Shown here piece by piece: positions 1 to 42,061 of a DNA stretch of 42,061 nt. A program made the position numbers and the translations under genes. The stretch is from positions 1-42,061 of the IMG/VR virus record IMGVR_UViG_3300020442_003958. One strand, given 5' to 3'. The stretch's first letter is position 1; each line of letters opens with the position of its first letter. This DNA is from a virus. The notes beneath the pieces were generated by a model. It made no database searches, had not been told where the DNA came from, and was given only the letters and a program-made list of their open reading frames with translations.

Positions 1-276
1 AGTGGTATGGAACGATTCATAAGCAGTATTGCTATGCGTGTAGCACTTATCAATGTAAGTAGTCTTCCTCGTTCTAATTTCCTTGTTATTGACGAAGGTT
101 GGGGTACGTTAGACGGAGACAATATTAGCAGTGTATTTAATCTATTTACTTATCTAAAAGGTCAGTTTGAGTTTATCGTGGTTATTAGTCATTTGGATGT
201 GATGCGTGATATGGTAGACGAAATTGTAGAAATTCAAAAAGAAGGTTCATTTAGTAAGATAAATTACGGAGCATAA
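1..276 (+). CDS. 46: Recombination endonuclease subunit, gp46/SbcC/Rad50-like ATPase, C-terminal end (5' truncated)
   Basis: The reading frame is open from base 1, so this is the tail of a gene that starts outside the window. The first residues (SGMERFISSIAMR) fit the ABC signature of SMC/Rad50 ATPases. FLVIDEGWGTLD follows, a Walker B motif with its catalytic glutamate and D-loop, and then VVISHLD, the switch-histidine strand. This is the order of the C-terminal lobe of SbcC/Rad50 and T4 gp46. In T4, gp46 works with the gp47 nuclease to resect DNA ends for recombination-dependent replication and host DNA breakdown. About 90 residues are visible; the N-terminal Walker A lobe and coiled coil must lie upstream. 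It marks the boundary between the DNA-metabolism genes and what follows. Confidence 0.85.
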   Translation, partial: SGMERFISSIAMRVALINVSSLPRSNFLVIDEGWGTLDGDNISSVFNLFTYLKGQFEFIVVISHLDVMRDMVDEIVEIQKEGSFSKINYGA

Positions 277-291
277 AACATATTTAGATAT

Positions 292-299
292 ATATTTAT
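292..299 (+). promoter_or_regulatory. ATATTTAT element upstream of the kinase gene
   Basis: ATATTTAT lies in the short gap after the gp46-like gene, 20 nt before the ATG at 320, which has no Shine-Dalgarno. It is one of a recurring set of such elements in this window. A related GTATTTAT overlaps the start codon itself. Promoter role inferred. Confidence 0.4.
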
Positions 300-319
300 T
301 ATGTACCTGAAATGTATTT

Positions 320-1351
320 ATGGAAAATTCCGAAGAAAATCAAAAAGTCCAAGAAACCCTGATTAAAGCAGGATTGCGTAAAGGATACTTTACACTTGTA
401 GAGGGTGTATATGACCCTGGCATTTTAAAAGCAGTATTTCTAGCAGGTGGTCCTGGTTCTGGTAAATCTGCTACTGTTGATACATTATTTGATTTTCCTC
501 CTGATGCGGCAAATTTATCACCAAGTGGATTAAAGATTGTAAATAGTGATCCTGCATTTGAGATATTACTAAAAAAAGCAGGATACGATTTGAATTTATC
601 TAAAATGGATGACGAAACATTTGCTAAAGTAACAAGTGATGATCCAAATAGTATTCGTTCCCGTGCGAAGAAAATTATGCTTAAACAATTTGAGTTATTT
701 AAAGATGGTCGTTTAGGTGTTATTGTTGATGGGACAGGTGATAACTATAACAAAATATCAAAGCAAAAGAAAGAACTTGAAAAACTTGGATACGATTGCT
801 ATATGGTGTTTGTAAATACAACATTAGATGTGGCACAACAAAGAAACGCATTGCGAGCAAGAAAACTTCCACGAAAAATAGTAAAAGATATTTGGACAGA
901 TGTTCAAAAAAATCTTGGTAAGTTTCAAGGTTTATTCAAATCAAATTTTGTTATAGTAGATAATTCAGAAGATACTCGGAGTAAAACAAAACCTGGTAGA
1001 TTAGATTTAGTTCCACGACTTATGAAGGAGGTAGCAAAGTTCATTTCAAAACCAATTAAAAATCCTATTGGAAAAAAGTGGATTAAAATGATGATGGCAC
1101 ACGATAGAATGAGTAAAAGTGGTGATAAAAGAAATCGTATGACTGAGCAATTACTTAATGAAATTGATAAAGCAATTTTACCAGCAGACCTAGAACGTTA
1201 TTTGAGTCGCACTATTTACATAATAGAAAAGTTTAATTTATCACCTCAACGAAACTTGGCAGTATTATCAAGATTAGTTGAAAGTTTAGAACTCGATAGT
1301 GATGAATTCACACGATTTTATATGAGAATTAAATCGGAGAAGTTTGATTAA
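320..1351 (+). CDS. P-loop kinase of the zeta-toxin / predicted phage kinase type
   Basis: 343 residues. The Walker A loop GGPGSGKS lies at residues 43-50, followed by an NSD segment near residue 73, a VDGTGDNY strand near 136-143 and an R-rich lid (RNALRARKLPRK). This architecture matches AAA_33/zeta-toxin-type small-molecule or polynucleotide kinases. I recall similar proteins as common in marine T4-like phages, usually labelled only 'kinase'. The substrate cannot be read from sequence. The last 120 or so residues after the kinase fold are helical and unrecognised. The start lacks a Shine-Dalgarno; an ATATTTAT element lies 20 nt upstream. The stop overlaps the next start (TAATG), so the two genes are translationally coupled. 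Alternatives are polynucleotide kinase or a zeta-like nucleotide-sugar kinase; no antitoxin gene is visible beside it. Confidence 0.7.
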   Translation: MENSEENQKVQETLIKAGLRKGYFTLVEGVYDPGILKAVFLAGGPGSGKSATVDTLFDFPPDAANLSPSGLKIVNSDPAFEILLKKAGYDLNLSKMDDETFAKVTSDDPNSIRSRAKKIMLKQFELFKDGRLGVIVDGTGDNYNKISKQKKELEKLGYDCYMVFVNTTLDVAQQRNALRARKLPRKIVKDIWTDVQKNLGKFQGLFKSNFVIVDNSEDTRSKTKPGRLDLVPRLMKEVAKFISKPIKNPIGKKWIKMMMAHDRMSKSGDKRNRMTEQLLNEIDKAILPADLERYLSRTIYIIEKFNLSPQRNLAVLSRLVESLELDSDEFTRFYMRIKSEKFD

Positions 1352-1677
1352 TGAATATGTTATCTGAAAGTTTAGGTGAAAAATATAAACTTGAACTTGC
1401 AAAGTCAGGCCAAAGATATAGTTTTGAAACAAAAAAGGAAGGAAATGAATCTTGGTCAAAAAACATGGCAAAACGTTTTTTAAAAGAAAAAGACAAATAC
1501 GAATTTATTGGTTCTTTTACGGAATTTAGTAGTACAGAAGGACCAATTTTAAGTGGAACAATTTACCATTGTACTGATTGGTATATTAAAAATGCTCCTT
1601 ATATGTATTTTGAAAAAAAAGAGGCCTGTAAGAAAAATATCAAAACAAACAAACCAACTGATTATATAGAAGGATAA
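1351..1677 (+). CDS. Hypothetical protein, 108 aa
   Basis: Small, basic, soluble-looking protein with no motif that I recognise. Its start codon overlaps the kinase stop (TAATG), and the next gene starts 3 nt after its stop, so it sits inside a tight operon. The C-terminal part contains two cysteines (one in IYHCTDW, one in KEACKK) and many lysines. There is no signal peptide or membrane segment. The assignment as a real gene rests on the overlap, the uninterrupted frame and codon use like its neighbours. Function unknown. Confidence 0.65.
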   Translation: MNMLSESLGEKYKLELAKSGQRYSFETKKEGNESWSKNMAKRFLKEKDKYEFIGSFTEFSSTEGPILSGTIYHCTDWYIKNAPYMYFEKKEACKKNIKTNKPTDYIEG

Positions 1678-1680
1678 TTT

Positions 1681-2214
1681 ATGAAGAATTTATCGGAATA
1701 TAAAAGATATAAAGATGATCCATTTTGGATGAAATCAAAATATGACGGAGTATCGGGTGAACAAAGATTACCAGTACAAAGAAGACTTCGTAAGGGTGGT
1801 GTTAAATTTAAAAAAGGAGACGAAATACTTTATTACCCAAAGGGAAAAGTAATAATGGTGGGAAAAGAAGCAGAGCAAGCATGGAGAGATTTTCAAGCAG
1901 CCGCATCTGATGAAGACTTTTATATGTCACAATATGAGGAATCAAATAAAATGAAAAAAACAAATGAAATTAAATTAACAAGTCCTGAGTACAAAAAGGC
2001 AATTGATTTTATGTCAGGATTACATACAAGTATTCTAAAAGCAAAAGATAAAGTTGTTGCATTTTTACAAAGAAAAGGATTTGATGAAATGGCAGATGAA
2101 CTTACATCAATGTCAAAGGGTGAGTTTAATCGTTTTGTTCAACGAAAAGTTTATGAACAAAAACTAAGAAAACAAATTAGAACTTTATTAGCAGAAATAG
2201 TCGATAATAAATGA
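1681..2214 (+). CDS. Hypothetical protein, 177 aa
   Basis: A Shine-Dalgarno-like AAGGA sits in the end of the previous gene 8-9 nt before the ATG, and the stop overlaps the next start (ATGA). Residues 30-65 contain a compact motif, KKGDEILYYPKG followed by GKEAEQAWRDFQAA, that looks like a small folded domain. The C-terminal half is helical and charged. It ends in an amphipathic stretch (RKQIRTLLAEIV) resembling the N-terminal helix found on several head-region proteins in this window (see findings). No enzyme motif or membrane segment is visible. Function unknown. Confidence 0.65.
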   Translation: MKNLSEYKRYKDDPFWMKSKYDGVSGEQRLPVQRRLRKGGVKFKKGDEILYYPKGKVIMVGKEAEQAWRDFQAAASDEDFYMSQYEESNKMKKTNEIKLTSPEYKKAIDFMSGLHTSILKAKDKVVAFLQRKGFDEMADELTSMSKGEFNRFVQRKVYEQKLRKQIRTLLAEIVDNK

Positions 2215-4739
2215 ACTACGAAAACTCCAATATACTTGCTGAACATTTAACTGAGTTTATGGTTGAAGAAATACTCAGTGAAGCACCTAAAATAAAAAAG
2301 GTGATTGGAATTTATCCAGGTAGATTCCAACCAGCAGGTGTGCATCATTACAAAACATACAAATGGTTAGATGGTAAGTTTGATAAAGCATTTGTTGCTA
2401 CGAGCAATAAAACCGATTCGACAAAAAGTCCTTTGAATTTCAAAGAAAAGAAAATGGTATGGACGAAGCATGGAGTTAAAAATGTAGTTAAAGTAAAAAA
2501 TCCTTATGTATGTGAAGAGATTTTAAAAAAGTATGATCCGAATACAACGGCAGTGGTTTATATATTTGGAGAAAAAGATGCAGGTCGTCTAAAAACTACC
2601 AAAGCAGATGGATCACCTGCATATTATCAATCATACGAAGCAAATAAAAGCAATTTATTACCATACGGAGAACATGGTTATTTTATTGTTGCTCCTCATG
2701 TAAGTATCAAGGTATTGGGGAAAGAAGTAAGTGGTACACGAATTCGTGACTTATTAGGAAGTCCTGAGCATGATAAAATGACAAAAATTCAAGCATTTGA
2801 AGAGTTATTCGGTTGGTATGACGAAAAAATATTTAAGTATCTCACTAAGAAGTTTGGAACATTATTTGAAAATGAAGACATTTTTGAAAGTTTTTTAAAT
2901 GAATATCCAAAGTTTGAAAAACTTGTTGAAACATTTCCAACTATAATAAATGAAATAAGTTCAATATCTTCAATGGGAAAGTCAATGGTTGATGACGGAC
3001 CTTCTGTTTATTATCCTGGTGAATCTTATGAAAGTTATACGTCAAATCGTGCAAAGCAACTTGGTTACGATGTACTTGATTTTGTAGTTGGGAAAAATGG
3101 ATTAGGTCGCAATTCAGATTATCGTGAATGGGGGAAATATTCGGGTCCAGTTCCTGCGGTATCTTTTTATCCTTCGGGAGATTTTGATGTAGGTTCTCCG
3201 ACAAACCAAATTAATACCGAAGAAACTTCTAATGCACATTCTCAGTGGGTTAACTTTATTGAGAATGTTGCCGAAACGGTTGGATATAAACTCGTTGACT
3301 TTGTTGGTTCGGAAAAATCTATTCGTAAGAAAGACGAACAAGGAGACGAGAATCTTGTTGATAAAAATACAATTGATTCGTCTGACACTGAAACAAATGG
3401 AGATGTTGAAATTGAGAAGGGAGTTGAAGGTCATGCGTTAAAAGAAAGTAAAATTATCACAGAAGGAGGTGCGGCCGGACACATGAGTCATCCCTTTGAT
3501 GATCGTGAGTTAACATTTGGTGATTTAAAAGAAATGATTCGTAGATCACTTGCAGGTGAATTAAATGTTGAAAAAGAAGTTACTGAAAAACTTGATGGAC
3601 AAAACTTAATGTTTTCTTGGAAAGATGGTCAGTTGGTGGCCGCAAGAAATCAAGGTCATCTAAAAAACGCAGGTGCGGCTGCTCCTAATGTAAAAGAATT
3701 TTCAAGTATATTTGCTGATCGTCCCGAGAATATTCGTGATGCGTTTGTAAGTGCAGTTGAAGATTTAGAAACTGCTATATCAGGTCTTACAGATGCACAA
3801 AAGAATAAAGTATTTCGTGAAGGTGAACGTTTTATGAATATAGAAGTAATGACACCTGCTACACAAAATGTCATTCCTCAAAATGTAGATATGTTGGTAT
3901 TTCACGGAACACAAGCATACAATTCCGCAGGAAAAGCAGTTAGTGTAGATTCCGAAGGAAACGACATAACAGGTGAACTCAAAGATTCTGCAAGAATGCT
4001 TAAAGGTATGCTTAAACAAATAAATGCAGATGTTCAAAGTCGTTATTCATTGAACGCACCGATTGTTGTGGAACTTCCCAAAAGCAAAACATTTGGAGAT
4101 TCATACGCAACATATTCTGCTAAAATAGATAAACTTAAAAACAAATTTAGATTAAAAGATAATGATAAAGTAATGAAGTATCATGATTCTTGGTGGAGAG
4201 ATTTATTAAATAAACAACAAACAAAAACCAAAGAGATATTTCCCTCAAAAGTTTACGAGGCACTTATTGGTCGTTGGGCATATAATGATAAGTCCAACAA
4301 AATTACTACAATTAAAAAAGAATTATCTGATCACCCAAAGTTACTTGCATGGGTTAGTAAGTTTGAAAAAGAAGATGTTACAAAACAATTTGAAAAAAAT
4401 ATGTGGCCGTTTCAATTTATCTTTTTGAAATTGGGTGCAGAAGTATTAAAGAATGTAAAGGGATTTGTTGCAGCCGGTGGAAGTGATGATATAGCAAAAG
4501 CACTTGATGCTCATGTTAAAACATTAGAATCAAAAAAGATTGGTTCTGTTGAATCGTCTGAAAAGTTCAAGAAAGATATGAAGAAACTAAATAAAAATCT
4601 TGATCGTCTTAATTCTATTGGTGGGCATAATGCAATTGCACCAAGTGAAGGTGTTGTGTTTCAATACAAAGGAGGAACATATAAACTAACAGGTACGTTT
4701 GCTCCTATAAATCAAATTATGGGTATAATGAGATTTTAA
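2211..4739 (+). CDS. Bifunctional nucleotidylyltransferase (NMNAT/cytidylyltransferase-like) plus ligase-like protein
   Basis: 842 residues in two recognisable parts. Residues 30-220 look like an HIGH-superfamily adenylyl/cytidylyltransferase: GRFQPAGVHH at 37-46, then ATSNK, and SGTRIR at 174-179, which matches the ISSTKIR-type motif. The canonical HxGH is altered to GVHH. Residues 420-842 carry the motifs of covalent nucleotidyltransferases (DNA/RNA ligases): KLDG at 460-463 (motif I), an NIEVM segment (motif III), MLVFHG (IIIa), EGVVF at 813-817 (IV) and YKLTG at 824-828 (V). About 200 residues between them are a low-homology linker. Neither the substrates nor whether the two halves act in sequence can be read here. 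NAD metabolism coupled to RNA end repair is a guess. I recall similar fusions in marine phages. Confidence 0.72.
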   Translation: MNYENSNILAEHLTEFMVEEILSEAPKIKKVIGIYPGRFQPAGVHHYKTYKWLDGKFDKAFVATSNKTDSTKSPLNFKEKKMVWTKHGVKNVVKVKNPYVCEEILKKYDPNTTAVVYIFGEKDAGRLKTTKADGSPAYYQSYEANKSNLLPYGEHGYFIVAPHVSIKVLGKEVSGTRIRDLLGSPEHDKMTKIQAFEELFGWYDEKIFKYLTKKFGTLFENEDIFESFLNEYPKFEKLVETFPTIINEISSISSMGKSMVDDGPSVYYPGESYESYTSNRAKQLGYDVLDFVVGKNGLGRNSDYREWGKYSGPVPAVSFYPSGDFDVGSPTNQINTEETSNAHSQWVNFIENVAETVGYKLVDFVGSEKSIRKKDEQGDENLVDKNTIDSSDTETNGDVEIEKGVEGHALKESKIITEGGAAGHMSHPFDDRELTFGDLKEMIRRSLAGELNVEKEVTEKLDGQNLMFSWKDGQLVAARNQGHLKNAGAAAPNVKEFSSIFADRPENIRDAFVSAVEDLETAISGLTDAQKNKVFREGERFMNIEVMTPATQNVIPQNVDMLVFHGTQAYNSAGKAVSVDSEGNDITGELKDSARMLKGMLKQINADVQSRYSLNAPIVVELPKSKTFGDSYATYSAKIDKLKNKFRLKDNDKVMKYHDSWWRDLLNKQQTKTKEIFPSKVYEALIGRWAYNDKSNKITTIKKELSDHPKLLAWVSKFEKEDVTKQFEKNMWPFQFIFLKLGAEVLKNVKGFVAAGGSDDIAKALDAHVKTLESKKIGSVESSEKFKKDMKKLNKNLDRLNSIGGHNAIAPSEGVVFQYKGGTYKLTGTFAPINQIMGIMRF

Positions 4740-4740
4740 A

Positions 4741-5799
4741 ATGGAAACAAACGAAAAAAGATTATCAAGAGCTGCACGAATTAAACTTGCAAGATCGGCA
4801 AAACGAACTGCAAAAAAAAGAGCAATTAAAAGAAAACTACTTGCAAAAAGAATGAAGTCACCTGCAAGACTTAAAAAAGTAGCAGACAAGGCCGCAAAAA
4901 ATATATTAGTAAAAAAATTGGCAGGAGGAAAAAAGTATCAAGAATTATCTCTTAGTCAAAAAGAATTTATAGATAAAAAACTTGCAACAAAAACAGCAGT
5001 GATCAACAAAATTTCAAGAAAGTTATTGCCTAAAGTAAAACAAAAAGAAAAAGAAAGAATTAAAAAAGTAAGAAGTAAAATGAATAATAAAAATGCAGTA
5101 AATGAAAATAAGCACGGAGTTTTTACACTCGGTGTAAATGGTTCTAAATTAGAAGTATCTGCACAATATATCAATGGGAAACTAAAACCTTTTTCTTTCA
5201 AAAGCAAAAAAGATGCAATTCAGCATAAAAAGAAAGTAGGTGGAAAAACTTTTCAATCACCGAAAACAAATTTATATTATGTTGAATTCACTAAACTAGA
5301 TGGACCTATAACAGAAAAATCGGTATCAAAGTCACAACAAAGATTGTTTGGAATGGTTCATGCTTATAACAAAGGAGAATTGGATAAGAGTGATGTTGAT
5401 TCCGATTTATATTCAAAAATAAAAAAAATAGCAAATGGAATGACCAAGAAGGATGCAAAAAAAATGGCAAAAACTGATCATGATGATTTACCAAATAAAG
5501 TTCCTACTAATGAAGGAAAAGAAGAGCAAGATAATTTAAAAGACTTAAAAGCAATATTAAATGTCGCAAAAAAATTAAGTGACAATAGTTCCTTTTTTAA
5601 AGGAAGAGGAAGCAAAAAAGAGTATATAAAAATGATTGCTCACAAAATAAGAAAATTATCAGAAGCAAAACAAAAAAAACTTTTAACAAAACTTGATGCT
5701 TATAAGAAAGTGAGAAAACAAACAATGCCTAAAAGTAGACCGATGAAAAGTAAAAAGGCATATGATAGAAAAGATTTTAAAAAAGGAAAGTATGATTAA
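4741..5799 (+). CDS. Lys/Arg-rich protein with a DUF3008-like domain
   Basis: 352 residues. The first 120 or so are extremely basic (runs such as RTAKKRAIKRKLLAKR) and predicted helical, which suggests nucleic-acid binding or charge neutralisation. Residues 193-250 (SKSQQRLFGMVHAYNKGE, then KKDAKKMAKT and LPNKV) resemble the short DUF3008 family, whose function is unknown. The C-terminal 90 residues are again Lys-rich. It starts one base after the preceding stop and overlaps the next gene. A DNA-condensing or core-associated role is possible, but nothing in the sequence proves it. Confidence 0.65.
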   Translation: METNEKRLSRAARIKLARSAKRTAKKRAIKRKLLAKRMKSPARLKKVADKAAKNILVKKLAGGKKYQELSLSQKEFIDKKLATKTAVINKISRKLLPKVKQKEKERIKKVRSKMNNKNAVNENKHGVFTLGVNGSKLEVSAQYINGKLKPFSFKSKKDAIQHKKKVGGKTFQSPKTNLYYVEFTKLDGPITEKSVSKSQQRLFGMVHAYNKGELDKSDVDSDLYSKIKKIANGMTKKDAKKMAKTDHDDLPNKVPTNEGKEEQDNLKDLKAILNVAKKLSDNSSFFKGRGSKKEYIKMIAHKIRKLSEAKQKKLLTKLDAYKKVRKQTMPKSRPMKSKKAYDRKDFKKGKYD

Positions 5800-6193
5800 G
5801 TTAAATGGTAACATTTATTTGAAATCATGTGAAGTAGAGAAAATAGTCAACGAACAAGCAAAACGATTTAGAACTTCACATCGTGCTATACTACCCCAAC
5901 AGGTAACTTATCTTGATCGTGAGTTTGTAATTATAATTCAAGAAGAAGAAAAAAATATTTGTTTATCAAGTTCCTTTTTATATGGATATAAAGAAGATCA
6001 TGCTCCCATTAAAAAAATTATACAATCTATACACGATAGATTTAGAAAAGAAGAAGATTGCAGTAACAAGTTATATTTTATGCAATATGACATAACTGAT
6101 AAACAAAAAAAACAATATAGAAAAAATTATGAAAATTTTCTTATCAATGTTTTTTTAGACGAATGTATTAAAAAAATGGAAAATCTTTCATAA
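5792..6193 (+). CDS. Hypothetical protein, 133 aa
   Basis: The frame is open from an earlier ATG at 5762, but the ATG at 5792 is the better start: AAAGGAAAG precedes it at Shine-Dalgarno distance, and ATGATTAA overlaps the previous stop. The earlier start would overlap the upstream gene by 38 nt with no ribosome site. The protein is mixed-charge with no signal peptide; hydrophobic strands near residues 40-60 (REFVIIIQ) suggest a small alpha/beta fold. I recognise no family. Confidence 0.6.
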   Translation: MIKLNGNIYLKSCEVEKIVNEQAKRFRTSHRAILPQQVTYLDREFVIIIQEEEKNICLSSSFLYGYKEDHAPIKKIIQSIHDRFRKEEDCSNKLYFMQYDITDKQKKQYRKNYENFLINVFLDECIKKMENLS

Positions 6194-6196
6194 TAA

Positions 6197-6225
6197 TTGA
6201 CAAACGTAAAAAAAAGTGAGATAAT
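6197..6225 (+). promoter_or_regulatory. Sigma-70-type promoter
   Basis: TTGACA (6197-6202), a 17-nt spacer, then GATAAT (6220-6225): a near-consensus host-type promoter between two genes. The expected start, about 7 nt downstream, falls at about 6232, two bases before the ATG at 6234, so the transcript would be essentially leaderless. Confidence 0.6.
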
Positions 6226-6233
6226 AATTAGTT

Positions 6234-6860
6234 ATGGCAAAAATGGACAAAGACGATATAAAGTATGTGATCAAAAGATCACGTAAATTATTTGAAGGTG
6301 AAGAACTTCCTAAAGTACATGGTTATGAAGGAGAAGTTGAAGAACTTGTAATAAGACAACCTGGTGAAATTTGGACTGATAAAGACGGAAAAGAATGGAA
6401 GCAGGTGGGTACAAATTCAAAAGTAAGAACCGAGACACTAATGGACACGGTTCGTAAAAGTTTAAGAGAAGCACCTAATTGTCCCAAAAAAATGTGTACG
6501 GTAGATCACACAAAATATTTAGATAAAAGAATGCTTGCTATGAAAGGAATGTGTTTCGATTGTGTTCAAGAATTTGAGCAAAAATTGAAAGATGAAGGCA
6601 AGTATGAAGCATATGAAAAAAAGACTATGCTTGAAAATGAACTAAGTTTTTTGCTAGATACCAAAACAAAGTTAGTAGAGTCAAAAGAGCATATTACTAA
6701 AGATCCTGAATTTCTAAATGAAGATGGATCGTTTGAACAATGGAATCTTCCTAACAAAGATGAAATTATGAAAGACATCGAAAGTGATTTAGAAGAATTA
6801 GAATCGAGGTTGAAAGAAATAGAAAAAAATCTTCAAGAGTTCTCTGACATTACATTTTAA
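6234..6860 (+). CDS. Hypothetical protein with paired-cysteine (zinc-ribbon-like) motif, upstream of terminase
   Basis: 208 residues, acidic. Four cysteines are arranged as C83-x4-C88 and C107-x2-C110 (CPKKMC and CFDC), compatible with a zinc-binding knuckle. The C-terminal 60 residues are a strongly charged predicted coiled coil. It has its own sigma-70-like promoter, and the start is almost at the predicted +1. It lies directly before the large terminase, where T4 encodes the small terminase gp16, but I see no convincing gp16 similarity beyond the coiled-coil character. A second in-frame ATG at 6243 is an alternative start. Role unknown. Confidence 0.6.
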   Translation: MAKMDKDDIKYVIKRSRKLFEGEELPKVHGYEGEVEELVIRQPGEIWTDKDGKEWKQVGTNSKVRTETLMDTVRKSLREAPNCPKKMCTVDHTKYLDKRMLAMKGMCFDCVQEFEQKLKDEGKYEAYEKKTMLENELSFLLDTKTKLVESKEHITKDPEFLNEDGSFEQWNLPNKDEIMKDIESDLEELESRLKEIEKNLQEFSDITF

Positions 6861-6861
6861 A

Positions 6862-6890
6862 AAAAGTTTCAAGGTATCGTCGAAACTTTT
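6862..6890 (+). terminator. Hairpin with T-rich arm, possible terminator
   Basis: A 9-bp stem (6862-6870 with 6882-6890, AAAAGTTTC/GAAACTTTT) encloses an 11-nt loop right after the stop codon. The T tract is formed mostly by the stem's 3' arm, so it is weaker than the others in this window. Confidence 0.45.
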
Positions 6891-6916
6891 ATAATATAAG
6901 AAAATTAAATATATAC

Positions 6917-6924
6917 ATATTTAT
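6917..6924 (+). promoter_or_regulatory. ATATTTAT element 5 nt before the terminase start
   Basis: ATATTTAT, then five bases, then the ATG at 6930. There is no Shine-Dalgarno. It follows the hairpin at 6862-6890. If it acts as a -10-type late promoter, the mRNA would start at or next to the ATG. Confidence 0.5.
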
Positions 6925-6929
6925 GTGTA

Positions 6930-8519
6930 ATGGGTAATAAACTTCCGTTACGTGAAATAATAAAGCAAGAATATGCTGAGTGTTTAAAATCACCTGCATA
7001 TTTTATGAAAAAGTATTGTAAAATTCAACATCCTACTATGGGAACAATACCATTTCATTTGTATGACTTTCAAGAAAAAACTTTAGAGAGTTTTCGTGAC
7101 GAGCAATTTAATATTGTATTAAAAGCAAGACAAATGGGTATATCAACTCTTGTATCAGGATATGCACTTTGGTTGATGACATTTTTTACAGATAAAAGTA
7201 TTCTTTGTATTGCTATCAACCAAGAAACTGCAAAGAATATTGTTACAAAAGTAACTCATATGTCCGAGCATTTGCCGAGTTGGTTGAGAAGTGAGTGTAC
7301 TGAAAAAAATAAATTAAGTATGCGTTTTAAAAACGGAAGTAATATTCGTGCGGCATCAAGTAGTGTGGATGCTTCTCGTTCATCATCATTGAGTTTACTT
7401 ATCGTGGACGAGTGTGCTTTTATTACAAATATGGAAGAAATATGGACTGCATCTCAATCTACAATTACAACCGGTGGTCGTTCTATTTTACTTTCTACTC
7501 CAAACGGAATTGGTAACTTCTTTCACAAAACTTGGGTTGGTACTATGGATGGATCAAATGACTTCAATCCAATTAATTTGCATTGGTCATTGCATCCTGA
7601 TCGTGATCAAAAGTGGAGAGATTTACAAACAAAGGTTCTTGGTGAAAAGGACGCAGCCCAAGAATGTGATTGTGACTTCATAAGCAGTGGTCGTTCGGTG
7701 GTAGATGCTTCTATTCTTGATTGGTATAAAAGCAATTTAGTAAAAGAACCAATAGAAAAAAGAGGTGCTAATAAAGAATATTGGTTGTGGGAATATGCGA
7801 ACCACAACAAACATTATGTAGTTTCTGCCGATGTTGCAAGAGGAGACGGACGAGATAAAAGTGCATTTCATGTATTTGATGTGGATAATGTTAAACAAGT
7901 TGCTGAATTCAAAGGAGATATTGAAACAAAAGATTACGGAAACCTTCTTGTAGCAGTTGCAAGTGAATTTAATAATGCTTTACTTGTGGTGGAAAATGCG
8001 AATATTGGTTGGGCAGTATTGCAACAAATTATAGATAAAGGTTATAGTAACTTATATTACACTCAGAGAGATTTTCAATATATAGATGAACTTACACAAC
8101 ATACAAATAAAATAAATCGTATGGAAAAAAAGCAAGTTCCTGGATTTACAACATCAATAAAAACAAGACCATTAATAATTTCTAAGATGGAAAGTTATGT
8201 TCGTGAAAAAGAAGTTGAAATAGTATCAGAACGAACCATTGAAGAATTGTTTACATTTGTGTGGAACGGTCAACGTGCAGAAGCAATGCAAGGATATAAT
8301 GATGATTTAACACTTAGTTTGTGTATGTCATTGTGGGTGAGAGATACTGCACTTAGATTCAGAAACGAAAATGTTCAAACTCAAAAAAGTTTATTTGATT
8401 ATATGGGTAGTTCAACACAATTAGATTCATCACCATTTGGTAAATCTGGATTAACAAACAATCCGTATGAAATGAATACTGCGAACGGTCAAAAAGAAAA
8501 TATCAATTGGTTATTTTAA
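6930..8519 (+). CDS. 17: Terminase large subunit (gp17-like DNA packaging ATPase/nuclease)
   Basis: 529 residues, close to other T4-type large terminases. The N-terminal ATPase shows a Walker-A-like loop KARQMGIST at residues 65-73 and Walker B LLIVDE with D160 and E161. The C-terminal RNase-H-fold nuclease shows D301 (SADVARGD), E355 (VVENAN) and D458/D459 (YNDDLT). In the family this motor docks on the portal, cuts the concatemer and pumps DNA into the prohead. The start has no ribosome site but an ATATTTAT element 5 nt upstream. The last residues (NINWLF) are hydrophobic, as is common in marine relatives. No intron or inserted homing gene interrupts it. Confidence 0.95.
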   Translation: MGNKLPLREIIKQEYAECLKSPAYFMKKYCKIQHPTMGTIPFHLYDFQEKTLESFRDEQFNIVLKARQMGISTLVSGYALWLMTFFTDKSILCIAINQETAKNIVTKVTHMSEHLPSWLRSECTEKNKLSMRFKNGSNIRAASSSVDASRSSSLSLLIVDECAFITNMEEIWTASQSTITTGGRSILLSTPNGIGNFFHKTWVGTMDGSNDFNPINLHWSLHPDRDQKWRDLQTKVLGEKDAAQECDCDFISSGRSVVDASILDWYKSNLVKEPIEKRGANKEYWLWEYANHNKHYVVSADVARGDGRDKSAFHVFDVDNVKQVAEFKGDIETKDYGNLLVAVASEFNNALLVVENANIGWAVLQQIIDKGYSNLYYTQRDFQYIDELTQHTNKINRMEKKQVPGFTTSIKTRPLIISKMESYVREKEVEIVSERTIEELFTFVWNGQRAEAMQGYNDDLTLSLCMSLWVRDTALRFRNENVQTQKSLFDYMGSSTQLDSSPFGKSGLTNNPYEMNTANGQKENINWLF

Positions 8520-8535
8520 AACGAAAGATTAAATT

Positions 8536-9141
8536 ATGAATAATTTTAAAATAGTATTAACACTAATTCCTTTTTTATTATTTAATTCAGGATGTCAATC
8601 TTTGCTACCCACACAACAAATATACACTCAAACTGTATACAAGTCGTATACAGAAGTTGAAGATATAGTTAATAAAATTGATGTGGGAACAACGACATAT
8701 AGTGATTTGGTAAATTTAGGTCTTGATCTTGAGAACATCCCAAATGTTAAAAAGTTAACATATCTTGATATAATGGAAAGATTTAAACTTGATAGTCCGT
8801 CAAGGTACACTTTATTTAATAAAATAGAACTACCATCTGGTGTATTAAAAACTCTGGCCGCAAAGGAAAATGGACTTGCATACGAAATTAATTTAGAGAG
8901 AATAAAAAACCAAAGAGAAGGAAGTGTTATTTTAGACGCACTAAATTTCAGAAAAAATGTGCATACAACTGGATGGAAAATAAGTGTACTTATTCTAATT
9001 GTAGAAAACAAAGTTGAATATGTTTTATATTCAGGTGAAAAAAATATAGATACCCTTAAAAAAGAGAAAAATCCACTAGGACCATTTCAAGGATTTGACG
9101 GAGGGGATATAATAGGAGTTGCAAACGATTTAGATATATAA
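8536..9141 (+). CDS. Putative phage-encoded lipoprotein
   Basis: 201 residues. The N-terminus is a short signal peptide (K5, hydrophobic residues 6-16) ending in NSGC with the candidate lipidated cysteine at C20. N at position -3 is atypical for a lipobox, so lipidation is probable rather than certain. The mature part begins with a DVGTTTYSDLVNLGL segment like the BamE/SmpA 'G-T-x-x-dl-x-x-LG' start. It continues with a TYLDIMERF segment and a C-terminal NPLGPFQ motif that I recall from bacterial outer-membrane lipoproteins. It lies between terminase and portal, 16 nt after the terminase stop, although it has no obvious virion role. Superinfection exclusion or envelope modification would fit, as would a captured host gene; neither is shown. 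Confidence 0.6.
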   Translation: MNNFKIVLTLIPFLLFNSGCQSLLPTQQIYTQTVYKSYTEVEDIVNKIDVGTTTYSDLVNLGLDLENIPNVKKLTYLDIMERFKLDSPSRYTLFNKIELPSGVLKTLAAKENGLAYEINLERIKNQREGSVILDALNFRKNVHTTGWKISVLILIVENKVEYVLYSGEKNIDTLKKEKNPLGPFQGFDGGDIIGVANDLDI

Positions 9142-9143
9142 AC

Positions 9144-9172
9144 TTGACGTTTTATAATTCATAATCTAAAAT
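9144..9172 (+). promoter_or_regulatory. Sigma-70-type promoter before the portal gene
   Basis: TTGACG (9144-9149), a 17-nt spacer, TAAAAT (9167-9172). The predicted start near 9179 gives a leader of about 16 nt before the ATG at 9195, without a Shine-Dalgarno. Confidence 0.5.
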
Positions 9173-9194
9173 TTTAGACTTATAACCAAAAAAA

Positions 9195-11009
9195 ATGGCA
9201 AAACCAAAAAATAAATTATTTGCAGGACTTAAAAGACTTTTTTCATCGGATGTTGTAGTTAGAAATGTTGGTGGTAAAAAACTTAAAGTTGTTGATACGG
9301 ACGATATTCAACATTCAAATAGTGTTCGTGATAAGTATAATAGAATGCATACAATGTATAGTGACTATGTTAGTATGCACAATAGTATTGGATTTCAAAC
9401 TGCGAGACTTGAGTTATTTAATGATTATGATGTCATGGACAATGATCCAATATTATCAAGTGCATTAGACATTTATTCAGACGAGTGTACAACAAAAAGT
9501 GAGTTTGGTGAGGTATTAAAAATTTCAAGTCAGGATGCTAATGTAAAAGGAATTTTAGAAAACCTTTTTTATGAAATATTAAATATTGAATTTAATTTGT
9601 GGGGTTGGGCAAGAAATATGTGTAAGTACGGAGACTTTTATTTGCATTTAGAAATTGAACCTGAGTATGGAGTTTTAAATGTAAAACCAATATCTACTTA
9701 CGAAATGACACGGGTTGAAGATTTAGATCCTGATAATCCTGCATATGTCTGCTTTAAACAAGAAGGTGCAAATAAAGCATCATACGAAAATTATGAAATA
9801 GCACACTTTAGATTGTTGGGTGATACCAACTTTTTGCCTTACGGAAAAAGTATGATTGAATCTGCAAGACGATCATGGAAGCAACTCCAACTTATGGAAG
9901 ATGCTATGCTGATTCATAGAATTATGAGAGCACCTGAAAAACGAATGTTTTATATAGATATTGGTAATATTCCTCCCAACGAAGTTGATAATTTCATGCA
10001 AAAGGTTATCAATAAAATGAAAAAAGTTCCATATGTCGACCAACAAACAGGTGACTATAATTTGAAATTTAATTTACAAAACATGACCGAAGATTTCTTT
10101 TTACCTGTGCGTGGTGGTGATAGTGGAACTCGTATAGAAAGTTTAGGAGGGATGACCTACGATGGAACAGAAGATATTGAGTATGTAAAAAACAAAATGA
10201 TGGCTGCTCTTAAAATACCAAAAGCATTTCTAGGTTATGAAGAAGGAATAACAGGAAAAGCAACACTTGCAGCCGAAGATATAAGATTTGCAAGAACCAT
10301 AGAAAGAGTTCAACGAATTTTACTAAGTGAACTTACAAAAATAGCAGTAGTTCATCTTTATTCACAAGGATATAAAGATAGTAAACTTGTTGACTTTAAT
10401 TTGTCACTTACTAATCCGTCTACTATTTTTGAAGAAGAAAGAGTAAGAATTCTATCTGAAAAACTAAATACTGCACGTGATATGATTGATGCAAAAATGT
10501 TTTCTAAGGATTGGGTTTATGATAAAATATTCGGTTTGGCAGAAGATGAAGTTGAGGAAATTAGAAAAGATTTTGTCGACGATGCGAAAGAATTTTTCCG
10601 TCTCGAAAGTATTCAAAATGAAGGAACTGATCCGGCCGATCAAAGCAATGCCGATAATTCTGAAGATGGTGATGATGATGATTCTTACAATTTTGGAGAG
10701 TCTGATCGTGAGGATGTCATTCACAAAAGAAAACGTGAAGAGGAAAAACGAAAAAATAGTAATAACAAATATGACCATCCTGATAATAAACCTATGGGCA
10801 GAGACCCACTTGGTTCGGATGAACGAAGAGTTTCTGGAAGAACAAGTGAGAGTCCTCTTAAACTCGAATCAGATTTAGAAAAACTTGACATTTTTTTATC
10901 AAGAAAACAAAAAACAATTAAACCGACTAATCAAAATCTTTTAGTTGAGACAGAAGAAGATGCAAAGAATTTTGTAGAAAAATTAGAGAGAGAAATAAAA
11001 ATAGATTAA
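9195..11009 (+). CDS. 20: Portal vertex protein (gp20-like)
   Basis: 604 residues, somewhat longer than T4 gp20. The conserved portal core is clear: the early DNDPILSSALDIYSDE helix, WGWARNMCKYGDFYLHLE, the Y(E)MTRVED wing region, and ALKIPKAFLGYEEGITGKATLA near residues 335-360. The family forms the dodecameric ring through which DNA enters and leaves and which nucleates head assembly. The C-terminal 130 residues are hydrophilic and acidic to basic low complexity, with an EDGDDDDSYN patch near 490. This tail is longer than in T4 and probably flexible. It is expressed from its own sigma-70-like promoter. Confidence 0.93.
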   Translation: MAKPKNKLFAGLKRLFSSDVVVRNVGGKKLKVVDTDDIQHSNSVRDKYNRMHTMYSDYVSMHNSIGFQTARLELFNDYDVMDNDPILSSALDIYSDECTTKSEFGEVLKISSQDANVKGILENLFYEILNIEFNLWGWARNMCKYGDFYLHLEIEPEYGVLNVKPISTYEMTRVEDLDPDNPAYVCFKQEGANKASYENYEIAHFRLLGDTNFLPYGKSMIESARRSWKQLQLMEDAMLIHRIMRAPEKRMFYIDIGNIPPNEVDNFMQKVINKMKKVPYVDQQTGDYNLKFNLQNMTEDFFLPVRGGDSGTRIESLGGMTYDGTEDIEYVKNKMMAALKIPKAFLGYEEGITGKATLAAEDIRFARTIERVQRILLSELTKIAVVHLYSQGYKDSKLVDFNLSLTNPSTIFEEERVRILSEKLNTARDMIDAKMFSKDWVYDKIFGLAEDEVEEIRKDFVDDAKEFFRLESIQNEGTDPADQSNADNSEDGDDDDSYNFGESDREDVIHKRKREEEKRKNSNNKYDHPDNKPMGRDPLGSDERRVSGRTSESPLKLESDLEKLDIFLSRKQKTIKPTNQNLLVETEEDAKNFVEKLEREIKID

Positions 11010-11050
11010 AATAAATTATATATGAAATTAAATTTAACAATTATTGACTA

Positions 11051-11064
11051 TATTTATATTTATA
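11051..11064 (+). promoter_or_regulatory. Tandem overlapping ATATTTAT elements
   Basis: Two overlapping copies (11051-11058 and 11057-11064) lie 22-28 nt before the GTG start at 11087. The same window-wide element appears near other starts lacking a ribosome site. Confidence 0.45.
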
Positions 11065-11086
11065 TACATTATCATAGCAAGTTCAC

Positions 11087-11956
11087 GTGAAAAAATTAAA
11101 ACATAGTAAATTTAAAAATACAGGCATATTATTCGAGTTATTGGTTAGACAAATTACTGCTGATATATTAGACGATAATAAAAAGTCATATGCCAATGAA
11201 TTAATGAGAAATTATTTTTCTGAAGATAGTGTACTTGGACAAGAGCAAAGATTGTATCAATTGCTAATGGAAGAAACCTTTTCAGATGAAAAGTCTGCGG
11301 AAAGATTCCTCGACGTGGTAATTCAGTCTCATACAAAATTGAATACATCTGATTTAAGTAAAGCAAGATATAATCTTGTAAGAGAGATGAAGGATAATTA
11401 TCCAATTGATGACTTCTTGCGTTCAAAAATTCGTAATTACAAAACTTACGCAAGTATTTACAAGTTGTTTGAAAGTAAGACTCCTAATATATTTTGCGAC
11501 CCAAAGGAATTATTTGAATCAAAAAATACAATTGTCCAAAATATAGTAAATAGAAAAACAAATTCATTTAAAAATGAAGAAGTGGTTGAAACATACGAAA
11601 AGCAAAATGAAGATTTAAGACTCATAAGTTACAGATTACTCGTTAATAGTTTCAATAAGAAGTATAGTAGTTTAGATGAAAGACAACAAACACTTCTTAA
11701 AAATTATATTAATAATATTTCAAATACTAATAGTCTCAGAGAGTATGTAAATAAAGAAATTCCAAAAGTAAAAAAAGAACTTGTATCTTTGAAGGAATCA
11801 GTTATTGATGACAAAGTAGTATCAATTAAATTAGATGAAGTTGTTACTCAACTTGATAAAATCTGTGACGGTCGTGTTGTAAAAGATTCACAAGTTACTA
11901 CATTGCTTATGTCATATGAATTGATCAAGGAAATAAAAAAACATGAATCTAACTGA
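11087..11956 (+). CDS. Hypothetical head-region protein, 289 aa (GTG start)
   Basis: GTG is chosen because an in-frame TAG lies at 11075-11077, there is no other start codon before it, and the first ATG is 38 codons in. The N-terminus (KFKNTGILFELLVRQITADIL) resembles a conserved protein that I recall from T4-like marine phages, always next to portal and prohead protease. The protein is almost entirely helical and charged, without membrane segments. It overlaps the next gene by 14 nt. Position between portal and protease suggests a prohead-core or portal-associated role, by context only. Confidence 0.65.
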   Translation: MKKLKHSKFKNTGILFELLVRQITADILDDNKKSYANELMRNYFSEDSVLGQEQRLYQLLMEETFSDEKSAERFLDVVIQSHTKLNTSDLSKARYNLVREMKDNYPIDDFLRSKIRNYKTYASIYKLFESKTPNIFCDPKELFESKNTIVQNIVNRKTNSFKNEEVVETYEKQNEDLRLISYRLLVNSFNKKYSSLDERQQTLLKNYINNISNTNSLREYVNKEIPKVKKELVSLKESVIDDKVVSIKLDEVVTQLDKICDGRVVKDSQVTTLLMSYELIKEIKKHESN

Positions 11957-12410
11957 AAAAAAGTTTAGAGAACTAATTCGTCTTTTAATTAAAAATCAAA
12001 TAAGTGAATTAAACTCTACATCAAACATTGATGGATATTCTACACCATACGCATTTGGCAAAGAGGATGACGAAGACGATCATAAAAAAAATATAAAAAA
12101 ATCAGCAGAAGTTTTCGATTTCAAACTTTCAAATGAAAAGCACAAAAACACAGTAGTTACCGAAGGAAAAAGTTTATTTCACTTATTCCGTGATCATCCT
12201 GATTACACACCTGTTCAAAAAATTGGAGTAACAATTCGTGAGATTAATAAAAACTTAAAAGAGATTGAAAAACTGATAGTAGTTGCTGAAAAATTTAAAA
12301 ATGAAACAAAAACCGATAGTCAACAATATTGGAAAACAACAAGTAAGTTTATATCTAAAATTGACGAAAGAATTACAAAGATTTCAGATAAACTTAGAAA
12401 TATGAGGTAA
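11943..12410 (+). CDS. Hypothetical head-region protein with amphipathic N-terminal tag, 155 aa
   Basis: It overlaps the previous gene by 14 nt and has AAGGA upstream of the ATG. The first 20 residues (MNLTEKKFRELIRLLI...) form an amphipathic basic helix like those starting the proteins at 13578, 14020 and 14735. Then comes an acidic patch (EDDEDDHKK) and, near 50-80, KLSNEKHKNTVVTEG and SLFHLFRDHPDY. The rest is a helical bundle or coiled coil. A minor prohead-core protein is a reasonable guess; no specific family is recognised. Confidence 0.6.
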   Translation: MNLTEKKFRELIRLLIKNQISELNSTSNIDGYSTPYAFGKEDDEDDHKKNIKKSAEVFDFKLSNEKHKNTVVTEGKSLFHLFRDHPDYTPVQKIGVTIREINKNLKEIEKLIVVAEKFKNETKTDSQQYWKTTSKFISKIDERITKISDKLRNMR

Positions 12411-12415
12411 ACATT

Positions 12416-12886
12416 ATGGAAGATTGCACAAGACTTGATATAATTAATGCTAGTAATTTAGAAAGAAAAAATTTAACTAAAAAACTAGCAAAAACTAGAG
12501 TCTCTAAGTCAGACACTTGGAAAAAAGAACTCAAAAGCATTTTATCAGAAAGTTGGAACGAAAGTTCAAACGGAATAGATTGCACAATTGGAACAGAAGA
12601 GTCTAAAACAAAAATACTTATCAATAAAGACGATAAAACAAATTTGTATGGATTTTCTATTAGTTGTAACACCTCACGATGTGGAAAGGGTTTTAGTTCC
12701 AACGATCTTACCAAAACTCTAGAATCAGTAAAAGATAGTATTGATAATATAATAAAATCACTTGATAGTGTAAGTTTAACCTGTACGCACGAAATAAATT
12801 TAGTTAACCAAAAAAATGATCTAACACATACTCAAGTTGTTGAAGATCAAATTTCAACAGAACATATTTTGGACGATACTGTATAA
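12416..12886 (+). CDS. Hypothetical protein, 156 aa
   Basis: It starts 6 nt after the previous stop with GAGG about 11 nt upstream of the ATG. Six cysteines are scattered through the sequence (residue 4, in IDCT, ISCNTSRC and in the LTCTHE segment), unusual for this genome, but they form no clear zinc-binding pattern. The C-terminal half contains a helix of hydrophobic residues every 3-4 positions (LESVKDSIDNIIKSL). No family recognised; it belongs to the head cluster by position. Confidence 0.55.
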   Translation: MEDCTRLDIINASNLERKNLTKKLAKTRVSKSDTWKKELKSILSESWNESSNGIDCTIGTEESKTKILINKDDKTNLYGFSISCNTSRCGKGFSSNDLTKTLESVKDSIDNIIKSLDSVSLTCTHEINLVNQKNDLTHTQVVEDQISTEHILDDTV

Positions 12887-12917
12887 TTTTATATTTACTT
12901 TGTCAAAATAGATATAA

Positions 12918-12925
12918 ATATTTAT
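12918..12925 (+). promoter_or_regulatory. ATATTTAT element before the prohead protease gene
   Basis: It is embedded in ATAAATATTTAT, so it is partly palindromic, and lies 23 nt before the ATG at 12949. A weak TTGTCA (12900-12905) 17 nt upstream of TATTTT (12923-12928) is an alternative sigma-70 reading. Confidence 0.4.
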
Positions 12926-12948
12926 TTTTAGATATATACTTATATAAT

Positions 12949-13581
12949 ATGACAAAGCAAGTTTTAGTATCAACAATGCCATTTGAGTTCAATAGAACGC
13001 AGATTAACGAAAGTATAGACAAAAATAAAGGCAACCTTGTAGTACAAGGTATTCTTCAAAAAGCAAAAGAGCAAAATCAAAACGGTCGTATATATGGACG
13101 TGATCTTCTTGAAAGAGAAGCAACTAAATACCAAGAACTTATAAATGATAAACGGGCACTTGGTGAACTTGATCATCCAGAAAGTAGTGTAGTAAACTTA
13201 CAAAACGTAAGTCACAATGTTACAGAAATGTGGTGGGAGGGTGATAACCTACTTGGAAAAGTTGAAGTATTAAGTACACCTGCCGGTAACATTTTAAAAG
13301 AATTATTTAAATCAGGAATTACACTTGGAATTAGTTCAAGGGGAATGGGAACTACACGTGAAAGTGAAGGAAAAACATTAGTCAACGATGACTTTGAACT
13401 TGTTGCGTTTGATTTTGTTAGCAATCCGTCAACACGTGGTGCTTTTTTAGAACCAGTTGCCATAAATGAATCAGTTGAAACTAATAATGTAGTTACTTCA
13501 GGTAGAGTATGCACTAAATTCTGTAAAGTAGAGTCAATTATACACGAAATACTTGGAGAAATAGGAGAGTCAGCAAAGTGA
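12949..13581 (+). CDS. 21: Prohead core protease (gp21-like, S78 family)
   Basis: 210 residues, matching T4 gp21 (about 212). The family signature is visible: NGRIYGRDLLEREATKY near residues 44-60, the catalytic histidine in GELDHPES (H76) and the serine in GISSRGMG (S129/S130; S130 aligns best), followed by AFDFVSNPSTRGAF. In T4 this enzyme matures inside the prohead and cuts scaffold, capsid and core proteins after I/L-x-E. A plausible cleavage site in the capsid protein here is IDE at residue 61 (see gp23). Its stop overlaps the next start (GTGA). Confidence 0.93.
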   Translation: MTKQVLVSTMPFEFNRTQINESIDKNKGNLVVQGILQKAKEQNQNGRIYGRDLLEREATKYQELINDKRALGELDHPESSVVNLQNVSHNVTEMWWEGDNLLGKVEVLSTPAGNILKELFKSGITLGISSRGMGTTRESEGKTLVNDDFELVAFDFVSNPSTRGAFLEPVAINESVETNNVVTSGRVCTKFCKVESIIHEILGEIGESAK

Positions 13582-14039
13582 AACGAACAGATTTAAAAAA
13601 AATAATTGAAGAGGTTATAGCAGAAGAAATTGAAAATTATGAAATTTCTGATAGTTTATTGACAGAATCTTTATTTTCAGATGAAAAGATGTCAAATGAA
13701 GAAAAGCAAGTTTCAAGTGAAAAAATAAATAAATTTGGAAATTATCAAAAGTATATTAATACGGAAGTAAAAGATATAGATATTGCCGAGGATCTATGTA
13801 ACATAATTTCTTCTGCATCAAAATATATGCTAAGTGAAACTGACGATTGGTTCGATGCAGTTAGTGTTAAGAGAAATTTAACCGAGTTAAAATCACTTGC
13901 TAAACAATTTCACAAAACTGCAAGTGAACGACAAGTTCATACACAAAGATTGCAGGGGTTATACGAGGATATGGGAAATATATTAAATAGATACTTTGAA
14001 ATAAGAGAGGACGAAAACAATGAACAAAAAACAAATTAA
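13578..14039 (+). CDS. Small helical prohead-region protein, 153 aa (GTG start)
   Basis: The GTG start overlaps the protease stop (GTGA), with AGGAG upstream at 13562. The N-terminus MKRTDLKKIIEEVIAEEI is the best example of the shared amphipathic tag described in the findings. The remaining protein is acidic and helical, without cysteine clusters or membrane segments. Synteny between protease and scaffold, and a small acidic nature, suit an internal core protein analogous to T4 gp67/gp68/IP proteins. That is analogy, not homology. Confidence 0.6.
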   Translation: MKRTDLKKIIEEVIAEEIENYEISDSLLTESLFSDEKMSNEEKQVSSEKINKFGNYQKYINTEVKDIDIAEDLCNIISSASKYMLSETDDWFDAVSVKRNLTELKSLAKQFHKTASERQVHTQRLQGLYEDMGNILNRYFEIREDENNEQKTN

Positions 14040-14712
14040 GAACCTCGTAAAAAAACAATTACTTGAATCTATATCTTTAGCAGACGAAGTAGTTGGAAAA
14101 TTAAATAAAAAAAGTCTCGGTTTCCGTGGATACATTAATGAAGAAATTTTAGAAGGAACAATCTCAGATGTTAATAATTATGCCAAGGAAAATAACTTAA
14201 CATTCACATCATGTTCCGACTCAAAATTCGGAGGACATTACACAGGTGAAATTGAGGTTTATGAGTTTTCTCCTAATCCTGATTTTTACGGAAAAATAAT
14301 GGAACATACAATGTCTGCACTTAGTTCACTAGAAAGAATTACAGGTAATAATAGTGTTGTTCTAAGTAAAACAAATGATTCGGTGATCAATGAAGGTGTT
14401 ACACGCATGATTGAGAATGCAGACCTAATGGAATTTACCATACAACCTATTTTGGATAATATTTCATGCAAAAGAGCAAATGAAATGTTTGATCCAACAA
14501 CTCTAAAAAAATATGCGAATATAATAATAAAAGATGCCGAATCGCATGACGATACACTCAATGAATTCAAAGAAGAAGACTTGGATAAATTAAATTCAAT
14601 TGTTGTTAAGTATATTAATGAAAACACAACGAATCATATTAAAAAATTTGAGTATGACGATGAATCTATTTTAAAAAACTACAACAAATTGTTTGTTAGT
14701 AAAAATTTCTAA
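14020..14712 (+). CDS. Prohead-region protein with N-terminal tag, 230 aa
   Basis: It overlaps the previous gene by 20 nt; GAGAGGA precedes the ATG. It begins MNKKQIKNLVKKQLLESI, another version of the shared amphipathic helix, then LADE. The body is mixed alpha/beta with many serine and asparagine residues. I recognise no family. The next gene in the cluster starts 23 nt after its stop. Confidence 0.6.
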   Translation: MNKKQIKNLVKKQLLESISLADEVVGKLNKKSLGFRGYINEEILEGTISDVNNYAKENNLTFTSCSDSKFGGHYTGEIEVYEFSPNPDFYGKIMEHTMSALSSLERITGNNSVVLSKTNDSVINEGVTRMIENADLMEFTIQPILDNISCKRANEMFDPTTLKKYANIIIKDAESHDDTLNEFKEEDLDKLNSIVVKYINENTTNHIKKFEYDDESILKNYNKLFVSKNF

Positions 14713-14734
14713 AACCTTAAAAATATATAATATT

Positions 14735-15427
14735 ATGAAAATCACACGCACGGAACTAAAAAAAATTATTAAAGAAGTAATTTCAGAACTTGAATTATTC
14801 GAGGGTCTTACAAAAGCACAGGAAAAACTTCCTGAACCACTTAAGAAGGCAATTCTTAAAAAGCAAGGTGAATCTGATTCAACTGAAGAAAAAGAAGATG
14901 TTGAGGAAGGTCTTACAAAAGCACAAGAAAAACTTCCTGAACCACTCAAGAAAGCAATTCTTAAAAAGCAAGGAAAAACTGAAGAATCCGATGAAGAAGA
15001 AAAAATAGAAGAAGGAAATGCTTTTGGAGCCGCAGTTAAGGCTGCACGTGAAAACGGTGAAAAAGAATTTGAAGTTGGTGGCAAGAAATACAAATTAAAA
15101 GAGAAAAAAGAAATCACAGAACAAGAAGACACAGAAGAATTTGTAGGAGAAGACGAAGAACTTGAAGAATCATCTTGCAGTAAGCATGAAGATGATGAAG
15201 AAGATGTAGAAGAAGGAAATGCGTTTGGAGCAGCTGTCACTAAAGCAAAAGAAGACGGTGAAGACGAATTTGAAGTTGACGGAAAGACATATAAAGTAAA
15301 AGAATCAACCGATGAAGTTAATCAAATTGAAATAGGTGGAAAAAAATATAAAGCAAATGAAGATTGGTCTAAACTCACGTTGTCTGAAAGATTAAATCGT
15401 ATATTAGGTGATCGAAAAGTTCTATAA
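14735..15427 (+). CDS. Acidic modular prohead-core-type protein with two kinds of internal repeat
   Basis: The frame extends up to 14693, but the ATG at 14735 is preferred: it gives the N-terminal tag MKITRTELKKIIKEVISEL and does not overlap the previous gene. 230 residues. It contains two copies of a 23-residue module beginning EGLTKAQEKLPEPL (14801-14869 and 14906-14974). Two copies of a 32-residue module, EEGNAFGAAV...FEV.GK.YK, follow (15008-15103 and 15209-15304), with a third remnant (IEIGGKKYKANED) near the end. Glu/Asp-rich spacers join them. An AF..A...G...F...GK.Y module is one I recall from many marine phage proteins. A strong terminator follows the stop. Probably a core or capsid-internal protein. 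Confidence 0.65.
   Translation: MKITRTELKKIIKEVISELELFEGLTKAQEKLPEPLKKAILKKQGESDSTEEKEDVEEGLTKAQEKLPEPLKKAILKKQGKTEESDEEEKIEEGNAFGAAVKAARENGEKEFEVGGKKYKLKEKKEITEQEDTEEFVGEDEELEESSCSKHEDDEEDVEEGNAFGAAVTKAKEDGEDEFEVDGKTYKVKESTDEVNQIEIGGKKYKANEDWSKLTLSERLNRILGDRKVL
14801..15304 (+). repeat. Two pairs of intragenic direct repeats
   Basis: A 69-bp unit at 14801-14869 is repeated at 14906-14974 with a handful of silent or conservative changes. A 96-bp unit at 15008-15103 is repeated, more diverged, at 15209-15304. Both keep the reading frame, so they are protein-module duplications. Confidence 0.8.
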
Positions 15428-15452
15428 AAGTTACCTTTTATCATATTTTTTT

Positions 15453-15485
15453 AAAAAAAGAGAAGATTTCTTCTCTTTTTTTTTT
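15453..15485 (+). terminator. Strong intrinsic terminator
   Basis: A 13-bp stem (15453-15465 with 15470-15482), core AGAGAAG/CTTCTCT, with a 4-nt loop and a long T tract. It closes the protease-core gene run before the scaffold gene. Confidence 0.85.
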
Positions 15486-15526
15486 AATTTTTTATATATT
15501 TTTAAAATATTTTCATACGTAAGTAT

Positions 15527-15534
15527 ATATTTAT
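15527..15534 (+). promoter_or_regulatory. ATATTTAT element upstream of scaffold/capsid operon
   Basis: Located between the terminator at 15453-15485 and the scaffold gene, 97 nt before its ATG. No equivalent element or terminator lies between scaffold and capsid genes, so this may drive both. Confidence 0.5.
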
Positions 15535-15631
15535 TCTACAAATGCTTCCACATTATTGGAAACACGTCAAAAAAAGGTTTCATCAATTAAAGTTTAAAAA
15601 TAGCTTTAGAATATAGGAAAAAAACAAAATT

Positions 15632-16972
15632 ATGAGTAAATTATTACAAGAAGCAATCGCAGACGCAAAAGCAGTCCGTGAAACAGCATTAGCAAATGCT
15701 CGTCTTGCTTTAGAAGAAGCATTCGCACCTCGTTTGCAAAGTATGCTTACAAAAAAGTTAAGAGAAGATGAAGAATTAGAAGCAGAAGAATCTGAAGAAG
15801 AGTCTGCTGAAGAAGTCGAAGAAGGAAGTTATTCCGAAGACGACGAAGAATCAGTTGAAGACGAATCAGAAGAAGAAGTTTCTGAAGAGCACTCAGAGGA
15901 GTCGGAAGAAGAGTCTGCTGAAGAAGTCGAAGAAGGAAGTTATTCCGAAGACGACGAAGAATCAGTTGAAGACGAAATTGAAGACGAACTTGATGCAGAA
16001 GAAGAAGTAGAAGCAGAAGATTCCGAAGAAGCAGAAGATGCTGAAGAACTAGAATTAGATGATGACACTGAAGACGAAGAATCTGACGACGAAATCAATC
16101 TCGAAAATATCATTAAAGAACTTGAAGCAGAACTTGAAATTAATGAAGAAGAGGATGAAGAAGAAGTTGAAGACTCTGAAGAATCAGAAGAAGAATCAGT
16201 AGAAGAGCAATCCGATTCATCTGAAATTGGTAAAAAGGATAATCATGTTGATGTAGCAGATTGTTCTGATTGTGAATCAGGTGATTCTTCACTTACTGAA
16301 GAAGCAGAAGAATCTGATGAATCTGAAGATATTGATGAAGAAATCGACATTGAGATTGTTGAAGAATCCGATGAAGAAGAATTAGAAGAATCTGAAGAAG
16401 AGTCAATCGAAGAAAGTTCATGTTCAGAAGACGATGAAGAAGAAGATGAAGAAATCAATCTTGAAGAAATTCTCAAGGAACTTGAGGAAGAATCAAACAT
16501 TGAAGAAGAAATCGAGAATACAGATTTGTCTGAATTAAGAACAGAAAACGAAAAACTTCAAAAAGAAAACGATGAATACCGCAAGGTCTACAAATATTTG
16601 CGTGGTAAGTTGAATGAAGTGAATTTGTTAAATGCAAAACTTCTTTACACAAATAAATTGTTTAAAGAGTTCGCACTTGCAGAATCACAAAAATTAAAAG
16701 TAGTAGAAAGTTTTGATCTTACGAAAAACGTTCGTGAAGCAAAACTTGTTTACGCAACTCTTGGTGAATCATTCCGTTCAATCAATGAACAATCTGAAGA
16801 AAAAGTGGAAGAAACTACCATCGAAGCACCTAAAGCAAAGAAGGAAGAAAAGAAGTCACTTTCAGAAGGAATGGCATCAAAAGCAATCAAATCAACTAAA
16901 CCATCCAAGCAGATTTTATCAGAAGGCAATGAACTTGCTAACCGATTCAAAAAACTTGCAGGGATAGTTTAA
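15632..16972 (+). CDS. 22: Prohead core scaffold protein (gp22-like), hyperacidic
   Basis: 446 residues, with AGGA 15 nt before the ATG. The N-terminus (SKLLQEAIADAKAVRETALANARLALEEAF) is helical. Residues 46-300 are almost continuous Glu/Asp/Ser. Residues 305-375 form a coiled coil (ENEKLQKENDEYRKVYKYLR...), and the C-terminal 40 residues (KQILSEGNELANRFKKLAGIV) match the usual end of marine gp22-type scaffolds. In T4 this protein forms the core on which gp23 assembles and is then degraded by gp21. It is much larger than T4 gp22 (269 aa), owing to the acidic region, which has grown by duplication. It lies directly upstream of the capsid gene. Confidence 0.85.
   Translation: MSKLLQEAIADAKAVRETALANARLALEEAFAPRLQSMLTKKLREDEELEAEESEEESAEEVEEGSYSEDDEESVEDESEEEVSEEHSEESEEESAEEVEEGSYSEDDEESVEDEIEDELDAEEEVEAEDSEEAEDAEELELDDDTEDEESDDEINLENIIKELEAELEINEEEDEEEVEDSEESEEESVEEQSDSSEIGKKDNHVDVADCSDCESGDSSLTEEAEESDESEDIDEEIDIEIVEESDEEELEESEEESIEESSCSEDDEEEDEEINLEEILKELEEESNIEEEIENTDLSELRTENEKLQKENDEYRKVYKYLRGKLNEVNLLNAKLLYTNKLFKEFALAESQKLKVVESFDLTKNVREAKLVYATLGESFRSINEQSEEKVEETTIEAPKAKKEEKKSLSEGMASKAIKSTKPSKQILSEGNELANRFKKLAGIV
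15794..15976 (+). repeat. 72-bp direct repeat within the scaffold gene
   Basis: 15794-15865 and 15905-15976 are identical over 72 bp, 111 bp apart start to start, in frame. The unit encodes EESAEEVEEGSYSEDDEES and flanking acidic residues. Identity at silent positions points to a recent duplication or gene conversion. Confidence 0.85.
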
Positions 16973-17021
16973 TTTAAAAACTGTTAAAAAACAACAACTA
17001 AAATTCAAAGGAAAAAATAAA

Positions 17022-18449
17022 ATGAGTGAGATTAGTAAATTATTACAAGACAGTCAGAATCCACAACAAAAACTTATGGCAGAAACCCGTGGGTTAGTTT
17101 CCAAGTGGGAAAAGACTGGTTTATTAGAAGGTATCGGTACAGATACAGAAAAAAGTGGAATGGCAATTCTTCTTGAAAATCAGGCAAAGCAATTGATTGA
17201 TGAAGGTTCACGTACAGGAACACAATCTGGTTCCGAAGAATGGAGTGGAGTTGCACTTCCTCTCGTTCGTCGTGTGTTTGCAGAAATCGCTGCGAAGGAA
17301 TTCGTTTCGGTTCAACCAATGAATCTTCCATCAGGATTGATTTTCTATTTAGACTTCAAATACGGAACAGCACAATCACGTCAAGCAAGTGGTAGTTTGT
17401 TCGGTGGTACTGGAGCAACTAAGTCAACTGACAAAGCAGAAGGTGGTCTTTACGGAGCAGGACGTCATGGTTACTCTCTTAACGATCAAAAAGTTGCTAT
17501 CACAACAGGACAAGAAGTAGGAGTTGACGTTGCAACTGACGCAGACCTCGATGGAGTTCGTGCATTCAAAGTTGTAGATGCTAATGGTGCAGAAACTTCT
17601 CTTGACGCAGACAACAAAGCAGCTGCTGACGGAACACTTCACTATCATGTTGCAACAACAGACATCACACGTGGTGACTTTGAAGCAGCTGACGATGCAA
17701 CCGAAGGTGCAGTAACAGGATCACAAGATGCTGGTATTCCTGAAGTTAACTTGGAACTTAAAAGTGAACCAATCGTTGCAAAAACACGTAAGTTAAAAGC
17801 AGTTTGGACACCTGAGTTGGCACAAGACCTTAATGCTTATCATAGTATTGACGCAGAAGCAGAATTAACATCACTTCTTTCCGAGTATGTTTCAATGGAA
17901 ATTGACTTGGAAATTCTTGATATGCTTCTTGTTAATGCAGGTACAGTTGACGCAACTGCGTTTAACGCAACTGCTGGTTTAACAGGTGGTGAAACTCAAG
18001 GAACATTGTTCCAAAAACTCGGAACAAAGATTCAATCAATGAGTAACAAAATTCATCAATTGACTCTTCGTGGTGGTGCAAACTTCCTCGTATGTTCTCC
18101 ACAAGTTGCTACAATCCTTGAAAGTATTCCAGGTTATGCGGCTGACACAGACGGAAATCAGTCTCAGTTCGCAATGGGTGTTACTAAGGTTGGTGCATTA
18201 AACAATCGTTTCCAAGTTTACAAGAACCCATACATGACAAGTGGTGACGTTCTCGTAGGTTTCAGAGGTGCTAACTTCTTAGAAACAGGTGCGGTTTATG
18301 CTCCATACATTCCATTAATTCAAACTCCATTGGTATACGATCCAGTGAACTTCACACCACGTCGTGGAGTCATGACTCGTTATGCTAAGAAAATGGTTCG
18401 TCCTGAATTCTATGGTAAACTTTCTGTTGAAAATGCAGATAAGGTTTAA
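17022..18449 (+). CDS. 23: Major capsid protein (gp23-like)
   Basis: 475 residues, with AAGGA 9-13 nt before the ATG. The HK97-fold T4-type signature is clear: EEWSGVALPLVRRVFAEIAAKEFVSVQPM near 75-105, LPSGLIFYLDFKYG, then ELAQDLNAYHSIDAEAEL and the C-terminal DPVNFTPRRGVMTRYAKKMVRPEFYGKL. A likely gp21 cleavage follows E61 in LIDE, near the T4 site (E65), which would remove the N-terminal delta domain. Residues 155-245 are a variable, Ala/Asp/Thr-rich stretch corresponding to the surface insertion region. A C(UUCG)G-capped terminator follows immediately. Codon use is visibly more GC-rich (CTT, CGT, GGT) than in the minor genes, consistent with high expression. Confidence 0.96.
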   Translation: MSEISKLLQDSQNPQQKLMAETRGLVSKWEKTGLLEGIGTDTEKSGMAILLENQAKQLIDEGSRTGTQSGSEEWSGVALPLVRRVFAEIAAKEFVSVQPMNLPSGLIFYLDFKYGTAQSRQASGSLFGGTGATKSTDKAEGGLYGAGRHGYSLNDQKVAITTGQEVGVDVATDADLDGVRAFKVVDANGAETSLDADNKAAADGTLHYHVATTDITRGDFEAADDATEGAVTGSQDAGIPEVNLELKSEPIVAKTRKLKAVWTPELAQDLNAYHSIDAEAELTSLLSEYVSMEIDLEILDMLLVNAGTVDATAFNATAGLTGGETQGTLFQKLGTKIQSMSNKIHQLTLRGGANFLVCSPQVATILESIPGYAADTDGNQSQFAMGVTKVGALNNRFQVYKNPYMTSGDVLVGFRGANFLETGAVYAPYIPLIQTPLVYDPVNFTPRRGVMTRYAKKMVRPEFYGKLSVENADKV

Positions 18450-18474
18450 TCTTAGAGCAAACGTTCAAAAATTT

Positions 18475-18508
18475 AAAGAGAGGTTCTTCGGGACCTCTCT
18501 TTTTTTTA
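18475..18508 (+). terminator. Intrinsic terminator with C(UUCG)G loop after the capsid gene
   Basis: The stem AAAGAGAGGT (18475-18484) pairs with ACCTCTCTTT (18493-18502). It is extended by T-G and C-G pairs closing a TTCG tetraloop (18487-18490) and is followed by a T tract. Confidence 0.92.
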
Positions 18509-18542
18509 TTTTGATTTAAAATACTTAATATATTTCTTTAAC

Positions 18543-18550
18543 ATATTTAT
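18543..18550 (+). promoter_or_regulatory. ATATTTAT element 4 nt before the neck gene start
   Basis: ATATTTAT, four bases, ATG at 18555. No Shine-Dalgarno. It follows the capsid terminator closely. Confidence 0.55.
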
Positions 18551-18554
18551 ATTC

Positions 18555-19946
18555 ATGGAAGACAATGAAGAATACGAAGAAGAAACTCAAAGTCCCAATG
18601 ACAAGATGCATGAACTTGAAAGAGTTCGTTGGGATGGTAAAACATCATCACCAATAGGAAAAACACCTTTTGGTTTTTTTGACGGTGATGCTGAGTTCGT
18701 TTCATTTGCACCAAAGGCTGCTTCTTGGGCTGCTACTCGTTTAGGATATCCTATTGTAGATGTGGAGATGATAGATGTTCAATTTTATGCGTGTTACGAA
18801 GAAGCAGTAACAGAGTATAGTGCTCAAATAAATCAATTTTCAATCAAACAAAATTTATATAGTTTACGTGGTACATCCACAAGTGTAAATTTAACCACAT
18901 CAGTTTTACAAACTCAACCATTACCATTTTATTTGAAATTGTCAGAAGCATATGGAGCAGAGGTGGGAACTGGAGGTAATGTTGATTGGAGACGTGCATC
19001 ACTTGAGGTTAAAAATGGAGTTCAAACCTACGATTTGCAAGGACTATTTAATTATTATTATGAAGACCCACGTACAGGTGAAAAGAAATTAGAGAAAATA
19101 GAGGTAAAACGTGTATTTCATGAACCACCACCTAGTATAAATAAAATATACGATCCAATGTCAAACTCAGGTATGTCTGCTTCAAATATGTTGAGTGAGT
19201 TTGGTTGGAGTGGTATGTCTCCACGTGGAACTCAATTTTTATTAAGACCAATTAATGAAGATTTACTAAGACTTCAAGCAATAGAATTTAATGAACAAGT
19301 AAGAAGAAGTGCGTATAGTTTTGAATTAATAAACAATAAACTTACAATTTTTCCTGTTCCAACCAAAGATTATACATTATACTTTGATTATGTTTTCAAA
19401 CGTGAACGAGACATAGCAGCCGTTCAAGGTTATGTTGACGCAGACGAATTTAATGTAATGCCTAAAAATCAAACTGAGGTTATTGAGGAAACAACAGAGC
19501 AAGTTGTTGTTGATAATACTCAAACAGGAATAAATGATGGAACTCCCAAGTCGTATACAAAGTCGGAAATATCGGACGATGTATCGTTTACTTCATCCGA
19601 TTCAATCACAGATGTAAGTAATGCTCCTTATCAATTTCATAGTTTTTCTACAATAAACGATGTTGGAAAACGATGGATCATGAAGTATTACTTGGCATTG
19701 TGTAAAGAATTGTTAGGTTCGGTTAGATCAAAATATCAAAGTTTACCGATACCTGGTGGGGAGACTTCATTAGACGGAGATGCATTAAGATCAGAGGCAT
19801 CGGCAGAAAAAGAGCAATTGATTACAGAATTGCGTGAGGATTTAGAGGTAACAAGTCGTAGTACAACAAGTGAATCTTTAAATCAAATATCAGATAACTT
19901 ACAAGAAAACTTAAGAAAAGTTCCAAACTTTTTATATATAGGATAA
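18555..19946 (+). CDS. 13: Neck / head-completion protein (gp13-like)
   Basis: 463 residues, longer than T4 gp13 (309). The N-terminal region SWAATRLGYPIVDVEMIDVQ followed by an EEAVTEYS helix, and the C-terminal MKYYLALCKELLGSVRSKY...LPIPGGETSLDG, match the pattern of gp13-type neck proteins, where the chain binds the portal and ends with 'PGG-x-T-x-x-G'. An inserted acidic linker near 295-345 accounts for part of the extra length. In T4, gp13 and gp14 seal the filled head and receive the tail. The next gene begins 3 nt after its stop and looks like gp14. Confidence 0.7.
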   Translation: MEDNEEYEEETQSPNDKMHELERVRWDGKTSSPIGKTPFGFFDGDAEFVSFAPKAASWAATRLGYPIVDVEMIDVQFYACYEEAVTEYSAQINQFSIKQNLYSLRGTSTSVNLTTSVLQTQPLPFYLKLSEAYGAEVGTGGNVDWRRASLEVKNGVQTYDLQGLFNYYYEDPRTGEKKLEKIEVKRVFHEPPPSINKIYDPMSNSGMSASNMLSEFGWSGMSPRGTQFLLRPINEDLLRLQAIEFNEQVRRSAYSFELINNKLTIFPVPTKDYTLYFDYVFKRERDIAAVQGYVDADEFNVMPKNQTEVIEETTEQVVVDNTQTGINDGTPKSYTKSEISDDVSFTSSDSITDVSNAPYQFHSFSTINDVGKRWIMKYYLALCKELLGSVRSKYQSLPIPGGETSLDGDALRSEASAEKEQLITELREDLEVTSRSTTSESLNQISDNLQENLRKVPNFLYIG

Positions 19947-19949
19947 AAA

Positions 19950-20417
19950 ATGTCAAGATCACGTGGTAGATATTTCTCAAGAAGAGATGTTCGTTTTATG
20001 AATAGTCTTTCTGGAGAACTTATGCTTGATATAGTTGAGCAAATAATTATTTTATTTAAAATAGATTCATCTCAAACACACGAAAATGTTTATGGTGAGA
20101 GTATAGATAAATTTTATCATCCTGGAATTGAAACTTCGTGTTTAGTTGAAACTAATCCTGAAACAACAAGTTACGAGGGATTTGGTCCTGATGTCAAAAA
20201 AGGAGTTATATTTAGATTTCACCAAAAGTTATGTGAACTTAAAGAATTTTATCCTGAAAACGGAGATATAATTTTTTGGGAAAATGCATATTTTGAAATA
20301 AGTGCAATAGTGGAAAATCAGTTTTTAGGTGGTCAACCTGAAAAGAACTTTAGTTTATTGTGCAATGGTCACTTAACTAGATTAAGCAAACTAAACATTT
20401 CTGAAAGGAATTTGTAA
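19950..20417 (+). CDS. 14: Neck protein (gp14-like)
   Basis: 155 residues, with AGGA before the ATG. It has a short basic N-terminus, then NVYGESIDKFYHPGIETSCLVE, GVIFRFHQKLCELKEFYPENGDIIFWENAYFEI and ENQFLGGQPEKNFSL. That 'F.r..L...g.yP..GDii.w....yei..v.enql.gG' pattern is typical of gp14-like neck and head-tail connector proteins. It is shorter than T4 gp14 (256 aa), as in other marine members. Its position between the gp13-like and gp15-like genes supports the call; the gene abuts the following start exactly. Confidence 0.65.
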   Translation: MSRSRGRYFSRRDVRFMNSLSGELMLDIVEQIIILFKIDSSQTHENVYGESIDKFYHPGIETSCLVETNPETTSYEGFGPDVKKGVIFRFHQKLCELKEFYPENGDIIFWENAYFEISAIVENQFLGGQPEKNFSLLCNGHLTRLSKLNISERNL

Positions 20418-21653
20418 ATGGGAAATTTAGACTCAGTCAATAATCCGTTTATTACTTTAAGAAATTTATCTACAAGTGGTGATGAGTTCACAAGTGCTTT
20501 GGGAAAATTACCTCCAAACTTGGACAATACTCAGAAAATGTCAAATATCAAAAAATCAAAGTCTTCTGATTATAGTGAGAATCGTGCTGAAAAACTTAGA
20601 ATGGATAATATTTCTATTAATGATTACTCAATTACCTTACTTGATATTGATAATATATTATACGATTATTTTGTAAAAGTAATAAAACCAGAAGTAGTAG
20701 ACACAGGTGGTTCACTTGTAAGTGTACCAGTTCGTCATGCTTCCCCCGAACGTTGGAGTGCAATTCAAAATGATGGTTTTTTTCGTGACAGTAAAGGACA
20801 GGCACAACGTCCTATGATTATTTTTATACGTACAAGTGTAACAAAAGATGATAACTTTTCCCCAATTAATAATCAACTTAGTGTTCCATTTGTAAAAAAA
20901 TTTGATTCAAAAAATATGTACGATAGATTTAGTTTATTAACTGATGTAAATAAAGTATATCAAGTTCATAATGTAACATTTCCTGACCGAGTTGATCTTA
21001 CTTACGATTTTACGATGTCAACTGAATATGTAGAGCAAATGAATACACTTGTTGAGAAAATCACATTTGCAAGTGACGATTATTGGGGTGATCCTTCTGG
21101 ATTTAAATTTAGAACTAAGATTGATAGTTTTTCTAATTCAGTTGAGTCTTCCGAAGGAGAAGATAGAAATGTTACTACTACATTTAGTGCAACTGTAAAT
21201 GCTTTTTTGTTACCTGAGGTATTTGATAATAAAACAACATCTAAACTTTCACTAACACCACGTAAAATTGTATGGGGAGTTGAATATGATCAAAATAGTC
21301 AAAGTTTCAGAAATGAACACACAAATAATAGTTTAAATAAAGGAAATAAAAATATTACACTAGATCGTAAAAATCAAAATGTTTTTATAAACAATATTAA
21401 AAATAGTTACGAGTTACGATTATTAATGGATGAAGAATTTTATACCATTGAAACCGAAGAAATGCAATTTTATATTACGACAAAATTAGATGAAAACGAA
21501 AATGATTTTTTTGTATGGGATTATATGGGAAATAATATCGAGTTAAGACCCGGTGAAATATATGAACAAAAAATAAATAATGAATATACACTTAATATAG
21601 AAGTACACGAATCATCTGTACAAATAATAAAATTAAATTTAGTAGGTGTTTAA
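20418..21653 (+). CDS. 15: Tail terminator / sheath stabiliser (gp15/gp3-like)
   Basis: 411 residues; AAGGA lies 8-12 nt before the ATG, which directly follows the previous stop. Residues 90-275 show the gp15-family layout: NILYDYFVKVI, a VPVRHASPERW strand-turn (T4: 'VP..y...er'), RPMIIFIRTSV, YQVHNVTFPDRVDLTYDFTM, then VEQMNTLVEKI and FSATVNAFLLPE. These proteins cap the tube and sheath and join tail to neck. The last 130 residues are a beta-rich extra domain of unknown role. T4 gp15 is 272 aa. Gene order gp13-gp14-gp15 as in T4 strengthens the assignment. Confidence 0.62.
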   Translation: MGNLDSVNNPFITLRNLSTSGDEFTSALGKLPPNLDNTQKMSNIKKSKSSDYSENRAEKLRMDNISINDYSITLLDIDNILYDYFVKVIKPEVVDTGGSLVSVPVRHASPERWSAIQNDGFFRDSKGQAQRPMIIFIRTSVTKDDNFSPINNQLSVPFVKKFDSKNMYDRFSLLTDVNKVYQVHNVTFPDRVDLTYDFTMSTEYVEQMNTLVEKITFASDDYWGDPSGFKFRTKIDSFSNSVESSEGEDRNVTTTFSATVNAFLLPEVFDNKTTSKLSLTPRKIVWGVEYDQNSQSFRNEHTNNSLNKGNKNITLDRKNQNVFINNIKNSYELRLLMDEEFYTIETEEMQFYITTKLDENENDFFVWDYMGNNIELRPGEIYEQKINNEYTLNIEVHESSVQIIKLNLVGV

Positions 21654-21664
21654 ATAAATTATAC

Positions 21665-21693
21665 TTGATTTTATTTTAATTATTACATATCAT
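21665..21693 (+). promoter_or_regulatory. Sigma-70-type promoter with start at the ATG
   Basis: TTGATT (21665-21670), a 17-nt spacer, TATCAT (21688-21693). The expected +1 is at about 21700, exactly the A of the next start codon, implying a leaderless message. Confidence 0.5.
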
Positions 21694-21699
21694 AGATTA

Positions 21700-21972
21700 A
21701 TGGAAAATAAAATAGAATTAAGTAAAGATGAAATATCCGAAATTACAAGGTTGAATTCTGATTACCAACAAATCGTATTATCTTTGGGTGAACTTGAAAT
21801 TGAAAAAAAGCAACTTACGGACAAATTATCAAATATTGAAAATTTAGCAAGTGATGCACATACCGAGTTTAAAGACATAACTAAACGTGAAGTTTTATTT
21901 AAAGAACGTTTATTTGAAAAATACGGTGACGGTGAAATAGACGTACAATTTGGGGTATATATTAAAAAATAA
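21700..21972 (+). CDS. Small coiled-coil protein, 90 aa
   Basis: Residues 8-70 have continuous heptad-like spacing of Leu/Ile with Glu/Lys (IVLSLGELEIEKKQLTDKL), ending in a compact EKYGDGEIDVQFG tail. Short proteins of this kind, a coiled coil plus a 'KYG.G.id...G' end, recur next to tail genes in marine T4-like phages as far as I recall; none has a known function. No Shine-Dalgarno; the sigma-70-like promoter is placed for leaderless initiation. Confidence 0.65.
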   Translation: MENKIELSKDEISEITRLNSDYQQIVLSLGELEIEKKQLTDKLSNIENLASDAHTEFKDITKREVLFKERLFEKYGDGEIDVQFGVYIKK

Positions 21973-22015
21973 TTACTATTTGTCTATAAATATTAAACTT
22001 TGAAATTTTTTATGA

Positions 22016-22023
22016 ATATTTAT
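22016..22023 (+). promoter_or_regulatory. ATATTTAT element upstream of the sheath gene
   Basis: 61 nt before the sheath ATG at 22085. This gene also has a good Shine-Dalgarno (AGGAG), so the message would carry a normal leader. Confidence 0.45.
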
Positions 22024-22084
22024 TCTAAAAAAGGTCAAACTTTAAATATACAATACATAACAACCCAAACAGGAGAATCCAGAA

Positions 22085-24751
22085 ATGGCAGAACGAACAA
22101 TTAGTCCAGCAGTTTTCACGAATGAAATCGATTCATCACTTCTTTCACAAGGAGTTTCAAATATAGGTGGAGCAGTTGTCGGTCCTTTTAACAGAGGTCC
22201 TGCATATGCACCAACCATCGTAACTTCAGCCGCAGAGTTAGAAGATTTATTTGGTACAGCAGATGGTGATTATTATCAACCATTTACAGCAAGTGAATAT
22301 TTACAACAACAAGGTGTAGTAACAATAGTACGAGTCGGATCACTTGGTGGATATGAGCAAAAAGATGCACTTATTATTAAAGCAACCGTAGAGTCAGTTG
22401 ATGACGAAAAGTATGAAGCATACTACGGATTAGAAAGTGGAAGTTGTCCAGTTGAAGTCGGTGACGATAGTGTTATCGGTGTCTTGGCAAATTCTTTGAT
22501 TGTATCTCCTGGTGGAGAGTCAATTGTTGATCTTAGTGGATTTCGTGGTTCTGAAATTGATCCTTTAACAGACGTTATGTTTTATTCCGAAACAGAAGAT
22601 GCAGACGGAAACTCAGTAGTAAGTTCAAATCTTCGCTCATCTCTTAAGTTAAGAACAACCGATGAAGACGGAGTTGTTCAAAACGTTGGAGATAAAGAAG
22701 ACGAAAACGGAAATGAAATTCCTAGTGATTATGCGTTCTCGTTAGATCCACGTGATCCTGATAGTTTGAATAACATTTTTGGACGTGCGGCTAAAAAGAA
22801 TGTAGAACCTGCATACTTTCATGCTTACTTTGAAAATGAGCAAGAAAGATTATACTCAAATGTATTTGCTGGTGTAACATATCGTTTAAGTTGCGACGTT
22901 GAAACTGCAATAGGAGCAGGCGAAACAATGCAATTCCAAAACACAATTCTTAACGCAGAAGGTGAAGAAGAAGTTGATTTGTCAACATTCGGTGAAGGAG
23001 GAGAGTTTGCTTGTCGTCCAGCAGTAACCCCATTTATTCAGTCCCAAGAAATCAGTGGACGTAGATACGACTTGTTTAGAGTTTATACTCGTAACATGGG
23101 AACAAGTGCAAATCGTGAAATCAAAATTGGTATATACAATATCAGAACTCCCGGTAGTATTTCTGGTTCTGATTATGGTACATTTAGTTTGGTTGTTCGT
23201 GGATTTCTTGATAACGACAAAACTCAAAATGTAATCGAGAATTATGATGCACTTACACTTGATCCAAATAGTCCTAATTTTGTAGCACGTGTAATTGGTG
23301 ATCGTTTCACAACAATTGATTCACGTGGTAAAGTAACAGAACACGGTGATTATGGAAACTCAAGTCGTTGGATTCGCATTGAAATGAATCCTGAAATGGT
23401 TGCACCTGCAAACGCAATGCCTTATGGTCATGGTTCATATATGTCACCTGTAGGTGGTCTTGAAGTTCCACAACCTCTTTTTAGTCATGTTTCTCAATAC
23501 GAAAGAAATCCTGGACGTTACTTCAACGGTGCAGTTTTCACAGAAGATACACCAGATGGTATTTTAGATATGCCACGTTCTCAAAAAGACACCCTTGAAC
23601 TTTTTGCTCCAATTCCTAATGATGCCGGAGAAGCAGGACTTGGATATTACATGGATCAACCTGGATCATATAAAGAAGAAGTCGACGGAGTAACTGAAGA
23701 ATTTGCAGTTAGTGCTATTGACACAAGTCCATCGGTTGCAGATGAAATTGAAACAAGTAAATTAAGAAGATTCTTGGTTGGTTTCCAACAAGGATTTGAT
23801 GGTCACGCACCAGGACATCCAATTAATACAGGAAAAGATATTACTCCTACGAATGTACAAGGTCTTGATTGTGCTGGAAGATTCTCATCCGGAACACAAG
23901 GATATATTCGTGCGTTTCAAGCATTGAGTAACCAAGACGAGTTTGATATTAACTTGCTTGTAACTCCTGGATTGAGTCTTGATCTTCATAGAACTGTAAT
24001 CAATCGTGGTGTTGATCTATGTGAAACACGTGAAGATTGTTTTTACATTCTTGATTGTGTAAGTGCTCATAATCAACCAGGTCGTGTAGATGATGCAGTT
24101 TCTCAAGCATCTACACTTGATTCAAACTATGCAGCCACATACTATCCTTGGGTTAAAATTATTGATCCGGCAACTAACCGTATCGTTCCTTATCCTCCAA
24201 GTTCATTAATGATGGCAGTATATGCTTCTAATGACCAACGTTCTGCTGAGTGGTTTGCTCCTGCCGGACTTAATCGTGGTGGAATCGAGTCAGCAGTATC
24301 TGTTATGGATCGTTTGAACTTTGCTGAAAGAGATACTCTTTATGAAGGTAAAGTTAATCCAATCGCTGCGTTTCCTGGTCAAGGTATAGTTGCTTTCGGT
24401 CAGAAAACATTGCAAAGAAATGCAAGTGCTTTAGACAGAATTAATGTAAGACGTCTTCTTATCAATCTTAAGAAGTTCATTGCAAGTTCTGCACGATTCT
24501 TAATTTTCGAGCAAAATGTAACTGCAACTCGTAATCGTTTCTTGGGTATCGTTAATCCTTATCTTGAAAATGTACAACAAAGACTTGGATTATATGCTTT
24601 CCGTGTAATCATGGACGATAGTAATAATACTGCTGACATGATTGACAGAAACATTATGTACGGACAGATTTTCATCCAACCTGCACGTTCAGTTGAGTAT
24701 ATCGTACTTGACTTCAACGTTCAGTCAACTGGAGCATCATTTGGTGCATAA
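22085..24751 (+). CDS. 18: Tail sheath protein (gp18-like)
   Basis: 888 residues, with AGGAG 11-15 nt before the ATG. The N-terminus (ISPAVFTNEID, then VGPFNRGPAY and EYLQQQGVVTIVRVG) is typical of contractile sheaths. The C-terminal core is also clear: PGLS...ETREDCFYILDC, YYPWVKI, APAGLNRGGIE, NPIAAFPGQGIVAFGQKTL, NVRRLLINLKKFI, and DMIDRNIMYGQIFIQPARSVEYIVLDF. It is about 230 residues longer than T4 gp18. The extra length lies in residues 110-430, which hold surface-exposed protease-like-barrel or Ig-like insert domains in this family. A strong terminator follows. Codon use is enriched in fast codons, as for capsid and tube. Confidence 0.95.
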   Translation: MAERTISPAVFTNEIDSSLLSQGVSNIGGAVVGPFNRGPAYAPTIVTSAAELEDLFGTADGDYYQPFTASEYLQQQGVVTIVRVGSLGGYEQKDALIIKATVESVDDEKYEAYYGLESGSCPVEVGDDSVIGVLANSLIVSPGGESIVDLSGFRGSEIDPLTDVMFYSETEDADGNSVVSSNLRSSLKLRTTDEDGVVQNVGDKEDENGNEIPSDYAFSLDPRDPDSLNNIFGRAAKKNVEPAYFHAYFENEQERLYSNVFAGVTYRLSCDVETAIGAGETMQFQNTILNAEGEEEVDLSTFGEGGEFACRPAVTPFIQSQEISGRRYDLFRVYTRNMGTSANREIKIGIYNIRTPGSISGSDYGTFSLVVRGFLDNDKTQNVIENYDALTLDPNSPNFVARVIGDRFTTIDSRGKVTEHGDYGNSSRWIRIEMNPEMVAPANAMPYGHGSYMSPVGGLEVPQPLFSHVSQYERNPGRYFNGAVFTEDTPDGILDMPRSQKDTLELFAPIPNDAGEAGLGYYMDQPGSYKEEVDGVTEEFAVSAIDTSPSVADEIETSKLRRFLVGFQQGFDGHAPGHPINTGKDITPTNVQGLDCAGRFSSGTQGYIRAFQALSNQDEFDINLLVTPGLSLDLHRTVINRGVDLCETREDCFYILDCVSAHNQPGRVDDAVSQASTLDSNYAATYYPWVKIIDPATNRIVPYPPSSLMMAVYASNDQRSAEWFAPAGLNRGGIESAVSVMDRLNFAERDTLYEGKVNPIAAFPGQGIVAFGQKTLQRNASALDRINVRRLLINLKKFIASSARFLIFEQNVTATRNRFLGIVNPYLENVQQRLGLYAFRVIMDDSNNTADMIDRNIMYGQIFIQPARSVEYIVLDFNVQSTGASFGA

Positions 24752-24769
24752 TTTGTAATTGTAAACAAA

Positions 24770-24807
24770 AAAAAAGAAAAGACCCTCCATTCGGAGGGTC
24801 TTTTTTT
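24770..24807 (+). terminator. Strong intrinsic terminator after the sheath gene
   Basis: GC-rich stem GACCCTCC (24781-24788) with GGAGGGTC (24793-24800), extended by A/T pairs on both sides, loop ATTC, then a T tract. Confidence 0.93.
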
Positions 24808-24817
24808 GTAAACATAT

Positions 24818-24825
24818 ATATTTAT
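24818..24825 (+). promoter_or_regulatory. ATATTTAT element 4 nt before a start codon
   Basis: ATATTTAT, four bases (AGCC), ATG at 24830. The sheath terminator occupies the place where a -35 box would be, so a sigma-70 promoter is unlikely here; a T4-late-type single-box promoter fits better. Confidence 0.55.
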
Positions 24826-24829
24826 AGCC

Positions 24830-25528
24830 ATGACAATGACATTAACCGAAATTGTATCCGAGATTCAATATAATGAGTTTTGTAAATTTGTTGATTCAAT
24901 TAATATTACAAACAAAACAAATTTGAATGAAATTGCAATTCCATCGTCTTTAAAAAAAATATGGTCTTTTGTTACGGAACTAAAAAATTTAGTAAAAGTA
25001 AAATTGTTAGATTTAATAAAATTGTTTAAAAATAAAATAGTTTTTAAGTTTTTTGCTAAGATCAAATTTAGTATGGCAAAGTTGTTTTCAATTGTTAAAG
25101 CAGGATTTAAAGCATATAAACAAGTTATTAAAGCAATTGGTGAGTACATGGCAAGTACAAAGGTAGGACGATGGACAGAAGATAAATTAAAAGACTTAGA
25201 CGCATTTCTTGCTAAACATCCGAAAACAAAAAGAATAGCAGGATTAGCAGTTGCTGGTATATTAATTTACATTTGGTTGAATATGACATTTACAGGTAAT
25301 GCAGATTACGACTTTGATATGGGGGATATGATTATGGCACTTGGAGGGGGGTTTACGTTGTCCACACTATTCGCAGGACCTGAGGGAATGGCATTGTTAA
25401 CATTGTTTGCGACTGGTGTTATTGGATTATCTTTTCCATGGCCAGGACCACAACATATTCAATTTGTAGGAGCAGTATTATATGGTTCTGCTAAACTTGT
25501 TGGACAAAAGTTAAGAAAAGAAAAATAA
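24830..25528 (+). CDS. Membrane-associated protein encoded between sheath and tube genes
   Basis: 232 residues. The first 130 are basic, with amphipathic helices and repeated LVKVKLLDLIKLFK-like segments. Then come hydrophobic stretches at about 136-152 (IAGLAVAGILIYIWLNM), 167-184 and 186-205, giving two or three potential membrane spans. FTGNADYDFDMGDMI separates the first two. The end is basic again. The ATG at 24836 is an alternative start, but the 4-nt spacing from the ATATTTAT element favours 24830. I recall similar proteins at this location in marine T4-like phages, always unnamed. It could be injected with DNA, line the tube end or sit in the host membrane. Confidence 0.6.
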   Translation: MTMTLTEIVSEIQYNEFCKFVDSINITNKTNLNEIAIPSSLKKIWSFVTELKNLVKVKLLDLIKLFKNKIVFKFFAKIKFSMAKLFSIVKAGFKAYKQVIKAIGEYMASTKVGRWTEDKLKDLDAFLAKHPKTKRIAGLAVAGILIYIWLNMTFTGNADYDFDMGDMIMALGGGFTLSTLFAGPEGMALLTLFATGVIGLSFPWPGPQHIQFVGAVLYGSAKLVGQKLRKEK

Positions 25529-25598
25529 ATACGTATATTTTCATTTGTTAGAAATAATTATTATTAGATGAAAAAACAACTTTTCAAAAATTAATCAC

Positions 25599-25606
25599 AT
25601 ATTTAT
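25599..25606 (+). promoter_or_regulatory. ATATTTAT element upstream of the tube gene
   Basis: 39 nt before the tube ATG at 25646, which also has GGAG as a ribosome site. There is no -35-like box at a suitable distance. Confidence 0.5.
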
Positions 25607-25645
25607 AGAATATAATTTAAACACAAAAACTGGAGAAATAAAATT

Positions 25646-26137
25646 ATGGCACAAGTAGTTGAAACACAGGAAATGTTCTTTACGGCATTTGAACCGAAGA
25701 CACAAAATCGTTTTATCATGTACATCGATGGTCTTCCATCTTATCTTATTAAAGCAACGGCACGTCCGAATCTTGCTATTGACGTTCAAACAATTGATCA
25801 TATCAATATTAAACGCAAACTTAGAGCAGGTAAAGCAGAATGGCAGGATATCTCAATCACACTTTACGATCCGGTAGTTCCAAGTGGAGCACAGGCTGCA
25901 ATGGAGTGGATTCGTCTTTCTCACGAATCTGTTACTGGAAGAAATGGTTATGCTGACTTCTACAAAAAGGATCTTACAATCAATGTTCTCGGTCCTGTTG
26001 GTGATTATGTTGAAGAGTGGACAATCAAAGGTGCGTTCGTGAATAACATGAATCCAGGTACACTTGATTGGTCAACCGGTGAATTCTCAACCGTTGAACT
26101 TACTCTTTCATACGATTACGCAATTCTCCAATACTAA
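25646..26137 (+). CDS. 19: Tail tube protein (gp19-like)
   Basis: 163 residues, the same length as T4 gp19. The fold markers are clear: FEPKTQNRFIMYIDGLPSYLIK at 15-37, KLRAGKAEWQDISITLYDPVVPSGAQAAMEWI, then ITLYDP-type and DYVEEWTIKGAFVNN segments and the final ELTLSYDYAILQY. It stacks in hexameric rings inside the sheath to form the DNA conduit. GGAG precedes the ATG at a good distance, and a strong terminator follows, so it is a single-gene transcript in keeping with high demand. Confidence 0.96.
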   Translation: MAQVVETQEMFFTAFEPKTQNRFIMYIDGLPSYLIKATARPNLAIDVQTIDHINIKRKLRAGKAEWQDISITLYDPVVPSGAQAAMEWIRLSHESVTGRNGYADFYKKDLTINVLGPVGDYVEEWTIKGAFVNNMNPGTLDWSTGEFSTVELTLSYDYAILQY

Positions 26138-26163
26138 AAAAAACTTTCCAGTTTTTTAAACTT

Positions 26164-26200
26164 AAAAAAAAACTTCTCTTCTTGAGAAGTTTTTTTTTTT
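26164..26200 (+). terminator. Strong intrinsic terminator after the tube gene
   Basis: The stem A7-ACTTCTC (26164-26178) pairs with GAGAAGT-T8 (26184-26198) around a 5-nt loop; the T run continues to 26200. Confidence 0.92.
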
Positions 26201-26206
26201 AAATAT

Positions 26207-26214
26207 ATATTTAT
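26207..26214 (+). promoter_or_regulatory. ATATTTAT element 4 nt before a start codon
   Basis: It begins only 7 nt after the tube terminator. Four bases (GATT) separate it from the ATG at 26219. The earlier ATG at 26213 lies inside the element. Confidence 0.55.
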
Positions 26215-26218
26215 GATT

Positions 26219-26557
26219 ATGAACACAACAAACTTTAATAAAATAGTAAATGAACTTTTTTGCGAAATAAAAGATGAATACGAAAAAGCAGAAGTAACCG
26301 AAGGACTTAGTTCTGCAATGAATTCACTTCTTAAATTTTTGTTGGCAAAAGTTAAAAAAGGAACATTTCAAAGAAATTACGATGTTGATACTTCTTCTGG
26401 TAGAATGGAGTTTATTACTAAGGGTGGAAAAAGAATAGTAATAAGTGATGCTAAACTTGGTATTTTGGTATATAAATCTTGGAAGAATAAAAAAGATAAA
26501 GAGTTTTTTGATTACAGTGAACATAGTGATATTTTAAAGTTTGCATTAAAATCATAA
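26219..26557 (+). CDS. Hypothetical tail-region protein, 112 aa
   Basis: The ATG at 26219 is chosen over 26213 because the latter overlaps the ATATTTAT element and the 4-nt spacing matches three other genes. The protein starts MNTTNFNKIVNELFCEI, an amphipathic helix like those of the head-region proteins, followed by a VTEGLSSAMNSLLKFL segment. The second half is a small beta-rich domain (GRMEFITKGGKRIVISDAKLG). No recognised family. It lies between the tube and chaperone genes. Confidence 0.55.
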   Translation: MNTTNFNKIVNELFCEIKDEYEKAEVTEGLSSAMNSLLKFLLAKVKKGTFQRNYDVDTSSGRMEFITKGGKRIVISDAKLGILVYKSWKNKKDKEFFDYSEHSDILKFALKS

Positions 26558-26572
26558 ACTTGTAAAAAAAAC

Positions 26573-26601
26573 TTGCCATTGTATATATGTATATTTATAG
26601 T
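26573..26601 (+). promoter_or_regulatory. Promoter region before the gp26-like gene (sigma-70-like and ATATTTAT overlapped)
   Basis: TTGCCA (26573-26578), a 17-nt spacer, TATAGT (26596-26601). An ATATTTAT element at 26591-26598 overlaps the -10. Either could serve; the leader would be about 30 nt with AAAGG as ribosome site. Confidence 0.45.
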
Positions 26602-26636
26602 ATATATAAAATATACAATTTAAAAGGTTACAAATT

Positions 26637-27581
26637 ATGGCAAATGAAAATGATAAAGTAGACATTCCTCAGGAAGTAAGAGAGGCATTGCAACGCAACA
26701 ATAACGCATCAACTGCAAATCAAAGTGCAACAACACAAAGCACACGCACAGAAGCAACAAGTACGCAAAATACTGCTCCTTCTAATGCAAGTAAGTCAAC
26801 TGATGTTGTACAAAAAGTAGAATATCCTACTGAAGTTGTAGATTTACCAAGTCGTGGTTGGTTTTATGAACCAACTTCACCACTTGCATCTGGTAAGATT
26901 GATATTAAATACATGACTGCACGTGAAGAAGATATTCTTACGAGTCAAAATTTAATCAAAAAGGGAGTCGTTCTTGACAAACTTCTTGAAGCATTGATTG
27001 CAACACCAGGTGTTAATCTTGATGATGTATTAGTTGGTGATAAAAATGCGATTTTTATAGCAGCCAGAATTCTTGCTTACGGAAAAGATTATAACATTAA
27101 GTTTAAAGACCCATCCACAAACGAAGATGTACAAGATGTAATTGATTTATCAAAGATCGAACCAAAGGAATTTGATTTTGAAAATTACGAACGTGGTTCT
27201 AATTTGTTTGAGTTTGAACTTCCATTTTGCAAAAAGAAAGTACATTGGAGTTTGTTGTCTCATAAAGACGAACAAAACATTGATGCTGAACTTAAAGCAA
27301 TGAAGAAGTTTACAAAAAATAAAAATGAAACTAACGAAGTAACAACACGATTGAAATATGTTATCAAAGCAATTGATGGAAATGATGATCGTAATTCAAT
27401 CAAGCAATTTGTTGATCGTGAACTTCTTGCACGTGATAGTTTGGCATTTCGTGAGCATATCAAGGAAAATACTCCTGATTTAGACATGACGTTTAATTTT
27501 GAATCGGAAGATACTGGATATGAAGAAAGGATGACGATCCCTTTAGGGGTCGACTTTTTTTACCCTTCCACCCGAGTATAG
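26637..27581 (+). CDS. 26: gp26-like baseplate hub / tail assembly chaperone, short form
   Basis: 314 residues. A Ser/Thr/Asn-rich disordered N-terminus (to residue 60) precedes a T4_baseplate-type domain: VVDLPSRGWFYEP, GKIDIKYMTAREEDILTSQNLIKKG, DDVLVGDKNAIFIAARILAYGKDYNIK, then a helical domain. The usual zinc cysteines of relatives are not all present. It ends MTIPLGVDFFYPSTRV. T4 gp26 is a hub-associated protein. Here the gene lies between tube and tape measure, where tail assembly chaperones of the lambda G/GT kind sit. A second product made by frameshifting near its end is strongly suspected (next entry). AAAGG lies 12-16 nt before the ATG. Confidence 0.75.
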   Translation: MANENDKVDIPQEVREALQRNNNASTANQSATTQSTRTEATSTQNTAPSNASKSTDVVQKVEYPTEVVDLPSRGWFYEPTSPLASGKIDIKYMTAREEDILTSQNLIKKGVVLDKLLEALIATPGVNLDDVLVGDKNAIFIAARILAYGKDYNIKFKDPSTNEDVQDVIDLSKIEPKEFDFENYERGSNLFEFELPFCKKKVHWSLLSHKDEQNIDAELKAMKKFTKNKNETNEVTTRLKYVIKAIDGNDDRNSIKQFVDRELLARDSLAFREHIKENTPDLDMTFNFESEDTGYEERMTIPLGVDFFYPSTRV

Positions 27582-27813
27582 AATTCAACTTCACGAAGAA
27601 GTTTTTAATCTTGCTTATTATAGTCAAGGAGGATTTACACAAGATATTGTGTATAATCTACCGATATATCTTCGCAGATTTTATATCAGAAAACTCGTTG
27701 ACATACGCAATAAAGAAAACGAACAAGTGGAAAAAGCACAAGCATCTGCGAAGTCAAAATCTCCGAGTATGCCAAATAAACCTTCTATGCCAAGTAGGTC
27801 ATCTTTTAGATAG
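27547..27813 (+). CDS. 51: gp51-like frameshift extension of the gp26-like protein (+1/-2 frame, no start codon of its own)
   Basis: This frame opens after TAG at 27544-27546 and runs to TAG at 27811-27813, with no ATG, GTG or TTG until near its end. It encodes a convincing protein: PPEYRIQLHEEVFNLAYYSQ, then GFTQDIVYNLPIYLRRFYIRK, then a Lys/Glu helix and a Ser/Pro/Met tail (SMPNKPSMPSRSSFR). It resembles gp51-type hub-assembly proteins. It is +1 relative to the upstream gene; the two frames overlap at 27547-27581, which contains a run of seven T (27555-27561). A +1 or -2 slip there would fuse it to the first 308 codons of the gp26-like protein, giving about 391 residues. An extra T from a sequencing error would look the same. 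Confidence 0.72.
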   Translation, partial: GSTFFTLPPEYRIQLHEEVFNLAYYSQGGFTQDIVYNLPIYLRRFYIRKLVDIRNKENEQVEKAQASAKSKSPSMPNKPSMPSRSSFR

Positions 27814-27846
27814 CATTAATTAGTTAATCATTTAACTTAATTTACA

Positions 27847-27880
27847 GAAGTCGTATATTTATCAATATATACGACTTTTT
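27847..27880 (+). terminator. Intrinsic terminator containing an ATATTTAT element
   Basis: The 11-bp stem AAGTCGTATAT (27848-27858) pairs with ATATACGACTT (27867-27877), followed by T's. ATATTTAT at 27855-27862 lies in the stem-loop, and a GTATTTAT copy follows at 27881. Confidence 0.8.
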
Positions 27881-27888
27881 GTATTTAT
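27881..27888 (+). promoter_or_regulatory. GTATTTAT element before the tape-measure operon
   Basis: It immediately follows the terminator, 21 nt before the ATG at 27910. It reads GTATTTATA, one base different from the common form. Probably starts the transcript for the small gene and the tape measure. Confidence 0.4.
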
Positions 27889-27909
27889 AACATAAATCTA
27901 ATTAATGAC

Positions 27910-28167
27910 ATGAAAAATATAACAGAACAAGAACAACAATTAAATGAATTCATCGGTGGAATTGTAAACGCAATTTTTTCTGGAAAAGCAAGAAAAATTG
28001 CAAAAAGCAAATTAGAAGATCCTCGTTTGGCAAATTCTTTACAAAAGTATATTGATAATACTGAAAAATTTCGTCAAGAACTAAAAAGTATTGGGTATTC
28101 AAGTAAAGAAGATTTAAAAAAAGCATTAGCAAAAAATCCAAAAGTAAAAGACTATATCGAGTTTTAA
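27910..28167 (+). CDS. Small protein preceding the tape measure, 85 aa
   Basis: It begins MKNITEQEQQLNEFIGGIVNAIFSGKARKIAKSK: an acidic start, a hydrophobic Gly/Ile segment (too short and polar to be sure of a membrane span), and a basic stretch. The rest is helical (LKKALAKNPKVKDYIEF). An ATG at 27905 in another frame hits a stop at once, so 27910 is the start. Proteins with this 'EFIGGIVNAIF' onset are ones I recall next to tape-measure genes in marine phages. Function unknown. Confidence 0.6.
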   Translation: MKNITEQEQQLNEFIGGIVNAIFSGKARKIAKSKLEDPRLANSLQKYIDNTEKFRQELKSIGYSSKEDLKKALAKNPKVKDYIEF

Positions 28168-28170
28168 TAC

Positions 28171-31100
28171 ATGGACGATAAAGATGTAATAGATTTTGCT
28201 TCTAATCTTCAAAAATCAGTTGGAGATGGGTTACTTCCTACCCAAAACCAAATTAATGATGTTACTAAGCAAATATCTGAAAATCTAAGTTCAGGTGAAA
28301 TAGATTCTGCAATAAATATTGTAGGTAGTGATAAAGTAAAGGAGTTATCAACACAACTTACTGCATCTGCATCAATGTACGAAAAAATAAAAACCGAGGC
28401 AATGTCAGTTACACGTGAATTGGTAAAAGCAAATAATGAGTCAGAACTTGAAGAAAAAATAAAACAACAAACTGCTTCACTAAATCAAAGAATTGCAAAT
28501 ACACAAAGTGCAATAACAGAATCACAAAACAAACTTATGCCAAATTTGCAAAGTGAGTTAGCAACGGCACAAACAAAACTTTCTTTGATGGATAAAACAG
28601 ATGTAGGATATACCGATCAATTAAACAAAGTCAAAGAAATAGGTACAAGTATTGAACAAGAAAAATTAAGAGTTGCTGATATAATAGGTCAACAAGCAGG
28701 TCTCACTAAATTAAAAGACGAGGAGTTAGCAAAAGCAAGTGAATTACTAGATAAGGATAAAAGCATATATGATATGCGAATGGAAATTGCAAAAAACTCA
28801 CGTGAGTTGGTGGAATCTACGAAAGAACAACTTGATGCAACTGAAAAACTAGAACGTGTTCTTGAACGTATAGGAGATAATTTCAAGGAACTACTTGAAG
28901 ATAACAGAGATTTAATTAAGGAGTTTCATAGTGAAGTTGATTCTATGGCAGATGGAATTACAAATACACTTAAAAAAATACCTGTTATAGGAAACTTACT
29001 TGCCACAAGTATTCAAGGACCATTAAAAGAGGCAGCCAATAAAGTAAAAGAAGATTTTACGGCCGGATTTCTTAAAATGGCAGAGGCAGCTAGTAAACCG
29101 GGAGCAAATTTAGTTGATACATTAAAAGCAGGTTTACCCGAAGTGATGGGTGCAATCAAGGGTATAGGTTCAATGTTTATGTCAGTATTAACAGGTCCGG
29201 TTCTGATACTTGGTAGTATTGCTACATTGTTGTATTTGGCATTTTCAAGATTTCAAGCACTTGAAAAATCTACACAAGAATTCCGAAATGAACTTGGGTT
29301 GTCGTATGGAGCAATGGAGCAAATACAAAAAGATGCCATTTCAGTAAACAAAGAATTGGCATATTTTGGAGTAAGTATTGAAGAAGCAGTTGGATCAGCA
29401 AAAGCATTAGTAGAAGAATTTGGAAATGTTAATCATGTTACACGTGGACAAATAGAATTAGTTTCAAAGTTAAGTGCAGGATTAGGAATCAGTCAAGATG
29501 CAGCCGCAGGTGCTTTAGTTAAGTTTATGGAAATGGGAGCACCGAGTGATGAAGTAGCACAAAACTTAACACTTGCAACTGCCGAACTTAGTAATCTTGC
29601 TGGAGTTCCTGCTGGTAAAGTTATGGAAGATGTTGCAAACGCAAGTGAGGATGCAATATTAGCAATTGGTAATATGCCAAGAAATCTAGCAGCCGCAGCC
29701 GTTGAAGCAAGACGCATGGGAAGTAGTTTAGATTCTGCGGCCGCAACTGCAAGTCACTTACTTGATTTTGAAAGTAGTATTTCGTCGGAAATGAAATTGG
29801 CAAGTATGATGGGACGTCATGTTAATTTTCAAAAAATGCGACAACTTGCAATGGATGGTGATTTAGCAGGTATGCAAAAAGAGCAATTGCGTATCATGAA
29901 AGAAATGGGTGGATTTGATCGTATGAATCGTTTTCAAAAGCAAGCACTTGCAGAAGCACTTGGAACGAGTGTAGAAGAACTCACCAAGATGAATAAAATT
30001 GAAAAAGAAAATGCTGAGTTTGCACGTGAAAATCCAGAACTGGCTGCCGAGTATCAAAAGCAGTTGGAAGCACTTCGTGGTGGTGAAGAAAAAAGTTTAG
30101 CACAACAAGCAGAAGCAAGAATGAAGCAAGAAATTCAACAAGCAAAAATGAATGCTCTGCAAAATCAATTTAATCAAATGATGGTAGAAATGGGTGAAGC
30201 ATTATTACCTGTTATCAATGGATTAATGTCAGCACTTGTACCTATATTAAAAGTTATAGGATTTTTATTAAAATTAATCGTTGCACCATTTGCGTTAATA
30301 GGTGATTTAATTGCGGCCATTACAGGTGATACAAGTCGTTTGAAAGAACGTTTCAGTGACTTTGGAAGCACGGCAATAACAATCGTGGGATCACTTGGAG
30401 TTGCACTTGTGGTCGCAATGAAAATGGGTTCTACTTCCATGACAGGACTATTTTCTTCATTTGGAGATATGATAAAAGGAGCATTGAAAAAAGTAGCAGG
30501 ATTAGGTTCTGCAATCAAAACAGCATTTTCAGCAGGTGGTGCTACATCGGCGGCATCTGCTATTCCAGCACCAAGTGGAGTGGGTGCGTTTGGACGAGGT
30601 AGTCCGATTCAATCTGCAACACCAAAACCATCGGTGGCCGCAAATAAAGGACCCGGATTTGCTGATAAATTTGCTGAAATAGATACAAATGGTTTACTAA
30701 AAGCAGCCGGAGCATTAGCAATACTAGCAGGTGCTTTGTATGTGTCTGCAAAAGCATTTCAAGAATTTGGTGAAGTAACATGGGAAGGTGTAGTAAAAGG
30801 TTTAGTTGCAATAGGTTCGTTGGTATTAGTGTCCAAATTACTTAGCAAAGGAAGTGATGATATGATAAAGGGTGCGGCTGCAGTTGCGATTTTAGGTGCT
30901 TCACTTATTCCGGCCGCATTTGCTTTTCAAATGTTTGCTAATGTTCCATTTTCTGCCGTTATTCTTGGTATAACTGCACTTGGTGCTTTAGCAGTAGTTG
31001 CGGCCGTGGTAGGTAAATATTCTGTCATAATACTCGCAGGAGCAGGAGCATTGGCTGCGATTGCAGGTGGAATGCTTGTATTTGGATTAGCAGCCATGGC

Positions 31101-34100
31101 ATTTGCAATGGCAGTTAATATTATAGCATCAGCATTTGGTAAAGTAATAGAAACAATACAATCAATGTCAATGGGTGACATTGGAATGATATATGCACTT
31201 GGTTCTGCATTTGCATTTATTGGACTTATGTCTCCTTTATTAATATTAGCAGCCGTTTCAATTGGAGTACTTGGATTAGCATTAATTCCGTTTTCAATTG
31301 GACTACTTGCAGCTGGAATTGGTTTAACAATGTTCGCATTTGGTGTAAAACAACTTATTGATCATTCATCTGAATTACCTGCGGCTGCATTTAATTTTGG
31401 AATTTTCATTGGTATGATGGCAATGCTTGCTCCTACACTTGCAATAGCAGGATTAGGATTGGCCGCATTTGGCATTGCATTGATACCATTTGGAATTGGT
31501 ATTGCCTTGGCAGGAGCAGGAGTTGCATTATTTGGTTTTGGAATGAGTATGGTTATGGATACTATGAAAGATTTACCACAAGCAGCTGCAAGTCTTATGT
31601 TGTTTGCAGGTGCTATGGCATTAATTGCACCATTAACTCCTTTTATATTATTAACTGCGGGTGCATTTGCGATTCTTGGTGTTGCGTTAATACCATTAGC
31701 AGTTGCTATGCTTGCGTTTGGAGCAGGAGTTGCATTAGTGGGTCTTGGATTTCAAATGCTAAGTGATGCAAACGCACCTGAACTTCTTATTAATCTTGGA
31801 ATGGCAATATCTCTCGTTGGATTGATGTTACCTTTTATAGTACTTGGGGCAGTAGCAATTGGAATTATGACGGCCGCATTAATTCCGTTTTCCGTTGCTT
31901 TATTAGTAGCAGGTGTAGGAATGTCTTTGTTTGGATTGGGACTAAGTTTAACTGCGGATGCGTTAAATCAAATTACAGGTGAATCAATTGCGAATTTATT
32001 TGGAATAGCACTTGCAGTAATAGCATTGGGACCATTATTACCTCTTATTGCATTAGGAGCAATTAGTTTAACTTTAATGTCAAGTTCTCTTCTTACATTC
32101 GGTGCGGCCGTAATGGTTGTTGGTTTGGGACTTGAAGTTCTTGGTGGAGGTTTAGAATCTACGGTTGGATATTTAAAACAACTCGGTGAAATGGCAGGAC
32201 AAATCGGTGCGGCCGCAATTGCTATATACGCAGTATCAGGTGCATTAGCAAGTTTAGCATTTGCTCAAGTTGGTCAGGCTGTAGGTGGACTTGCAAGTTC
32301 TTTTGTAAACTTTGGTTCGGACATGGTAAATGCAGTAAATCCATTTCGTGATGCTTCCGAGGAAGCAGCCAAAGGTCCGTTTGATGAAATATTAAAACTT
32401 GCTCCGTATGCTAAAGATTTTGAAGGATTGGGTATGGGTATTGAAAAACTTGCAATCGGTACAACCGTTTTAAGTAAAATAGATACAGATGCACTTGATG
32501 CAGTCTCTGAATCAATAAGAAATTTAAGAAGAGCATTTTCTGGTGAAGAAGAAGCATCTATTTTAGGTTCATTGAAAAATACTGCATCTGGATTTATAGA
32601 TTCATTGAATCCCATGAAAGATGCAGAAGCAATGCCAATGGATGATATGTTTGGTCCTTTAACGGAATTATTTGCTTTTGCTGATCAAGCATTTATGTTA
32701 GGTGTAGGATTAGAAGCAGTTGCGAATGGACTAAGTCAAATATCAAATGTAGATATTGCACCAATTCAACAATTATCAACGGTATTACCTGAGTTGATGT
32801 CATCTATACTAGGTAATGCTCCAGCCGCAAAAGAACCTGAGGGATTTGCAAGTAGTTTATTCTCTGGATTTACAGGAATGTTTGGTGGAGATGACGATGA
32901 AGAAAAACCTCAAGCAGCCGCAGGAGGTGGAGGTGCAGAAATGTCACAAGCACCACTCAAGAAAATGGTTGATCAACTCAATGAATTCGCATCAATTTCA
33001 GATGAAACTCTTGGTGTATTGGATTTAATTTCATATTCTATGGCACGTCTTGCGATGGCACTTACAATGATTAACATGGAGCAAGTAGAGACCATCACTT
33101 CACTTGGAGAATCATTTTCACAAATCGGAAGAATATTACCATCGGTTCAACGAGGAACATCTGCTCTTAAAATGGTTGCTGATTCGGTTACCGGTGTAGA
33201 AGACTCAATGCAGTCGGCAGGACCTCATCTTAAAGTATTAACTGATTCTTTGAAGAAACTTTCCGACATGAATATTACTGCCGACGTTGGTGATGATCTC
33301 GGTGATGGACTTGAAGACTTAGGAGAAGGTCTTGAAGATTTTGTTGATTATATGGTAGACGCAGATTTAGACACAATGTCTAAAACACTACCTTCTAACC
33401 TAGAAGCAATAGGTAAGGCATTAAGTTCATTCGGAAGCATTCAGATTAATCCTGATTTGGGTGATCAACTTGAAGATTTTGGTGAAGGACTTGAAGACTT
33501 TATTGATTACATGGCAGATGCAGATTTAGCAACAATAAGTGATAGTTTGTCTGTAAATCTAAAAACACTAGGATCGGCAATTTCATCATTTTCAACATTA
33601 AATATAAATTCAGAACTCGGTGATATACTTGAGGATTTCGGTGAAGGACTTGAAGATTTTATTGATTACATGGATGATGCTGATTTGGCAACGATAAGTG
33701 CTAGTTTATCAACAAATTTAACTGCACTCGGAAACGCATTAAGTGGATTTGCAAATTTAAATATAAGCAGTGATCTTGGGGATCAACTTGATGATTTCGG
33801 TGAAGGACTTGAAGACTTTATTGATTATATGAATGATGCAGATTTAGCAACTGTTAGTGTAAGTTTATCTGCAAACTTAACTGCACTCGGTGATGCTTTG
33901 CGTGGATTTGCAAATTTAAATATAAGCAGTGATCTTGGGGATCAACTCGATGATTTCGGTGAAGGTCTTGAGGACTTTATTGATTACATGGACGATGCAG
34001 ACTTGGCAACTGTTAGTGTAAGTTTGTCAAAAAATTTGACTGATCTTGGCAATGCACTAAAAACTTTTAGCACATTGAACATTCAATCTGACATTGGTGA

Positions 34101-36597
34101 TAAACTAGAAGACTTTGGAGAAGGTCTTGAAGACTTTATTGATTATATGGACGATGCTGATCTGGCAGAAGTAAGTGCAAGTTTATCAAAAAATTTAACT
34201 GATCTTGGCAATGCACTAAAAACTTTTAGCACCTTGAACATTCAATCCGATATTGGTGATAAACTTGAGGATTTTGGTGAAGGACTAGAAGACTTTATTG
34301 ATTATATGGATGATGCTGATTTAGCAGAAGTAAGTGGAAGTTTAGCATCTAATTTATCTGCACTTGGTAACGCATTAAATACATTTAGCACACTTAATAT
34401 TCAATCTGACATTGGTGATAAACTTGAAGATTTTGGAGAAGGTCTTGAAGACTTTATTGATTATATGGATGATGCTGATTTAGCAGAAGTAAGTGGAAGT
34501 TTAGCATCTAATTTATCTGCACTTGGTAACGCATTAAATACATTTAGCACACTTAATATTCAATCCGATATAGGTGATAAACTAGAAGACTTCGGTGAAG
34601 GACTTGAAGACTTCATTGATTATATGTCCGATGCCGATTTAGCAGAAGTAAGTGGTGCATTGGCATCAAATTTAAGTGATCTTGGAAATGCTTTAAATAC
34701 ATTTAGCACACTTAATATTCAATCCGATATAGGTGATAAACTAGAAGACTTCGGTGAAGGACTTGAAGACTTCATTGATTATATGGACGATGCTGATCTT
34801 GCGAAAGTGAGTTCAAGTTTGGGTAAAAACTTATCAAATCTTGGTTCTGCACTTACTAAATTTTCAAGTCTAAATATTAAATCAAATATTGGGGATACAC
34901 TTGAAAGCTTTGGTGAAGGTCTTGAGGAGTTTATCGATTACTTAGATGATGATGAGTTAAGTGTAGTTACTGATCAATTTTCATCACAAATGATGTCATT
35001 AGGAAAAGCAATATCATCGTTGTCGGGACTAAATATATCAGAAGGTTTTGGTGCAACGGTAGAAAATTTAGGAAAAGGAATCGAGCAATTCTTGGATTAT
35101 CTTAATGATGACGAAATGGAAACCATGACACAAACATTTTCAAGTCAAATGCTTTCACTTTCAACTGCATTAAAATCACTATCAGGAATTCAGATAACAG
35201 AACAATTTGGGGAAAATCTTCAAAGTCTTGGTCATGGAATAGAAGAATTCTTGGATTATCTAAACGATGATGAAATGGAAACAATGACAGGTACCTTTGT
35301 AAACCAAATGGCATTATTATCCAATGCTCTCGTTTCATTATCAGGTATTAGTATATCATCAAATTTTGGAAATACCTTAACAAGTTTGGGTAAAGGGGTT
35401 GAACAATTTTCTGATTATTTAAATGACGGTGAAGGAAAAGATATAGGAAACTTTTTTAGATCAGCAGGATCATCATTAGTTCGATTTGTTGAAGGTGTAT
35501 CAAAGATTGCGAATGTAAAAGAAATCTCTTTAACCACAAGTTTACGAGATTTAAGTGAAGTTGCAAAAGGAATTGATCCAAGTGCAGTTTCAAATATAGA
35601 ACTCCTTGGGGTAAAATTAACAGAATCATTAAATGCGTTTGCTAATGTAGACGATCCAATTATACAAACACTAAAAGATATAAATGCAGAACTTTATTCA
35701 TTGTGTGAAAATATTAATAATTTGAATATTGAAAAAATTGAAGCACTTAAGCAAATGGGAACTGATATTGGTGGTTCGTCCGAAGGTGGGGGATTTTTAC
35801 CACCAAATGTAAATTCAGAAGCAGACATGATTCGCATGGGAATTGGAGATGGATCACCTGATATTATGCCATCACAAACATCTTCAATTGCAACTACAAC
35901 TACAAACACATCTTCTCTCGGCGAAAGTTTTGCAAATTTGACAGACGATTTTGAGAAACCTGAAGTTGATAAAAAATATGAATTATTTAAGAGAGCACAT
36001 AGTGATGCAAGCATGGAAGATTTACAATCTTACATAGGTACAAACAAATCACTAATTGAATCAAGTGAAGAAAACAGAAGAAGAGGTGAACCAACATATC
36101 TTGATGTAAATAAGTTCCAAATGGAAAATAATTACATGGAAAGAATGATGCAAGAAAAAGCACAAGAACAATTTCAGTCTTATGAAAATATTCAAGTTCC
36201 TGAAAAACCATTAAATGTTTTTGATTGGAAGCAAGATGAAAATGGAAATGTAGATTTTGGTGATCCAGGTATGATGAGCATATCTCCACAAGTTGCACCA
36301 GGAGAAGCATTTAATCCATTTTCAGTTGCTGAAACAGACGAAGGAAACGAGGAACTACAAACAGGAATCCAAATAGAACAACTTGCTCAATCAGTAGATA
36401 CTACAATACCACCGTCTGCTTCTACAATCATGACTGAATCCTCACCATCTAATGTCGTTGATACAAGAGAAGTAGCAGATGGAGCAATTGAGAAAAAATT
36501 AAGTGAGTTAATTGCTTTGATGAAGTCTGGAGGAATTGCAGTAAATCTAGATGGAAAGAAAGTAAGTACTGCAATAGCAAAAGTACAACCTGATTAA
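28171..36597 (+). CDS. Giant tape measure protein
   Basis: 2808 residues, the longest gene here and nearly five times T4 gp29 (590). In order: an N-terminal coiled coil (residues 1-260); a hydrophobic segment near 325-360 (MFMSVLTGPVLILGSIATLLYLAF); an Ala-rich helical core with LAGVPAGKVMEDVANASEDA; a second hydrophobic block near 679-720; an Ala/Gly/Ser linker; a large hydrophobic zone near 880-1350 with imperfect repeats centred on ALIPF; fourteen exact 53-residue acidic repeats (1709-2450); and a disordered C-terminus ending in GGIAVNLDGKKVSTAIAKV, a typical tape-measure end. Position after the tube and chaperone genes and the repeated helical design support the call. It sets tail length and is expelled before DNA. 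Nothing indicates a lytic domain. Confidence 0.88.
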   Translation: MDDKDVIDFASNLQKSVGDGLLPTQNQINDVTKQISENLSSGEIDSAINIVGSDKVKELSTQLTASASMYEKIKTEAMSVTRELVKANNESELEEKIKQQTASLNQRIANTQSAITESQNKLMPNLQSELATAQTKLSLMDKTDVGYTDQLNKVKEIGTSIEQEKLRVADIIGQQAGLTKLKDEELAKASELLDKDKSIYDMRMEIAKNSRELVESTKEQLDATEKLERVLERIGDNFKELLEDNRDLIKEFHSEVDSMADGITNTLKKIPVIGNLLATSIQGPLKEAANKVKEDFTAGFLKMAEAASKPGANLVDTLKAGLPEVMGAIKGIGSMFMSVLTGPVLILGSIATLLYLAFSRFQALEKSTQEFRNELGLSYGAMEQIQKDAISVNKELAYFGVSIEEAVGSAKALVEEFGNVNHVTRGQIELVSKLSAGLGISQDAAAGALVKFMEMGAPSDEVAQNLTLATAELSNLAGVPAGKVMEDVANASEDAILAIGNMPRNLAAAAVEARRMGSSLDSAAATASHLLDFESSISSEMKLASMMGRHVNFQKMRQLAMDGDLAGMQKEQLRIMKEMGGFDRMNRFQKQALAEALGTSVEELTKMNKIEKENAEFARENPELAAEYQKQLEALRGGEEKSLAQQAEARMKQEIQQAKMNALQNQFNQMMVEMGEALLPVINGLMSALVPILKVIGFLLKLIVAPFALIGDLIAAITGDTSRLKERFSDFGSTAITIVGSLGVALVVAMKMGSTSMTGLFSSFGDMIKGALKKVAGLGSAIKTAFSAGGATSAASAIPAPSGVGAFGRGSPIQSATPKPSVAANKGPGFADKFAEIDTNGLLKAAGALAILAGALYVSAKAFQEFGEVTWEGVVKGLVAIGSLVLVSKLLSKGSDDMIKGAAAVAILGASLIPAAFAFQMFANVPFSAVILGITALGALAVVAAVVGKYSVIILAGAGALAAIAGGMLVFGLAAMAFAMAVNIIASAFGKVIETIQSMSMGDIGMIYALGSAFAFIGLMSPLLILAAVSIGVLGLALIPFSIGLLAAGIGLTMFAFGVKQLIDHSSELPAAAFNFGIFIGMMAMLAPTLAIAGLGLAAFGIALIPFGIGIALAGAGVALFGFGMSMVMDTMKDLPQAAASLMLFAGAMALIAPLTPFILLTAGAFAILGVALIPLAVAMLAFGAGVALVGLGFQMLSDANAPELLINLGMAISLVGLMLPFIVLGAVAIGIMTAALIPFSVALLVAGVGMSLFGLGLSLTADALNQITGESIANLFGIALAVIALGPLLPLIALGAISLTLMSSSLLTFGAAVMVVGLGLEVLGGGLESTVGYLKQLGEMAGQIGAAAIAIYAVSGALASLAFAQVGQAVGGLASSFVNFGSDMVNAVNPFRDASEEAAKGPFDEILKLAPYAKDFEGLGMGIEKLAIGTTVLSKIDTDALDAVSESIRNLRRAFSGEEEASILGSLKNTASGFIDSLNPMKDAEAMPMDDMFGPLTELFAFADQAFMLGVGLEAVANGLSQISNVDIAPIQQLSTVLPELMSSILGNAPAAKEPEGFASSLFSGFTGMFGGDDDEEKPQAAAGGGGAEMSQAPLKKMVDQLNEFASISDETLGVLDLISYSMARLAMALTMINMEQVETITSLGESFSQIGRILPSVQRGTSALKMVADSVTGVEDSMQSAGPHLKVLTDSLKKLSDMNITADVGDDLGDGLEDLGEGLEDFVDYMVDADLDTMSKTLPSNLEAIGKALSSFGSIQINPDLGDQLEDFGEGLEDFIDYMADADLATISDSLSVNLKTLGSAISSFSTLNINSELGDILEDFGEGLEDFIDYMDDADLATISASLSTNLTALGNALSGFANLNISSDLGDQLDDFGEGLEDFIDYMNDADLATVSVSLSANLTALGDALRGFANLNISSDLGDQLDDFGEGLEDFIDYMDDADLATVSVSLSKNLTDLGNALKTFSTLNIQSDIGDKLEDFGEGLEDFIDYMDDADLAEVSASLSKNLTDLGNALKTFSTLNIQSDIGDKLEDFGEGLEDFIDYMDDADLAEVSGSLASNLSALGNALNTFSTLNIQSDIGDKLEDFGEGLEDFIDYMDDADLAEVSGSLASNLSALGNALNTFSTLNIQSDIGDKLEDFGEGLEDFIDYMSDADLAEVSGALASNLSDLGNALNTFSTLNIQSDIGDKLEDFGEGLEDFIDYMDDADLAKVSSSLGKNLSNLGSALTKFSSLNIKSNIGDTLESFGEGLEEFIDYLDDDELSVVTDQFSSQMMSLGKAISSLSGLNISEGFGATVENLGKGIEQFLDYLNDDEMETMTQTFSSQMLSLSTALKSLSGIQITEQFGENLQSLGHGIEEFLDYLNDDEMETMTGTFVNQMALLSNALVSLSGISISSNFGNTLTSLGKGVEQFSDYLNDGEGKDIGNFFRSAGSSLVRFVEGVSKIANVKEISLTTSLRDLSEVAKGIDPSAVSNIELLGVKLTESLNAFANVDDPIIQTLKDINAELYSLCENINNLNIEKIEALKQMGTDIGGSSEGGGFLPPNVNSEADMIRMGIGDGSPDIMPSQTSSIATTTTNTSSLGESFANLTDDFEKPEVDKKYELFKRAHSDASMEDLQSYIGTNKSLIESSEENRRRGEPTYLDVNKFQMENNYMERMMQEKAQEQFQSYENIQVPEKPLNVFDWKQDENGNVDFGDPGMMSISPQVAPGEAFNPFSVAETDEGNEELQTGIQIEQLAQSVDTTIPPSASTIMTESSPSNVVDTREVADGAIEKKLSELIALMKSGGIAVNLDGKKVSTAIAKVQPD
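33295..35520 (+). repeat. Fourteen tandem 159-bp (53-codon) repeats in the tape measure gene
   Basis: Each unit follows the pattern D-x-G-D-x-L-E-D-F-G-E-G-L-E-D-F-I-D-Y, then D-A-D-L, then L-x-x-L-G-x-A-L and S-x-L-N-I. Unit n starts at 33295 + 159(n-1), with no insertion or deletion across all fourteen. Units 5-10 are closest to one another (7 and 8 have identical protein); units 1 and 11-14 are diverged. This gradient fits expansion from the centre of the array. Confidence 0.92.
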
Positions 36598-36614
36598 AAA
36601 ATATATACTTTTAT

Positions 36615-36622
36615 ATATTTAA
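36615..36622 (+). promoter_or_regulatory. ATATTTAA element 4 nt before a start codon
   Basis: A one-base variant of the ATATTTAT element with the same 4-nt spacing to the ATG at 36627 and no Shine-Dalgarno. Confidence 0.45.
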
Positions 36623-36626
36623 ATAT

Positions 36627-38741
36627 ATGGCAATTCCATATAATCCGTTTGCAAATCGTGATAAAACACCTGTATCACCTAAAGTACCTGGTACTTTACC
36701 AGGAGTTCCTTTTGATTCGGACATGGATAAAGATATAACAAAAGAAGATAAAGACGCATTCGCAGAAATTGAAAAAAGAAAAAATAATACACTACAGGCA
36801 TCTTCTGATAAAAGACCATCAACGGTTTTTGCAAAACCAAAAGGTGGTTCAACAAAAAATGGTTACTTAGAAACTATATTAAAACAAAACTTGTATCACG
36901 ATGGACACAAGCAAAATCGTGCAAGTGATGTACATAAACCTGTAACAGAATACGAAACATCTGGACCTTTACACGGAGCAGATAGTACAAATACAGATAT
37001 AAATAAGCAAATCAAAGAACGAACCGAAGAAATTTACGAAAAAAGAAAACGAGAAGAAGAAGAATTATTAATGAATTTTAATAAATTCAAAGACGAAAAA
37101 CATGGATTTGATGTAGGTTTGCGTGATAAAAACTTTCAAAACTTTCAGTCTCAATACGATACTGCTCTTGAAAACTTGGATGCTAAAAATAGAGAGGGCA
37201 AAAAGGTCGTAGCAGGAGATACAAAAACCCGAGATGAAATAACAAATTTGGTGGATGATGGTAAACGAGTTAGATACGAAGATAAATTTGACCACAACGA
37301 AACTAATATTAACAAAATAACATTAAACAAAAGATTACCAAAATACGATGCTACATACGAAGAACGTATAGATAAATATAATGCATTGAGTGTCCTTGAT
37401 TCAAGAGAGGGTGATGATACTAATTTTAATAGACTTCCAAAAAAATATGCTAATTTGGATTTTATACCCTTGTATTTTCACGATTTGGTAAATAGAAAAT
37501 TTATTCCATTTAGAAGTTATTTGAAATCACTTGACGATCAACATGATGCAACGTGGATAGAAACTCAATATCTTGGTCGTGCCGATGTTGTGGGTGTATA
37601 TCAAGGATTTACAAGAAATGTAAATCTAAGTTTTGAGTGTGTATCGTTTAGTTTGGCAGAGTTGCATCCTATGTGGCAACGAATTAATTACTTAGTCGGA
37701 CTTACTCGTCCTGCCGGTTATACGAATGAAAGTGAAAGTGGTCCTATAAGTGAATCTTATTCTTCGTTCATAATACCTCCGATTGTTGAATTTAATTTAG
37801 GGGACATTTACTTGGAACAGCCTGTTTTAATAAAGTCAGTTGGTCTGACATTACCTGAATCTAATTGGGAACTTGGAAACAACGAAGATGATCGTTTATC
37901 TGAATACACATATTTAAATGATAATATATTTCGGAAAGGAAAAACTGCAAGATATCCAAAAAGTTGCGAAATCACAATTAGTATGCAATTATTAGAGAAG
38001 AATGCACCGAAAACAAAACAAAGACACTTTGGTCATAATAAAGAAGATGGAACTGCTGTGTATGTTACAAAAGATGTACGAACTTCTTATGATAAAAATG
38101 GTCCATTTAACGAGCAACTAATACACTACAAAGAAGAATCCGAATATGATACTCAGGATTTTCAAGAACCAAGTGATATGTCTACAATAAATTTTCGTGA
38201 GTTTGACGAACAGGAACGAGAAGAAGAAGCAGTACAAAGACAAAACAATAAGAATAATCAGGATATCACCACTCCTGATAGTGAATCTGCAACCACTAAT
38301 ATTGTAATTGATCCAACACCAACACCAACAAAAGATGATTCAATGGATGATTGGGTTGCAATTGAATATTGTCCGGAATCAGAGTTATCAGTTCAAAGAC
38401 CGTTTGTAGGTATTTTAAAAACTGATAGTGCTTGGGATATACCTGTTGGTTCAGTTGTTACGATTGGTGACTTTATCAAAAGTGGAAGTTCGCAAGGTGA
38501 AATGGGAGGTTGCTATATATTTCATCAGGCTATGCAGTTAGCAAAAACGATAGCAAATGATCGAGTATTTATTTTAGAACTATTTCAAGAAAATTTGTTT
38601 ACACGTGGATTACTTCCAGGTAAATATAATGCACAAGTAGTAGATTCAACTATTGTATCAAGTTCAATTACAAATTTCAGTGATTGTAATGAGTGCTTAG
38701 TAAATACAGGTGTAATTACACTGCCAAGACCACCTTCATAA
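36627..38741 (+). CDS. Tube-initiator / baseplate-type structural protein, 704 aa
   Basis: Residues 1-260 are hydrophilic, highly charged and probably extended (for example ERTEEIYEKRKREEEELL). Residues 270-470 look like a beta-rich tube-type domain: IPLYFHDLVNRKFIPFRSYL, WIETQYLGRADVVGVYQGFTRNVNLSFECVS, WQRINYLVGLTRP, FIIPPIVEFNLGDIYLEQPVLIKSV. That pattern recurs in contractile-tail proteins that continue the tube into the baseplate (gp48/gp54-like in role). The C-terminal 150 residues contain cysteines (YCPES, GGCYIF, CNECL) and another beta domain. Located between tape measure and a LysM-like gene, as expected. Exact family uncertain. Confidence 0.55.
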   Translation: MAIPYNPFANRDKTPVSPKVPGTLPGVPFDSDMDKDITKEDKDAFAEIEKRKNNTLQASSDKRPSTVFAKPKGGSTKNGYLETILKQNLYHDGHKQNRASDVHKPVTEYETSGPLHGADSTNTDINKQIKERTEEIYEKRKREEEELLMNFNKFKDEKHGFDVGLRDKNFQNFQSQYDTALENLDAKNREGKKVVAGDTKTRDEITNLVDDGKRVRYEDKFDHNETNINKITLNKRLPKYDATYEERIDKYNALSVLDSREGDDTNFNRLPKKYANLDFIPLYFHDLVNRKFIPFRSYLKSLDDQHDATWIETQYLGRADVVGVYQGFTRNVNLSFECVSFSLAELHPMWQRINYLVGLTRPAGYTNESESGPISESYSSFIIPPIVEFNLGDIYLEQPVLIKSVGLTLPESNWELGNNEDDRLSEYTYLNDNIFRKGKTARYPKSCEITISMQLLEKNAPKTKQRHFGHNKEDGTAVYVTKDVRTSYDKNGPFNEQLIHYKEESEYDTQDFQEPSDMSTINFREFDEQEREEEAVQRQNNKNNQDITTPDSESATTNIVIDPTPTPTKDDSMDDWVAIEYCPESELSVQRPFVGILKTDSAWDIPVGSVVTIGDFIKSGSSQGEMGGCYIFHQAMQLAKTIANDRVFILELFQENLFTRGLLPGKYNAQVVDSTIVSSSITNFSDCNECLVNTGVITLPRPPS

Positions 38742-38749
38742 TTTAAATA

Positions 38750-39040
38750 ATGAGATACGCAAAAGTAAAAACAAAACTACGTGAAGATAATAAAGAAGTT
38801 CTTGAAACTACTTTGTTAAATAAAATTAGAAATCGTGAATCTGATGTTTTCGTTGTTATGGTCGAGAAAACACGTCTTGATCATTTAGCAAATCGGTTCT
38901 ATAAAAATCCAAGGTATTGGTGGGTTATTGCAAACGCAAATGGAATCAAAGGAACAATGTTTGTGAATCCAGGAACTCAATTAAGAATTCCAACTGAACT
39001 TGGTGAAATTATTTTAGATCACAACAAAATCAACAATTAA
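38750..39040 (+). CDS. 53: LysM-like baseplate protein (gp53-like), 96 aa
   Basis: Residues 40-90 fit the LysM-type tail module: TRLDHLANRFYKNPRYWWVIANANGI, followed by VNPGTQLRIP. The same 'dr.D.lA.r.Y.dp.lWwvIa..N.i......pG..L.iP' pattern defines gp53 wedge proteins and the LysM proteins of other contractile tails, which clamp hub to wedge. T4 gp53 is 196 aa, so this is about half length, as in simpler tails. It starts 9 nt after the previous stop and ends 4 nt before the hub gene. Confidence 0.7.
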   Translation: MRYAKVKTKLREDNKEVLETTLLNKIRNRESDVFVVMVEKTRLDHLANRFYKNPRYWWVIANANGIKGTMFVNPGTQLRIPTELGEIILDHNKINN

Positions 39041-39043
39041 TAA

Positions 39044-41863
39044 ATGAACTTACCTATATCAAGTAATGCAAAAAATTTAGCAAGTAATTTGCTTGGATCG
39101 CATGGTGGTGGATTGGCAAATAAAGCAAAACTACCATTCGGTGGATTATTTGGTGATAAAGAAAAAGAAAAAGAAAAAGCAAAAAGTGAATCTGGTAAAA
39201 TAGCACCACAATATGCAACTGCAAAAGATGCTGAAATTCAACTTTTAAATTACGAACCATTGTTATTAGCAAAAGATGATATTGATTTATTATCAACTGA
39301 TTGGGAAGATGGTGCAACCGGAACTGATATTACTCATATTCAAAATTATGTCCGTGGAGAATTAATGCGAAGAGAAAAAAATTATGGAATGCATTATCCA
39401 ACCGAAAGAACAGGTACAAATGATCGTGGAACTCATGCTTCAACAGAATTTGGTGATATGGACTTGGGAATCGGAAGTCAAGGTTTTTTAGATGACGAAT
39501 ATGTAGATACAATTTATCGTGGACCTAAAACTGCATGGGCAAGATTTGTATCAAATGCAACAACGCAAGATAATAAAATTGGTTTACCTGTTCATGAAGG
39601 TTTTATTATGCATGGAGTTGAAAGTTTTGATGATAATTATGGATTTTCTAAAGACCCAAGTAAAACACATAAAAATGTAATAGGATTTGATGCACATGGA
39701 AATCCACACCAAGTTGAAGAAGCAGATTTTAAACATCGTCCACCTCCAGGTGTAATGAATGTAAAAGTTGAATATTCAGGAATAGCAACAGGTGAAAGAA
39801 AAACCACAATTGAATTCGTATGTTGGAGTAGATCACAATTAGATTATCTTCAACCTTATTTTTTTACTGTTGGAGTAACTGCTTTAGTTGAATTTGGATG
39901 GAATAATTTTCCGAGAGAAGCACTTATTGATTTAAAAGATGTAGGTCGTGGGGGAAAAATGTATACAGGATCGTCAGAGGTTGCGTCTGGAAGTTCAAGT
40001 TATATATTAGCAAAAGGTCAACACGGAACACTTACATCAGCTGAGGCAAAAGTAATCAACAAAAGAAGAAGATCAGAAGGACGAAAAGAATCTATTACTA
40101 CTGGAATGGATGCAGAAGGTAAAATTATTAGTCGTCCAACAGGATTAGTTGGATTATTTCAAGATGGACACGTTACTCATGAAAAAATGAAGTCGGGTAA
40201 AGGAAATTATAGTTTTGCTATTGGTATGATTAGTAATTATAGTTACACACTTAGACAAGATGGTGGATACGATTGCAGTGTGGAACTTACGAGTATGGCA
40301 CAGGTTGCAAAAATGATGACAAATGATGCAACAAAAGCACAAAATAAAAAAGTACAAAGTGAAGAAGAAGGTGAAGATAGAATGTCTAATTTTAAAACCT
40401 TCATTGATAGAGAACTCGATGATATAATTGAAGCACTTTCAAAAGGATCTACAAATGTAACGACTTGGAAAGAAGGATACGATGAACAACGTGAAGATAG
40501 AGACTATATCATGACAGAGTTAAGAAAATATCGTCATGCGTATGCTCCGGAAGAAGCAGATCGTGGAAATGGTTATCAAGCAGGAGATAATGAAGATAAA
40601 TTCATATCTTTAATGATGCTTCAGGTAATTGTTAATCTTTTTTTTAGCAGAGAAGTGCCAAATAAAGGTGATTTATATACACTCTCACTATTAGGATCAA
40701 GGTGTATTGCACATCCAAATATAAAATCAACCGATGGAAATGTATTGTTAATTCCAAATGCAGTTGCACCTCGTAGAAATAATAAAAGACCTGGTACCAC
40801 CTCCCAAATTTTTTACAATAGAACAAATGTAGATTTTTTAAAAAAAACAAAAGCATTTGGAACGAACGCAGATGTACAAACACGATTAAACGAAATATAC
40901 GCATCTACTGGAAAAATGAATATAAAAACACATGAGAGAGATAATTTACACGCAATTATAACAGGTCCACAAAATCACAAAGAGACTATATACCCATCAC
41001 ACGCATTTCCTGATTTTGAAAAGGGGACAAAAGGAATGAGTGGTAGAATACAAGATTTGTTTGTTAATACGAAGGTTGTAAAAGATGCTGTAAAAAATCA
41101 TAAAACTTTTTTATCTATAATAGAAGCAATTATGAAGAAAATATCAACTGCGTGTTGTGATATATGGGATTTTAGAGTAGTACCAAAAGATGCAAATGAA
41201 CCAAATTGTAACAGACTTACTATTCGTGATATGAAATTTTATGGAAACAAAACAGTTGAAACGGTAAAAAGAGATAATAAAGCATATATTTTTAGAGCAC
41301 ATCAAAAGAATAGCATAGTTCGTGGACTTGATCTTGATATACAAGTTCCTGCCGAACTAAAATCTATGGTTGTATATGATCGGCACGATGATGCACAAGT
41401 AGCATTTTATCAAAGAAGTAAAAATGATAGAATTTTAAAAGAAGTCGAGGGTGTAAAGGTTATTCCCGATATTGTTAAAGATAAAAAAGACGATGAGGAA
41501 GATGATGCAGAGAAAACCAACAAAGAATATTTTATAGTTCCATTGGATGGCACGGGTGCCACATACGATATTCAGTGTGTTGATATAGATAAAGACCGAG
41601 TCAAAGATTCTATGACAAACGACAAAATTCCGGAAAATGCAGTAAAAGGATTCAATCAACCAATTGATGGTTGTGAAATGACATTAACACTTGACGGTAT
41701 TGAAGGATTAAGAATGCTTGACGCATTTAATTGTACAGGAATACCAACTCATTGGTTTATGAACGGAATATGGCAAATAACTGCGATAGATCATAATATT
41801 CAAAATGGTGACTGGGAAACAACGGTACGAGCAATATTAAGACCAAATTCAAATGATGGATAA
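39044..41863 (+). CDS. Baseplate hub-type structural protein (gp27-like), 939 aa
   Basis: After a low-complexity N-terminus (residues 1-60, Lys/Glu run), the body carries blocks that I recall from large contractile-tail hub proteins. Near 230-280: VKVEYSG, TTIEFVCWSRSQLDYLQPYFFTVGVTALVEFGWNNF. Near 380-420: GNYSFAIGMISNYSYTLRQDGGYDCSVELTS. The C-terminus, GCEMTLTLDGIEGLRMLDAFNCTGIP followed by WQITAIDHNIQNGDWETTVRAIL, resembles the end of gp27/gpD-type hub proteins, where this barrel mounts on the first tube ring. There is no lysozyme motif, unlike T4 gp5. A hub role is inferred from context and C-terminus. Confidence 0.6.
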   Translation: MNLPISSNAKNLASNLLGSHGGGLANKAKLPFGGLFGDKEKEKEKAKSESGKIAPQYATAKDAEIQLLNYEPLLLAKDDIDLLSTDWEDGATGTDITHIQNYVRGELMRREKNYGMHYPTERTGTNDRGTHASTEFGDMDLGIGSQGFLDDEYVDTIYRGPKTAWARFVSNATTQDNKIGLPVHEGFIMHGVESFDDNYGFSKDPSKTHKNVIGFDAHGNPHQVEEADFKHRPPPGVMNVKVEYSGIATGERKTTIEFVCWSRSQLDYLQPYFFTVGVTALVEFGWNNFPREALIDLKDVGRGGKMYTGSSEVASGSSSYILAKGQHGTLTSAEAKVINKRRRSEGRKESITTGMDAEGKIISRPTGLVGLFQDGHVTHEKMKSGKGNYSFAIGMISNYSYTLRQDGGYDCSVELTSMAQVAKMMTNDATKAQNKKVQSEEEGEDRMSNFKTFIDRELDDIIEALSKGSTNVTTWKEGYDEQREDRDYIMTELRKYRHAYAPEEADRGNGYQAGDNEDKFISLMMLQVIVNLFFSREVPNKGDLYTLSLLGSRCIAHPNIKSTDGNVLLIPNAVAPRRNNKRPGTTSQIFYNRTNVDFLKKTKAFGTNADVQTRLNEIYASTGKMNIKTHERDNLHAIITGPQNHKETIYPSHAFPDFEKGTKGMSGRIQDLFVNTKVVKDAVKNHKTFLSIIEAIMKKISTACCDIWDFRVVPKDANEPNCNRLTIRDMKFYGNKTVETVKRDNKAYIFRAHQKNSIVRGLDLDIQVPAELKSMVVYDRHDDAQVAFYQRSKNDRILKEVEGVKVIPDIVKDKKDDEEDDAEKTNKEYFIVPLDGTGATYDIQCVDIDKDRVKDSMTNDKIPENAVKGFNQPIDGCEMTLTLDGIEGLRMLDAFNCTGIPTHWFMNGIWQITAIDHNIQNGDWETTVRAILRPNSNDG

Positions 41864-42061
41864 TAAAATAAAAGAAAACACGGGATTAAATGAAATTTAC
41901 TCTGATATATTAAGAAGACAGACTAAAATGAATTTAAGAGATTTGCAAAATTTTCCGGAAGAAGAAGTTATACAAATAACGAAAGAAGACTACGAGTCAA
42001 AATTTATATCTAGATATTTTATAAGAAAAGCAAGTGATCCAAATTATAGAATAGTTGAAGT
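41853..42061 (+). CDS. Start of an unidentified gene in the baseplate cluster (3' truncated)
   Basis: ATGATGG overlaps the end of the hub gene (stop 41861-41863); the frame stays open to the window end. It gives about 69 residues beginning MMDNKIKENTGLNEIYSDILRR, then MNLRDLQNFPEEEV and YESKFISRYFIRKASDPNYRIVEV. The final 'Y...fi.RYF.rk.sd..YrIvEv' segment is one I recall from phage tail-cluster proteins of unknown function. ATG 41853 or 41856 may be used. Confidence 0.6.
   Translation, partial: MMDNKIKENTGLNEIYSDILRRQTKMNLRDLQNFPEEEVIQITKEDYESKFISRYFIRKASDPNYRIVE

Follow-up and report, generated by a model that had tools for sequence, protein, structure and literature searches.

In phage lambda and its relatives, the tail-assembly chaperone gene lies between the genes for the tail tube and the tape measure, and it encodes a short form, gpG, together with a minor long form, gpGT, that is produced by −1 ribosomal frameshifting. 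Tail chaperones made by −1, −2 and +1 shifts have been reviewed, with HSTV-2 given as a probable +1 case (PMC5009743). The locus that we describe here occupies the same place as the lambda gene and, by inference, also gives rise to a short form and a minor frameshifted long form. It differs from lambda in the direction of the shift, and no sequence kinship to lambda surfaced among the results of the profile searches.

The second system of reference is T4, in which the short and long forms, gp26 and gp51, are two divergently transcribed genes and no frameshift is involved. Vladimirov et al. 2022 (Virology 566:9-15) are reported to have identified T4-like tail chaperones; their work is cited for T4-like phages in which a short gene is accompanied by a longer, fused one (PMC10885494) and for −1 signals at T-runs in the chaperone genes of such phages (PMC12846349). 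The record of phage Stupor labels gp26 and gp51 as tape measure chaperones.

The window examined here is the whole stretch of 42,061 nucleotides of viral DNA. A preliminary description of it had pointed to a hidden, gp51-like frame that follows a gp26-like gene and that would be reached by a +1 or −2 shift at a run of seven T residues (T7). We propose, with a probability of roughly 0.8, that this locus encodes a tail-assembly chaperone in a short (314 aa) and a long (391 aa) form by +1 ribosomal frameshifting, probably with the help of an RNA hairpin. The proposal rests on the pattern of slip codons, on a conserved +1 frame, on selection acting on the protein beyond the shift and on an upstream hairpin that is itself under selection.

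Results

The gene order in the window is sheath, an unassigned ORF, tube, a small ORF, the gp26-like gene, the hidden frame, an 85-aa ORF and tape measure (Table 1), and the pair thus lies between tube and tape measure, as first described, with small ORFs in the same interval. The gp26-like ORF passes the curated cut-off of PF12322 (31.5 bits against 24.5), and the related locus L002 scores 57.5 bits. Several other features of the region may be recorded here. The 85-aa ORF (27910-28167), which follows the hidden frame and precedes the tape measure gene, has no family match above cut-off, and a small ORF of Microcystis phage Mel-JY01 (L001, 3282-3497) occupies the same place. A 13-bp stem-loop followed by T residues is positioned just past the hidden frame (27846-27879); this terminator-like element precedes both the 85-aa ORF and the tape measure gene. 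Near-identical repeats (LNIQSDIGDKLEDFGEGLEDFIDYMDDADLAEVS...) occur in series in the C-terminal half of the tape measure protein.

Table 1. Features of the chaperone locus and its surroundings, in window coordinates.
Feature	Position	Strand	Evidence
Tail sheath (context)	22085..24751	+	PHROG 23, 9.4e-75
Tail tube protein (context)	25646..26137	+	PF06841, 3.4e-8; PHROG 4542, 3.9e-23
Short form, gp26-like / PF12322 tail assembly chaperone, 314 aa	26637..27581	+	ATG to TAG; Pfam T4_baseplate, 1.8e-7; PHROG 150, 4.7e-9
Putative RNA hairpin CGATCCC-TTTA-GGGGTCG, 7-bp stem, 2 nt upstream of the T-run	27535..27552	+	Terminator scan; MFE −10.8 kcal/mol (24 nt segment); selected across 168 loci
GGGG, 3′ arm of the hairpin, also Shine-Dalgarno-like	27546..27549	+	GGG at Gly codon in 61/132 vs 219/2610 elsewhere
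Whole open +1 frame, stop to stop, without a usable start	27547..27813	+	Sequence
T7 shift site TTT TTT T; predicted slip codon 27558-27560 (P site), with +1 re-pairing on 27559-27561	27555..27561	+	Sequence; codon constraint in 168 loci
Predicted C-terminal extension of the long form, 83 residues, +1 frame	27562..27813	+	Conservation in ~200 loci; dN/dS; profile match
Tape measure protein, 2808 aa (presumed client)	28171..36597	+	PHROG 4372 tail length tape measure, 3.6e-5; size; place

The two frames share 35 nt (27547-27581), and the T7 lies within this overlap, in agreement with the preliminary description. The same holds for the missing start codon, because the gp51 frame is devoid of ATG, GTG and TTG between 27547 and a point some 70 nt beyond the gp26 stop, and the whole domain is therefore without a possible start in the window. 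Fusion by a +1 shift would give a chain of 391 aa, 83 of which follow the shift. The −1 frame is also open in the window, by chance (27524-27823); the gp51 profile scores 115 in the +1 frame and 0 in the −1 frame. The two-gene arrangement of the T4 type is absent at this locus, which has a single gene with a +1 overlap.

An error of sequencing or assembly in the T count is excluded by the nearest kin. Four independent assemblies (L008-L011), at 69-92% identity, have the identical T7 and the identical break, and the +1 arrangement is found in about 200 loci; this answers the check on relatives that the preliminary description had proposed. Between the window and L008, dN/dS is 0.021 in the extension beyond the gp26 stop, and the differences at positions 1, 2 and 3 of the hidden-frame codons number 3, 3 and 31. 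These values rule out a chance or dead frame, and we conclude from the substitution pattern that the downstream frame is under selection at the protein level.

Scans of viral and genome contigs yielded 233 loci with a gp26-like ORF. The extension lies in the +1 frame in 200 of these and in the −1 frame in 22 (222 classifiable relatives), while five loci were undecided and six were cut off. In a few AT-rich loci, including the window, both frames are open, and the frame was assigned by the gp51 profile. Named records with the pair in the +1 relation are Microcystis phage Mel-JY01, LR756508 (uncultured phage), Flavobacterium phage immuto, Bacillus phage SP-15 and Streptococcus phage GXN1. The −1 arrangement is carried by cyanophages, Aeromonas phages Aeh1 and phiAS5, Vibrio phages K571 and EniLVp02, and phages of Rhizobium and Agrobacterium. 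These T4-like pairs resemble that of the window in that their frames overlap at a Phe-Phe T-run and in having a related extension, but their site is T_TTT_TTC or a close variant (TTT, TTG) and the extension lies in the −1 frame. In a quick tree with a midpoint root only, the +1 side is split from the −1/T4 side with a support of 99. A −1 group comprising LR756511 and its kin falls on the +1 side, and the direction of the shift has therefore probably changed at least twice, so far as the tree can tell. Such a position among +1 loci is held by the −1 loci L006 (1650-2923), L234, L235 and L236, which have T_TTT_TTC and a short form with a longer tail after the site.

For the main +1 clade, the codons at the shift site were analyzed in 168 distinct junctions, which read TTT TTT TGG in 103 loci, TTT TTT TAC in 33, TTT CTT TGG in 17 and TTC TTT TGG in seven, with a few others. 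Where the second codon specifies Phe, it is TTT in 150 of 150 cases, although TTC accounts for 29% of the Phe codons elsewhere in the same genes (521/1778). TTC does occur in the first codon (nine junctions), but never in the second. Of the 18 junctions with Leu in the second codon, 17 use CTT, one uses CTA and none uses TTA or TTG; TTA is the commonest Leu codon elsewhere, yet CTT, which is +1-shifty, is the only one of the six to recur at the site. CTT-T is the shift tetranucleotide of release factor 2. The TTC and CTT variants are scattered over several separate parts of the tree. The next Pro codon is CCT in 158 of the 168 junctions, as required for Leu in the +1 frame. On the SP-15-like side, TTT-C gives TTC. 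This pattern points to a +1 slip in which the tRNA in the P site re-pairs at the second codon (TTT-T or CTT-T).

An alternative hypothesis is that the ribosome moves back by two bases at the T-run, in the manner of phage Mu, which would lead to the same frame with one extra Phe. The T7 of the window permits such a re-pairing. However, TTC TTT TGG, TTC TTT TAC, TTC TTT CGT and TTT CTA TTC cannot re-pair at −2, and the arrangement is kept in the loci that have them. The inability of TTC TTT TGG and TTC TTT CGT to do so favors +1 over −2. We consider a −2 shift highly improbable and reject it on the codon data of the junctions; of the two directions offered in the preliminary description, only +1 is retained.

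In six SP-15-like loci (L218, L221, L222, L223, L227 and L228), the Phe-Phe run is absent (TTA TTT AAT CCC AGT and similar) and the +1 frame is kept. The shift codon may have moved to CCC-A in a few SP-15-like loci, judging by the codons found there. At −4 from the slip codon, the base that precedes the T-run, 143 of 168 loci have G or C and three have T, whereas codon usage predicts about 67 with T. Avoidance of a −1 heptamer was suggested as the reason by the loci in which T is found in three of 141 against 57 expected; it is ruled out by the remaining loci, since the preference holds where no heptamer can form (no T in 27).

One could also envision that the downstream protein is produced separately, by re-initiation or from a non-standard start, and is not fused to the gp26-like chain. 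Distant −1 relatives, for example Cygsa01, K469 and Mutine, lack a slippery heptamer and carry an ATG that coincides with the gp26 stop or lies close to it, and some in-frame ATG, GTG or TTG is present near the site in 82 of the 168 +1 loci, so that in about half of them the absence of a start is not in itself an argument. The preliminary description had held that relatives with their own start codon would speak against a frameshift. For the whole domain, no candidate ATG, GTG or TTG is present in the window and its nearest kin, and the window, L008 and others have no start before the conserved domain; it is only in the wider set that in-frame candidates near the site appear. Furthermore, the slip codon is synonymously constrained, and T4 gp51 is the fused form in one gene. 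Separate synthesis is, in our judgment, very unlikely.

A hairpin immediately upstream of the T-run is selected in the +1 clade, as judged from synonymous-codon shuffles. For the 24 nt before Phe-Phe, the mean z in the 168 loci was −1.56, compared with −0.10 in other segments (p 6e-22). When GC was matched and the last codon was held fixed, the hairpin z was −0.93 versus −0.13 (p 5e-11), and the signal persisted in 53 tree representatives (p 5e-6). The maximum of the folding signal is exactly at the site. A hairpin of −3 kcal/mol or lower was found in 147 of the 168 loci, and in most of these only 0-4 nt separate the end of the stem from the T-run. The pairing registers vary among the loci, and little covariation in a fixed register was apparent. 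The −1 relatives gave no detectable signal in a small sample (z −0.28, n=22). Structure downstream of the site is weak (mean z −0.72), which eliminates a strong downstream structure as the stimulator. Shine-Dalgarno-like tetramers are enriched upstream of the site (54% vs 19%), but the G4 of the window is the 3′ arm of the hairpin, and a Shine-Dalgarno sequence was not retained as the main stimulator; because of this double role, the two elements are inseparable by sequence alone.

The position of the hairpin raises the main rival to a ribosomal shift, namely that the nascent hairpin pushes RNA polymerase so that one U is dropped in some transcripts, from which normal translation would then give the long form. 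The stem ends just before the T-run in most loci, the hairpin and T-run of the window resemble an intrinsic terminator, the loss of one base leads exactly to the +1 frame, and there is a precedent in the Roseiflexus IS630 transposase, which is made by stem-loop-mediated transcriptional slippage at T5C5 (PMC5009743). The codon-specific substitutions argue against it. The first six T residues are broken in 27 of the 168 loci (TTT CTT in 17, TTC TTT in nine, TTT CTA in one) and the frame is nevertheless kept, as it is in SP-15-like loci with as little as TTC TTT CGT. The breaks obey codon rules and not run length: TTT TTC, with five T residues, never occurs, whereas TTC TTT T, with four, is present, and Leu is encoded by CTT, which leaves three T residues, but never by TTA or TTG, which would leave five. 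Transcriptional slippage therefore seems to us unlikely.

The extension of the window and that of T4 gp51 appear to be homologous by way of the −1 extensions. In profile comparisons, the +1 extension matched the −1 extension (95.8%, 7e-9) and the −1 extension matched the C-terminus of T4 gp51 (98.0%, 2e-13); the direct match of the +1 extension to T4 gp51 was weak (49.9%), and the −1 group is needed as a bridge. Between the +1 and −1 groups, the gp26 domains matched at 97.7%, and T4 gp26 matched T4 gp51 at 99.3%. PF12322 covers about 200 residues of T4 gp26 and likewise of T4 gp51, which is about 48 residues longer and thus corresponds to a paralogue of gp26 with an extension related to that of the window. 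The term gp51-like, given earlier to the hidden frame, applies to this C-terminal extension and not to gp51 as a whole. The extensions of two loci (L096, 5731-5997; L099, 5719-5982) weakly match PF20546 (DUF6760, function unknown), to 3e-5, below cut-off.

AlphaFold2 predicted the fused chain with a mean pLDDT of 85 and the extension as a separate helical domain. The best named viral fold matches include gp26-like baseplate hub proteins, for example that of SP-15. The fold match to the HK97 chaperone (HK97 gp13, 2OB9) was weak and non-significant (E 3.5, TM 0.48 by target length, probability 0.18).

Discussion

We propose the following course of events for the +1 frameshift. Most ribosomes would translate 26637-27581 and release the 314-aa short form. 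With tRNA-Phe in the P site on the TTT at 27558-27560, a fraction would slip one base forward to 27559-27561 and continue in the +1 frame to produce the 391-aa long form with its helical C-terminal extension. It would be the ribosome, and not RNA polymerase, that slips, and the hairpin may refold behind the ribosome and bias it forward. The two forms would act like lambda G and GT, with the short form coating the tape measure protein and the long form recruiting the tube.

Three described systems share elements of this arrangement. The +1 site of prfB (release factor 2) also has a YTT-T slip codon, but its A site holds a stop codon and it has a Shine-Dalgarno sequence 3 nt upstream, whereas the family of the window has a sense codon in the A site (TGG, TAC) and an upstream hairpin. 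The upstream attenuator hairpin of SARS-CoV, tested in yeast +1 constructs (Cho et al. 2013, PMC3639245), disfavors −1 and promotes +1 shifting, and it is similar in that it is placed just upstream and works most strongly within a few nucleotides. Those were constructs in eukaryotic systems, while the phage arrangement is natural and conserved and is known from sequence. The Roseiflexus IS630 element likewise has a hairpin directly before a slippage-prone run and omits one base; in the phage family, by contrast, the codon-wise constraints fit decoding and not realignment of the polymerase.

A more tentative proposal, to which we give a little less than an even chance, is that the direction of the shift switches within one orthologous chaperone gene, so that the Phe-Phe T-run directs +1 shifting when a hairpin is directly upstream and −1 shifting when it is not. 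The refolding hairpin would then be a native and widely conserved bacterial stimulator of +1 shifting.

The tie between T4 gp26/gp51 and the tail chaperones, which the preliminary description had drawn, was already published (Vladimirov et al. 2022, as cited in PMC10885494 and PMC12846349), and the −1 T-run signal in T4-like phages is likewise known through these citations. The +1 clade, the hairpin and the switch in direction look new: a literature search, with most subscription papers outside its reach, returned no description of a +1 clade or an upstream hairpin for the gp26/gp51 chaperone family.

In the relatives examined, the extension is truncated, labelled as a separate hypothetical protein or missing, which bears on annotation. 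The findings would add a large clade to the account of frameshifting in tail chaperones, with three solutions in one gene family: a +1 shift, a −1 shift and, in T4, two separate genes. The upstream hairpin also allows the question to be tested of whether RNA structure behind the ribosome sets the direction of frameshifting.
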